Shown in pieces: positions 1 to 38,381 of a stretch of DNA of 38,381 bases. The translations under genes were made by a program, and so were the position numbers. Positions within the stretch are counted from its first letter, which is position 1; every line of letters begins with the position of its first letter. The notes beneath the pieces are model-generated. The model was not told where the DNA came from, did no database searches, and worked only from the letters and a program-made list of their open reading frames with translations. The DNA comes from a virus. Location: the IMG/VR virus record IMGVR_UViG_3300021356_000058, positions 1 through 38,381 of that record; one strand, given 5' to 3'.

Positions 1-53
1 AAGGTATTCGAGTCGCTCCATTCGGCTAGGCATCAATACTCAAAGTTGTTTTG

Positions 54-69
54 ATGCGTATAGACGCAT
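54..69. repeat. perfect 6-bp inverted repeat in left end
   Basis: ATGCGT (54-59) and ACGCAT (64-69) are perfect reverse complements separated by ATAG. It could be a protein-binding palindrome (terminase or regulator) or a small hairpin. No role can be assigned. Confidence 0.45.
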
Positions 70-106
70 AGTTCCCCCAAAGGCCGAAATTCCGAAACCG
101 GCCATA

Positions 107-136
107 TTACCACAGATATTTGGTGTGCGCTATGTT
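107..136 (+). promoter_or_regulatory. putative promoter for terS
   Basis: TTACCA (107-112; 4 of 6 matches to TTGACA) and TATGTT (131-136) are separated by 18 nt. The -10-like element ends 21 nt before the terS ATG. No Shine-Dalgarno precedes that ATG, so a short leader is implied. Assigned by pattern only; it matches similar elements before other phage genes in the window. Confidence 0.3.
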
Positions 137-157
137 TGATTTGATCGTATCTAGAAC

Positions 158-712
158 ATGGCCTTAATCACACGCGCTGAAGCTGCCCGAGCCATGGGTG
201 TTACACCGGAAGCTGTATATGCAGCCGTAAAAGCAGGGCGACTTTCTGTTGTCACTGGTCGCGATGGCAAGCCGTTGGTCAACAGCGAAACCATGCGCGA
301 AGAGTGGTCACGCAATACGCAGACCAGAATCGGCATGGGTCCGAAGCCTCCTGGTGAGGGCCGTACCAAGAAGCCACTACGAAGCAAGGAGGAGCGAATG
401 AAGAGTAATGATGAGCCGAGGATTAGCAAAACAAGTGAAGCGATCCCTGATTATGACGAGTCCCGCGCCCGAACGGAGCACCTGAAGGCGGAGCTACTTG
501 AGCTTGAACGTCAGCAAAAAGAAGGGCTGCTGGTTAAAGCTGAAGACGTAGAACACGAATGGGTTGAAATTATCACCCGCGCAAGAACGAAGCTATTGGG
601 AATACCGACCAAGGCGAAACAGCGGATACCAGATTTGGATACAGATGCAATCGGTGTGCTGGATGATATTGTGCGTGAAGCCTTAGAAGACCTTGCTGTT
701 GATCATGAGTAA
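158..712 (+). CDS. terS: terminase small subunit-like DNA-packaging protein
   Basis: A 184-aa protein. Residues 1-50 form a helix-turn-helix (ITRAEAARAMGVTPEAVYAAV) typical of Nu1-type small terminase DNA-recognition domains, followed by a basic Lys/Arg-rich linker (about 60-85). The rest is strongly helical and charged, including a segment rich in Glu/Leu (about 100-130), as expected for an oligomerisation region. The small subunit recognises the packaging site and recruits the large terminase. It sits directly before a GpA-type large terminase and overlaps it by 8 nt, the standard order. The HTH plus context is strong; the exact family is inferred. Confidence 0.8.
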   Translation: MALITRAEAARAMGVTPEAVYAAVKAGRLSVVTGRDGKPLVNSETMREEWSRNTQTRIGMGPKPPGEGRTKKPLRSKEERMKSNDEPRISKTSEAIPDYDESRARTEHLKAELLELERQQKEGLLVKAEDVEHEWVEIITRARTKLLGIPTKAKQRIPDLDTDAIGVLDDIVREALEDLAVDHE

Positions 713-2555
713 TCGCGAAAAGCTCAAAAAAGCTGCATTTTTGGCGTTTAAGCCGCCAAAGAAGATGACTTTAAGCGAATGGGCAGACACTTATGCGTAT
801 TTGAGTTCAGAGTCTAGTGCAGAAGGTGGTAGGTGGCACACGCTGCCTTACCAGAAGGGAATCATGGATGCGATCACCGATCCGAAGATCGAGCAGATCA
901 CGGTGATGAAATCTGCACGTGTTGGCTACTCGAAGATCTTGAATCACGTTGCGGCTTACCACGTGCATCAGGATCCGTGCCCGATCATGATTGTCCAGCC
1001 AACCATTGAGGACGCGCAGGGCTACTCGAAAGAAGAAATAGCGCCGATGCTGCGGGATACGCCATGTTTGCGTGGCTTGGTCAGTGAGGCGAAGTCCAAG
1101 GATGGCGCGAACACAATTTTGCAGAAGCAATTTCCTGGTGGGAGTCTCAGCTTGGTTGGCGCAAACAGTCCGCGTGGTTTTCGTCGTGTGAGTCGTCGCG
1201 TGGTGTTGTTCGACGAGGTGGATGGTTACCCACCTTCGGCTGGCACTGAAGGCGACCAGATCAAGCTGGGCATCAGGCGGACTGAGTATTACTGGAACCG
1301 AAAGATCGTGGCGGGATCAACGCCGACTGTGAAGGACTTCAGCCGTGTCGAGCGGATGTTTCAGCAGGGCGACCAGCGGCGGTATTTCGTGCCCTGCCCC
1401 GATTGTGGGCACATGCAGTATCTGAAGTGGGCAAACATCAAGTGGCGTGACAACGATCCCGATACCGCGAGCTATGCGTGCGAGGGATGCGGCGTGTGGA
1501 TCCCAGCTGCGAAGAAGCGCTGGATGGTGGAACGCGGCGAGTGGCGGCCCACCGCGCCAGGCAATGGTAGGCATGTGTCGTTCCACATCTGGGCCGCGTA
1601 TAGCTATAGCCCGAATGCGACGTGGCCGAATTTGGTTGAGGAATTCTTAGATGCGAAGAATGATGCGGAGCAGTTGAAGACATTCGTCAACACTGTGTTG
1701 GGGGAGACGTGGGAGGATGAGTATGCGTCGAAGGTTGGCGCGGATGCGTTGAGTGAACGTGCCGCCTCCGAGGAGTACCAGCAACGCCAGGTGCCGAGTA
1801 AAGCGCTGCTGCTGACGATTGGCTGCGACGTGCAGGACGATCGACTATCGCTGAGTGTGTGGGGCTGGGGACGTGAAGAGGAAGGGTGGTTGGTCGATCG
1901 GGTGAAGATTTACGGCGATCCAAGCCGCCCGGATGTGTGGAAGCAGTTGGACGAGATTCTGCAAGCACCGTACGAGGGCGATGGTGAGCGGAAGCTGACG
2001 CCGATGGTGACTGCGATCGACTCCGGCGGTCACCACACCGCCGAGGTGTATCAGTACGCGAGAGAGCGTCAGAACATGGGCGTGATCGCCATCAAGGGCA
2101 TGGCGCAGAAGAACAAGCCACCGATCGGCAAGGCAAGCAAGGTGGATCTGAACGCAAAGGGCAAGACGCTGAAGAAAGGCGCTCAGGTGTTCCCGGTTGG
2201 ATCGGACACGGTGAAATCACTGCTGTTCGGCAGGCTGAAGCACAACGATCCCGGCGCGGGGTACCTGCATTTCTATCCGACCGTTGGCGAGGATTATTTC
2301 CAGGAGCTGACAGCCGAGAAGCAGATCATGCGCTTCAGGAATGGCTTCCCGGAGAGGGTGTGGGTGAAAAAGAGCAGCGCACGGAACGAAGCGTTAGATG
2401 AATTGGTGTACGCATACGCAGCATTGAATCGTGTGTATCAGATGAAAGATCGCAGAACGCTATGGGATCAGTTGGAAAGGGCGCCAGAGGAACGGAAGGC
2501 GTCACGACAGGCCCTACCAGCGCGTTCGGGGAGGAGTTTCGTGAAGCAGTGGTAG
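705..2555 (+). CDS. terL: terminase large subunit, lambda GpA family
   Basis: A 616-aa packaging motor counted from ATG 705. An upstream in-frame TTG at 693 is less likely because it lengthens the overlap with terS. The ATPase domain shows a Walker-A-like segment VMKSARVGYSK (residues 67-77) and Walker B VVLFDEVD with D170/E171. A CxxC...CxxC pair (about residues 230-265, CPDCG and CEGCG) looks like the zinc-binding insert of GpA-type terminases. The C-terminal nuclease domain includes AIDSGGHHT, with candidate metal-binding D439. Length is close to lambda GpA (about 640 aa). Together with TerS and the portal it cuts and pumps DNA into proheads. Confidence 0.95.
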   Translation: MSNREKLKKAAFLAFKPPKKMTLSEWADTYAYLSSESSAEGGRWHTLPYQKGIMDAITDPKIEQITVMKSARVGYSKILNHVAAYHVHQDPCPIMIVQPTIEDAQGYSKEEIAPMLRDTPCLRGLVSEAKSKDGANTILQKQFPGGSLSLVGANSPRGFRRVSRRVVLFDEVDGYPPSAGTEGDQIKLGIRRTEYYWNRKIVAGSTPTVKDFSRVERMFQQGDQRRYFVPCPDCGHMQYLKWANIKWRDNDPDTASYACEGCGVWIPAAKKRWMVERGEWRPTAPGNGRHVSFHIWAAYSYSPNATWPNLVEEFLDAKNDAEQLKTFVNTVLGETWEDEYASKVGADALSERAASEEYQQRQVPSKALLLTIGCDVQDDRLSLSVWGWGREEEGWLVDRVKIYGDPSRPDVWKQLDEILQAPYEGDGERKLTPMVTAIDSGGHHTAEVYQYARERQNMGVIAIKGMAQKNKPPIGKASKVDLNAKGKTLKKGAQVFPVGSDTVKSLLFGRLKHNDPGAGYLHFYPTVGEDYFQELTAEKQIMRFRNGFPERVWVKKSSARNEALDELVYAYAALNRVYQMKDRRTLWDQLERAPEERKASRQALPARSGRSFVKQW

Positions 2556-2592
2556 GAGTTAGACTTCGGCGTATCAGGTGATATTTTCGTCG

Positions 2593-3180
2593 ATGTCAAT
2601 CCCACCCTCCATAACGAGTGGCGTGGATGCGGTGTGGACTGATGCCGAAACTGTTGATGTATTTGGCAATGCGGTTACGAGCGCAACGCACACGCTGACG
2701 TATTACTTCAGGTTGAACACGGCTGGCGAGGGTGTTACTGCAAGTGCGGTTGCGTATAACAGCGGCTGGAAGACTGTGTTGTCGGGTGCGGTGACCACCA
2801 ACATGGACGCCAGTCCTAATTGGTATTTTCAGGCTGTTGCGACGGCTGTGAGCGACGGCGCGACGCTGGAGTACAGCCGTGGCCAGATCGAGGTGCAGCC
2901 ATCGCTGGCCTATTCGGGCACGCCAAGCGCATTTGACGGGCGGACGCAGGCACAGCAGGACTTGGATGCAGTACAAGCTGCAATTCGCAAGCTGGTCAGC
3001 GGTGGCGCTGTTTCTGAGTACAGAATTGGCAATCGAAATCTGAAGCGGTATGAATTGTCTGAGTTGATCGAGCTTGAATCAAGGCTAAAGTCAATTGTGG
3101 CAAAGGAGAACAAGGCAAAGCTGATTGCTTCTGGCCTCGGCGATCCGCATAGCCTTTACGTTCGGTTCAACCAAAGCTGA
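2593..3180 (+). CDS. head-tail joining-like protein (Ig-like N-terminus plus gpW-like C-terminus)
   Basis: A 195-aa protein from ATG 2593, preceded 11 nt upstream by AGGTGA; an in-frame GTG at 2578 is an alternative. Residues up to about 115 are a beta-rich, Trp-containing domain (YYFRLNTAG, NWYFQAVA). The C-terminal part has the gpW-type pattern: DGRTQAQQDLDAV, then YRIGNRNLKRYELSELIELE. In lambda, gpW is a head-completion protein encoded between terminase and portal genes, exactly this position. The gene ends in TGATG, overlapping the portal start by one base. The gpW-like assignment rests on pattern and position, and the N-terminal domain's function is unknown. Confidence 0.65.
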   Translation: MSIPPSITSGVDAVWTDAETVDVFGNAVTSATHTLTYYFRLNTAGEGVTASAVAYNSGWKTVLSGAVTTNMDASPNWYFQAVATAVSDGATLEYSRGQIEVQPSLAYSGTPSAFDGRTQAQQDLDAVQAAIRKLVSGGAVSEYRIGNRNLKRYELSELIELESRLKSIVAKENKAKLIASGLGDPHSLYVRFNQS

Positions 3181-4655
3181 TGGGATTCCGTACAAGATTT
3201 CTGGCAAGGTTAGGTCTGCAGCAGATCCCGCGTCGCCGCCAGAAGCGAGGGTATGCCGGCGCGATGATTTCGCGCTTGACGAATGATTGGTTGTCATCAC
3301 AAGCAAGCGCTGACGCTGAGATTCGCACCAGTTTGCGGAAGCTGCGTGACCGCAGCCGTGAGATGGTGCGGAACAACCCGTACGCCAAGCAGGCAAAGCG
3401 AACGACGCAGATCAACGTTGTCGGGTCGGGTATCAAGCTGCAGTCGCAAGTGCAGCAGGTGCGGACGCGGAAGCCGAATGAGCAGGCGAATCGGCTGATC
3501 GAAGAGAAGTGGAACGTGTGGTGCCGTGCGAAGCATTGCGATGTTGCTGGGCGGCACAGCTTCCACATGATGGAGTGGTTGGCTGTCGGTGCCTTGCCGG
3601 AGTCCGGTGAGGCGCTGTTCAGGATCATTCGTCGTCCGTTTGGCGGCAGTCGCGTGCCATTGGCGTTGGAGATGCTTGAAGCCGATGTGCTGGATGAGGA
3701 ATATCAAGGTCCGACGCTCGCAAGAGAGAATGAGTGGCGGATGGGCGTCGAGGTTAATAGGTGGGGGCGGCCTGTGCGGTATGCGTTCCTGACGCGACAC
3801 CCAGGCGATTACTGGTTCCAGTCTGCGCCGGAGCGTGAGGGCAAGCATATGTTCCTGCCTGCGGACGACGTGATTCATCTGTTCCTGCCTGAGCGCCCGA
3901 AGCAACATCGCGGTGTGCCGTGGTTCCATCCGGTGATGGCAGATGCGCATCAGCTGCAGGGCTATGAGGAAGCCGCTGTGATCCGTGCGCGTGCGGCGGC
4001 ATCGATCATGGGTTTCGTTACCTCGCCCGATGGCGAACTTGATGGTGATGCGGTCGATGCGGATCAGCGAATCTCCGAATTTGAGCCAGGGATGTTTCGT
4101 TACCTGGGGCCTGGGGAGGGCGTAACGGTTCCGGACATCGGATCGCCGGATCAGCAGTTCGAGATGTTTGTGCGCAATAAGGTGCGCAGATTTGCAAGCG
4201 GTTTTGGCTGCAGCTACGAAACACTAAGTCGCGACTTTTCGGACACAAACTACAGCAGCAGTAGATTGAGTCTCTTGGAAGACCGAGAGCACTGGAAGGT
4301 GATTCAGTCTTACATGATTGAACACTTCCACATGCGAGTGTTCCGCGAATGGCTGGATCTAGCGGTACTGAGTGGCGAGTTGCCGTTTGAGGGTTATTAC
4401 CTAAGGCCCGAGCGTTACGACACACCGCGTTGGATGGCGCGTGCTTGGGATTGGGTGGATCCATTGAAGGAGGCGAAGGCTTACCGTGAGATGGAGCAAG
4501 CGGGGTACATGACAAAATCGCAAATCGTTGCGAAGCTTGGTGGGGACTTCAACGACAACTTGACCCAGATCGCGCAAGAGCAACAAACAGCCGCCAGCCT
4601 TAATGTTGAGCTTGATCGCGACATCACGAAATCACCGATGGAGGTTGTTGAGTAA
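3180..4655 (+). CDS. portal protein, lambda gpB family
   Basis: A 491-aa protein with the hallmarks of lambda-type portals: an early basic region (residues 10-25), an NNPYAKQAKRTT segment followed by INVVGSGI (about 60-85), a central EMLEADVLDEEY block, and LFLPERPKQHRGVPWFHPVM (about 226-245), which is strongly conserved in this family. A C-terminal DFSDTNYSSSRLSLLEDREHW motif (about 352-372) is also typical. Portals form a 12-subunit ring at one capsid vertex through which DNA enters and to which the tail attaches. It is start-coupled to the upstream gene by TGATG and to the polyprotein gene downstream by TAATG. Confidence 0.95.
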   Translation: MGFRTRFLARLGLQQIPRRRQKRGYAGAMISRLTNDWLSSQASADAEIRTSLRKLRDRSREMVRNNPYAKQAKRTTQINVVGSGIKLQSQVQQVRTRKPNEQANRLIEEKWNVWCRAKHCDVAGRHSFHMMEWLAVGALPESGEALFRIIRRPFGGSRVPLALEMLEADVLDEEYQGPTLARENEWRMGVEVNRWGRPVRYAFLTRHPGDYWFQSAPEREGKHMFLPADDVIHLFLPERPKQHRGVPWFHPVMADAHQLQGYEEAAVIRARAAASIMGFVTSPDGELDGDAVDADQRISEFEPGMFRYLGPGEGVTVPDIGSPDQQFEMFVRNKVRRFASGFGCSYETLSRDFSDTNYSSSRLSLLEDREHWKVIQSYMIEHFHMRVFREWLDLAVLSGELPFEGYYLRPERYDTPRWMARAWDWVDPLKEAKAYREMEQAGYMTKSQIVAKLGGDFNDNLTQIAQEQQTAASLNVELDRDITKSPMEVVE

Positions 4656-7273
4656 TGCCTGCTATGCCGACTGAGGGTATGCGCGAGGAAGCTCGCCGTT
4701 ACCGCGCATGGAAGGAAGAAGGTCGCAAGGGTGGCACTGATGTTGCTGCTCGCCGCGCTAGCCAGATCCTGTCAGGCGATGAGCTGAGTGATGACACCAT
4801 CGTGACGATGAGCGCGTGGTTCGCCAGGCACGAGGTGGACAAGAAGGCTGAGGGGTTCAGCTCTGGCGAGGATGGATACCCGTCACCTGGCCGCGTTGCA
4901 TGGGCCGCTTGGGGCGGTGATGCGGGCAAGAGCTGGGCTGATGCGCTGGTCGAGCGCATGGATCGAGCAATGGTGACGGGCGATGGTGATAGGCTGTATC
5001 CGAATGAGCACGCTGCTCGACTGCGTGACCCTGATCAGTATGACGAGTTTCGTCGCCGCAACGATGGCGGTGGTGACGGAGTGGACTTCATCTTTGGCAT
5101 CAAGGAAGGCGAGGATGGCGCTGAGCTACAGGCGATCCGATTCCGGCTGTCGAAGTTCACTGCCGCTGAGGCGCGTGCATGGCTGGATGAGCGCGACTAT
5201 GAGGTGATGGAGTTCGAGGAGGCGACTGGCGATCGGGCTAAGCCGGATGAGTTGAAGGTTGGCGATTTCGTTTCTTGGAATAGCTCGGGCGGTCGCGCTC
5301 GCGGCAAGATTGAGCGGATTGTGCGTGACGGCTCGATCGATGTACCTGACTCAAGCTTCAGCATTGAAGGCGGCGAGGATGATCCAGCTGCATTGATTCG
5401 CGTGTATCGGCAAGGCAACGATGGTTGGCAGGGGACTGACACTAGAGTTGGTCATAAATTCAGCACACTGACAAAGATCGAAGCACTACGCGAAATGGAA
5501 GAAGTCAACGTTCGCGACCTTGAGGGCGCGAAATTTAAGCGTGTTGAGGCTACGAAGTTCAACATGCTGGACGAACGGACAATCGAATTTCCGTTCAGTT
5601 CCGAATATCCAGTGGCTCGCTACTTCGGCAACGAAGTCTTGAGCCACGAAATGGAAGCTGCCAATCTTGAGCGGCTAAACGATGGCGCACCGCTGCTCTT
5701 CAATCACGATCCTGACCGCATTATCGGCGTTGTCGAACGCGCATGGATCAATGGTGAGAAAAAACGCGGTTATGTCAATGTGCGCTTCTCGCGCAACAAG
5801 CAAGCGCAAGAAGTGCTTGCAGATGTACGCGACGGCATTCTCCGTGGCGTTTCATTCGGCTACTCCATTGATAAGATGGAGGAACGCGAAAATGACTTCG
5901 TGGCGACCCGATGGTCACCTTTTGAAGTCAGTGTGGTCAGCATTCCAGCTGATCCCACTGTTGGTGTCGGACGTTCTCTGGATGATTCCGAGACCGAGCA
6001 AGCGGCCCCGGCCGCATCTCCTGCAAACACTATGACTGAACCCGTCATGGACAACACTCCTGACCTGGAGGTGATCCGGTCCGAGGCCGTTGAGGCCGAG
6101 CGTAACCGTGCCACCACCATCTCTCAAATCGGCGAGCGTCACAAGCTCCCCGAACTGGCTCGTGAACTGATCGACGGCGGTAAGTCGATTGATGAGGCGC
6201 GTGCTGCTTTCCTCGAAAAAATCGGCAAACAACCTGTGGAACATCGCATCGATGCCAACGATGTTGGCCTCTCCGACAAGGAGACCCGTCGATTCAGTTT
6301 TGTTCGCGCTCTGAACTACCTGGCCAACCAGGGTGATACTCAGGCCCGTCGTGAAGCTGAGTTTGAAATTGAAGTCGGCAAGGCCGCTGCTCAGAAGTAT
6401 GAGCGCTCTTCCAACGGCATCGTGGTGCCGAACGAAGTGCTGCGTCGTGACCTGGTGGTCGGCACTCCTTCTGCCGGTGGCAACCTGGTTGAGGATCAGC
6501 TGCTGGCTGGATCGTTCATCGATCTGCTGCGCAACCGTCTCGCTCTGGCCCAGGCCGGCGTGACGATGCTGACCGGCCTGCAGGGCAACATCAGCATCCC
6601 GAGACAAACTTCCGCCTCGACTGCATACTGGGTCGGCGAAAATTCTTCCCCGCCCGAAAGCCAGCAGGCGATCGATCAGGTGAACATGACACCCAAGACC
6701 GTGGGTGCCTTTGTGGACTACAGCCGTCGTCTGCTGCTGCAGTCTTCGATCGATGTTGAGGGCATGATTCGGAACGATCTCACCCGTGTGATCGCGCTTG
6801 AAATTGACCGCGTTGGCATCTATGGCACCGGATCCAGCAATCAACCTCAAGGCCTGACGTTGACTACCGGCATCGGTAGTGGCGTGTCGCTGACCAGCTA
6901 CGGAACCTTCGACGAGTACATCGCGATGGAGACCGAGGTTGCTGCAGCTAACGCTGACGCCGGCAGCCTGCGGTACATCATCAACGCTTCTGCTCGCGGT
7001 GCGCTGAAATCCACCGAAAAGGCATCGAATACTGCTCAGTTTGTGTTCGAGAACAACGAGATCAACGGCTACCCGGCGATCGTCTCGAATCAGCTGCAAG
7101 GCACCGATGCACTGTTCGGTGATTTTTCGATGATGGTCATGGGCATGTGGTCAGGACTCGATCTCACCGTGGATCCCTTTGCGGGCGCCACTGCTGGCAC
7201 CGTTCGCGTGATTGCGCTGCAGGACATCGATCTTGCGGTCAAGCAGCCTGCTTCGTTCTCGTTTGCTAGCTGA
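4655..7273 (+). CDS. prohead protease / major capsid protein polyprotein
   Basis: An 872-aa fusion. Residues 1-115 are a helical domain found in phage protease proteins. Residues 140-190 are XkdF-like (GVDFIFGIKEG). Residues 197-280 match DUF2945/Tudor-like proteins (KVGDFVSWNSSGGRARGKI). Residues about 280-445 are an S78/HK97-type prohead protease with candidate catalytic His351 (LFNHDP) and Ser400 (GVSFGYS). A Pro/Ala/Thr linker (450-465) leads into a charged, scaffold-like delta region, then the HK97-fold major capsid domain (about 590-870; IYGTGSSNQPQGL is typical). HK97 and relatives usually have separate genes, although protease-capsid fusions are known. In-frame ATGs at 6032 and 6047 could start a separate capsid form, but neither has a clear Shine-Dalgarno. 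Cleavage sites are inferred, not visible. Confidence 0.92.
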   Translation: MPAMPTEGMREEARRYRAWKEEGRKGGTDVAARRASQILSGDELSDDTIVTMSAWFARHEVDKKAEGFSSGEDGYPSPGRVAWAAWGGDAGKSWADALVERMDRAMVTGDGDRLYPNEHAARLRDPDQYDEFRRRNDGGGDGVDFIFGIKEGEDGAELQAIRFRLSKFTAAEARAWLDERDYEVMEFEEATGDRAKPDELKVGDFVSWNSSGGRARGKIERIVRDGSIDVPDSSFSIEGGEDDPAALIRVYRQGNDGWQGTDTRVGHKFSTLTKIEALREMEEVNVRDLEGAKFKRVEATKFNMLDERTIEFPFSSEYPVARYFGNEVLSHEMEAANLERLNDGAPLLFNHDPDRIIGVVERAWINGEKKRGYVNVRFSRNKQAQEVLADVRDGILRGVSFGYSIDKMEERENDFVATRWSPFEVSVVSIPADPTVGVGRSLDDSETEQAAPAASPANTMTEPVMDNTPDLEVIRSEAVEAERNRATTISQIGERHKLPELARELIDGGKSIDEARAAFLEKIGKQPVEHRIDANDVGLSDKETRRFSFVRALNYLANQGDTQARREAEFEIEVGKAAAQKYERSSNGIVVPNEVLRRDLVVGTPSAGGNLVEDQLLAGSFIDLLRNRLALAQAGVTMLTGLQGNISIPRQTSASTAYWVGENSSPPESQQAIDQVNMTPKTVGAFVDYSRRLLLQSSIDVEGMIRNDLTRVIALEIDRVGIYGTGSSNQPQGLTLTTGIGSGVSLTSYGTFDEYIAMETEVAAANADAGSLRYIINASARGALKSTEKASNTAQFVFENNEINGYPAIVSNQLQGTDALFGDFSMMVMGMWSGLDLTVDPFAGATAGTVRVIALQDIDLAVKQPASFSFAS

Positions 7274-7278
7274 ATCTG

Positions 7279-7500
7279 ATGTGGATTGAGATCACTCATG
7301 GTGTGATCGTCAACGGGGAGCCCACGAAAGCGGGCTCCATCGTTGAAGTTGATACATCCACTGCAATGCTGTTGATTGGCATGAGGCGAGCCGTGGAAAC
7401 GGTGAAGCCTGAACCTGAGCCGGTGGAGGCACCGGCAGTTCAACCGACCAAGCCTGTGTCTCGTCGCGGGCGAACCAGTTCCTCTACTCCCAAAGACTGA
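7279..7500 (+). CDS. small hypothetical protein following capsid gene
   Basis: A 73-aa protein that starts 5 nt after the capsid stop. Residues 1-40 form a compact beta-like unit (ITHGVIVNGEPTKAGSIVEV), and residues 45-73 are Pro/Glu- then Ser/Arg-rich and probably disordered. Short proteins of this build commonly sit just after capsid genes in siphoviruses, but their function is unknown to me. The stop overlaps the next ATG (TGATG), indicating co-translation. Confidence 0.6.
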   Translation: MWIEITHGVIVNGEPTKAGSIVEVDTSTAMLLIGMRRAVETVKPEPEPVEAPAVQPTKPVSRRGRTSSSTPKD

Positions 7501-7907
7501 TGGCTATTCTTTCCACCGGCCTGGAGAAGCTTTCTCACTTCGCCCTGGCCCCGACCGCAAGCCGCAACAGCGCTCTTGACGGCACCGCTGTTGACCTGAA
7601 CGACTACGAAGGTGACATTGTTGTCATTCTCGACGTTGAGAACGGCGGCACCTCCACCTTGGATGTCAAGATCCAATCCAGCGACACCTCTGGCGGCTCT
7701 TACGCCGATGTCACCAGCGTGTTCAACCTTGACGGCACAGAGCAAGCTTCTGCTGCTGTCGCGTTTGCGCAGGTCACTACTTCTGCCTCGAAGCAGTATC
7801 TGGTGTTCCCGAAGGGAGCTGCCAAGCGCTGGGTGAAGGCTGTGTCCACTACTGGTGGCCCCCATACCTACAGCATCAATGCTGTGGGTGCTAAGAAGTA
7901 CGCCTGA
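7500..7907 (+). CDS. putative capsid decoration/structural protein
   Basis: A 135-aa, beta-rich protein. The core pattern VVILDVENGGTSTLDVKIQ, then SSDTSGGSYADV and a C-terminal KRWVKAVSTTGG, fits a widespread family of phage structural proteins encoded just behind the major capsid gene and often suggested to be head decoration. Its position right after the capsid and before a stem-loop gap fits. The function is inferred from context; no enzyme motif is seen. Confidence 0.55.
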   Translation: MAILSTGLEKLSHFALAPTASRNSALDGTAVDLNDYEGDIVVILDVENGGTSTLDVKIQSSDTSGGSYADVTSVFNLDGTEQASAAVAFAQVTTSASKQYLVFPKGAAKRWVKAVSTTGGPHTYSINAVGAKKYA

Positions 7908-7921
7908 GTTTGGCCACGGCT

Positions 7922-7947
7922 AGGCCCTTGCTTGGCGGCAGGGGCTT
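7922..7947 (+). other. strong RNA stem-loop after the capsid block
   Basis: Positions 7922-7931 pair with 7938-7947 over 10 bp (two G-U pairs) around a 6-nt loop. No U-run follows, so it is not a canonical intrinsic terminator. It could stabilise the 3' end of the abundant capsid mRNA, be a processing site, or slow transcription. Confidence 0.5.
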
Positions 7948-7975
7948 AACCATGTCGTGACTTCATTGGTAGAAT
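7946..7975 (+). promoter_or_regulatory. putative promoter upstream of the 8000 gene
   Basis: TTAACC (7946-7951) and TAGAAT (7970-7975; 5 of 6 matches to TATAAT) are spaced by 18 nt in a 92-nt intergenic gap. The element ends 24 nt before the ATG at 8000. Pattern-based prediction. Confidence 0.4.
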
Positions 7976-7999
7976 GAGGCGTATTGATGTCGGCGAGCT

Positions 8000-8191
8000 A
8001 TGAGCCTTCCACGAATCGGTGGCTTTTCAGCCCCGGCCACTGCTGATTTCGCAGATCTTGACTACGACGGTAGTGATCGGCTGATCACGATCACCTACAA
8101 GCAAGGCGGATCCGGCGGTGTCGTGGTTGGTGTATTGAATATCACCTATGTAAGTGCCAGTACACGCATAGACACCATCTACTGGAGCTGA
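8000..8191 (+). CDS. small hypothetical protein
   Basis: A 63-aa protein, MSLPRIGGFSAP onward, with a short beta-rich core (RLITITYKQGGSGG and GVLNITYV). No family is recognised. It follows an intergenic gap with a stem-loop and promoter-like element and lies 4 nt before the next structural gene. It is probably a virion accessory protein, by location only. Confidence 0.5.
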   Translation: MSLPRIGGFSAPATADFADLDYDGSDRLITITYKQGGSGGVVVGVLNITYVSASTRIDTIYWS

Positions 8192-8195
8192 AGAG

Positions 8196-8606
8196 ATGGC
8201 TTATAAGTTCAATCCACTGCTCGGCATTGGCCTGGATGATGCCGGCGAAAGCGACATTTACGTGATCGCCTGCAGCACTGAAACGGCACCACTCAGCACC
8301 GGCACCGCTAAGGTCACTTTTCGGATGCCCGCTGCCGGCACGCTAACGGCAGTAAAGGCCACGGTTACGACCGCTCCGGGGGGCAGTGCGTTGATTGTTG
8401 ACATCAACGAAGCTGGCACGTCAGTGCTTAGCACCAAGCTCAGCATTGACGATGGCGAGGAAACCAGCGCAACGGCAGCGACGCCAGCCGTGATCAGCGA
8501 CAGCGCTCTGGCCGATGATGCCGAGATCACGATCGACATCGACCAAGTGGGCAGCAGCACCTCAGGCGCAGGGCTCAAGGTCTACCTCTACGTCACTCGG
8601 GGATGA
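8196..8606 (+). CDS. putative virion protein with jelly-roll-like domain
   Basis: A 136-aa protein. Residues 1-20 (MAYKFNPLLGIGLDDAGE) are a short N-terminal segment, then a beta-rich domain in which VTFRMPAAGTLTAVKA, ALIVDINEAGTSVLSTKL and AEITIDIDQVGS are evenly spaced. This domain recurs in phage fibre, decoration and adhesin proteins. A GAAGAG Shine-Dalgarno overlaps its upstream gap. It probably belongs to the head-fibre/decoration cluster that separates the capsid gene from the connector genes here; the specific role is unknown. Confidence 0.6.
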   Translation: MAYKFNPLLGIGLDDAGESDIYVIACSTETAPLSTGTAKVTFRMPAAGTLTAVKATVTTAPGGSALIVDINEAGTSVLSTKLSIDDGEETSATAATPAVISDSALADDAEITIDIDQVGSSTSGAGLKVYLYVTRG

Positions 8607-8634
8607 TCGCCATGAGCAGTACGCTGGCACCGTC

Positions 8635-8832
8635 ATGAGCATTATTTACATCAACCTGTATCAGCTTAGGCCTGCCACTGACATATCCCTGTTAACGCAA
8701 TCGGGCGGCAACCTGATCACGCAATCGGGTGACCTTATCGTTGGATCTGCCATTATCGTCTTTCTGCTAACGCAATCAAACGACAACCTGGTCACGCAAT
8801 CGGGTGACCTTATGTTTGGCATGGCGCTATGA
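8635..8832 (+). CDS. small protein built of LLTQSG/DLI repeats
   Basis: A 65-aa protein from ATG 8635. After a short head (MSIIYINLYQLRPATDIS) it consists almost entirely of two 25-residue repeats: LLTQSGGNLITQSGDLIVG and LLTQSNDNLVTQSGDLMFG. The DNA repeat period is 75 nt. The same peptide module, nearly identical at DNA level, is inserted in the tail-completion gene at 11220. No known function. Alternating polar and aliphatic residues suggest short beta-strands. The stop overlaps a TATGAT promoter-like element. Confidence 0.55.
   Translation: MSIIYINLYQLRPATDISLLTQSGGNLITQSGDLIVGSAIIVFLLTQSNDNLVTQSGDLMFGMAL
8688..8752 (+). repeat. 65-bp TQSG cassette, copy A
   Basis: This segment matches 11279-11343 at 61 of 65 positions, ungapped, and both copies are read in the same codon phase as LLTQSG...DLIVGSA. 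The surrounding genes are otherwise unrelated. Confidence 0.85.
8764..8817 (+). repeat. TQSG cassette, copy B (tandem, diverged)
   Basis: Begins CTGCTAACGCAATC and encodes LLTQSNDNLVTQSGDL. It is tandem to copy A with a 75-nt period and is clearly related, but more diverged than copy A is from the distant copy at 11279. Confidence 0.75.
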
Positions 8833-8833
8833 T
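8804..8833 (+). promoter_or_regulatory. putative promoter upstream of the 8861 gene
   Basis: GTGACC (8804-8809) and TATGAT (8828-8833; 5 of 6 to TATAAT) are spaced by 18 nt. The -10-like element overlaps the preceding stop codon and ends 27 nt before the ATG at 8861, which lacks a Shine-Dalgarno. Pattern-based. Confidence 0.33.
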
Positions 8834-8860
8834 TGAGTCATAAGTAGCGCCCCAACAACC

Positions 8861-9691
8861 ATGGCCAACATCAAGATCACTGATCTGACGGCGTATGGCA
8901 ATCCGACCAGCACCGATGTCCTGCCGATTGTGGACGTTGGCGCGGATGTCACCAAAAAAGTCAGCATCGCCGATCTGTTTAAAAACGCAGCCTCCGGTAC
9001 GGAATCACTGCCCGGCATTGCATTTGACGGCGATGCAATCACCGGCATTTACAGACCCAGCGCAAATCAGTTAGGGATTGCAACCGGCGGCTCTCAGGCG
9101 CTGTTGATTGATACAAGCGGGAATGTGACCGCCGCTGGTACATCTACTGCAGATAGCTTTATCCCAACAAGCAGTAGCGTGCCAACAAATGGCATGTATC
9201 TGTCTGCCACAAACAGCGTAGCCATCTCAACTAATGGCACCGGGAAATTGTTTGTTAATGCGGATGGAAGGGTTGGGGTTGGCACTCCGAGTCCTAGCGC
9301 GACATTTGAAGTCACTGGTGATGCAAAAATAGGCGACCCTTCTTATAAGGTCAGAATTGCAGCTAGTTCATCTACAGGAGTTATTGAATATCCTGCCGCA
9401 AGTTCGCGTAGTGTTCTCAGGACTCTAGGAGCCACACCGCTTGAGTTTGAAATCAATAGTATTCCTGTAGCCCGCATCGACAGCTCCGGCAGGCTCTTAA
9501 TTGGCACGTCATCTCAGTCTGGCGGCTCTTTGCTTCAAGTGAACGATGATCGTATTAGAATTGCATCATCAAAAACACCTGCATCTGCATCTGATACTGG
9601 CACCGCCGGAGAAGTCTGCTGGGACTCCAGTTACATCTACGTTTGTACCGCAACTGACACATGGAAGCGAGCTGCACTGAGCACTTGGTAA
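8861..9691 (+). CDS. putative fibre-like virion protein
   Basis: A 276-aa protein. The N-terminus MANIKITDLTAY...DVLPIVDVGADVTKKVSIADLF is a common attachment-type head of phage structural proteins. The middle is a repetitive beta-strand array (QLGIATGGSQALLIDTSGNVTAAG, with IDSSGRLLIGTSSQ later), as in bioinformatic 'fibre/appendage' proteins. The end, GEVCWDSSYIYVCTATDTWKR, is a recurrent C-terminal motif of such proteins. It could be a head fibre, given its position between capsid and connector genes. Adhesive role inferred. Confidence 0.6.
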   Translation: MANIKITDLTAYGNPTSTDVLPIVDVGADVTKKVSIADLFKNAASGTESLPGIAFDGDAITGIYRPSANQLGIATGGSQALLIDTSGNVTAAGTSTADSFIPTSSSVPTNGMYLSATNSVAISTNGTGKLFVNADGRVGVGTPSPSATFEVTGDAKIGDPSYKVRIAASSSTGVIEYPAASSRSVLRTLGATPLEFEINSIPVARIDSSGRLLIGTSSQSGGSLLQVNDDRIRIASSKTPASASDTGTAGEVCWDSSYIYVCTATDTWKRAALSTW

Positions 9692-9696
9692 CGACC

Positions 9697-10011
9697 ATGA
9701 GCACCACCTTTTCCTGGAACATCGCCAACCTCGAACGCTACACCGCTGACGGGCTGGTCTTCACGGTCCACTACACCGTGAACGCTGAAGACGGCACCTA
9801 TTCCATTGGTGCGTACGGCAGCCTTGGGCTCGAAGCACCCGAGCCCGACAGCATGACCCCCTTCGATAGCCTCACCGAAGAGATCGTCGTTGGCTGGGTC
9901 AAGGGCAAGTTCGGTGACGAGAAGGTTGCCGAGATCGAGGCTGCGCTGCAATCGCAACTTGATGAAAAGCACGCGCCGACGAAAGCTGCAGGTTTGCCCT
10001 GGGTTTCATGA
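9697..10011 (+). CDS. conserved phage structural-region protein of unknown function
   Basis: A 104-aa protein from ATG 9697 (an in-frame ATG at 9661 lies inside the previous gene). The pattern FSWNIANLERYTADGLVFTVHYTV...EDGTYSIGAYGS, followed by LTEEIVVGWVKGKFG and a C-terminal PW, is a widely distributed phage family with no known function, often found among head and tail genes. The stop overlaps the next ATG (ATGA). Confidence 0.6.
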   Translation: MSTTFSWNIANLERYTADGLVFTVHYTVNAEDGTYSIGAYGSLGLEAPEPDSMTPFDSLTEEIVVGWVKGKFGDEKVAEIEAALQSQLDEKHAPTKAAGLPWVS

Positions 10012-10187
10012 GCGTTCAACCCGGTCAGCACAACATCTCGCTGCAACGCAGGGCAGACTTTGATCTGCAGCTGCAGTTCAAGGATGCTGCCGGTGTTGGC
10101 ATTGATCTGACCGGCTGGACTGCTTACGCGCAGGTGTGGGATCGTGGGATCAGCGATACCGTGACTTACATCTGTAGTAGCTTCTAG
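10008..10187 (+). CDS. short, possibly truncated structural protein
   Basis: A 59-aa protein too small to be seen easily. MSVQPGQHNISLQRRADF, then LQLQFKDAAGVGIDLTGWTAYAQVWD, is a recognisable phage module that in my experience continues for about another 50-60 residues. Here it breaks off after DRGISDTVTYICSSF at a TAG. It overlaps the previous gene by ATGA, and the next gene begins 2 nt after its stop. Possibly a decayed or naturally shortened version; the intact comparison needs a homology search. Confidence 0.6.
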   Translation: MSVQPGQHNISLQRRADFDLQLQFKDAAGVGIDLTGWTAYAQVWDRGISDTVTYICSSF

Positions 10188-10189
10188 TT

Positions 10190-10612
10190 ATGGTATTCAC
10201 CGAAGACCTAAATCTGTTCTTAAGCACCGACGAGTTCGCTGTGCCGGTGACAGCTGGTAGCGTCTCAGGTAATGGCATTCTTGACATGCCATCGGAGGTT
10301 ATTGCTGATGGTGTTGTGCTGACAACGGATTACAAGCTGACGTGTGAAGCATCGAAGTTTGGCGATCTCACTTACGGTGCTGGTGTCAATGTTGATGGCA
10401 ATGCGTACACTGTTAGAAATGTTGCTCTGATTGACGATGGCGCATTTTGTGAAGTGATGCTGCAGCGGACCGCGACACCAAGCCAAGTTGCGAGCACGCC
10501 TGCATTGCTTGATGGCGATGGCGCTACGTCTGATAGCACGGTGATCATGGATGGTGGTGCGCCAGATACCGCTTACATTGATGGCAATGTTCTCGATGCA
10601 GGAGCGCCGTGA
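10190..10612 (+). CDS. putative head-tail connector protein (gpFII-like position)
   Basis: A 140-aa protein. MVFTEDLNLFLSTDEFAVPVTAG, then SGNGILDMPSEVIADGVV and DLTYGAGVNVDGNAYTVRNVALIDDG, fits short beta-barrel phage proteins resembling head-tail joining (lambda FII-type) proteins. The last 40 residues (LLDGDGATSDSTVIMDGGAP...) are low-complexity Asp/Gly-rich and look like an appended extension. It sits between the capsid region and the tail-completion gene, where connectors belong. It ends in GTGA, overlapping the next GTG start. Confidence 0.5.
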   Translation: MVFTEDLNLFLSTDEFAVPVTAGSVSGNGILDMPSEVIADGVVLTTDYKLTCEASKFGDLTYGAGVNVDGNAYTVRNVALIDDGAFCEVMLQRTATPSQVASTPALLDGDGATSDSTVIMDGGAPDTAYIDGNVLDAGAP

Positions 10613-11217
10613 CGACTTACACCAGGTTTAAGCTGCGAAATGGCACTGCTGCTGAATGGACCACAGCCAATCCGGTGCTGTTGGGGGGTGAGATCGGGGT
10701 GGAGACTGACACCCGCCGTTACAAGATCGGAGACGGCGCGACCGCATGGGCTGGCCTGAGCTACTACATCGACGGCGTGGCGATCCGTGGCCAGTGTTCA
10801 AGGATGACCGACGGCGCGATCGACATCACCACTCAAGGCACCTACGTCACCACCGGGCTGACCGCCACGTTGGATAGCAGCACCGCCTATGGCATGGTGC
10901 TTGGCACTGACGACGCATTCGGGCTCCGCAATACAAGCGGCGGCACGAAGTTGTTCAGGATCTACGGCAGCATGGATGCCACCGATGGCAACAACTCAAC
11001 CCTGGGCGTGAAGCTGGCCAAGAATGGCACAGCGATCGATGAATCCGAATGCCGCGCCTTTACCGGCAGCGGTGCTCAGGAGGCCAAGCTGGTGACCTCC
11101 TGGATGGTCGAGCTGGATGATGGTGATGAGGTATCGCTGCTGATCGCCAACCACAGCAACACCACAGACATCACGCTGAAACGTGGTCGGGTGATCGCCG
11201 TTGAGGTGCGTGCCTGA
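10609..11217 (+). CDS. fibre-like virion protein with phage-fibre N-terminal motif
   Basis: A 202-aa protein from GTG 10609, overlapping the preceding stop by 4 nt. The N-terminus RFKLRNGTAAEWTTANPVLL, then GGEIGVETDTRRYKIGDGATAW, is the well-known head of phage tail-fibre/hyaluronidase-like and tropism-determinant proteins. The C-terminal 130 residues form a beta-sandwich-like domain (TYVTTGLTATLDSSTAYG, SWMVELDDGDEVSLLIAN), resembling C1q/TNF-like trimeric heads. Probably a trimeric appendage; whether it is on the head or the tail is unclear. Confidence 0.65.
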   Translation: MTTYTRFKLRNGTAAEWTTANPVLLGGEIGVETDTRRYKIGDGATAWAGLSYYIDGVAIRGQCSRMTDGAIDITTQGTYVTTGLTATLDSSTAYGMVLGTDDAFGLRNTSGGTKLFRIYGSMDATDGNNSTLGVKLAKNGTAIDESECRAFTGSGAQEAKLVTSWMVELDDGDEVSLLIANHSNTTDITLKRGRVIAVEVRA

Positions 11218-11219
11218 TC

Positions 11220-11717
11220 ATGGCCACTAAGCGCGAACAGATTCTTGCTCAGATCGCGACGACACTCGCCGACACTTTCCTGTTAACGCAATCGGGCAAC
11301 AACCTGATCACACAATCGGGCGACCTTATCGTTGGATCTGCCACTGCCGGCGTTGGTGGTCGGGTGTATCGATCGAGGGTGACGGCTGTGGCAAGGCCTG
11401 AAAGCCCGATGATCATCATCGAACCGGTCACAGATACGGCACAGCAATTCACGTCACTACCAAAGCTTGACTGGACGATGCGCGTGAGGATCGTCGTTGT
11501 GGTGCGCTCCGGCACGCCTGACACGGATGCTGATCCGATCATTGAATCGATGCACTCAAAGCTGATGGCAGACCTGACGCTTGGTGGTTACGCGATCGAC
11601 GTACAACCTGTGCTAACAACATTCGAGTTTCTTGATGCAGATCAACCTGCAGGCGTATTCGCGAATGAATACGACATCAAGTATAGAACTGCAGTTGCAG
11701 ACTTGACCACCGGGTAA
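11220..11717 (+). CDS. tail completion/terminator-like protein carrying an inserted TQSG cassette
   Basis: A 165-aa protein. The start MATKREQILAQIATTLADT and the body VGGRVYRSRVTAVARPESP, then MIIIEPVTDTAQQ and WTMRVRIVVVVRSGTPDTDADP, match a family of small phage tail completion (gpU-like) proteins. Between them (about residues 20-44) sits a 25-residue insert, FLLTQSGNNLITQSGDLIVGSATAG, whose DNA is 94% identical to part of another gene at 8688. It precedes the tail tube gene, as expected for a tail terminator. The gpU-like function is inferred. Confidence 0.6.
   Translation: MATKREQILAQIATTLADTFLLTQSGNNLITQSGDLIVGSATAGVGGRVYRSRVTAVARPESPMIIIEPVTDTAQQFTSLPKLDWTMRVRIVVVVRSGTPDTDADPIIESMHSKLMADLTLGGYAIDVQPVLTTFEFLDADQPAGVFANEYDIKYRTAVADLTTG
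11279..11343 (+). repeat. 65-bp TQSG cassette, copy C
   Basis: Matches copy A (8688-8752) with four substitutions in 65 nt and no gap. It is inserted in frame within an otherwise canonical tail-completion gene. Confidence 0.85.
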
Positions 11718-11742
11718 GATTTAAGCAGAGGCAAGGACTACC

Positions 11743-11976
11743 ATGATTGATGAGTACAGCGGTCAAGGTGGGTCGTATCTTCTCGATCCAGAAACCGGTA
11801 AACGCACTCTGATCAAGCGCACACTTCCCGCCGACACCCAAGACAACAATGGCACTTCTTCTTCGGAAACGACTGATTCTGATCGAGACGGAATCAGTGT
11901 ACGGAACCGATCCGACTCCCGATGGAACGGACGCGGTTTTGGTGAGGGATCTGAATATCACTCCTCTGCAGAGTGA
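11743..11976 (+). CDS. small hypothetical protein overlapping the tail tube gene
   Basis: A 77-aa protein with an AAGGA Shine-Dalgarno shortly before ATG 11743. The first part, MIDEYSGQGGSYLLDPETGKRTLIKRT, looks like a conserved short phage protein normally encoded before the tube gene. After about residue 36 it runs through 128 nt of the tail tube gene in another frame and becomes Ser/Asp/Arg-rich. The N-terminus is probably real; the tail may be an accidental read-through after loss of an earlier stop. A TAAGAT element (11715-11720) lies 22 nt before the start. Confidence 0.5.
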   Translation: MIDEYSGQGGSYLLDPETGKRTLIKRTLPADTQDNNGTSSSETTDSDRDGISVRNRSDSRWNGRGFGEGSEYHSSAE

Positions 11977-12784
11977 TGTTGTTAGCCGCGATTTGATCCG
12001 CCCTTACTTGGGTGCATCGGAGCAGCTCCTCGCCAACACTCGTGTTGAATGCACCTTCAGTGTCGAGCTGGCTGGGTCCGGCGCTGCTGGTACTGCTCCC
12101 CAGTACGGCAAGGCTCTTCAGGCTTGCGGCCTGAGCGAAACCGTTTCTGCTGGTGCAAGCGTCACCTACGCACCGGTCTCCAGCAGCTTCGGCTCTGTGA
12201 CCATCCATTACAACATCGATGGCGTGCGTCACAAGGTCACCGGCTGCCGTGGCACTTTCACCATCAACGCGAATGTGGGTGAGATCCCTACGATCGACTT
12301 CACCTTCACCGGTATTTACAACACTCCCGACGACTCGGCACTGCCGAGCGTGACCTACGCCAACCAAGCCACGCCGCTGGTGTTCAAGGAGGGTAACACT
12401 GATACGTTTGCACTGCTGTCCTACTCCGGGTGTCTGCAGTCGATGACGTTCGACATTGGTAACACGCTGGTGTATCGCGAGCTGATCGGTTGCACCAAAG
12501 AGGTGCTCCTGACCGATCGCTCTGCGGCCGGCACTGTGGTGATGGAAGCTGTCGCAATCAGCACGAAGGACTATTTCACCGCTGCGCTCAACGATCAAGC
12601 GTTGGGCAACCTGACGTTCCAGCACGGCACCACTGCAGGCAACATCGTTGATTTCGCTTCCACCCGGATCGACATCGGTGATGTGTCCTACAGCGACCAG
12701 GATGGCATCGCGATGCTGAACATCCCTTATACCGCGATCCCGTCCACCGCTGGTAACGATGAGTTCAGCCTGGTCTACACCTGA
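11849..12784 (+). CDS. major tail tube protein
   Basis: A 311-aa protein. MALLLRKRLILIETESVYGT, then DAVLVRDLNITPLQSDVVSRDLIRPYLG, is the standard N-terminus of a large phage tail tube family. Alternating beta segments follow, including FSVELAGSG and VTYAPVSSSFGSVTIHYN, and GCRGTFTINANVGEIPTIDFTFTG is typical. The hexameric tube forms the DNA conduit and assembles around the tape measure protein. No Shine-Dalgarno precedes its ATG, and it starts inside the upstream small gene, so translational coupling is likely. A strong intrinsic terminator follows. Confidence 0.88.
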   Translation: MALLLRKRLILIETESVYGTDPTPDGTDAVLVRDLNITPLQSDVVSRDLIRPYLGASEQLLANTRVECTFSVELAGSGAAGTAPQYGKALQACGLSETVSAGASVTYAPVSSSFGSVTIHYNIDGVRHKVTGCRGTFTINANVGEIPTIDFTFTGIYNTPDDSALPSVTYANQATPLVFKEGNTDTFALLSYSGCLQSMTFDIGNTLVYRELIGCTKEVLLTDRSAAGTVVMEAVAISTKDYFTAALNDQALGNLTFQHGTTAGNIVDFASTRIDIGDVSYSDQDGIAMLNIPYTAIPSTAGNDEFSLVYT

Positions 12785-12806
12785 TCGAAGGCTGGCGCCG
12801 AGAGGG

Positions 12807-12831
12807 GGGGCCGCGTTGCGGTCCCTTTTTT
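12807..12831 (+). terminator. intrinsic terminator after the tail tube gene
   Basis: An 8-bp G/C-rich stem (12807-12814 with 12818-12825, one G-U pair), a 3-nt loop, then six T (12826-12831). This is a textbook Rho-independent terminator. It ends the capsid-to-tube transcript and would lower transcription of the chaperone and tape-measure genes relative to tube and capsid. Confidence 0.9.
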
Positions 12832-12844
12832 AATGCGGTATAGT
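12816..12844 (+). promoter_or_regulatory. putative promoter for chaperone/tape-measure block
   Basis: TATAGT (12839-12844) lies 23 nt before the ATG at 12867. A weak TTGCGG (12816-12821) is placed 17 nt upstream, inside the terminator's 3' arm. A promoter directly behind the terminator would restart transcription of the tail genes. Pattern-based. Confidence 0.35.
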
Positions 12845-12866
12845 TTGCAAGAGTCTGTTTTCACTC

Positions 12867-13193
12867 ATGGCTTTTATTCGCAAGAAGATTAAGACCTTTA
12901 AGTGGCCTGTGACCATTGAAGAGCCTGCTGATGGCGGTGTGTTTGAAGAGTCTACGTTTGATGCGATTTTCAAGCGTGTGCCTCGTTCTGAGTTTCAGAA
13001 GCTTGCTGATAAGGGCGACCTTGAGCTGCTCAAGGCTGTGTTGACTGGATGGGAAGGCATCGATGATGAGGATGGCAAGCCTGTGCCGTTCTCGCAGGCG
13101 ACAATGAAAGAATTCTCTGACGATCCTTATTGGATCCGTGGCGTGCTCAAGGCTTACACCGAGACCTTCGAGGGCGCCCGTCTGGGAAACTGA
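12867..13193 (+). CDS. tail assembly chaperone, lambda gpG-like
   Basis: A 108-aa, acidic, helical protein (MAFIRKKIKTFKWPVTIEEP; VLTGWEGIDDEDGKPVPF) placed between the tube and tape measure genes, as lambda gpG is. The C-terminus EGARLGN is read through the slippery GGGAAAC at 13184-13190, directly followed by TGA. Most ribosomes should terminate here, giving the short chaperone that coats the tape measure protein during tail assembly. A GAGGG 9 nt before the heptamer could act as an internal Shine-Dalgarno stimulator. Confidence 0.88.
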   Translation: MAFIRKKIKTFKWPVTIEEPADGGVFEESTFDAIFKRVPRSEFQKLADKGDLELLKAVLTGWEGIDDEDGKPVPFSQATMKEFSDDPYWIRGVLKAYTETFEGARLGN

Positions 13194-13540
13194 AAGGCGC
13201 CGTCGAGTATTGGTGCAAAGGCGGCAAAAGGGTAGAAGACAACACTGCTGATGACGCTGCGGCATTCGGTCTGAAGCCGCAGCGCAAGCAGGCTGCACCA
13301 GTTGAGCAGCATTACGAAGTGTGGGAGGAAAACTGGGAATCGTTGATGATGTTCCTGCGAATGCAAACGCAGTGGAACGTCACGATGGGCGGCTACGTCG
13401 GCTTAAAGTACGAGGTGCTGCTCGGGGCGGGCGGCCTGATGTCGCTGTATGATGTAGATAATCCACGCGAGCTGCTTGAGGACATCCAGACGATGGAAGC
13501 AGTCGCGCTCGCAGAACTGAACAAGAAAGATGGCAAGTAA
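12867..13540 (+). CDS. tail assembly chaperone fusion, gpGT-like, made by -1 frameshift
   Basis: The T part is open from 13130 to 13540 in the -1 frame relative to the gpG-like gene. It has only a weak potential start of its own, and that start lies inside the G gene. After the slip at 13184-13190 the protein is 224 aa: 108 from G and 116 from T. The T part (LKGAVEYWCKGG; HYEVWEENWESLMMFLRMQTQW; MSLYDVDNPRELLEDI) is Trp/Met-rich and helical, like lambda gpT, which brings the tube subunit to the chaperone-coated tape measure. Its stop overlaps the tape measure start. Confidence 0.85.
13184..13190 (+). other. programmed -1 frameshift site GGGAAAC
   Basis: The heptamer reads G GGA AAC in the gpG-like frame, the canonical X XXY YYZ form, and is followed at once by the zero-frame TGA. 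Slipping back one base joins the gpG-like protein to the overlapping downstream frame, giving ARLGKLKGAVEYW at the junction. Lambda uses the related GGGAAAG for G/GT. Confidence 0.88.
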
Positions 13541-16500
13541 GACTGTTCAGCCTATTGCTATTGAGCTTGGCATTAAGGGTGGCGAAAAGCTTGCCGCCCT
13601 TAACAGGTCTTTCCGTGACTTATCTAAACAGGTAAAGCTGTCTGACGCAGATATAACTCAGGCCACAAAAGATATAATCGATTTTGCTACCAAAGCTGGC
13701 AACAGCGAAGCGACGATCAAGGGCCAGATTAAGGCGTTTGAGGGGCTGCGAGAGCAGGCAGCGCTTGGCGGGAAGACGTACGCCGAGCTGACTCAGGAGA
13801 TCTCCAAGCTTCAGTCAACCCTTCGTGGGTCGTCTGACGCTGTTGAACGCGAAAGGTCAAATCTTGTAAAGCTAGGGTCTGCCTCGAAGAACAGCGCAAA
13901 AGACTTGCAGTATGTAATCGGTCAGCTTGAAAAATTAAAGTCAAAGGTAAGGGAAGATTCGGCTGCGTTTTTGCAGCTTGGCAAGGACATTAAAAACCTG
14001 AACGTCAACCTGAAAGAGGTGGAGATTAGCGCTGGTAAGGCGCGTTTTGCTATAAACACAATTCTTTCTGCCAAGCCGGAGAAGATTACCGGGCAGATCG
14101 AGAAACTTAGCGCTGCTATTGCCAGCGGGACTCTTGAGGCGGAAGACCTAAACATAGCCTTACGCAAGCTTGAGCTACTAAGGGTTGGCGCTGGAAGAGG
14201 GCCAGTCGCCTTCCGGGCGGACGTGTTCTCCTCTCAGCTTGGCGTTGATTACTTTGCTCGACTGAGAAAAGAGTATGACAATCTTGAGAAAACTCAGGCT
14301 GCTATTTCGCAGAGAATCTCTGAGGTAAACACAGAACTTCAAAACGTAAGCGGGTATGAGCGTCGCCGTAGTCTTACGCTTGAACTTATCCGCCTTAATA
14401 AGGAGCTTCAGCAATCAATCGTTAACGTAACAACACGTGAGCAGTTTCAGGCGATTGCAATTCGCCAGCGAATGGGCAGCGCTCGCGAATCGTATGCCGC
14501 TTCTGGGTTCGGCGCATTTTCCGCAGAAATTCGTCAGCGCACTGCGGGCGGTGAGTTTACGCCTGGAATGCAGCGGGCTAGAGAAAGGGCAAGGAATGAA
14601 ATTATCAACGAAGAGGCTGTAAGAGCGACCACTGACATTTTTGACACCTGGGAGCAGGCATACGGTCGCATTGAAGACGCGGCTCGTGGCCATAAAACCG
14701 AGATGGCTCGGATTCAGGCTGCGCAAGGTCAACTGCTTATTGAAAAGCAAGATCGCATTAACGATAAACTTCTCAGGTCAAATCAAGCGGCTTATGACAA
14801 AGAAGTTGCAGAGTTTGACGCAAGATTGAATCGCATAGAAAAGCTCAAGAGCGGGGAATTTGCATCAAGGCAGGCTTTGGGATTGGGAGGTGGAGAGCTT
14901 TCTTCTTTGTACGGCAACATCGTTGGCATTGGAACTTCTTACGCTCGTGGCCAGCAGGAGATGATGGGTCGCTCGCCGATCCAAGTATTCAATGATATTA
15001 CCTCAACTTTTAACAGGGATCTGCGTCGCTCAGGAGATGCTCGGATCGAAGCTGAGCGTCAGTTACGTGACAATCTTGTAAGAGAATTTGGTGCTGGATC
15101 GCAAAAACTTAAAGCAGCGCTTGAAAGAATCCCAATGGGTCAAATGACCACAGCGCAACTCCCTGGCGCTGGTGAGGATCTGTCTGCGTATGTCAGAAGG
15201 ATTGAAACTAGCACTCGCGGACTTGAGGGTGTTCTGACTGGTTTTGGCAAGAAGACAACGAATGAATTGCGTCAAGCCAGGCAATCGTTTGTTCTTTTCA
15301 GGGATGAGCTTGATCCAACGACGGCATCTTTTGAGAGGCTGGAGAGGGAGGCGGTCGCTTCGATCTCAAGGATCGACAAAGAGCTTGAGAAGAGGCAGAT
15401 GGGCCGCCGCCGTGGCATGTCCCCAATGCAGATGACCCAAGCTGCGGGTGCTGCTATTTCGGGTGGCATTTTCGGTGGCCCTGAAGGTTTCTTGGGTGGC
15501 GCGATTGGTGCTATTGGCGGCGTTGGCGGTGCGTTTGCTGGTGCTGCGATTGGTGCGCAGGTTGGCGGCCTGAGGCGGCAGCTTGGTGAGTTTGCCGATT
15601 ATGCTGCTGGGATTCAGAAATTGCAGATCGCGCTTCGCGGCGTCGCTGGATCTCAGAGTGAATTCAATCGCGCAATGGCAGCGGCATCAAGCGTTACAAA
15701 AGAATTAAACGTTCCCCAAGATGTCGCCATCCAAGGAATGACTCGCCTGACCGCTGCCGTCAAAGGCGCTGGTGGCGGTGTTGCTGATGCAGAGCTTGCG
15801 TTTAAGAATATCAACTCTGCAATTATTGCAACTGGTGGCGGGGCTGAACAAGTTGAAGGTGCCGTAACTGCATTGGTGCAAATCTTCAGTAAAGGCAAGG
15901 TCTCTGCAGAAGAGATCAATCAAATCGCTGAGAGATTGCCTGGTACGTTCAACAAAATTGCAGAAGCGTCAGGAAGGACTGGGCCTGAGCTTGCAAAAGC
16001 CTTGCAGGATGGCAAGGTTGGGCTGAATGATTTGATGAAGTTTTTGGTTCGGCTTGGCGGCGACTACAGTTCATTGGCTGAAAAAATTGCGCAATCATCC
16101 GAATCAGCGGGGGCAAGACTTCAGGTTGCATATGACAAAATGCGGCAAGAGGTTGGCAAGGCGTTACAGCCTATTGGTGCAGAATTTCAGGCTGCTTTTG
16201 CTGAATTTATTCAAGATATAACTCCAGAGCTTGTGAGTGCTGCAAAAGCCGTGGGTGATGGCTTGAGGCTCATTATTCAGAACAGGGAAGCTATAACTGT
16301 TGCAGCATCTTTTGCCCTCAAGCTAGCCGCAGTCAATCTTGCATTAAAAGCTTTCTCCGCTTTTAACGGGCCGGTTTCCGCTATGTTTACGCTTCTCAGG
16401 ACCGGCTTCAAGGCGACATCACAACAAGCAGCACTAGCGCAAACAAAACTGGCAGCATTTGGCAAAACTGTCAAAGCATTGGCCGTATCCCTTGCTGCGC

Positions 16501-18500
16501 CTATTGTTATTACCTTTGCTGTTGTCGGCGCTGAAATGGTTATTGCATATTTTAATAGAATCAAAAAAGCCAGGGCTGACCTAGAGGCAACCGCCAAAAA
16601 GCCTCAAGGTGAAGTGTTTTTCAGGTCCATCGGGGGGACAGCGGCAACAAAGCAAACCCTGCAAAGTAATATAAACGACATAACGAAGAATCTTGACATA
16701 CTTCGAGATCGTGTTAAGTCCACGAAAAAAGAGCTTCAAAGTCTTGAAGACACCGCTCGCACGACCTATGGCGGCGGTGGCGGTGGTTTGCCGGTCGAGG
16801 GTGTCACTGACAGGTCTCGCGAAGACCTAAAAGCTCGACTAAAGGCGGATGAAGCGGAAATAGAAAGACTTAAGTTAAATTACAAAACGTTAATTGATAG
16901 GTACATTGCAGCTCCTGACGCCGCTGCAGGAACGACTAATTTTCCGGACCCTATCACCGAGGAAAAAGGCGGAGCCGGGGCCGCCCGCGATGCAGAACGC
17001 CGCGCTGAAGAGATCGCAAGGTTGAAGCGTGCATTGGCTTTGGGCGAAGCAAAAGGGCGCATCTTCGAGATCGAAGAGCGGATAAAAGCGACAGGTATTG
17101 CGATTGTTGATGCTCAAAATCAAAACAACTTTGCTGCGCTGAGGCAGCTTCAAGAACTCGGAAGGTCTTTGGAGTATGAAAAGAAAAGAGCTGAAATTGT
17201 CACACAGTACAATGCAAAAATGCGAGAAATTAGAGAAACCTCGGACGGAGAGATTCGTGACTTAAAAGAAAGGCTGGCATCTCAGGAAAGAAGTCTTGCC
17301 TTGCAAAGGGTTGAGGTTGAGCTGAATGCTCAAAACATTGCCGCACAGCAGCAGTTGACTCAGCTCAAAAAGGAGCAAAGCAAAACATTCGAGCAGCAGT
17401 TCACAGATCGCCAGCGCGAGCTTGGTCTTATTTCTGAGCCTCAGTACAATAAAATTCTGATGGCTCGTGAGCGCGAAAGGCTTGCTGGCATTGAAGGGTT
17501 GACTCCAGAGCAGCCTCAACGTGGACTCGATCTCTACCGCCAAGAAATCGACCCAACGACGTTCGAGAAAGTGCAGCAAAACATTGCGCAGCTCAAAAAA
17601 GAGCTGGGAGAGCTGGTGAAGCCAGCAAATCAGATCACCAGCGCGGCCACCGCAATCGGCGACGCATTCTCGCAGTCGTTTGTGGATGCGATCAGTGGCT
17701 CGAAGACCGCGAAGGAGGCATTGGCTGACTTCTTCAGCAGCGTTGGGAGCTACTTCCTTGATATGGCCAAGCAGATCATCGCAAAAATGATTCAGATTGC
17801 GATTCTGAATGCGGTGGTTGGACTGCTCCCTGGGGGCAGCGGCGGCAGCCCTGCTAAGACTGGTCCAGTTGGACCCATTCAATCGGGAGAAACCTTCAAC
17901 CTGCCTGGCAAAATCACAACAAGTACGTTTGCTGCTGCCAACGGCGCTTACTTCGACGGTGGCACTTCGCACTTCGCCAATGGCGGCATCGTCACCCGTC
18001 CCACCTTCTTCAAGTATGCAAACGGCGGCACCATGCAAAATGGCCTCATGGGCGAGGCCGGTCCCGAGGCGATCATGCCCCTCAAGCGGGGCGCCGACGG
18101 CAAGCTCGGTGTGCAGGTGGCTGACAACAGAGCATTCCTTGACTCTATTGACACCGAGAATGGCGAAGCGGCTTCTGACGACAGCGAAGCTGAGCGTGAA
18201 GCGACAGATGCGACACGAGCTGCAATACGTGAAAGCGAGCGCATCCAAGAGAATAGAATGCAAATCATGTCGCAACAGAAAGAATTTGACCGGCGTTACG
18301 AACGCGAGCGTATTGAGCAAATGGCATCAACACCCGGCAAGCTCGACATCAAGTACGAATCGCAGGTGATCAATAACGTGGAATATGTCACCCGCGAACA
18401 GGCTGAGCGCATGGCGGCACAATCCGCACTACGTGGGCGTGAGCTTGCAATCGGGGCGCTGCAGAATAGTGTCAAAACTCGCAAACGGGTCGGCATCTGA
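13530..18500 (+). CDS. tail tape measure protein
   Basis: A 1656-aa protein, the longest in the window, starting within the T reading frame. Residues 1-600 are mainly coiled coil (many Lys/Glu/Leu heptads). At 640-680 there is a Gly/Ala-rich hydrophobic stretch (GGPEGFLGGAIGAIGG). Residues about 690-860 are the tape-measure N-terminal-type domain (AEEINQIAERLPGTFNKIAEASG). Residues 960-1010 hold further hydrophobic segments (LAAPIVITFAVVGAEMV), and 1120-1400 is again coiled coil. The C-terminus has a lambda-type DALADFFSSVG-like region (KEALADFFSSVGSYFLDMAKQ) and GLMGEAGPEAIMPLKRG, typical of this family. It sets tail length and enters the host envelope during DNA injection. Confidence 0.96.
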   Translation: MASKTVQPIAIELGIKGGEKLAALNRSFRDLSKQVKLSDADITQATKDIIDFATKAGNSEATIKGQIKAFEGLREQAALGGKTYAELTQEISKLQSTLRGSSDAVERERSNLVKLGSASKNSAKDLQYVIGQLEKLKSKVREDSAAFLQLGKDIKNLNVNLKEVEISAGKARFAINTILSAKPEKITGQIEKLSAAIASGTLEAEDLNIALRKLELLRVGAGRGPVAFRADVFSSQLGVDYFARLRKEYDNLEKTQAAISQRISEVNTELQNVSGYERRRSLTLELIRLNKELQQSIVNVTTREQFQAIAIRQRMGSARESYAASGFGAFSAEIRQRTAGGEFTPGMQRARERARNEIINEEAVRATTDIFDTWEQAYGRIEDAARGHKTEMARIQAAQGQLLIEKQDRINDKLLRSNQAAYDKEVAEFDARLNRIEKLKSGEFASRQALGLGGGELSSLYGNIVGIGTSYARGQQEMMGRSPIQVFNDITSTFNRDLRRSGDARIEAERQLRDNLVREFGAGSQKLKAALERIPMGQMTTAQLPGAGEDLSAYVRRIETSTRGLEGVLTGFGKKTTNELRQARQSFVLFRDELDPTTASFERLEREAVASISRIDKELEKRQMGRRRGMSPMQMTQAAGAAISGGIFGGPEGFLGGAIGAIGGVGGAFAGAAIGAQVGGLRRQLGEFADYAAGIQKLQIALRGVAGSQSEFNRAMAAASSVTKELNVPQDVAIQGMTRLTAAVKGAGGGVADAELAFKNINSAIIATGGGAEQVEGAVTALVQIFSKGKVSAEEINQIAERLPGTFNKIAEASGRTGPELAKALQDGKVGLNDLMKFLVRLGGDYSSLAEKIAQSSESAGARLQVAYDKMRQEVGKALQPIGAEFQAAFAEFIQDITPELVSAAKAVGDGLRLIIQNREAITVAASFALKLAAVNLALKAFSAFNGPVSAMFTLLRTGFKATSQQAALAQTKLAAFGKTVKALAVSLAAPIVITFAVVGAEMVIAYFNRIKKARADLEATAKKPQGEVFFRSIGGTAATKQTLQSNINDITKNLDILRDRVKSTKKELQSLEDTARTTYGGGGGGLPVEGVTDRSREDLKARLKADEAEIERLKLNYKTLIDRYIAAPDAAAGTTNFPDPITEEKGGAGAARDAERRAEEIARLKRALALGEAKGRIFEIEERIKATGIAIVDAQNQNNFAALRQLQELGRSLEYEKKRAEIVTQYNAKMREIRETSDGEIRDLKERLASQERSLALQRVEVELNAQNIAAQQQLTQLKKEQSKTFEQQFTDRQRELGLISEPQYNKILMARERERLAGIEGLTPEQPQRGLDLYRQEIDPTTFEKVQQNIAQLKKELGELVKPANQITSAATAIGDAFSQSFVDAISGSKTAKEALADFFSSVGSYFLDMAKQIIAKMIQIAILNAVVGLLPGGSGGSPAKTGPVGPIQSGETFNLPGKITTSTFAAANGAYFDGGTSHFANGGIVTRPTFFKYANGGTMQNGLMGEAGPEAIMPLKRGADGKLGVQVADNRAFLDSIDTENGEAASDDSEAEREATDATRAAIRESERIQENRMQIMSQQKEFDRRYERERIEQMASTPGKLDIKYESQVINNVEYVTREQAERMAAQSALRGRELAIGALQNSVKTRKRVGI

Positions 18501-18949
18501 TGTCAGTCGCAACTGTCAACTATTTGCAGTTCAGAGAGCGTGATACGTTCGCTACACGTAGCCCGTTGTGGCAAAACTTCTTCGTTGATCGCCCTGCTGA
18601 CTTCTTGCCTTTTGGTTACGGACAGGGCGCAGGGCAAACAGCAGGCGAGCGTTCAGAAGCAAACCTCGTCACTCCTGTTAATGCCATCTCATTGAACTAC
18701 GCTAAAGAAGCGGCAGACAATCGGTACATCGCAGAGGTAACAACTAAAGAAGTCAACATCAGCTCACTGGCAGAAGCCGCCACAATTTCCCGAGAGCTAT
18801 GGGTCGTCGGTAGTTTCAGCCACGATCAAGAGATGCTCACCTTCGTACTGCGTGGCCCCGGTGATGCAACACGACGCGGCCCTGGCCGTTTCCTGTCGCG
18901 TTCACTTGTGGGGCGCGTTCCAAGTTCAGGTACATTGGTGGTCTCATGA
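18500..18949 (+). CDS. putative minor tail protein
   Basis: A 149-aa protein that starts by TGATG overlap with the tape measure stop. It is beta-rich; its midpart SEANLVTPVNAISLNYAKEAADNRY and C-terminal LWVVGSFSHDQEMLTFVLRGPGDATRRGPGRFLS fit small tail-tip proteins encoded between tape measure and gpJ-like genes (the lambda gpM/gpL position). No catalytic motif is visible. The next gene overlaps it by 4 nt (ATGA). Confidence 0.6.
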   Translation: MSVATVNYLQFRERDTFATRSPLWQNFFVDRPADFLPFGYGQGAGQTAGERSEANLVTPVNAISLNYAKEAADNRYIAEVTTKEVNISSLAEAATISRELWVVGSFSHDQEMLTFVLRGPGDATRRGPGRFLSRSLVGRVPSSGTLVVS

Positions 18950-19323
18950 ATTGGCATCGCTGGATTGGTAAACCTCATGTCACCGGAGCTGATCCGGTTT
19001 GCGATGAAGGTTGCGACTGCCTTTTGATGGTGACGCGCATCCGCGAGCACTTAGGACTACCAGCGCCTGACGCAATCGATACGGCAACCTTGATTCTCTT
19101 ATCTCAATCGGAAGCGTTCTCCGAAATACACAAGCTGATCCTGCCGCATCTGGTGCCAGTGCAGACTCCACACAATGGTGCGTTTACAGTGTTTGAGACA
19201 CCAGATAAAATGGGTACAGCAGTGATGATCGATGATGGCTTGCTGCACGTAAGCCACAAACGCGGCGTCCGCTGGATGCCTGGGAATATGCTCCGTAAAT
19301 TTGACTGGTACGACTGGAAATGA
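18946..19323 (+). CDS. putative tail-tip protein, possibly degenerate NlpC/P60-like hydrolase
   Basis: A 125-aa protein. NWHRWIGKPHVTGADPVCDEGCDCLLM resembles the N-terminal Cys region of NlpC/P60-type proteins of tail tips (lambda gpK position), and GLLHVSHKRGVRWMP could hold the His. The Cys cluster (C19, C23, C25) and His are suggestive, but the fold cannot be confirmed by eye. In lambda-like tails this protein helps the tail tip cross peptidoglycan. It overlaps both neighbours by 4 nt. Confidence 0.45.
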   Translation: MNWHRWIGKPHVTGADPVCDEGCDCLLMVTRIREHLGLPAPDAIDTATLILLSQSEAFSEIHKLILPHLVPVQTPHNGAFTVFETPDKMGTAVMIDDGLLHVSHKRGVRWMPGNMLRKFDWYDWK

Positions 19324-22300
19324 GCGCACCACTTCTACCTCAGGATCGCTACATCGCTGAGCTACTTGGGCTCACCGAGGAGGAGATGCGTTGGTACAAG
19401 GCGGAAGTGCAACGCCGCGCCATGGAAGGCCCGCAGCCTGCTGTTGTGGCTGGCCTCGAAACTGCAACGATTATCGCCATCGCCAACCTTGTCATAGGCG
19501 TTGGCCTCACCGTGGTGTCGCTGCTTTTGGCCCCACGCCCACCGCAGCAACGCGAACGCGGTGAGCTCACGACACGCCAACAGCAAGGCGAAACGCTACG
19601 TGTGCCAAGCGCCTTTGCCCCCACCTATGGCTTCGAGGCGGCTCAAGATGTTGCCCCTCTTGGCGATCCGATTCCGCTGGTTTACGCCAAGCGTGAGTTC
19701 TTGAACGGCCAGTGGTATGGCGGTGTTCGCATCAACACTCCGTTGCTGTGGAGTCAGATCTGGTCACTAGGCGGTAGCCAGATGCTTCGTGCTGTGTTCT
19801 TGGTGGGCGAGGGTAGCGTCGGCGCCATCCATCCGCACAGCTTCGCCATTGGCAACAATACGCTTAGTGCGTATTCCTTCGAGGGCGACCTGCAGCGCAT
19901 TGCCGTTTACAGCGTGTCCGACGGTGGCCGCATGGCCATCGGGAACTACCTGTCGGGCTCCCGCAATGACATCGGAGCGAGGGGCACCTATGGGGCTGAC
20001 ATCTTCCAGGTGGAAACCACACCAGGCGTTGTTGCGCCTTGGTTCTGCGGCGCGTACAAGCCAAGCACATCTACCAGTTTTGGCCTTTATTCGCCTATTG
20101 CTAATGGACTCGGGTATCGGGTCAATCCTCGCATCCGTCCACTGAGGATACTGCAAATCAGAAGCAATGAGTATAAAGCAGACGACGATGCACAGGCAAC
20201 AGCAGAAGCCTGGAAGTACAAGTATTGCTACAGCAGTAAATCTGGGATTATCGCTACGAGTAAAGGCAGCACGCCTGGTGCCATTGTTTCATTGGCTGTA
20301 GGCGATACTTTTACCTACATGCTTAGCCAAAAATCTGACGGTGTATTTGACGGAACAGTTAATCCTGAAATTGTTGTTGACTCGGAAAACAGCGATAACG
20401 AAAACGGCTCAATGGATGGCCAAGAAACATTGATTGCAGTGGGGCAAGCCGTTTCTGGAAGGCAGAAGCAATATGACTCGGCGCTGCAAGAAGGAGAGCT
20501 TTACAAAGCTGGGTCGTGTTTAGCAGTATTGATTCAACGCGATCCTTTGTTTAGCAGTGAAGCGGATTATTCGCTTAGTGCGCTAGAGGGCATCTCAACA
20601 TCGCCGGATACTGAACCTGTAACGTTAGGACAAGACGCATTTTTTACATTCCGCGTGGTGCGTTCTGGCCAAGTTGGCGTCGCTGGTTACGACCTCACGG
20701 ATACAAGATTTTTTGACACAGTTGGCGAGGATTCAATTCGCCCAGCTGAAAACGTCGCATCTAATCCGTCTACTCCCTGGAAGTTTCAAACCGTAGGATT
20801 AAACTACGCTGATGGAGAAATTGGCGAACGATATTACACAGCATCGGCATTTCCGCAGATCTTCCGTTGTGCATTAGGAAACGTTAGCATCAACAGGAGA
20901 ACCCGGTATTTTGAAGTTGGCATTCGCAGCACTGTTGCGATGCAAATTCAGGGACTGTGCAATTTTGCTGATGTCCCAAATGACAAGAAAGAGTTTACCG
21001 GTTCGGGAGCAGCCACTGCGGTGACCCTTGTGCCAGGCCCGTTTAATCCAACCAACGACATCAGCGGTCTTGCGGATGGTACTTATGGCCCGATGCTGGT
21101 GTTTCCAGAAAGCACCTCAGGAAAGCGTATGCAAATCACAGTAGTTGTCAGCGGCGGGACAATCGCAAGTGTAACAATTAACGATGGCGGATCTGGCTAT
21201 GAAGTTAATGATGTGGTTGTTAATGCTAATTTATTAGAAGAGGAGATCGAGGTAGCGAGGTGGATTTATCTCAGGATCGACGCTGTTGACACAGCTGTAA
21301 TGACGTCTAGCACGGTCTCAGGCTACGAATCGATTAACTGGAAGGCTGCTGATGGCCTTGCCGGTAAAAGCGTTTCGGATAATTTAACAAATACAATTTT
21401 TAGCTCTGGCACGGTCACTACACCAGAAAAACGTTATAGCTTTTTCCGGGTTGCTCTGCGCTCAGACCCAGCAAATTCTGTTGATTTTGTCAACATGAGC
21501 AACTATGTTTTTGCGGTATCTGGCGCGAAAGAAACACCGTCGTTTAATTTTATCCGTTTTGCGATGAAGGGAGACGCATCATGGGAAGTGCGGATCGAGC
21601 CAGTCTCAAGCTGGGAAATCAGGAACCTGTCTTGGCGAGTTATTGAATTACAAGCCGATAACCTCGTCACCTCCTCATTGTTATCGCTTGGTTTTGCTGA
21701 TGGAATCGCTTATGTAAAAGGACGGTACATTGATTTACTTGATTCCGATCAAGTATTTGAAATACAAAGTCTTCGCCCCAAGCAAGAAATTGGCATTAGC
21801 TGGACGGAGGGTGATTACACTTCTGATACAGATGGCACGTATCTGGACCGTTATGCACGAGCAGCTGAGTTTTTTGTGTATGACGAAATCACTACGTCAT
21901 GCTCCTCAGGGCCAGAACATGAAATTGCATACATCAACGTTATTCAACCCAATGCGTTTACGCCGCAATACGATAACTTGTGCCTAATTGGCATGAACGT
22001 AAGGGCAAGCCGCGAGTGGTCGCAGTTTTCTCAGTTATCGGCTTACATCACCGAAGGCAAGCAAATCCAAAGACTGCTTGGCGGCTTCGGTGCCACGCAT
22101 TTGTTCCCTGAAATTTTGTATGACTTCATGCTGAACAAGCGCTACGGACTCGGTAACGAGATTAGTGCTGAACAGATTGACATTGCATCTTTCACGGCTG
22201 CAGCGCAATTCTGTCAAGATAACCGCTTCTTCTATGACGGGCCAAAGATCAATAACACCAACTGGCGTCAATGGGCTGCAGACACAGCTGCAACGCACTG

Positions 22301-23102
22301 CCTGTTGCTGATTGAACGTGGAGGCATCTTCTACCTTGACCAAGCCATCCCCGAGAAGCCGGAAATTCGAGGGCTGTTCACGGCGGGCAACTGCATAAAC
22401 ATGGAGCTAACGATGGCTGATGCCGAGCAACGCCAGCCGATTTCCATGTCGGTCAAATACAGGACAGAACGTTACGGCGGCAACGCACCATCTGAAAGCG
22501 TCAACCCCAGCTATGGCTTGTTCCCAGAGCCGAAAGAGCGCATTGTCTACCACAAGGACTGGGGGCAAGGCGTCACCGAAAGCCTTGACATGTCGGAATA
22601 CTGCACAAGCGAGCAACATGCCCTCAAGGCTGCGCGGTTCATCATTGGCGCCAGACGACTTGCGGATCACACAGTAAAGATCAGCACAACCTACGAAGCG
22701 CTGACAAGCTCCATCGCTCCTGGAGATTTCATCAAGGTGGCACTGGACTACACGCATTACAACCAATTCATCAATGGCGCGGTTACGGGCGATGGGCAAC
22801 TGGTGTCATCGACAAGCCTCAGCGATGGAAATCATGAAATCGTTTACTGGACTGGCGACAAGGATGTTGAGGTGACGGAAGGCACGCTGACCGTAAGCGA
22901 TAGTGGCAAAACTGCTAGCCCTGCAGGCGTAGTGTTCACCGTTAAGACATCCGAGATCCTTACCCGTACTTATCGCATCGATTCAATTACACCAAGCGAG
23001 GATGGCTACGAAATTGAGGCCGTTCATGCTCCATTGCTTAACGATGGCACGTTGCAGCTTTACGCTGAGTGGAGCAACGACGACTACTGGGTGGAGACCT
23101 GA
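19320..23102 (+). CDS. tail tip attachment protein, gpJ-like (host specificity)
   Basis: A 1260-aa protein. Residues 44-72 are hydrophobic (TATIIAIANLVIGVGLTVVS), resembling the membrane-like segment of gpI-type proteins, here fused ahead of the gpJ body. Residues 95-320 and about 860-1080 carry the tail-tip hub pattern (GDPIPLVYAKREFLNGQW; then LLGGFGATHLFPEILYDFML and RYGLGNEISAEQIDIASF), the conserved gpJ 'phage-tail_3' region. The middle (about 560-650) has an inserted beta module with a GGSGYEVNDVVVN motif, seen in appendage proteins. The J hub contacts the receptor and triggers injection. Position behind the gpK-like gene supports this. Confidence 0.85.
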   Translation: MSAPLLPQDRYIAELLGLTEEEMRWYKAEVQRRAMEGPQPAVVAGLETATIIAIANLVIGVGLTVVSLLLAPRPPQQRERGELTTRQQQGETLRVPSAFAPTYGFEAAQDVAPLGDPIPLVYAKREFLNGQWYGGVRINTPLLWSQIWSLGGSQMLRAVFLVGEGSVGAIHPHSFAIGNNTLSAYSFEGDLQRIAVYSVSDGGRMAIGNYLSGSRNDIGARGTYGADIFQVETTPGVVAPWFCGAYKPSTSTSFGLYSPIANGLGYRVNPRIRPLRILQIRSNEYKADDDAQATAEAWKYKYCYSSKSGIIATSKGSTPGAIVSLAVGDTFTYMLSQKSDGVFDGTVNPEIVVDSENSDNENGSMDGQETLIAVGQAVSGRQKQYDSALQEGELYKAGSCLAVLIQRDPLFSSEADYSLSALEGISTSPDTEPVTLGQDAFFTFRVVRSGQVGVAGYDLTDTRFFDTVGEDSIRPAENVASNPSTPWKFQTVGLNYADGEIGERYYTASAFPQIFRCALGNVSINRRTRYFEVGIRSTVAMQIQGLCNFADVPNDKKEFTGSGAATAVTLVPGPFNPTNDISGLADGTYGPMLVFPESTSGKRMQITVVVSGGTIASVTINDGGSGYEVNDVVVNANLLEEEIEVARWIYLRIDAVDTAVMTSSTVSGYESINWKAADGLAGKSVSDNLTNTIFSSGTVTTPEKRYSFFRVALRSDPANSVDFVNMSNYVFAVSGAKETPSFNFIRFAMKGDASWEVRIEPVSSWEIRNLSWRVIELQADNLVTSSLLSLGFADGIAYVKGRYIDLLDSDQVFEIQSLRPKQEIGISWTEGDYTSDTDGTYLDRYARAAEFFVYDEITTSCSSGPEHEIAYINVIQPNAFTPQYDNLCLIGMNVRASREWSQFSQLSAYITEGKQIQRLLGGFGATHLFPEILYDFMLNKRYGLGNEISAEQIDIASFTAAAQFCQDNRFFYDGPKINNTNWRQWAADTAATHCLLLIERGGIFYLDQAIPEKPEIRGLFTAGNCINMELTMADAEQRQPISMSVKYRTERYGGNAPSESVNPSYGLFPEPKERIVYHKDWGQGVTESLDMSEYCTSEQHALKAARFIIGARRLADHTVKISTTYEALTSSIAPGDFIKVALDYTHYNQFINGAVTGDGQLVSSTSLSDGNHEIVYWTGDKDVEVTEGTLTVSDSGKTASPAGVVFTVKTSEILTRTYRIDSITPSEDGYEIEAVHAPLLNDGTLQLYAEWSNDDYWVET

Positions 23103-23104
23103 AC

Positions 23105-23494
23105 ATGGCCGCACTACCTGCGTTAACGCCAACCGCAATGGACTTCACAGCACCGGAGTTCCCAGTCAAGTCCAACACTTCGCTTAGTGGCGTGGTGTCA
23201 CGTCGTATTTTTGGCAGCCGTGGATCGCGGTCCACGCTGCAGCTTAGTTTTGACAACATCGCCGATGCCTCCGCTGTTCAGTTCCTTGATGCTTGGAACG
23301 CATCACGCGGGCAACTCGACGCCGTAACGATTCCCAGCGCGGTATTTGATGGAGCCAGTGCTGCGCTTGTGTCCTATGTTTCAGATGGCGGTGACGGCTT
23401 GATCTGGCATTTCGCTGCGCCACCCCAAGTCCAGCGTGTCAAACCTGGCATCAGCAGTGTCCGCATCAGCCTTGAAGCCACACGTGACTTCTAG
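23105..23494 (+). CDS. minor tail protein
   Basis: A 129-aa protein from ATG 23105, 2 nt after the gpJ-like stop. An earlier in-frame GTG (23069) lies inside gpJ and is unlikely. The pattern MAALPALTPTAMDFTAPEFP...SRRIFGSRGSRSTLQLSFDNIADASAVQFLDAW, then a C-terminal PPQVQRVKPGISSVRISLEA, is a small phage tail family (tail-tip or fibre-base associated). No enzymatic motif. Confidence 0.6.
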   Translation: MAALPALTPTAMDFTAPEFPVKSNTSLSGVVSRRIFGSRGSRSTLQLSFDNIADASAVQFLDAWNASRGQLDAVTIPSAVFDGASAALVSYVSDGGDGLIWHFAAPPQVQRVKPGISSVRISLEATRDF

Positions 23495-23501
23495 CTATGA
23501 T
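23472..23501 (+). promoter_or_regulatory. putative promoter upstream of the 23523 gene
   Basis: TTGAAG (23472-23477) and TATGAT (23496-23501) are spaced by 18 nt and end 21 nt before the GTG start. A GGAG Shine-Dalgarno lies between (23513-23516). Pattern-based. Confidence 0.38.
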
Positions 23502-23522
23502 GCTCATAGGTTGGAGTGATTC

Positions 23523-23921
23523 GTGGCCGTCCTTACTGGAAAAAATGGCGCCTTGCGTTGGAATGGCAGTACAATCGGCAAGGTCCGATCATGGTCGCTG
23601 AGCGTCAATCGGGACGCACTGGAAACGACTGATCTCGGAAGTTACGATCGAACGTACACTACCGGCCTGCGCGGAGTGACTGGCACTGCTGATTTAATGT
23701 ATGATCCAACAGAAGGGGGCGCGGTCGAATTATTGAACAGCATTTTTAGCAACAGCTCTGACGCTTCTCGGTCAGTTGAATTTGTACTAGATTCGGCAGG
23801 TGGCAAAACATTTAGTTGTAACGCATTTTTGACAGCAGCATCACCTAGCGTGAGCGTTGCGGATATTCAAGTTTGCTCTATATCGTTCCAGATCTCTGAT
23901 TCTATTAGCGGTGGCTTCTAG
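23523..23921 (+). CDS. tail tube-like protein (second)
   Basis: A 132-aa protein starting at GTG 23523 with GGAG upstream. VAVLTGKNGALRWNGSTIGK, then WSLSVNRDALETTDLGSYDRTYTTGLRGVTGTADLMYDP, is the classic pattern of small phage tail tube proteins (TP901-1/Phage_tube type). A different, larger tube protein is encoded at 11849, so this one may be a minor tube or tip component rather than the main tube. The gene following starts with a related N-terminus (MAVLGTNGIVRF), hinting at a shared assembly surface. Confidence 0.65.
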   Translation: MAVLTGKNGALRWNGSTIGKVRSWSLSVNRDALETTDLGSYDRTYTTGLRGVTGTADLMYDPTEGGAVELLNSIFSNSSDASRSVEFVLDSAGGKTFSCNAFLTAASPSVSVADIQVCSISFQISDSISGGF

Positions 23922-23923
23922 TC

Positions 23924-25066
23924 ATGGCCGTTCTTGGCACAAATGGGATTGTCAGATTTAGGCGCGATGCGCCTAGCCCAATAATTCTCCCCCAATCCAG
24001 CTCCAGGGCTGATATTGATGTCATTTTAGTCAATAGTCAAGAGTTTTGGAATGGCGATGAAGTCAGGCTGCTGTCGCCCAACGGCCTGCCGTTTTCAGTA
24101 GACACCCTACCCGGAGGCGTTGGCTGCTACTTTGGCTCGTACTGGGATCTTGGCCCGAACAGAATTCACGTAACATCAAATGACGACGAATACTATACCG
24201 GCATTACAACTTTTTTAGTCACACAGTCCGACGATACTTTAACAACCCAAAGCGGTGACTCTATCAGCTTTATTGACGACACTACAACCTACTTTTACAA
24301 CCGTGGCACTCCGGTCAATAGCGCAACATACTACGTTTATAGAGACAGGCTGGATCGGATCAGCTTTTATGATTCGCGAGCTAAAGCGCTGAAAGGTGCG
24401 GCTGCTGACAGGGTGGACATCAAGCAGCTTGATTTTGGATACATTGTAATGTCTGCCGCTGGGACAGAAGAGTACGACAATGCGATCGCAGAGTGCGTAG
24501 CAGCCGCTGGCGAATATCGCCTTAGCGACGTCACCGACGAGGTAACGTTAGAGAGCATTTGCGATTTCCCTCCGCTATATCTTCAGCCGGTCGCTGGCAA
24601 CACGGAATACGATGATGCTGAGCTTGCGCCTCGCCACTGGGTCAATGGCTTTCCATGGGTCATTCAAGGCTGTATTGCGGAGTGGAGCATCAACCTGGAC
24701 GCTGCAGGGATTAGCACGACGGCGGTTGGGGATAAGTTTGGTGAAAACGTAAAATCGATAATTAGTGGGGGCGGTACGTTTGACTTTGATGTTGACAGGA
24801 GATCGAGCGATGACAGCTATGATGCTACCGCTTTAATGCAACTACTTTTGTTGACAGAAAAAGGATGCAAGGCAGAAGCGGAATTTTACATGATTTACGG
24901 CAGAGAGGAAAACGCCGCTCAGCCGCAGCTTCTGCCTGGTGACTTGTTTTACGAGTGCGACATATTGATAACCAACAGTGCTGTCAACACCAGGGCAGGG
25001 GAAATCATTGTCGGAACCGCGAATTTTGTCACGACAGGGCCGATTGAGCTTAGAATGGGCACATAA
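23924..25066 (+). CDS. putative tail structural protein with TQSG insert
   Basis: A 380-aa, beta-rich protein. The N-terminus MAVLGTNGIVRFRRDAPSP is followed by EFWNGDEVRLLSPNGLPF and a conserved-looking NDDEYYTG...YYVYRDRLDRISFYDSRAKAL section (about 85-165). The latter is interrupted at residues 98-115 by LVTQSDDTLTTQSGDSIS, a diverged copy of the repeat cassette. The C-terminal half (SNLDAAGISTTAVGDKFGENVK-type stretch; YMIYGREENAAQPQLLPGD) resembles parts of virion proteins of cyanophage type. The role is unknown, presumably tail-baseplate, from its position between a tube-like protein and the fibre gene. Confidence 0.6.
   Translation: MAVLGTNGIVRFRRDAPSPIILPQSSSRADIDVILVNSQEFWNGDEVRLLSPNGLPFSVDTLPGGVGCYFGSYWDLGPNRIHVTSNDDEYYTGITTFLVTQSDDTLTTQSGDSISFIDDTTTYFYNRGTPVNSATYYVYRDRLDRISFYDSRAKALKGAAADRVDIKQLDFGYIVMSAAGTEEYDNAIAECVAAAGEYRLSDVTDEVTLESICDFPPLYLQPVAGNTEYDDAELAPRHWVNGFPWVIQGCIAEWSINLDAAGISTTAVGDKFGENVKSIISGGGTFDFDVDRRSSDDSYDATALMQLLLLTEKGCKAEAEFYMIYGREENAAQPQLLPGDLFYECDILITNSAVNTRAGEIIVGTANFVTTGPIELRMGT
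24215..24268 (+). repeat. TQSG cassette, copy D (protein-level)
   Basis: Encodes LVTQSDDTLTTQSGDSIS, clearly the same peptide repeat as at 8688, 8764 and 11279, but with mostly different codons. It is therefore an older copy or an independent acquisition. It sits within the structural gene in frame. Confidence 0.65.
25026..25056 (+). promoter_or_regulatory. putative promoter upstream of the large fibre gene
   Basis: TTGTCA (25026-25031; 5 of 6 to TTGACA) and TAGAAT (25051-25056; 5 of 6 to TATAAT) are spaced by 19 nt, 34 nt before the GTG start at 25091. Both lie in the end of the preceding gene. Pattern-based. Confidence 0.4.
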
Positions 25067-25090
25067 GCTTGTTCTGTTCAGGGGACTGAC

Positions 25091-28000
25091 GTGGCGGCAA
25101 TCCTGCTTCCCGGCGAAACGGGATCCATCAACGACCTGAACATCACCCAGGCCGACTTCCGCGAACAGATCGCCGCCATCGCAGTTGCCGCCCGTCGCTA
25201 CGTGGGTGGCACCAGTCAGGGCGTATCCACGACCTGTCTGTACGTTGACCCTGAGATCGGCACCGACGACTGGGAAAGCGGCATTGCCAGTGAAGCCGCC
25301 GTCCCGCCGCTGACGAACCAGCAGATCACCGCTGGCTACAGCAAGAGCGCCCCTTTTAAGACGCTGCAACGTGCGCTGATCGAGGCTGCTCGTCTGTCCA
25401 TTGTCTCCGGCAGCAGCAACGATCTGTACGACCGCGTGGTGATCCGCGTGTCGCCCGGTGAGCACATCATCGACAACGCCCCTGCTGGATCCGAAAACGT
25501 TAGCTCTTGGGGTGCATCGTTCTCGCCCACTGCTGAAAACCTCCGTGCGTTCAACGGCAGCGGCATCGGCGTCATCCTTCCCCGTGGCGTCAGCATCGTT
25601 GGCGAGGATCTGCGCAAATCCGTCATCCGTCCGAGCACGGTCCCAGCCGCCAACCTCAACCCATCCACTGCTCGTGGCGCCATCTTCAAGGCCACTGGTG
25701 GTTCGTTCTTCTTCAACTTCACCTTCAAGGATGCGATCGGTGTCACCACATCGCACCATCTGCTGTCCGCTTTTGAGTTCTGCGCCGAAGCAGAACTGAG
25801 CGCTTTCTACGCCAAGGTGGCGACGGCGTTTGATCTCAACCCTGCCGACGTCGAACTCATCAATCCCGGCGAAACGCAGATCACTACCGTTTACCCCGAT
25901 GGGACTGCTATTCCCGCTGTTGACTCCACACGCGGCAGTTCGCCGTATGTGTTCAACTGCTCGTTGCGTTCCGATTATGGAATGTGCGGCATGTTCCTTG
26001 ATGGTGACAAGGTAACAGGCTTCAAAAGCATGGTGGTGGCGCAGTTCACCAACGTGTCTTTGCAAAAGGACATGAACGCATGGGAGATCTATGGAAGTGG
26101 AAGCTGGAGCGTCCCTGCCAGCTACGCCGCCTACATTGCTTCGGATATCAACAACGTCCGTTATCGCATTGCCGGTAACATCAATCACGAAACTGGCTGC
26201 TACGACGTTGATTATCGCAGCTTCGGATTTAAGTGCATCAACAATTCGATTCTGCAGGAAGTTAGCTGCTTTGTGATTGGTGATGCCGTTCACCACTGGA
26301 CCGCAAGCGGTGGCGAATGCACCATCACCAACAGCAACTCAAACTTTGGCCTGACCGCATTGCTGTCATCCGGCTTCCGTGGCATCGGCACTGCCAGCGG
26401 CGCCTTCAATCAAGATCAGAACTTCCTTGTGAAAGCTGTGCGTCGCGCCACTAAGGTGCGTACGGATGGCAGCAACATTCGTCAGATCACCATTGGCACC
26501 GTCGCCAGCTACGACAGCGGCACTGGTGTGATCACACTTGATACGGCCTTTGATCCCAGCGTTACCTTTGGCCGCTACGGTTACACGCTTAAAGAAGATG
26601 ACTACATCTGGATCGAAAACCGCAGCCGCGATACTGGTCCCGGTTTCGTGCCAGGTGACAAGAATGCCTCTTCCGCTATTGACGTAAGGGCGAAGCTAGC
26701 TGCGACGCCATGGGACGAAGGAACGCCAACGCTTGTCAACGTCAACCCCAGCGGTGATCTTGCGATCAATAACATCACCACAATGGACCCGGCGGTGCTT
26801 GTCGGCAATCGCGTCTACATCCGTCGATTGGTTGACACTCGCACTCCATCAGAACGCAAGTATTCGATCATCACCGAAAACAGCAACCCTGCCGCAACGC
26901 GACGCCCTGTTGGTAATTTCGTTGCTCGCCTTGGTGGTCGTGGCAGCACTGCAACACAACTTGACCCAACCAATGGCGCCGGTCAAGTGTTCCTGGTAAG
27001 TGAATCCTCGGTAGACAACACTGGCGGTAGCGTTTCGTCCAGTCGTTTCAATGTTGTATTACGACCCGGCGATTCTGCCACAAGCTTCACGCCTGGCGAA
27101 TACTACCGCGTTGGTACGCCTGCATTGAGTTCCAACCGCATCTATCGCTCCAAGCGTAACGATGCGTTTGATTCGTTCTCGACTGACGAATGGGAACCGA
27201 CGCTGCCGATGCTTACCAATGAGCGCGGCATCGAAGCGCTTCGTATCGCTATTGCGCCTGAGGTGCTGATTGACAAAGATCTTTCCAACGATCCAAATAG
27301 CACTGATCTTGGCATCGATCAAACCACTGATGCCGATATTCTTCAGCAGGTAAGAAGCGCGACAGATTATCGCGGCATTGCGGATTTCATGCTTGCCGTG
27401 GGGTACAGCGCAAATGACGTCAATTCAGTGCTGGCCTTACAAGACACCGCTGCACCACGCGACTGGGATCCATCAGCACTGAGTAGCCCTGCGCCAAGCG
27501 GCAAGCTAAGCGCTCGCGGTTACTGGCCGATGGAGTTCAACCGCCCGAGCCTGATCCGCGCTTTCGGTCAAGCCTATGAGTGGGCCGGTCAAGGCAACTA
27601 TTCCAAAGCAATGCCGAAGTATCAAGTTACGGCATTGAGCGATCAGCACAAGGTTGATTACTTTGCCGTTAATCACATGGGCGGCAGGGTTTACAACACT
27701 GGTTTCAATGAGGACGGCCTGATTGTTCAAGGCGATACGATCAACGATCTCGGCACCAACACTGTTGTCACCACCGAAACCGCTGGCCTTGGTGCGCTTG
27801 GCGGTGACCCAGACTTCCCGGTGGTGCCAACCAGCTTCGACACACTGACGGTCACTGATGAATTCAACGCGCTTCAAGAAGCGACGTTCAATAACATCAC
27901 GATCAATGGCACGGTCGATGGTGCGCCCACATTTGCGCCAAATGTGCTGCCAGTCGCTAGCGCTACAGCGCAAGGGATCATTGAGCTTGCTACGGCTGCA

Positions 28001-28741
28001 GAAGCAGCAGCGCTGGAAGACATCAACAAGGCAATCACGCCTGCCACGCTGGGTGATTTGCGTGGTGCTGCTGATGGCTTTGCCTCGCTGGATAGCGCTG
28101 GCAAAGTGCCGACCAGTGAGCTGCCCGCTATCCCCACCGCGAATCTGCCTGTTGCATCTGAAACGCAGGAAGGCATTATCGAGATTGCCACCGATGCCGA
28201 GGCTGCTGCCTACAGCGACACTACCCGAGTACTGGTGCCGAGCAACCTTGCTGCATTACGTGCTGCAGCCAATGGCCTTGCAACACTGGACGGGAGTGCG
28301 CTGCTTCCTACGGCGCAGTTGCCAGTGATCCCGCTGGCAAATATTCCAACGCTAACCAACGCCAAGCTGCCTGTACTGGAACTGGCAAAGCTGCCGACCA
28401 TCCCGGCAAACAAGCTGCTGACCACGCCTGTTGCTTGGGTCAGCGGTAATACCAACTTTGACCTAAGTGCTAATTTCACCTTTACTCACACCGGATCTGC
28501 CACCAGCCTTGCACTTGGCACGCCTGCCACCACGGGCTACGTTGGTACGTCGGGCTTCATCTATGTGACCAATGCAACCGGCGTTGCATTAGTTGGCATT
28601 GACGACGCATACTGGAAAGGTGCAGTGAATACTTGGGTTAACCCAACCAACAACACCACAGGGCTCACTGGTAATCTGCTGATTGGTTATTACATCGCCG
28701 CTGCAAATACAGTGGTTTATACCGCATCAATGGTGAACTGA
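25091..28741 (+). CDS. large tail fibre / receptor-binding protein
   Basis: A 1216-aa protein from GTG 25091, preceded by AGGGGA. The N-terminus (NDLNITQADFREQIAAIAVA, then RYVGGTSQGVSTTCLYVDPEIGTDDW) is an attachment region. The section SAPFKTLQRALIEAARLS (about 85-105) is the entry to a right-handed beta-helix, as in pectin-lyase-like phage fibres. Residues 200-560 are rich in beta-helix-type turns. Near the C-terminus (about 955-1105) two 60-residue repeats (QGIIELATAAEAAALEDINK; EGIIEIATDAEAAAYSDTTR) match phage tail-fibre repeats. The last 80 residues form a beta-rich tip. Probably the main receptor-binding fibre, without a recognisable enzyme active site. Start codon use and codon bias resemble the neighbours. 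Confidence 0.75.
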   Translation: MAAILLPGETGSINDLNITQADFREQIAAIAVAARRYVGGTSQGVSTTCLYVDPEIGTDDWESGIASEAAVPPLTNQQITAGYSKSAPFKTLQRALIEAARLSIVSGSSNDLYDRVVIRVSPGEHIIDNAPAGSENVSSWGASFSPTAENLRAFNGSGIGVILPRGVSIVGEDLRKSVIRPSTVPAANLNPSTARGAIFKATGGSFFFNFTFKDAIGVTTSHHLLSAFEFCAEAELSAFYAKVATAFDLNPADVELINPGETQITTVYPDGTAIPAVDSTRGSSPYVFNCSLRSDYGMCGMFLDGDKVTGFKSMVVAQFTNVSLQKDMNAWEIYGSGSWSVPASYAAYIASDINNVRYRIAGNINHETGCYDVDYRSFGFKCINNSILQEVSCFVIGDAVHHWTASGGECTITNSNSNFGLTALLSSGFRGIGTASGAFNQDQNFLVKAVRRATKVRTDGSNIRQITIGTVASYDSGTGVITLDTAFDPSVTFGRYGYTLKEDDYIWIENRSRDTGPGFVPGDKNASSAIDVRAKLAATPWDEGTPTLVNVNPSGDLAINNITTMDPAVLVGNRVYIRRLVDTRTPSERKYSIITENSNPAATRRPVGNFVARLGGRGSTATQLDPTNGAGQVFLVSESSVDNTGGSVSSSRFNVVLRPGDSATSFTPGEYYRVGTPALSSNRIYRSKRNDAFDSFSTDEWEPTLPMLTNERGIEALRIAIAPEVLIDKDLSNDPNSTDLGIDQTTDADILQQVRSATDYRGIADFMLAVGYSANDVNSVLALQDTAAPRDWDPSALSSPAPSGKLSARGYWPMEFNRPSLIRAFGQAYEWAGQGNYSKAMPKYQVTALSDQHKVDYFAVNHMGGRVYNTGFNEDGLIVQGDTINDLGTNTVVTTETAGLGALGGDPDFPVVPTSFDTLTVTDEFNALQEATFNNITINGTVDGAPTFAPNVLPVASATAQGIIELATAAEAAALEDINKAITPATLGDLRGAADGFASLDSAGKVPTSELPAIPTANLPVASETQEGIIEIATDAEAAAYSDTTRVLVPSNLAALRAAANGLATLDGSALLPTAQLPVIPLANIPTLTNAKLPVLELAKLPTIPANKLLTTPVAWVSGNTNFDLSANFTFTHTGSATSLALGTPATTGYVGTSGFIYVTNATGVALVGIDDAYWKGAVNTWVNPTNNTTGLTGNLLIGYYIAAANTVVYTASMVN

Positions 28742-28742
28742 C

Positions 28743-29834
28743 ATGGCAGGTAATTCCGTACCAATTTTCTTCGGCGCCAAGGCGCAGACGCGCCGCCCTG
28801 CTGCGGTGGACGTGACGATTACGTATGACCATTCGGTGTCAAACGGCAGTTTTATCGCCGCTTTCCGCGACATTAACAACATCAAAGAATTGGAGGCAGA
28901 GCTTGCTGTAGAAAGCATTGGTGTTGGCGCAGATGAGAATCGCTATTCAATCACATCGTTTGAGTTTTTGATGCATACGTTGCTTGACAATGAGGCGCGT
29001 GTCTGGATTGACGCTTCTGAACTAGATGAACCAGGTCTGGAATGGCAGGATTCTCGTAACATAGCTTTTAACGGCACTAGCGACGAAGATGAAACTGGCG
29101 CTATTTATAACATCATGACCGGCAATCGCTCATTGCCGACATTGGTTGCAGATCCTGCAACGGAATGGCCGCGCACCACTGATTCATGGACAAGAGGAGC
29201 GCGGACTGGCCCTGTTATTGACGGCTCTTATCGCACGGGGTCCGGGCGAAACATCCGTGGAATCATCATCAGCGAATCTACGGAAGAGGTAGGTGCTGAC
29301 ATCGCAATTTTTGGCACCTACGGCATCGCAAACGGTGCTCCTGGTGTTGACTACAACTTGGACAATCAAGGACGAAGCACTAGCGGTGGCAACAACACAA
29401 AACTGAGTGAACTTTCAGATGCAATTGACGATCCCGCTTTCAATCAGATTCTTGTGTTTATTGATCGCCAGGCAGACGGCATTGGTTGCACACTCAAAGA
29501 CGAACACGTTGCCGCTGGCTTGATTCCAGATTCTACATACAGCCCAGCCGGTGTCGTCTTTCCGTCTCAAACACTTTGCACACTTATTTACGCTCCAAAC
29601 GGCGACATAACAAGCAAAGAAACAACTTACTTTGTTGGCGGCGTGCCTGTCGAGACCTTGACGGGTATGACACCAGACGTGCCTGGCACAATAAGGGCAA
29701 CAAACACCTATTACTACGCGAAAAAATCAAACGGCGCTGTTCTTGGGCTTCGAGCAACATCAGGCAACTTCCCTGTCACCTTCTGGGCGTTGGGACGTGT
29801 GCTCGGTAAATATCTATATGACACATCCTTCTAG
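28743..29834 (+). CDS. virion-associated hypothetical protein
   Basis: A 363-aa protein beginning one base after the fibre stop. The N-terminus MAGNSVPIFFGAKAQTRRPAAVDVTITY is followed by globular alpha/beta sequence with motifs SWTRGARTGPVIDGSYRTGSG and GRNIRGIIISES, and a C-terminal YYYAKKSNGAVLGLRATS. I do not recognise a family. Location between two fibre genes suggests a tail-fibre-associated or adhesion protein. Confidence 0.5.
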   Translation: MAGNSVPIFFGAKAQTRRPAAVDVTITYDHSVSNGSFIAAFRDINNIKELEAELAVESIGVGADENRYSITSFEFLMHTLLDNEARVWIDASELDEPGLEWQDSRNIAFNGTSDEDETGAIYNIMTGNRSLPTLVADPATEWPRTTDSWTRGARTGPVIDGSYRTGSGRNIRGIIISESTEEVGADIAIFGTYGIANGAPGVDYNLDNQGRSTSGGNNTKLSELSDAIDDPAFNQILVFIDRQADGIGCTLKDEHVAAGLIPDSTYSPAGVVFPSQTLCTLIYAPNGDITSKETTYFVGGVPVETLTGMTPDVPGTIRATNTYYYAKKSNGAVLGLRATSGNFPVTFWALGRVLGKYLYDTSF

Positions 29835-29879
29835 AATGAGAACACCGGCCCATGACCGGCTTCCATCGGCTCGATAGCC

Positions 29880-31571
29880 ATGTCCCTGCAGATTGAACTC
29901 AAGAAAAGCGCTGTCTCGCAAAAGCAGCCTTTTCCCAGTGACCTTGCCCTCGGTGAGATCGCGCTGAACTACAACGCCGACGGTCCGTTCCTGACCTGTA
30001 AGGACACGGAAGGCAACATCCGCAAAGTTACCGGTGTGTGGGTGGGAGCAAGTGCTCCAAGCCCCCCGACAGCTGGTGATCCTTGGCTTGACACATCAAG
30101 CACACCGATCTTCAAGGTGTATGACGGCACCTCATGGAAAGCTGCCGCAACAGTTTCCGTTGCAACGACCAGCGCTTACGGCACCGTTCGCTTAGCAACG
30201 AGCGCGGACATCACCAACGGCACCGCTGGGAAGGTCGTCGATGCAGCGCAGCTAGCAAGCCGCGTCACATCGGACATCACAGATGCCCTTGCCGGTGATC
30301 CTTTTGTCGTCCCAAACCTAAGCGTCACAGGCAACGCAACCGTCACTGGAAACCTGACGGTCAACGGAATGCAAACGATCATCAATACGCAAACGCTTGA
30401 TGTTGAAGATCGAAATATCGTCCTAGGTAACGTCGGCAGCCCAACTGATACCACTGCCAACACTGGCGGCATCACGCTAAAAGGCGCTACGGACAAAACC
30501 TTCTCCTGGCTCGATGCAACTGATAGCTGGACCAGTAGCGAGAACATTGATCTCGCCAGCGGCAAAAGCTACCGCATCAATGGCACCGAAGTCTTAAGCA
30601 GCACCGCTCTCGGGAGTGGCATCACCGGCTCCAGTCTCACCACCCTTGGCACGATCACAACCGGCACCTGGGAAGGCAGTGCGATCGTTGACACCTACCT
30701 CGCCACCATCAGCACTGCAGGCAAGGTCAGCAACAGCGCCACCACTGCCACTGATGCCAACACCGCAAGCGCGATCGTTGCCCGTGATGGCTCCGGCAAT
30801 TTCAGCGCAGGTACGATCACGGCAGCTCTATCCGGCAATGCTTCCACTGCCACAGCACTCAGCAGCACCCGCACCTTTGCGCTCACTGGTGATGTCACAG
30901 GTACCGTCAATAGCGACTTGACCAGTGGTGCCAGCATCACTGCATCTATTGGTTCTGGCGTGATCGTCGATGCTGATGTGAACGCTGGCGCCGACATTGC
31001 GTTCAGCAAGCTCGCCAACGTGAGCGCCACCGACAAATTGCTGGGGCGTAGCACTGCTGGCGCTGGTCCGATCGAGGAAATTGCCTGCACGGCTGCAGGT
31101 CGCGCTTTGCTTGATGATGCAGACGCTGCAACTCAACGCGCAACGCTCGGTTTAGTTATCGGCACGGATGTCCAGGCGTATGACGCTGACACCGCCAAGC
31201 TCGACACAGCGCAATCGTTTACCGCGTTGCAAACATTTGACAGCGGCATTGCTAACGACGGCCCCTACACCGAGGACGTAACTGCAGTTGCTGCGCTTGA
31301 TGTTGACTGCTCGCTTGGCAACTACTTCACAAAAACCATTGCCGCTAACAGTACATTTACTTTCAGTAACGCACCGGCGTCAGGTCGCGCCTATGCTTTC
31401 ACTCTGGAGATAACGCACACCAGCGGGACAATCACTTGGCCAGCATCGGTAAAATGGCCATCTGACACGGCGCCTACACTGACCACCGGTAAAACGCACC
31501 TATTCATGTTTGTCACTAAAGACGGCGGAACGCGCTGGCGTGGTGCTGCACTTGTTGATTACGTGGATTGA
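29880..31571 (+). CDS. tail fibre protein
   Basis: A 563-aa protein. MSLQIELKKSAVSQKQPFPSDLALGEIALNYNADGPFL is the typical N-terminal anchor of cyanophage-type fibres (ELxxGEIALN pattern). It is followed by AYGTVRLATSADITNGTAGK, the same repeat type as in the upstream fibre, a NATVTGNLTVNGMQTIINTQTLDVED segment common to tail-fibre shafts, long Thr/Ser/Ala-rich repetitive shaft, and a C-terminal head (DGGTRWRGAALVDY). The gene follows a 45-nt gap with TAGAAT (29832-29837) but no obvious -35. Probably a trimeric receptor-binding fibre. Confidence 0.75.
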   Translation: MSLQIELKKSAVSQKQPFPSDLALGEIALNYNADGPFLTCKDTEGNIRKVTGVWVGASAPSPPTAGDPWLDTSSTPIFKVYDGTSWKAAATVSVATTSAYGTVRLATSADITNGTAGKVVDAAQLASRVTSDITDALAGDPFVVPNLSVTGNATVTGNLTVNGMQTIINTQTLDVEDRNIVLGNVGSPTDTTANTGGITLKGATDKTFSWLDATDSWTSSENIDLASGKSYRINGTEVLSSTALGSGITGSSLTTLGTITTGTWEGSAIVDTYLATISTAGKVSNSATTATDANTASAIVARDGSGNFSAGTITAALSGNASTATALSSTRTFALTGDVTGTVNSDLTSGASITASIGSGVIVDADVNAGADIAFSKLANVSATDKLLGRSTAGAGPIEEIACTAAGRALLDDADAATQRATLGLVIGTDVQAYDADTAKLDTAQSFTALQTFDSGIANDGPYTEDVTAVAALDVDCSLGNYFTKTIAANSTFTFSNAPASGRAYAFTLEITHTSGTITWPASVKWPSDTAPTLTTGKTHLFMFVTKDGGTRWRGAALVDYVD

Positions 31572-31574
31572 GTT

Positions 31575-32441
31575 ATGAGAAGCATTGCACACAGTTTGAT
31601 AATGGCTGCTGCTGGGCAAATCGCTGAGCCCGGTCAAGTGGAGTTCACGACTGCAGGAAGTCATAGTTGGACTGTTCCATTTGGCGTGACCAGTATTTGT
31701 GCCGTTTGCGTTGGTGGTGGCGGTGGCGGCGCAGGCAATGACGGTGTTTTTGATCTCGGCGGTGGCGGCGGTGGCTTGTCCTACCAAAACAACATTGCCG
31801 TGTCTCCAGGGCAAACGGTAGCAATTAACGTCGGATCTGGCGGTGCAGGTGGCAGCTCCTCTGCTGGTACAGCGGGAGGCAACTCCACTGTCACCTACGC
31901 CAGTTCAATAGTTTTGCAAGCCAATGGCGGTGGTGCTGGTACGGGCGAATCTTCCGGTACTTTTGCGAATGGAGGCGATGGCGGCGTCACGCTCGGCTAT
32001 GACGGCGGTGGTGATGGTGGTGGTGCAGGCACTGCGTCGTCGAACAGCCAGGGCGGCGGAGGTGGTGGCGCAGGCGGATATTCCGGCAATGGTGGCGATG
32101 GCGGCACAGCTAGCACTGACCCTACAGCGGGCGCAGGCGGAGGTGGTGGTGGCGGAGACAAAGGTGCTACTGCCGGAGGCGGCGGTGGAGGCGTTGGCAT
32201 CCTCGGCGAAGGATCCAATGGCGCAGCGGCTACTGGTGATGCTGGTGCAGGCGGTGGCGGTGGTTCTGGCGGTGCTGACGGTAGCGACTCTGGCAATGTC
32301 AACGGCGCAGGCACTGGCGGCCTTTATGGCGGTGGCGGCGGCGGTGCTGATAATACTGGATCTGATGGTGCTGATGGAGCAGTCCGCATCATCTGGGGCG
32401 TAGGTCGCGCCTTCCCATCCACAAATACTGTTGACGCATGA
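31575..32441 (+). CDS. polyglycine-rich tail adhesin-like protein
   Basis: A 288-aa protein. After MRSIAHSLIMAAAG and a short segment EFTTAGSHSWTVPFGVTSICAV (a glycine-rich-domain entry found in many phage tips), residues 50-270 consist largely of Gly runs alternating with Ala/Asp/Asn/Ser. The pattern resembles polyglycine-II-type phage adhesins. The last 20 residues (AVRIIWGVGRAFPSTNTVDA) are the usual C-terminal cap, with a RIIWG motif. Such proteins cap tail fibres and determine host range (compare T4-like gp38). The gene starts 3 nt after the fibre stop, so the two are probably co-translated and may interact. Confidence 0.7.
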   Translation: MRSIAHSLIMAAAGQIAEPGQVEFTTAGSHSWTVPFGVTSICAVCVGGGGGGAGNDGVFDLGGGGGGLSYQNNIAVSPGQTVAINVGSGGAGGSSSAGTAGGNSTVTYASSIVLQANGGGAGTGESSGTFANGGDGGVTLGYDGGGDGGGAGTASSNSQGGGGGGAGGYSGNGGDGGTASTDPTAGAGGGGGGGDKGATAGGGGGGVGILGEGSNGAAATGDAGAGGGGGSGGADGSDSGNVNGAGTGGLYGGGGGGADNTGSDGADGAVRIIWGVGRAFPSTNTVDA

Positions 32442-32484
32442 CCCCGAGCAAAGCGCCTGTGATGCCTTGGAGCTAAACTGAACC

Positions 32485-32540
32485 AGGAGGCACCAGAGGC
32501 ACCTGTGATTGAAATCTACGCAGCGGTCTTAGGTGCCTCC
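32485..32540 (+). promoter_or_regulatory. putative bistable RNA structure around the first lysis-block gene start
   Basis: GGAGGCACC (32486-32494), which contains the Shine-Dalgarno, is a perfect 9-bp complement of GGTGCCTCC (32532-32540) inside the gene. AGGCACCT (32497-32504), ending just before the GTG start at 32505, is a perfect 8-bp complement of AGGTGCCT (32531-32538), the same downstream strand. The two stems exclude each other: one hides the Shine-Dalgarno, the other leaves it free but pairs next to the start codon. Confidence 0.5.
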
Positions 32541-32750
32541 ATCGGCATTGCTGGCATGTCCGTATCAGGATTCTCCCGGCGCAACACAGAATCCCGTGAA
32601 GCCGTGATCAGGTTGACGGCAGCAGTCGAGAGCATCGCTGGCAAGCTCGAAGATTTGGCCCTAGACATGAAAGCAGACCGCAAGGAGATCTACACAAAGC
32701 TCAACGAACACGGCAACCGCATCACATTGCTTGAAAGCAAAGGGCGCTAA
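32505..32750 (+). CDS. small membrane/coiled-coil protein, lysis block
   Basis: An 81-aa protein from GTG 32505 with AGGAGG at 32485-32490. An N-terminal hydrophobic helix (IYAAVLGASIGIAGMSVSGF, residues 4-23) is followed by a basic turn (SRRNTESRE) and a helical coiled-coil-like region (about 30-80). The layout fits a holin-associated, antiholin or spanin-like small protein, and it lies just before a 49-aa membrane protein and the endolysin. I do not recognise a defined family. Translation may be regulated by the adjacent RNA stems. Confidence 0.55.
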   Translation: MIEIYAAVLGASIGIAGMSVSGFSRRNTESREAVIRLTAAVESIAGKLEDLALDMKADRKEIYTKLNEHGNRITLLESKGR

Positions 32751-32776
32751 AGTTGAGGCATGAGCTATTTACTCTC

Positions 32777-32926
32777 ATGCACCTCGAAGCAATCCTCGCC
32801 TCCCCGATCACTTGGATCGTGATCGCCGCCGCATCTGAGATCATCGCCCTGTCGCCGCTGCGTGACAACAGCGTCATCCAGCTGGTGTTCCATGCGCTGC
32901 GTTCGATCAAGCCGGGAAAGCGCTGA
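32777..32926 (+). CDS. small holin-like membrane protein (49 aa)
   Basis: A 49-aa gene, too short for common ORF cut-offs: MHLEAILASPITWIVIAAASEIIALSPLRD..., ending in SIKPGKR. One hydrophobic segment (about residues 4-25) is followed by a basic C-terminus, the build of small phage membrane or holin-type proteins. It directly precedes the lysis enzyme gene, supporting a role in lysis. TAAAGT (32748-32753) lies 24 nt before the ATG, but no -35 is evident. The last codons include GGGAAAG, a potential -1 slippery site, and the zero-frame TGA follows three bases later. Confidence 0.6.
   Translation: MHLEAILASPITWIVIAAASEIIALSPLRDNSVIQLVFHALRSIKPGKR
32914..32920 (+). other. candidate -1 frameshift site GGGAAAG in the holin-like gene
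   Basis: The heptamer reads G GGA AAG in the 49-aa gene, matching the X XXY YYZ pattern; the same heptamer is used by lambda G/GT. The zero-frame TGA is at 32924. Slipping back one base enters a frame that stays open to 33150. A small stem (32938-32943 with 32952-32957, including G-U pairs) follows. Confidence 0.5.
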
Positions 32927-33150
32927 TCCCTGCTGACGGCCGCTGGCTGTGGCGGTTCGACACGCGTTCACCGTTGCAGGGTCTGCAGCGTGCGATCGAC
33001 CGCCGCAAGTTTGAGGCGACGTTGAAGCCACGGCTCGACGCTGAGATCGAGGACTGGCATCGCAGTCAGCCGCCTACAGTGCCGCCGCCAGTTCAGATTG
33101 ACGACCTACACATCCGCGCTCCTTGGTATGACACCGATCCGACTGATTGA
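32923..33150 (+). CDS. downstream frame after the holin-like gene (non-AUG start or frameshift product)
   Basis: A coherent 75-aa frame: LIPADGRWLWRFDTRSPLQGLQRAIDRRKF, then ATLKPRLDAEIEDWHRSQPPTVPPPVQIDD and APWYDTDPTD. It has charged, Pro-rich and Trp residues and codon use like its neighbours. No ATG or GTG starts it near its head. The first in-frame candidates are CTG 32923, which overlaps the previous stop, and TTG 32974. A -1 slip at GGGAAAG would instead fuse it to the holin-like protein (124 aa in total, 32777-33150). It overlaps the endolysin start. Function unknown. Whether it is translated by frameshift, by a rare start or not at all is unresolved. Confidence 0.5.
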   Translation: MIPADGRWLWRFDTRSPLQGLQRAIDRRKFEATLKPRLDAEIEDWHRSQPPTVPPPVQIDDLHIRAPWYDTDPTD

Positions 33151-34243
33151 TCTGTTCCGGTACTACAAGCGCCTGGGGCACCAAGACGCGGCGATCGAAG
33201 AGCTGGAGGCGGCCATCCATGAGGCAGCGCCTGTACTGCTTACGCGTGATCAAGACTGGTACTCAACGTGGTCAGCAGCGGTTGAGGCGCCTGCCAGTTA
33301 CGACAACGACTGGAACGGCATCATGGGTGCCGCTGCAGTTGCTGGCGCTAAGTTCCCCGAGGTCGTTGCAGCGCAGTGGGCGCTTGAGTCAGGTTGGGGC
33401 AAGCACGTCTCAGGCCAACACAATTACTTCGGGCTCAAAGGTGGCGGCACATCCACCAAAACACGTGAGTTCTTGGATGGGCAATGGGTCACCATCACCG
33501 ACAGCTTCATCGATTTCCCGTCGCTGTCTGCCTGCGTCGAGTACCTCGTCTCACGCTGGTACAAGGACTACCGACAGCACAAAGGCGTAAACCGTGCTGA
33601 TGATCGCAACGAATGCGCCAAGCTGCTCGTGCGCGAGGGGTACGCGACCGATCCAAAATACGCCGAGAAGCTGATTGGCATCATGGATTCGCAGCTTGGC
33701 AAGCCCGGTGAGCGCATCCTTGACGTGCCTTATGAGTATCAACTCGACAACATGAGCGGCACTGGTTACCGCGAGTGTTTCAGCAGCTCCTGTGCAATGA
33801 TCGCTCGGTATCACGGTCAGGTTGACTCAGATGACGAGTACAACACTATCCGAGCACGGTTTGGTGACACCACTGACGCGCAGGCTCAGGTGAAAGCGCT
33901 CCGGTCGCTGGGCTTCGATGCACGGTTCCGCACCGATTGCTCAGCAGCAACACTCGAAGCCGAAATCAACGCCGGGCGCCCCGTTGCTGTTGGCTGGTTG
34001 CATCAAGGCCGCGTCACCGCGCCTACCGGTGGTGGGCATTGGACTTGCGTGATCGGCTACACCGAAGACACAATCGTGCATCATGACCCAAACGGCGAAG
34101 CTGATATGAAGAACGGCGGCTATATCAGCAACCACATCTCTCGCGGTGTTCGCGTTGAATACAGCCGCAAGAATTGGCTGCGACGTTGGGAGATCGATGG
34201 ACCTCGGACCGGTTGGGCTATTCTGGTGAAGCCTGAATTTTGA
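33128..34243 (+). CDS. bifunctional endolysin: glucosaminidase (GH73-type) plus C39-like peptidase
   Basis: A 371-aa protein from ATG 33128. A TTG at 33098 would add 10 residues but lies deeper in the upstream frame. Residues about 55-190 resemble the FlgJ/GH73 N-acetylmuramoylhydrolase/glucosaminidase fold, with AAQWALESGWGKHVSG containing candidate catalytic Glu87 and then GQHNYFGLKG. Residues about 195-345 resemble a C39-type papain-like peptidase: ECFSSSCAM with Cys217, GGHWTCVIGY with His304, and HHDPNGE with Asp320. Two cell-wall-cutting domains in one lysin target glycan strands and peptide bridges. The lysis block around it is consistent. Both catalytic sets are intact by eye. Confidence 0.85.
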   Translation: MTPIRLIDLFRYYKRLGHQDAAIEELEAAIHEAAPVLLTRDQDWYSTWSAAVEAPASYDNDWNGIMGAAAVAGAKFPEVVAAQWALESGWGKHVSGQHNYFGLKGGGTSTKTREFLDGQWVTITDSFIDFPSLSACVEYLVSRWYKDYRQHKGVNRADDRNECAKLLVREGYATDPKYAEKLIGIMDSQLGKPGERILDVPYEYQLDNMSGTGYRECFSSSCAMIARYHGQVDSDDEYNTIRARFGDTTDAQAQVKALRSLGFDARFRTDCSAATLEAEINAGRPVAVGWLHQGRVTAPTGGGHWTCVIGYTEDTIVHHDPNGEADMKNGGYISNHISRGVRVEYSRKNWLRRWEIDGPRTGWAILVKPEF

Positions 34244-34246
34244 ATT

Positions 34247-34762
34247 GTGATCATCAGCGATTGGCAGATCCGGCAGTATTGCGAGCAAGATGCAATGGTC
34301 GAACCATTCGACCTTGCGCTCATCAACCCGGCCAGTATTGATGTAAGACTCGGCAATCATTTGATGATCGAAGTTGCCGATCAACGTGAGCTGGTAGAGG
34401 TTGACATCAGCAAACGCACAGCAGAGCATCCATATTGGTTGCTGCCGAATGAATTTTGTTTAGCCGAAACAATCGAAACATTCAACCTGCCGCGATTCAT
34501 CGCCGCGCAGTTTGTGCTGAAATCAAGCCGCGCACGTGAAGGTTATGAGCACATGCTTGCTGGATTCTGCGATCCAGGTTGGCATGGAAGCAAGCTCACG
34601 CTTGAACTCAAAAATGCACGCAGATTTCACGACCTACCGCTTTACCCTGGCCTAAAGATTGGCCAGATGGTGTTTCATAGAATGTGCGCATCACCACTGC
34701 ACGACTACTCACAAACTGGCCGATACAACAAAGACGTTAAAGCCACGGCAAGCAAGGGTTAA
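34247..34762 (+). CDS. dcd: dCTP deaminase/dUTPase superfamily protein, Dcd-like
   Basis: A 171-aa protein from GTG 34247, only 3 nt after the lysin stop. The signature segments are INPASIDVRLGN (residues 26-37), KSSRAREGY (92-100), AGFCDPGWHGSKLTLELKN (105-123), and PGLKIGQMVFHRM (134-146), matching dCTP deaminases. Glu120 in TLELKN corresponds to the catalytic Glu of the family, and SSRA gives the conserved Ser/Arg. The enzyme converts dCTP to dUTP and so supports dTTP supply in nucleotide metabolism. A dUTPase-only activity is the main alternative. Confidence 0.88.
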   Translation: MIISDWQIRQYCEQDAMVEPFDLALINPASIDVRLGNHLMIEVADQRELVEVDISKRTAEHPYWLLPNEFCLAETIETFNLPRFIAAQFVLKSSRAREGYEHMLAGFCDPGWHGSKLTLELKNARRFHDLPLYPGLKIGQMVFHRMCASPLHDYSQTGRYNKDVKATASKG

Positions 34763-34843
34763 CACAAGGCTCCAGCGGCTACGGTGAGTGTGTCAGCTCG
34801 CACACATTCAGGTGGCTGAAGAATTGAGGCAATGCCGGCGAAG

Positions 34844-34859
34844 TTCCCTCTGCAGGGAA
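34844..34859 (+). promoter_or_regulatory. hairpin covering the HNH gene Shine-Dalgarno
   Basis: TTCCCT (34844-34849) and AGGGAA (34854-34859) form a perfect 6-bp stem with a CTGC loop. AGGGA is the only plausible Shine-Dalgarno for ATG 34869. The stem would therefore block translation from read-through transcripts that carry the full leader. Confidence 0.55.
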
Positions 34860-34868
34860 TCTTTGCCG

Positions 34869-35441
34869 ATGAGTCAGCTCACGCTAGTAAACGGCAGTTG
34901 GATGTGTGATCCAAACAAATGCCCAAGACGGGTGCCACAGCAAGAGGAATCGACGTATCGCGTCGAGAAACGCTATCTGAATATCGCAAAGATCATGTTT
35001 CTGAGTTCTGGCGCTAACGGTCAAGATCCCGATGATTTTGCGGAAAACTTTGCAGCCAGACTCGAAGAATTAACTGAAGAAATAATCGACTTTGACATCG
35101 AAGTCTATCCATTAGAGGGTGGGTTTATTGGTCATGCGATTGAAGGCTCCGAGCTAGTACCCAAGAAGACAAGCAAAAACAGATTCCGCAAGCACATATT
35201 CGAGGAATGGGACCACCGCTGCGCATACTGCGACAAGCCGGCAGATACACTCGATCATGTCATTCCAAAATCAAAGGGCGGCATGACAATAAAGTCGAAT
35301 TTGATTGCGGCTTGTCGGATTTGCAACGGGTCAAAATCAGACAAGCACTACAAAGAATGGTACAGAAATCAACCATTCTGGGATCAGGCTCGTGCAGATG
35401 CTATTGAATACTGGCTTGAAAACGGCACTCTCGATCAATAA
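34869..35441 (+). CDS. HNH homing endonuclease-like protein
   Basis: A 190-aa protein from ATG 34869. An in-frame GTG at 34788 is less likely since AGGGA precedes the ATG. Residues 1-110 are a less conserved head. The HNH domain is at 113-165: CAYC (C118, C121), LDHVIPKSKGG (D129, H130), NLIAACRICNGSKSDK (N144, C149, C152). This is the zinc-ribbon-type HNH found in free-standing phage endonucleases. Such genes are mobile or aid DNA cutting near terminase. It lies between the lysis/metabolism genes and a leftward gene cluster and overlaps the first of those by 7 nt on the opposite strand. A 106-nt leader with a hairpin precedes it. Confidence 0.85.
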   Translation: MSQLTLVNGSWMCDPNKCPRRVPQQEESTYRVEKRYLNIAKIMFLSSGANGQDPDDFAENFAARLEELTEEIIDFDIEVYPLEGGFIGHAIEGSELVPKKTSKNRFRKHIFEEWDHRCAYCDKPADTLDHVIPKSKGGMTIKSNLIAACRICNGSKSDKHYKEWYRNQPFWDQARADAIEYWLENGTLDQ

Positions 35442-35632
35442 TACTGCGCATAAACTTGCGCCTGCCATAGATCCGATGAATACCGGCAGATCGCCCCACC
35501 CCTGGAGCACGTCCGGTAGTACGGCTCTCCAGTGCGCTTGTCGTACAGCGTTTCGATGTACGCGCCATTGTCGCACTCGATTACTTCAGTCTGCCCAGAA
35601 TGCTGAGCATTGGTTTGCGAATCGTCCGCCAC
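35435..35632 (-). CDS. small hypothetical protein, last gene of leftward cluster
   Basis: About 65 aa from GTG at 35632, with AGAGGG 8 nt upstream on this strand; an alternative GTG at 35662 gives 75 aa. The body VIECDNGAYIETLYDKRTGEPYYRTCS is followed by RGGAICRYSSDLWQAQVYAQYY, Tyr-rich with two Cys. It overlaps the upstream gene by about 47 nt and the convergent HNH gene by 7 nt. No family is recognised. Confidence 0.5.
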   Translation of the reverse strand: MADDSQTNAQHSGQTEVIECDNGAYIETLYDKRTGEPYYRTCSRGGAICRYSSDLWQAQVYAQYY

Positions 35633-35891
35633 TCCGTCGTCCCTCTGGAAATCCAAGCCCACAACTCGATGTTACTGGCTGCCAGTGGATACACTGCCAG
35701 CAATAGGGTTTAGGGTTCGTCACAGCTCGCGCATCTGCGTATAATTGCTCAGCTTCCAAAATTGCAGCATCAGGAGCAGTCGCAGCAAGCTTCAGCTCCA
35801 CTGTTTCCTTGCGGGTTTTGATTGTCGCGAACCACGTAGCATCGCGATCGAAGATCACAAGACGACCTGCGTGGAAACGGTAGCTTGCCAT
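35586..35891 (-). CDS. small protein with C-terminal four-Cys module
   Basis: A 101-aa protein. The N-terminal part MASYRFHAGRLVIFDRDATW, then TIKTRKETVELKLA, is a small beta/alpha unit. The C-terminus contains CWQCIHW...CGLGFPEG...FANQCSAF, a pattern C-x2-C-x2-W-...C-x3-FP[ED]-...A-N-x-C. The same module ends the HTH protein encoded at 36411-36121. The four Cys could bind zinc. It is transcribed leftward, 9 nt after its upstream neighbour. Function unknown; DNA or RNA binding is possible. Confidence 0.6.
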   Translation of the reverse strand: MASYRFHAGRLVIFDRDATWFATIKTRKETVELKLAATAPDAAILEAEQLYADARAVTNPKPYCWQCIHWQPVTSSCGLGFPEGRRSGGRFANQCSAFWAD

Positions 35892-35900
35892 GTCTGAATG

Positions 35901-36104
35901 CTACCAGTGATTTACGAAGCCGCCTTGGCCGGATCGTGATGAAATCGACTGTTTAATCCTGGCAGCAGAATGCTCCGCATCGGATCTGGTGCGCTCAGGC
36001 TCGCCCCAGTACACAGTCCTGCCATCAAAATACCAAGGCTTAAAATAAGCAGTGATGCCGTAGGTCATCAACTGCGCTCCGGTGTTGCCGGGTTGCATTG
36101 TCAT
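35901..36104 (-). CDS. small hypothetical protein
   Basis: 67 aa from ATG 36104, with alternative in-frame ATGs at 36098 and 36068. The shorter start gives MTYGITAYFKPWYFDGRTVYWGEP, an aromatic, probably beta-rich segment. It continues as ERTRSDAEHSAARIKQSISS, a helix. No known family. It lies 16 nt after the HTH gene in the leftward cluster. Confidence 0.45.
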   Translation of the reverse strand: MTMQPGNTGAQLMTYGITAYFKPWYFDGRTVYWGEPERTRSDAEHSAARIKQSISSRSGQGGFVNHW

Positions 36105-36120
36105 ATAGCAGTTGCACGAA

Positions 36121-36411
36121 TCATAACCGATACAAGCTGCAGAAATTAGCAGCTCGCGGACCCTCTTCTATTGGGTCGGGAAATTCAAACAAGCAAGCGT
36201 TGTCTTTCCAGTTTTTGCACTTGAAGCACGATCGCCCAAGCCTGCGTTGAATCTCGGGATGCACATTTTTGTACACTTTGCCTGTTTTGATCTGGCCGAT
36301 ACTGGCACGTGACACTCCAAATCTCTGCGCGAGCTTGGCATCACTTTCCCCGCTGAGCAGTATTTCTGCAATTTGGTCATCGCTGAATCTGCCGACAAAT
36401 TTATTGCTCAT
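36121..36411 (-). CDS. HTH protein with C-terminal four-Cys module (putative regulator)
   Basis: A 96-aa protein. MSNKFVGRFSDDQIAEILL is followed by an HTH, AKLAQRFGVSRASIGQIKTG (residues 26-45), typical of DNA-binding domains of the HNH/AP2 or Cro type. The C-terminus SCFKCKNWKDNACLFEFPDP (62-81), then AANFCSLY, is the same Cys module as in the neighbouring 35891-35586 gene. The combination suggests a DNA-binding regulator with a zinc-stabilised tail. The start overlaps the preceding stop (ATGA), so it is co-translated. Confidence 0.6.
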   Translation of the reverse strand: MSNKFVGRFSDDQIAEILLSGESDAKLAQRFGVSRASIGQIKTGKVYKNVHPEIQRRLGRSCFKCKNWKDNACLFEFPDPIEEGPRAANFCSLYRL

Positions 36412-36701
36412 GCTGCGTGACCGTTCAGGGTTGATTGCGTTAGTTTAGGCAAATCGTCAATTGCGCATAGACGCATTTGCTCATGCTCGGACGGCTGCCG
36501 CGAGCCGTCCCATTGCACCAGAATGATTTTTCGCCGCGATCCCCTGGAGTTGACTCGAATGGTCGTAGCGGTCACCGTGCCATAACGCTGCTTGCTATGA
36601 CGATTGAATGCAGCTTGACCTTGCTTTGTTGACGCAATGTTTAGCTTGACCCTCGGCCGTTCTGCAACACGATCGCCTGGTTGAAATTTGAAGTCGGTCA
36701 T
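36408..36701 (-). CDS. small hypothetical protein
   Basis: 97 aa from ATG 36701, which overlaps the preceding stop by 4 nt (ATGA); an upstream ATG at 36767 would run into the preceding gene. MTDFKFQPGDRVAERPRVKLN is followed by KQRYGTVTATTIRVNSRGSR and IILVQWDGSRQPSEH, a small SH3/Tudor-like beta-barrel pattern (GDRV... YGTV... VQWDG). It resembles small DNA- or protein-binding barrels. Function unknown. Confidence 0.5.
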   Translation of the reverse strand: MTDFKFQPGDRVAERPRVKLNIASTKQGQAAFNRHSKQRYGTVTATTIRVNSRGSRRKIILVQWDGSRQPSEHEQMRLCAIDDLPKLTQSTLNGHAA

Positions 36702-37201
36702 GGTTGCGGTGTAGGCAGGGCGTAGTGGGGAAGCGACCAGCGGAGGCGACAGTCGCTCGGCTTGCATAAGCGCCAGCTAGGGACAAACCCGTTGCCTCCA
36801 CCATCTCCCATCCAACACTGCCCCTTAGCATCACACCATCCTTCGCGCTCCCAGAGCATCTCGCTTGCCGGCACCGGCCCGACAGCAGTGCGGCCCCAGC
36901 GGGCGCGATCAGCGGCAATGACAGCGCGGGCTTTGCGGGCCTCCATCTCCCAATCGTATTCAACGGCGCTCAGGGCCTCAGCCTCTGGGTGGATGGGCGG
37001 GAATGATGCAACTGCTTGGCTCAGAATAGCCAGCAGCTCCTCATCCGTCGGCCCCTCCGGCTCGGGCTGAGCAAGGTAGGCGCGGGCTTCGACTACATCT
37101 GGATGCGCAACTCGCTCACCAGTGCTGTGAATTGTGTAGCCAGTTTCAGCATCCAGCTCCCTGGCCAGTCGTTGGATCAGGTCGCGTGTGGTGTCAGTCA
37201 T
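36698..37201 (-). CDS. hypothetical early protein
   Basis: 167 aa from ATG 37201. TTRDLIQRLARELDAETGYT, then ARAYLAQPEPEGPTDEELLA, is a pattern I associate from memory with early proteins of picocyanobacterial phages. The C-terminus has EREGWCDAKGQCWMGDGGG and SWRLCKPSDCRLRW, a Trp/Cys-containing end. The start overlaps the stop of the membrane-protein gene by 8 nt. Unknown function. Confidence 0.5.
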   Translation of the reverse strand: MTDTTRDLIQRLARELDAETGYTIHSTGERVAHPDVVEARAYLAQPEPEGPTDEELLAILSQAVASFPPIHPEAEALSAVEYDWEMEARKARAVIAADRARWGRTAVGPVPASEMLWEREGWCDAKGQCWMGDGGGNGFVPSWRLCKPSDCRLRWSLPHYALPTPQP

Positions 37202-37379
37202 AAGAATTGCCATCCTTGAATGCTTGAACTGCCTCGTGAATAAGATCGGGCGTATTTTTCTTGATGCCCCATGCCGCCGCTGCAATCGAGGCAACAAGAG
37301 GCGCCACAAAAATCACAAAAGCCCGTCTGATGTGAACATTGCGGAAGATGCGTCGGTAAGGGCAGGGTTGTTTAGTCAT
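37194..37379 (-). CDS. small single-TM protein
   Basis: 61 aa: basic N-terminus (MTKQPCPYRRIFRNVHIRR), one hydrophobic helix (AFVIFVAPLVASIAAAAWG, residues 20-38), and a polar C-terminus. A small membrane protein in the leftward cluster; function not recognised. It overlaps its upstream neighbour by 4 nt and downstream by 8 nt. Confidence 0.5.
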   Translation of the reverse strand: MTKQPCPYRRIFRNVHIRRAFVIFVAPLVASIAAAAWGIKKNTPDLIHEAVQAFKDGNSYD

Positions 37380-37633
37380 GGTGTCTCCGTGATGGTGGTG
37401 GTGCCGCGCAGCTCGGCGGCGATGGCGAGGAGTTTGGATCGGATCTTGAGCTGACGGTTGAACTCTTCGGGGGTAGAGTCATCTGGAATCTGGTAAGCCA
37501 CCTCATCCGCAACAGCCTCCAGGGCGGCAGCGAGACACGGTTCAATCCAGTCATTATCAACCGGAACCAGCGACAGCGGCTGGCGTTCTATGAACGCGGA
37601 TAGGGCCTTCTGTGCGGGTGATTGGTCAGTCAT
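37376..37633 (-). CDS. hypothetical early protein
   Basis: 85 aa from ATG 37633, with GGAGG about 10 nt upstream on this strand. SLVPVDNDWIEPCLAAALEA is followed by a helical EEFNRQLKIRSKLLAIAAEL segment. No family recognised. Starts by 8-nt overlap with the preceding gene and is part of the coupled leftward cluster. Confidence 0.48.
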   Translation of the reverse strand: MTDQSPAQKALSAFIERQPLSLVPVDNDWIEPCLAAALEAVADEVAYQIPDDSTPEEFNRQLKIRSKLLAIAAELRGTTTITETP

Positions 37634-37988
37634 CAGGAAGCGCCTCCAGTGCGCGGCGGATGTTACTCACTCGCCGCTTTAAATCGCCGTGAATCACATA
37701 AGCACTGAGTTGATCAACGGCATGACCATCAATTTGCTCCAAGTCTTCAAGCGCCTGCTCCTTCAGGCTCGGCGGCTTCGGGCGGCGGGCGGAGCGAAGA
37801 TGGTGGGCACCGACAGATGGGCAGTTGTAATCCAACCACTTACAGCACGCCTCAAGCTCCTGATCTGCGCTCCATTGGGCGACTTCTAAAAGGATCGAAG
37901 GTACATCGGCGCCCATAGTCTCGATACGTGCTTGCCACTCATCCATTTTCCACTGCGGTGGGGTGATGGGGTGTTGTTGGTCAGTCAT
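37626..37988 (-). CDS. hypothetical early protein
   Basis: 120 aa. ADQELEACCKWLDYNCPSVG, then RSARRPKPPSLKEQALED and SNIRRALEALPDD, is a helical layout that I associate from memory with proteins of picocyanobacterial phages. Unknown function. It overlaps the upstream gene by 4 nt (ATGA). Confidence 0.5.
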   Translation of the reverse strand: MTDQQHPITPPQWKMDEWQARIETMGADVPSILLEVAQWSADQELEACCKWLDYNCPSVGAHHLRSARRPKPPSLKEQALEDLEQIDGHAVDQLSAYVIHGDLKRRVSNIRRALEALPDD

Positions 37989-38188
37989 GAGAGTGAAGGG
38001 TGTGGGATTTTGTCGTCGGTGTACGGCCAGTCTTGGGTTTCAAGAGTGCGCCATTCGCCGCCGTGTGAAGTATCTGCCCAGGTGTAATAGCCCTGCAGTG
38101 CGGGAACTTTGTTGCCATTGCCATCTGGCTTCATGACGAGGCGATAAGCAACAGGTAGTGATGGCCCGTAGATGGGTTGGCTGGTCAC
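37985..38188 (-). CDS. hypothetical early protein
   Basis: 67 aa from GTG 38188, with AGGAGG five bases upstream, the strongest Shine-Dalgarno in the leftward cluster. A TTG at 38206 is an alternative. VTSQPIYGPSLPVAYRLVMK, then GYYTWADTSHGGEWRTLETQDW, is aromatic and beta-like. It overlaps the repeat gene stop by GTGA. Function not recognised. Confidence 0.5.
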   Translation of the reverse strand: MTSQPIYGPSLPVAYRLVMKPDGNGNKVPALQGYYTWADTSHGGEWRTLETQDWPYTDDKIPHPSLS

Positions 38189-38381
38189 TTCGACCTCCTG
38201 CGACAATGCGGGCTGGGAGTGCCGTTGCCGTTGCCGTCGCCGTAGCCGTAGCCGTAGCCGTCGCCGTAGCCGTTGCCGTCGCCGTCGCCGTTGCCGTCGC
38301 CGTTGCCGTCGCCGTCGCCGTAGCCGTCGCCGTCGCCGTAGCCGTTGCCGTCGCCGTAGCCGCAGCCGCAGCGGTTGCCGT
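38185..38381 (-). CDS. partial gene encoding Gly-(Asn/Asp/Tyr) repeats
   Basis: A leftward reading frame with no stop from the right edge (38381) down to TGA at 38185. The repeats (38221-38376) encode GNGDGYG-type alternating Gly with Asn, Asp or Tyr; the end is NGTPSPHCRRRSK. The 5' part and start lie outside the window. It is coupled to the next gene by a 4-nt GTGA overlap, as the other cluster genes are coupled. That supports its being a real protein rather than a simple microsatellite. Confidence 0.6.
   Translation of the reverse strand, partial: GNRCGCGYGDGNGYGDGDGYGDGDGNGDGNGDGDGNGYGDGYGYGYGDGNGNGTPSPHCRRRSK
38221..38381. repeat. (GCCGTN)n hexamer repeat
   Basis: About 26 consecutive hexamers on the plus strand in which only the sixth base varies (T, C or A in the regular GCCGTN units, never G). 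The three hexamers nearest the edge deviate (GCCGCA, GCCGCA, GCGGTT). The repeat continues to the window end. On the minus strand this is a codon pair: GGC followed by AAC, GAC or TAC. Confidence 0.9.

Follow-up and report, generated by a model that had tools for sequence, protein, structure and literature searches.

A short peptide module in the tail terminator gene of an uncultured cyanophage-like virus, probably copied in frame from a small gene type

A tail terminator gene carries a 65-bp segment that is probably a copy of a short exchangeable phage peptide module, pasted by illegitimate recombination from the type of cassette that stands first in a small gene upstream. The peptide is about 20 residues long (LxTQxGDxLxTQSGDxL) and is shared by about 20 host genes that are otherwise unrelated and belong mostly to uncultured phages. 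The stretch analysed (the window) comprises the 38,381 bases of an IMG/VR virus record, and all evidence taken from it derives from one metagenomic contig. The record includes a siphovirus structural gene cluster encoding terminase, portal, head protein, tail terminator, tape measure and endolysin. The nearest GenBank phages for the tail terminator protein are the Synechococcus phages S-CBS1, S-LBS1 and S-CBS3, and the source is an uncultured cyanophage-like virus. At the right end of the record, positions 38196-38381 form a run of six-base GCCGTN repeats.

The features discussed below are as follows.

8635-8832, + strand: small gene, 65 amino acids, two tandem TQSG cassettes; mosaic, of the donor lineage; two-cassette homologues in L084/L085 and L087
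8686-8751, + strand: cassette 1 of the small gene, SLLTQSGGNLITQSGDLIVGSA, donor type
8761-8826, + strand: cassette 2 of the small gene, FLLTQSNDNLVTQSGDLMFGMA, older tandem copy
11220-11717, + strand: tail terminator gene, probable recipient of the cassette; PHROG 4204, T5 p142 / lambda gpU fold
11273-11276, + strand: CACT, 4 bp, left direct repeat at the insert
11277-11341, + strand: inserted 65-bp segment (69 bp and 23 residues with the extra CACT), missing from the 79 closest spanning homologues
11342-11345, + strand: CACT, 4 bp, right direct repeat at the insert
23924-25066, + strand: third cassette-bearing gene, in the tail gene cluster
24200-24277, + strand: older 78-bp, 26-residue insert, GITTFLVTQSDDTLTTQSGDSISFID, present in L088 and L103, missing from L089 and 24 other homologous loci

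The insert in the tail terminator gene

The segments at 8688-8752 and 11279-11343 are equal at 61 of 65 bases, ungapped and in frame, a value given in the first-pass annotation and obtained again on recomputation. The two copies share their phase and read LLTQSG..NLITQSGDLIVGSA. In a whole-record comparison the match pairs 8680-8763 with 11271-11343 (73 bp at 90%, E 1.3e-24). The diverged tandem copy that had been placed at 8764 was also found (8764-8819, 86% over 56 bp), and the distant pair is indeed more alike than the tandem pair, with 92% versus 77% identity over 66 bp. A further cassette at 24209-24274, within gene 23924-25066, had been overlooked. Slippage or tandem expansion was rejected as the source of the tail copy, which is single and lies 2.6 kb from its donor.

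One possibility is that the two segments are the template repeat and the variable repeat of a diversity-generating retroelement. This would explain why one phage has two short segments that are nearly identical, and an Mtd_N-type N-terminal domain is present in the product of gene 10609. However, the substitutions extend beyond the adenines of one copy (C/T and T/C), both copies lie within coding genes, and the variable copy would have to be in the tail terminator. In addition, no reverse transcriptase was detected among the window proteins scanned, in a record that may be incomplete. The probability of this explanation is next to negligible.

The product of 11220-11717 matches the tail terminator family PHROG 4204 with an E-value of 5.5e-33, and the best Foldseek matches of its model are T5 p142, lambda gpU and the R4C terminator. 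Sequence family and predicted fold both point to a gpU-like siphophage tail terminator. There are 449 relatives of this protein in viral contigs, and the best 80 were inspected. All but one of these match from residue 1 to residue 163-165 with a span of 420-426 bp, and therefore the insert is missing from all 79 of the best homologues spanning this position. The 80th relative, L066, starts within the insert site and is uninformative on this point. A DNA alignment with 24 relatives contains a single gap of 69 bp, which corresponds to 23 residues and corrects the 25 reported earlier. Apart from this insert the gene is a normal member of its family, as the first-pass annotation had proposed. With the insert removed, there are 31 synonymous and 3 non-synonymous differences between it and the empty relative L006 (dS 0.37, dN 0.010), indicating strong purifying selection.

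The boundaries of the insert are well defined. BLAST similarity to the empty relatives L004-L008 stops at 11276 and restarts at 11342, and the two flanks belong to the same gene, with about 92% identity to empty relatives. The sequence CACT is present once at the empty site and on both sides of the insert in the window. The 65-bp core is not a multiple of three, and the frame is kept only with the four repeated bases. In the AlphaFold model the insert falls within residues 21-61, which have a pLDDT below 50 and lie between a helix (4-18) and a strand (64-76). This predicted position is compatible with a loop, and the model gives no structure for the insert itself.

Two explanations that would deprive the insert of its meaning as a recent copy can be weighed against these data. 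The first is that the small-gene repeat was joined into the tail gene as an artefact of assembly or amplification, as might be suspected where a near-copy of an upstream sequence is seen in a single metagenomic contig and near-identical records may be missing from the searches. An artefact of this kind is nevertheless very unlikely, because the flanks continue the same gene and the insert is in frame and differs from all other copies compared, including the window's own. Moreover, an independent cassette of a second gene is seen in three contigs. The second is that the tail terminator ancestrally contained the cassette and all relatives lost it, an idea to which the old and variable cassettes at one loop of minor tail protein L lend some support. 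Loss on this scale would have to extend to 79 of 79 spanning homologues, and a DNA identity of 92% to the small gene is far above that expected for an ancient copy, which makes an ancestral cassette highly improbable.

The small gene lineage and the route of copying

The small gene most likely extends over 8635-8832 and encodes 65 amino acids. Its relatives in L084/L085 and L087 have two cassettes in the same order and yield dN/dS values of 0.22-0.28, and a relative in L124 has one cassette. Within this lineage, cassette 1 is the closest match to the tail copy, with identities of 92% for the window's own cassette, 91% for that of L085 and 83% for that of L087. Since the two-cassette gene is present in L084/L085 and L087 and the tail insert is seen nowhere else, the small-gene type is the source of the copy and the tail gene its recipient. 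An F codon of L084 is retained in the tail copy at a position where the window's own small gene has S. The tail copy may be older than this change from F to S, or it may have been taken from a relative. Insert and donor differ by a dS of 0.12, a value based on just two synonymous changes, which is lower than the dS between the host gene and the empty L006; the insertion therefore seems to postdate that split.

The small gene is itself a mosaic, because its first 10 or so codons match another gene family (L011) and the sequence from 8676 matches L084. By region, 8620-8664 corresponds to L011 (91%) and 8676-9051 to L084 (91%). The junction, between 8620 and 8676, fuses an L011-like start codon region to an L084-like block. 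Further downstream, a gene at 10009-10187 with the start MSVQPGQHNISLQRRADF appears to be truncated, having about 60 codons versus about 156 amino acids in L087.

We favour a mechanism in which cassette 1 of the small-gene type would have been copied into the tail terminator gene by short-patch illegitimate recombination. Perhaps this occurred by template switching, or by capture of a fragment at a staggered break, the filling of which would leave the 4-bp CACT repeat. The insertion would have been in frame by chance, and its survival would be owed to its position in a protein loop. Similar events, mostly older, may have produced the insert of gene 23924-25066 and the recurrent loop and C-terminal cassettes in some 20 other host families. 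The junctions of the tail insert share little with the donor (GACA and CA). We infer that illegitimate short-patch copying is the simplest route, and a single fresh event does not discriminate between it and a rare enzyme-driven insertion, which would fit as well.

The peptide in other phage genes

There are 27 homologous loci for gene 23924-25066, and 25 of them lack the insert, including L089, which is 89% identical. The ends of this insert show no clean duplication, and in the AlphaFold model of the product it lies in a low-confidence stretch (56-129). It is independent of the tail terminator insert.

Other cassettes were sought with a degenerate DNA pattern for TQxxDxLxTQxGD, which itself fixes part of the motif. 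There are at least 118 matching stretches in viral contigs versus six in 257 Gb of prokaryote genomes. The motif lies within seven residues of the C-terminus in three of these six, and at least one of the six, L232, is probably a chance match. The cassettes of L230, L233 and L234, from Opitutae, Oscillospiraceae and Roseomonas assemblies, are of the TQxGD form and end 4-7 residues from the C-terminus. The consensus of the module is (F/L)LxTQ(S/A/G)xDxLxTQSGDxL, consisting of two 8-residue units. As the first-pass annotation had led one to look for, cassettes with the same peptide are present in many other phage genes, which include those for minor tail protein L, for small proteins with the cassette at their C-termini, and others.

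When the cassettes were masked, 103 host proteins clustered into 23 families, in 13 of which the cassette is within 12 residues of the C-terminus. Because a few of the singletons could be chance matches, we speak of about 20 host families. In two families, the relatives of gene 23924 and minor tail protein L (so named from GenBank matches), the cassette occupies one fixed loop and empty relatives exist. Many relatives of minor tail protein L have nothing in this loop, whereas in others it holds TQSGD, TESGD, TEDG, LLLEDG or YWxxGY peptides. A YVVxxYWxxGY insert in this loop (L265, L275, L278, L281 and L286) resembles the N-terminus, MAYVVTGYWNEGYT, of other members of the minor tail protein L family (L086 and L218). 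Repeats of the LLLEDG type occur there in L274 (several units), L310 and L255, and they and the TQSG cassette are probably sister types.

Among 109 cassettes a single fresh transfer between genes is evident, and recurrent movement is therefore deduced from the distribution. Convergent origin of such very short repeats could explain some of the approximately 20 families. An exact DNA search of viral contigs with a 29-bp core gave no match. Likewise, GenBank phages gave no match for the small gene, gene 23924, a marine relative of the latter or another small cassette gene, in BLAST searches whose low-complexity filter may hide short repeats. The cassette matched none of the PHROG families with a useful E-value, solved structures gave 7-residue matches only and not the two-unit motif, and a literature search for the peptide strings, including the TEDG and LLLEDG types, returned nothing relevant in a phage context.

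The cassettes are conserved at the level of the peptide only. In a 26-sequence alignment TQ, TQ and GD are invariant, as is partly built in by the search pattern. Among 48 cassette clusters, however, all four T codons are used, and identity at the four-fold sites of T, T and G is 0.276 versus 0.265 expected. Distant cassette pairs have a pS of 0.87 and a pN of 0.19 over the core, which was picked by motif so that the low pN is partly built in. Three window cassettes that were folded form no DNA hairpin beyond that of shuffled sequence (folding z-scores of -0.4 to 0.2). Together, the random synonymous sites and the lack of a hairpin favour a retained peptide over a DNA element that a transposase recognises.

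These data bear on the possibility that the segment is a small non-autonomous mobile DNA element, MITE-like or similar to a Rickettsia palindromic element, with a 4-bp target-site duplication and a frame that is open by chance. The clean 65-bp insert with CACT on each side, the presence of several copies in the record and the insertion into unrelated genes would all be in keeping with such an element. However, the older insertion in gene 23924 lacks the clean duplication seen at the one fresh insertion, every window copy is in a coding frame, and unrelated cassettes are alike in peptide but not at synonymous sites. Terminal inverted repeats of the transposon or MITE kind are lacking as well, as there is neither a stable hairpin nor an inverted repeat of at least 20 nt in the segment. 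A mobile DNA element is thus quite unlikely. The small element moving in frame that had been envisaged survives as recent in-frame copying and as one peptide shared by many genes, while slippage and a DNA element with mobility of its own are not supported.

Under the preferred reading, a copied peptide module, the two units probably adopt a strand-turn-strand form; we infer this beta structure, as the insert in the AlphaFold model has very low confidence. The module may be kept for a function beyond mere tolerance, and surface display and a docking or assembly tag are guesses at what this might be.

Relation to known coding elements

Rickettsia palindromic elements (RPEs) are short, reside in frame in unrelated protein genes and add a peptide to the product. 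They are palindromic and conserved as DNA. The TQSG cassette resembles them in its in-frame insertion into unrelated genes, but it is shorter, lacks a hairpin and conserved synonymous sites, and is found in phage genes. The Ig-like domains of tailed phages are optional in-frame modules of structural proteins that are swapped between unrelated genes, and each has about 80-100 residues and folds on its own. The swapping is of the same in-frame kind, whereas the TQSG module has just about 20 residues. The TEDG and LLLEDG repeats use the same minor tail protein L loop and a two-unit pattern (LxTExGDxLxTExGD or LLLEDGxxLLLEDG). Their consensus is not that of the TQSG cassette, and they are probably sister types within one wider class.

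PARCELs are coding repeats of about 25 residues for which a patchy distribution, horizontal transfer and intragenomic shuffling have been inferred, and which are described as palindromic, tandemly arrayed, amphipathic and tied to membrane proteins of cellular microbes (PMC2996958). The TQSG cassette differs in being mostly a single two-unit cassette, in having no palindrome and in residing in phage genes. What sets the cassette apart from the known coding elements is its size, the lack of any signature at the DNA level and its placement at fixed loops of virion proteins.

A bolder proposal, which we consider tentative and on balance unlikely, is that uncultured phages hold a pool of interchangeable micro-modules of about 20 residues (TQSGD, TEDG/LLLEDG and YWxxGY). 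A dedicated or strongly biased process would carry these in frame from one structural gene to another, and they would serve as a common virion display or docking tag. The domain shuffling known from phages concerns folded domains. In the present case the unit exchanged is about 20 residues long, and one copying event is recent enough to reveal the donor type, the recipient, the boundaries and the frame. This suggests that phages trade very short protein modules besides whole domains, and it makes testable both the origin of new loops in virion proteins and the repeated filling of the minor tail protein L loop with similar peptides.

Follow-up and report, generated by a model that had tools for sequence, protein, structure and literature searches.

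A Gly-X repeat gene at the end of a viral contig as the probable second half of a two-gene phage module with a predicted Sm-like protein

Glycine-rich low-complexity tails are known from some eukaryotic Sm/LSm proteins. The number of GGFGGQ repeats in A. baumannii Hfq affects RNA binding and autoregulation, as reported in PMC11617691, and the acidic C-terminal tip of E. coli Hfq mimics nucleic acid and displaces RNA, according to PMC5606850. In the open-licence literature, no description of a phage pair consisting of a Sm-like protein and a protein of alternating glycine and a variable residue (Gly-X) was found, and no paper was found on DUF6948.

The window, which is the whole stretch of DNA analysed here, was a linear virus contig of 38381 bases. 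PHROGs identified genes for terminase, portal, major head, tape measure, tail fibre and endolysin. The structural genes were on the plus strand and small genes were on the minus strand from about 35.6 kb, with an HNH endonuclease-like gene (34788-35441) where the plus-strand late genes give way to the minus-strand small genes. An ORF of 872 aa (4655-7273) matched PHROGs for head maturation protease as well as for major head protein and is apparently a protease-capsid fusion. The window DNA matched Synechococcus phages S-CBS1, S-CBS3, S-CBS2, and 7B11-B, which are the named cyanophages nearest to this cyanophage fragment, and no Gly-X runs were found in S-CBS1, S-CBS3, 7B11-B, and a stretch of S-CBS2. 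The features at the contig end were the following:

37626..37988, minus strand: phrog_32006-type gene (PHROGs)
37985..38188, minus strand: next ORF downstream of the Gly-X gene, whose GTG start and the stop of that gene share GTGA
38185..38379, minus strand: Gly-X repeat gene, 3' part only (64 codons and stop), truncated at the 5' end where the contig stops
38185..38223, minus strand: C-terminus GTPSPHCRRRSK and stop, counterpart of the GT[CVPI]...R.RR of homologues
38221..38358, coding on the minus strand: 23 perfect hexamer units, GCCGTN on the plus strand and GGC NAC (Gly-Asp/Tyr/Asn) on the coding strand
38359..38381, coding on the minus strand: imperfect units, GCCGCA twice, GCGGTT, and GCCGT to the contig end

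The hexamer array made up the final 161 bases of the window, and the contig stopped inside it. The preliminary description of a GCCGTN repeat was borne out by the count of 23 consecutive perfect units, and TRF reported a period of 6 (and 18) with a score of up to 223. On the plus strand, the sixth base of the perfect units was C in 10, A in 7, T in 6, and G in none, in agreement with the restriction first described; if all four bases were equally likely, a given base would be missing from 23 units with p=0.0013, which is a rough guide, the units not being independent. On the minus strand, the regular units gave Gly and then Asp, Tyr or Asn with zero His, and the product in the window was GNRCGCGYGDG...GNGNGTPSPHCRRRSK with its stop at 38185-38187. 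The second-base A of the X codon was invariant in the perfect units. Adenine mutagenesis by a diversity-generating element (a gene of S-CBS3 is named mtd) was rejected, as variation within the X codons of these units was confined to the first base. No overlapping contig turned up when 26 bases of the window were searched for exactly. Many IMG/VR contigs broke within arrays (the window at 38381, and for example L012, L014, L018, L030, and L058), as if short-read assembly were failing there; complete isolate genomes carried the same kind of gene, which answers the earlier concern over an assembly artefact.

Through the array, every minus frame and two of the plus frames were open, so that openness alone was no proof of the Gly-X frame, and the frame adopted in the preliminary description needed proof. 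The other open minus frames read Ala-Thr and Arg-[Leu/Arg/Gln], the open plus frames read Ala-Val and Cys/Ser-Arg, and the remaining plus frame was closed by TAG; the variable base was silent in the minus Ala-Thr and plus Ala-Val frames. A pattern scan of viral DNA for six GGCNAC units gave at least 120 stretches. A subset of the translated viral arrays, among the matches listed, started with M..[FM].PVG and finished with GT[VPC]S...RR, examples of the C-termini being GTPSPNRLRRTA (L068), GTCSPHRTRRP (L118), and TVSTSCRRKS (L025). In type-A loci collected without reference to arrays, 40 of 57 distinct C-termini had GT[CVPI][SNTEQ] (the pattern as run also took GTA) and 47 had clustered Arg near the end. 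The window C-terminus fitted the phage protein family M..RP[VI]G-(GX)n-GT[CVPI]...R.RR, and these shared ends fix the Gly-X frame as coding. The window gene had the features of the Gly-X repeat family, namely (GX)n, X mainly Y/D/N/S, and a GT..R.R-type C-terminus, and the claim of a translated gene is sustained by the frame shared with phage homologues. The GTGA overlap at 38185-38188, which had been put forward as support for translation, is real but supports it weakly, the ORF 37985-38188 having no relative in viral_contigs, and the homologues are the better evidence. The array in tblastn and blastn and the L102 protein in tblastn gave no match in phages, as low-complexity filtering would lead one to expect. 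Pfam TrAA12 matches on the Gly-X part were discarded as low-complexity matches.

Comparison of loci argues that the Gly-X gene is the second half of a conserved two-gene module, which occurs in many phages unrelated to one another. A DUF6948-superfamily protein of about 100 aa was recurrently encoded directly upstream of the Gly-X ORF, and the two genes overlapped or abutted. When the scan started from the arrays and used an iterated profile, the partner was found in 88 of 120 viral loci (upstream in 77, downstream alone in 11) and in 4 of 118 cellular loci (L186, L191, L194, and L206), among the matches listed; these four were among the few cellular loci with mixed arrays. Many of the 32 viral array loci without a partner started in or near the array and 12 had more than 400 nt ahead of the array ORF, again among the matches listed; some were short runs within other genes, and L060 had DUF7666 instead. 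Scans that started from the partner, with four subtypes, gave 319 loci (type B entering with 79 of the 80 loci returned, as L121 had been fetched earlier). The Gly-X gene was directly downstream in 310 and upstream in 1 of these 319, a count that the seed alignments, drawn from array-linked loci, may favour. Of the remaining loci, 6 ran off the contig and 2 (L489 and L490, which look identical) had a very short array, only GDGYGDG. The two type-A contigs that ended earliest still began a Gly-X gene. L325 entered the count by a wrong frame, but a Gly-X gene starts in its right frame as well.

The curated family PF22253 (DUF6948) gave four matches over the cut-off in 397 genomes of the Sphingomonas sp. 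Leaf32 family, and all four had a Gly-X gene downstream, one with Val among X. No PF22253 match was found in 398 genomes of the Burkholderia sp. TSV86 family or in 14 control genomes. In a control of 80 loci taken by the window's phrog_32006-type gene, the partner was present in 2 and Gly-X in the same 2 alone. The two products were separate ORFs and not, as in Hfq, a core and a tail on the same polypeptide, except in L022, where partner and Gly-X were fused in one ORF; this was the sole case among the array-first loci, and no fusion was found in the 319 partner-first loci. The near-obligate pairing, the overlapping or abutting genes and the fused L022 point to a probable joint action of the two products.

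Structure models, made on partner proteins of relatives and not on a window protein, predicted a Sm/LSm fold in two divergent types. The AF2 models had a pLDDT of 89 (type-A L127) and 93 (type-C L412), and the Foldseek top 50 was nearly all Sm/LSm for both, with a prob of 1.00. The best matches were 3by7 (E 1.2e-3, type-A L127) and 1i8f (E 2.7e-3), all E-values being 1e-3 or weaker, and the VIA Z was up to 8.3 and 8.1 for the two partner models, Z of about 8 being a level that the tool calls common. The scores are moderate, but the agreement extends across both divergent types and through the whole of each list. Pfam at E<=0.01 gave only DUF6948 and zero Sm/LSm families for 81 partner members; DUF6948 was matched by 42 of the 81 mixed members and by 12 of 12 type-D members, and the representative of type A, the type expected in the window, had no DUF6948 match at E 0.01. 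A PDB sequence search with partner A1 gave no match, and three weak unrelated matches of partner A5, including MtrB at E 1, were set aside. As the sequence searches miss the Sm families, the fold is given as predicted Sm-like, with no family membership by sequence.

No match to the partner (HMM; PF22253) was found in the sequenced part of the window. Relatives of the phrog_32006-type gene follow the Sm-like and Gly-X pair in L024/L257, L253, and L254, and lie further downstream in L588. Since such a gene follows the pair elsewhere, a type-A Sm-like gene is most likely to stand just past 38381, and the window phage would thus carry the partner upstream of the array, beyond the contig end.

Further arrangements were seen around the repeats. 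In L037:1659-2279 and L060:2-556, a DUF7666 domain (Pfam E about 1e-29) preceded the Gly-X repeats in a fused protein, a second domain context for the repeat. A domain bearing a 'GACxxGV' motif stood at the N-terminus of type D Gly-X proteins (L044, L063, L066, L102, L103, and L119), and no Pfam family matched this domain in L102, L044, and L119. Two more conserved-looking kinds of sequence were C-terminal to the Gly-X part, one in L031, L086, and L110 and the other in L045, L060, and L081. The Gly-X gene or the partner was duplicated in tandem in L024, L094, L077, L029, and L606, the last with one partner and then many downstream Gly-X runs.

In the reading that we prefer, and to which we give an even chance of being correct as a whole, the array would encode the 3' part of an intrinsically disordered, alternating Gly-X polypeptide that, in this subtype, finishes with a short basic stretch. 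The Sm-like protein would form a ring and bind RNA (or single-stranded DNA) during the replication or recombination stage, and the separately made Gly-X polypeptide would serve this ring in trans as a low-complexity tail, much as the glycine-rich or acidic C-terminal tails of Hfq serve theirs in cis. The acidic repeats may compete with nucleic acid and hasten its release, and the multivalency of Tyr and Gly may keep rings together. The arrays had an acidic net charge (median -5 to -9 by type), and their median number of aromatic residues was 9 to 16. A low-complexity protein, as first suggested, is what alternating Gly and X amounts to; phase separation, raised at the same time, is possible, and nothing was found in favour of coat binding.

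The flanking genes bear on the stage at which the pair would act. The 72 flanking proteins (of 190 prepared ORFs, from 38 loci) belonged mostly to recombination and replication families, with five RecE-like exonucleases, three other exonucleases, RecT/Erf/Sak annealing proteins, helicases, DnaD-type loaders, and thymidylate synthase, and one virion structural protein among them. The suggestion of a phage early protein is thereby partly upheld, as homologues among replication and recombination genes fit an early or middle role. These neighbours, together with an SSB gene near the pair in PMBT5 and Sabo, would also suit a pair devoted to single-stranded DNA, in which a Sm-fold ssDNA binder and a glycine-rich acidic polypeptide take an SSB-like part in phage recombination. 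SSB itself has a disordered glycine-rich linker and an acidic tip. We consider this account unlikely, though the strongest of the alternatives: Sm folds are best known for RNA binding, and early phage regions contain recombination and replication genes regardless.

The pair was present in all five isolate phage regions looked at:

Rheinheimera phage Barba1A: gp018/gp017
Iodobacter PhiPLPE: gp84 and an unannotated Gly-X ORF (L571 about 1199)
Pectobacterium phage Sabo: CDS0034/0035
Chlorobiaceae phage CV-1-33: gene26 and a Gly-X frame overlapping the annotated gene25 (L573:2279-2525)
Eggerthella PMBT5: gp37/gp38

Gene25 of CV-1-33 as deposited is a MAMAMALAM... ORF in a frame other than Gly-X, and its annotation is probably in the wrong frame. 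Barba phages differed in the repeat. A 1001-base Barba query spanned 1001 (41 rows), 1007 (17), 1031 (1), and 1043 (1) bases in the 60 listed of 115 Barba records, and in the five sequences compared, the arrays varied by whole hexamers and by X changes, while the partner protein was identical in three and one residue apart in the other two. A small two-gene unit with overlapping genes, whose second gene varies fast in these phages beside a nearly fixed first gene, could serve in counter-defence or resemble a toxin-antitoxin pair, the Gly-X protein neutralising the Sm-like protein or being under its control. As both genes were near-universally together and no orphan toxin-like half appeared in the 319 partner-first loci, this is improbable.

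Gp38 of PMBT5, a Gly-X protein, carries the annotation 'adsorption protein', which would make the Gly-X product an adhesin or a component of a virion fibre. That role is very improbable for a protein that is coupled or fused to a Sm-like protein, has arrays of about 64-78 residues and has mostly replication and recombination genes, not tail genes, as neighbours. The tail in trans to a Sm-like ring remains the reading that we prefer.

The composition of X argues that selection is acting on the Gly-X protein. In 288 distinct homologous arrays (those reached via the partner gene, from loci that include near-identical contigs), four residues, Tyr, Asp, Ser and Asn, accounted for X in 8127 of 9039 pairs, and this limitation to a few residues substantiates the protein-level selection suggested at first. 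The counts were Tyr 3506, Asp 2062, Ser 1477, Asn 1082, Thr 176, Phe 145, His 115, Gly 101, Cys 80, Glu 70, Val 45, Trp 41, and Ala 33, with others fewer. 'Never His' was thus true of the regular units in the window and too strict for the homologues, where His is rare, not absent. In the viral array loci, the variable base was T in 1351, G in 871, A in 569, and C in 32 of 2823 units, His units being 32 of the 2823, among the matches listed. Ser, the fourth main X residue in homologues, was encoded by both TCN and AGY (TCC 1009, TCT 297, AGC 80). Val, Ile and Ala together made up 87 of 9039, though one base from common codons; part of their scarcity comes from the run-finding pattern, which omitted them, though they could still enter via shorter runs. 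The order of X was close to random, and its composition was conserved: neighbouring units agreed in X at 0.318 against 0.334 in shuffles (slightly lower), and same-X runs were not longer than by chance (4.16 against 4.30). Block duplication would be expected to leave repeated six-unit words, and these were commoner than in shuffles (164 of 264 arrays against 86).

In contigs with a GC of 0.30-0.42, Gly was encoded by GGC in 1378 of 1869 codons of Gly-X genes against 103 of 589 in the partner gene, and NAY codons ended in C in 955 of 1493 against 297 of 1056. Third positions so strongly C, in excess of the partner gene in the same contigs, and a sense array RNA in the window with less structure than any of 200 shuffles (z +2.74) would be in line with the (GGC NAC)n mRNA as the ligand of the Sm-like ring, by autoregulation or as a sponge, and the protein as a by-product. 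This, too, is very improbable, for X tracks the amino-acid class (Ser by way of TCC, TCT, and AGC, and the scarcity of Val, Ile and Ala), and arrays with T-ending units exist (GGC-NNT in L662, TATGGT in Barba19A). We tentatively read the strong C at third bases as unit homogenisation plus codon preference. The array of L662, in a bacterial genome, included Val with codons GGC GTT/GAT/TAT; it was outside the run pattern, which lacked Val, and was recognised by eye. Judging by L662, the third base looks fixed per array and is not always C.

The same pattern gave at least 118 stretches in cellular DNA. Among the matches listed, 88 of 118 cellular arrays had one X only, against 6 of 120 viral arrays; identical adjacent units were 739 of 860 in cellular against 731 of 1803 in viral arrays, and His was in the longest array in 19 of 118 against 8 of 120. 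Cellular arrays look like slippage products, unlike the viral ones. The window-type gene showed neither homogeneous units nor freedom from amino-acid class restriction, and a neutral hexamer microsatellite or assembly artefact, which would account for arrays changing by whole hexamers (Barba spans, 60 listed of 115 records) and for the repeated six-unit words, is already contradicted by the fixed partner, the conserved ends, the restricted X and a slippage-like pattern that marks cellular and not viral arrays among the matches listed.

With the Gly-X polypeptide as a tail in trans, selection would act on composition and Gly-X spacing and leave the order free, and drift by whole hexamers would leave the system working. 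We put forward more tentatively that the pair may be a widespread, unrecognised phage assembly of RNA or single-stranded DNA with protein (RNP/ssDNA-protein), in which a Sm-like ring would receive a disordered sticker-and-spacer tail from a second, coupled gene, possibly with condensates at replication sites. Two sets of 'hypothetical proteins', DUF6948 and the Gly-X repeats, become one near-obligate system with a predicted fold; the repeats are unannotated, wrongly framed, or hidden by low-complexity filters. A Sm core with its tail in trans would allow core and tail to be deleted and titrated separately, so that the role of the tail is directly testable, and natural arrays differing only in order and length are a ready-made set.

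Among known systems, DUF6948 (PF22253) is the partner's own family, for which Pfam states no function. PDB 3by7, a Sm/LSm-like protein of uncultured source, was the best Foldseek match of the type-A model at only 12% identity. The tails of eukaryotic Sm/LSm proteins are in cis and of RG type, whereas those here are Gly-X with acidic X. Sequence searches of Pfam and PDB did not connect the partner with Hfq. A. baumannii Hfq differs in that its tail is in cis, built of GGFGGQ and bacterial, as against a separate gene with strict Gly-X in phage; it is alike in joining a Sm fold to a glycine-rich, repeat-built disordered segment (with an acidic tip there), and repeat number matters there (PMC11617691). 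In E. coli Hfq, the tip is short and in cis and its interaction is shown, whereas here we infer the interaction; the likeness lies in an acidic disordered segment that mimics nucleic acid on a Sm ring (PMC5606850), the Gly-X arrays being net acidic as well.
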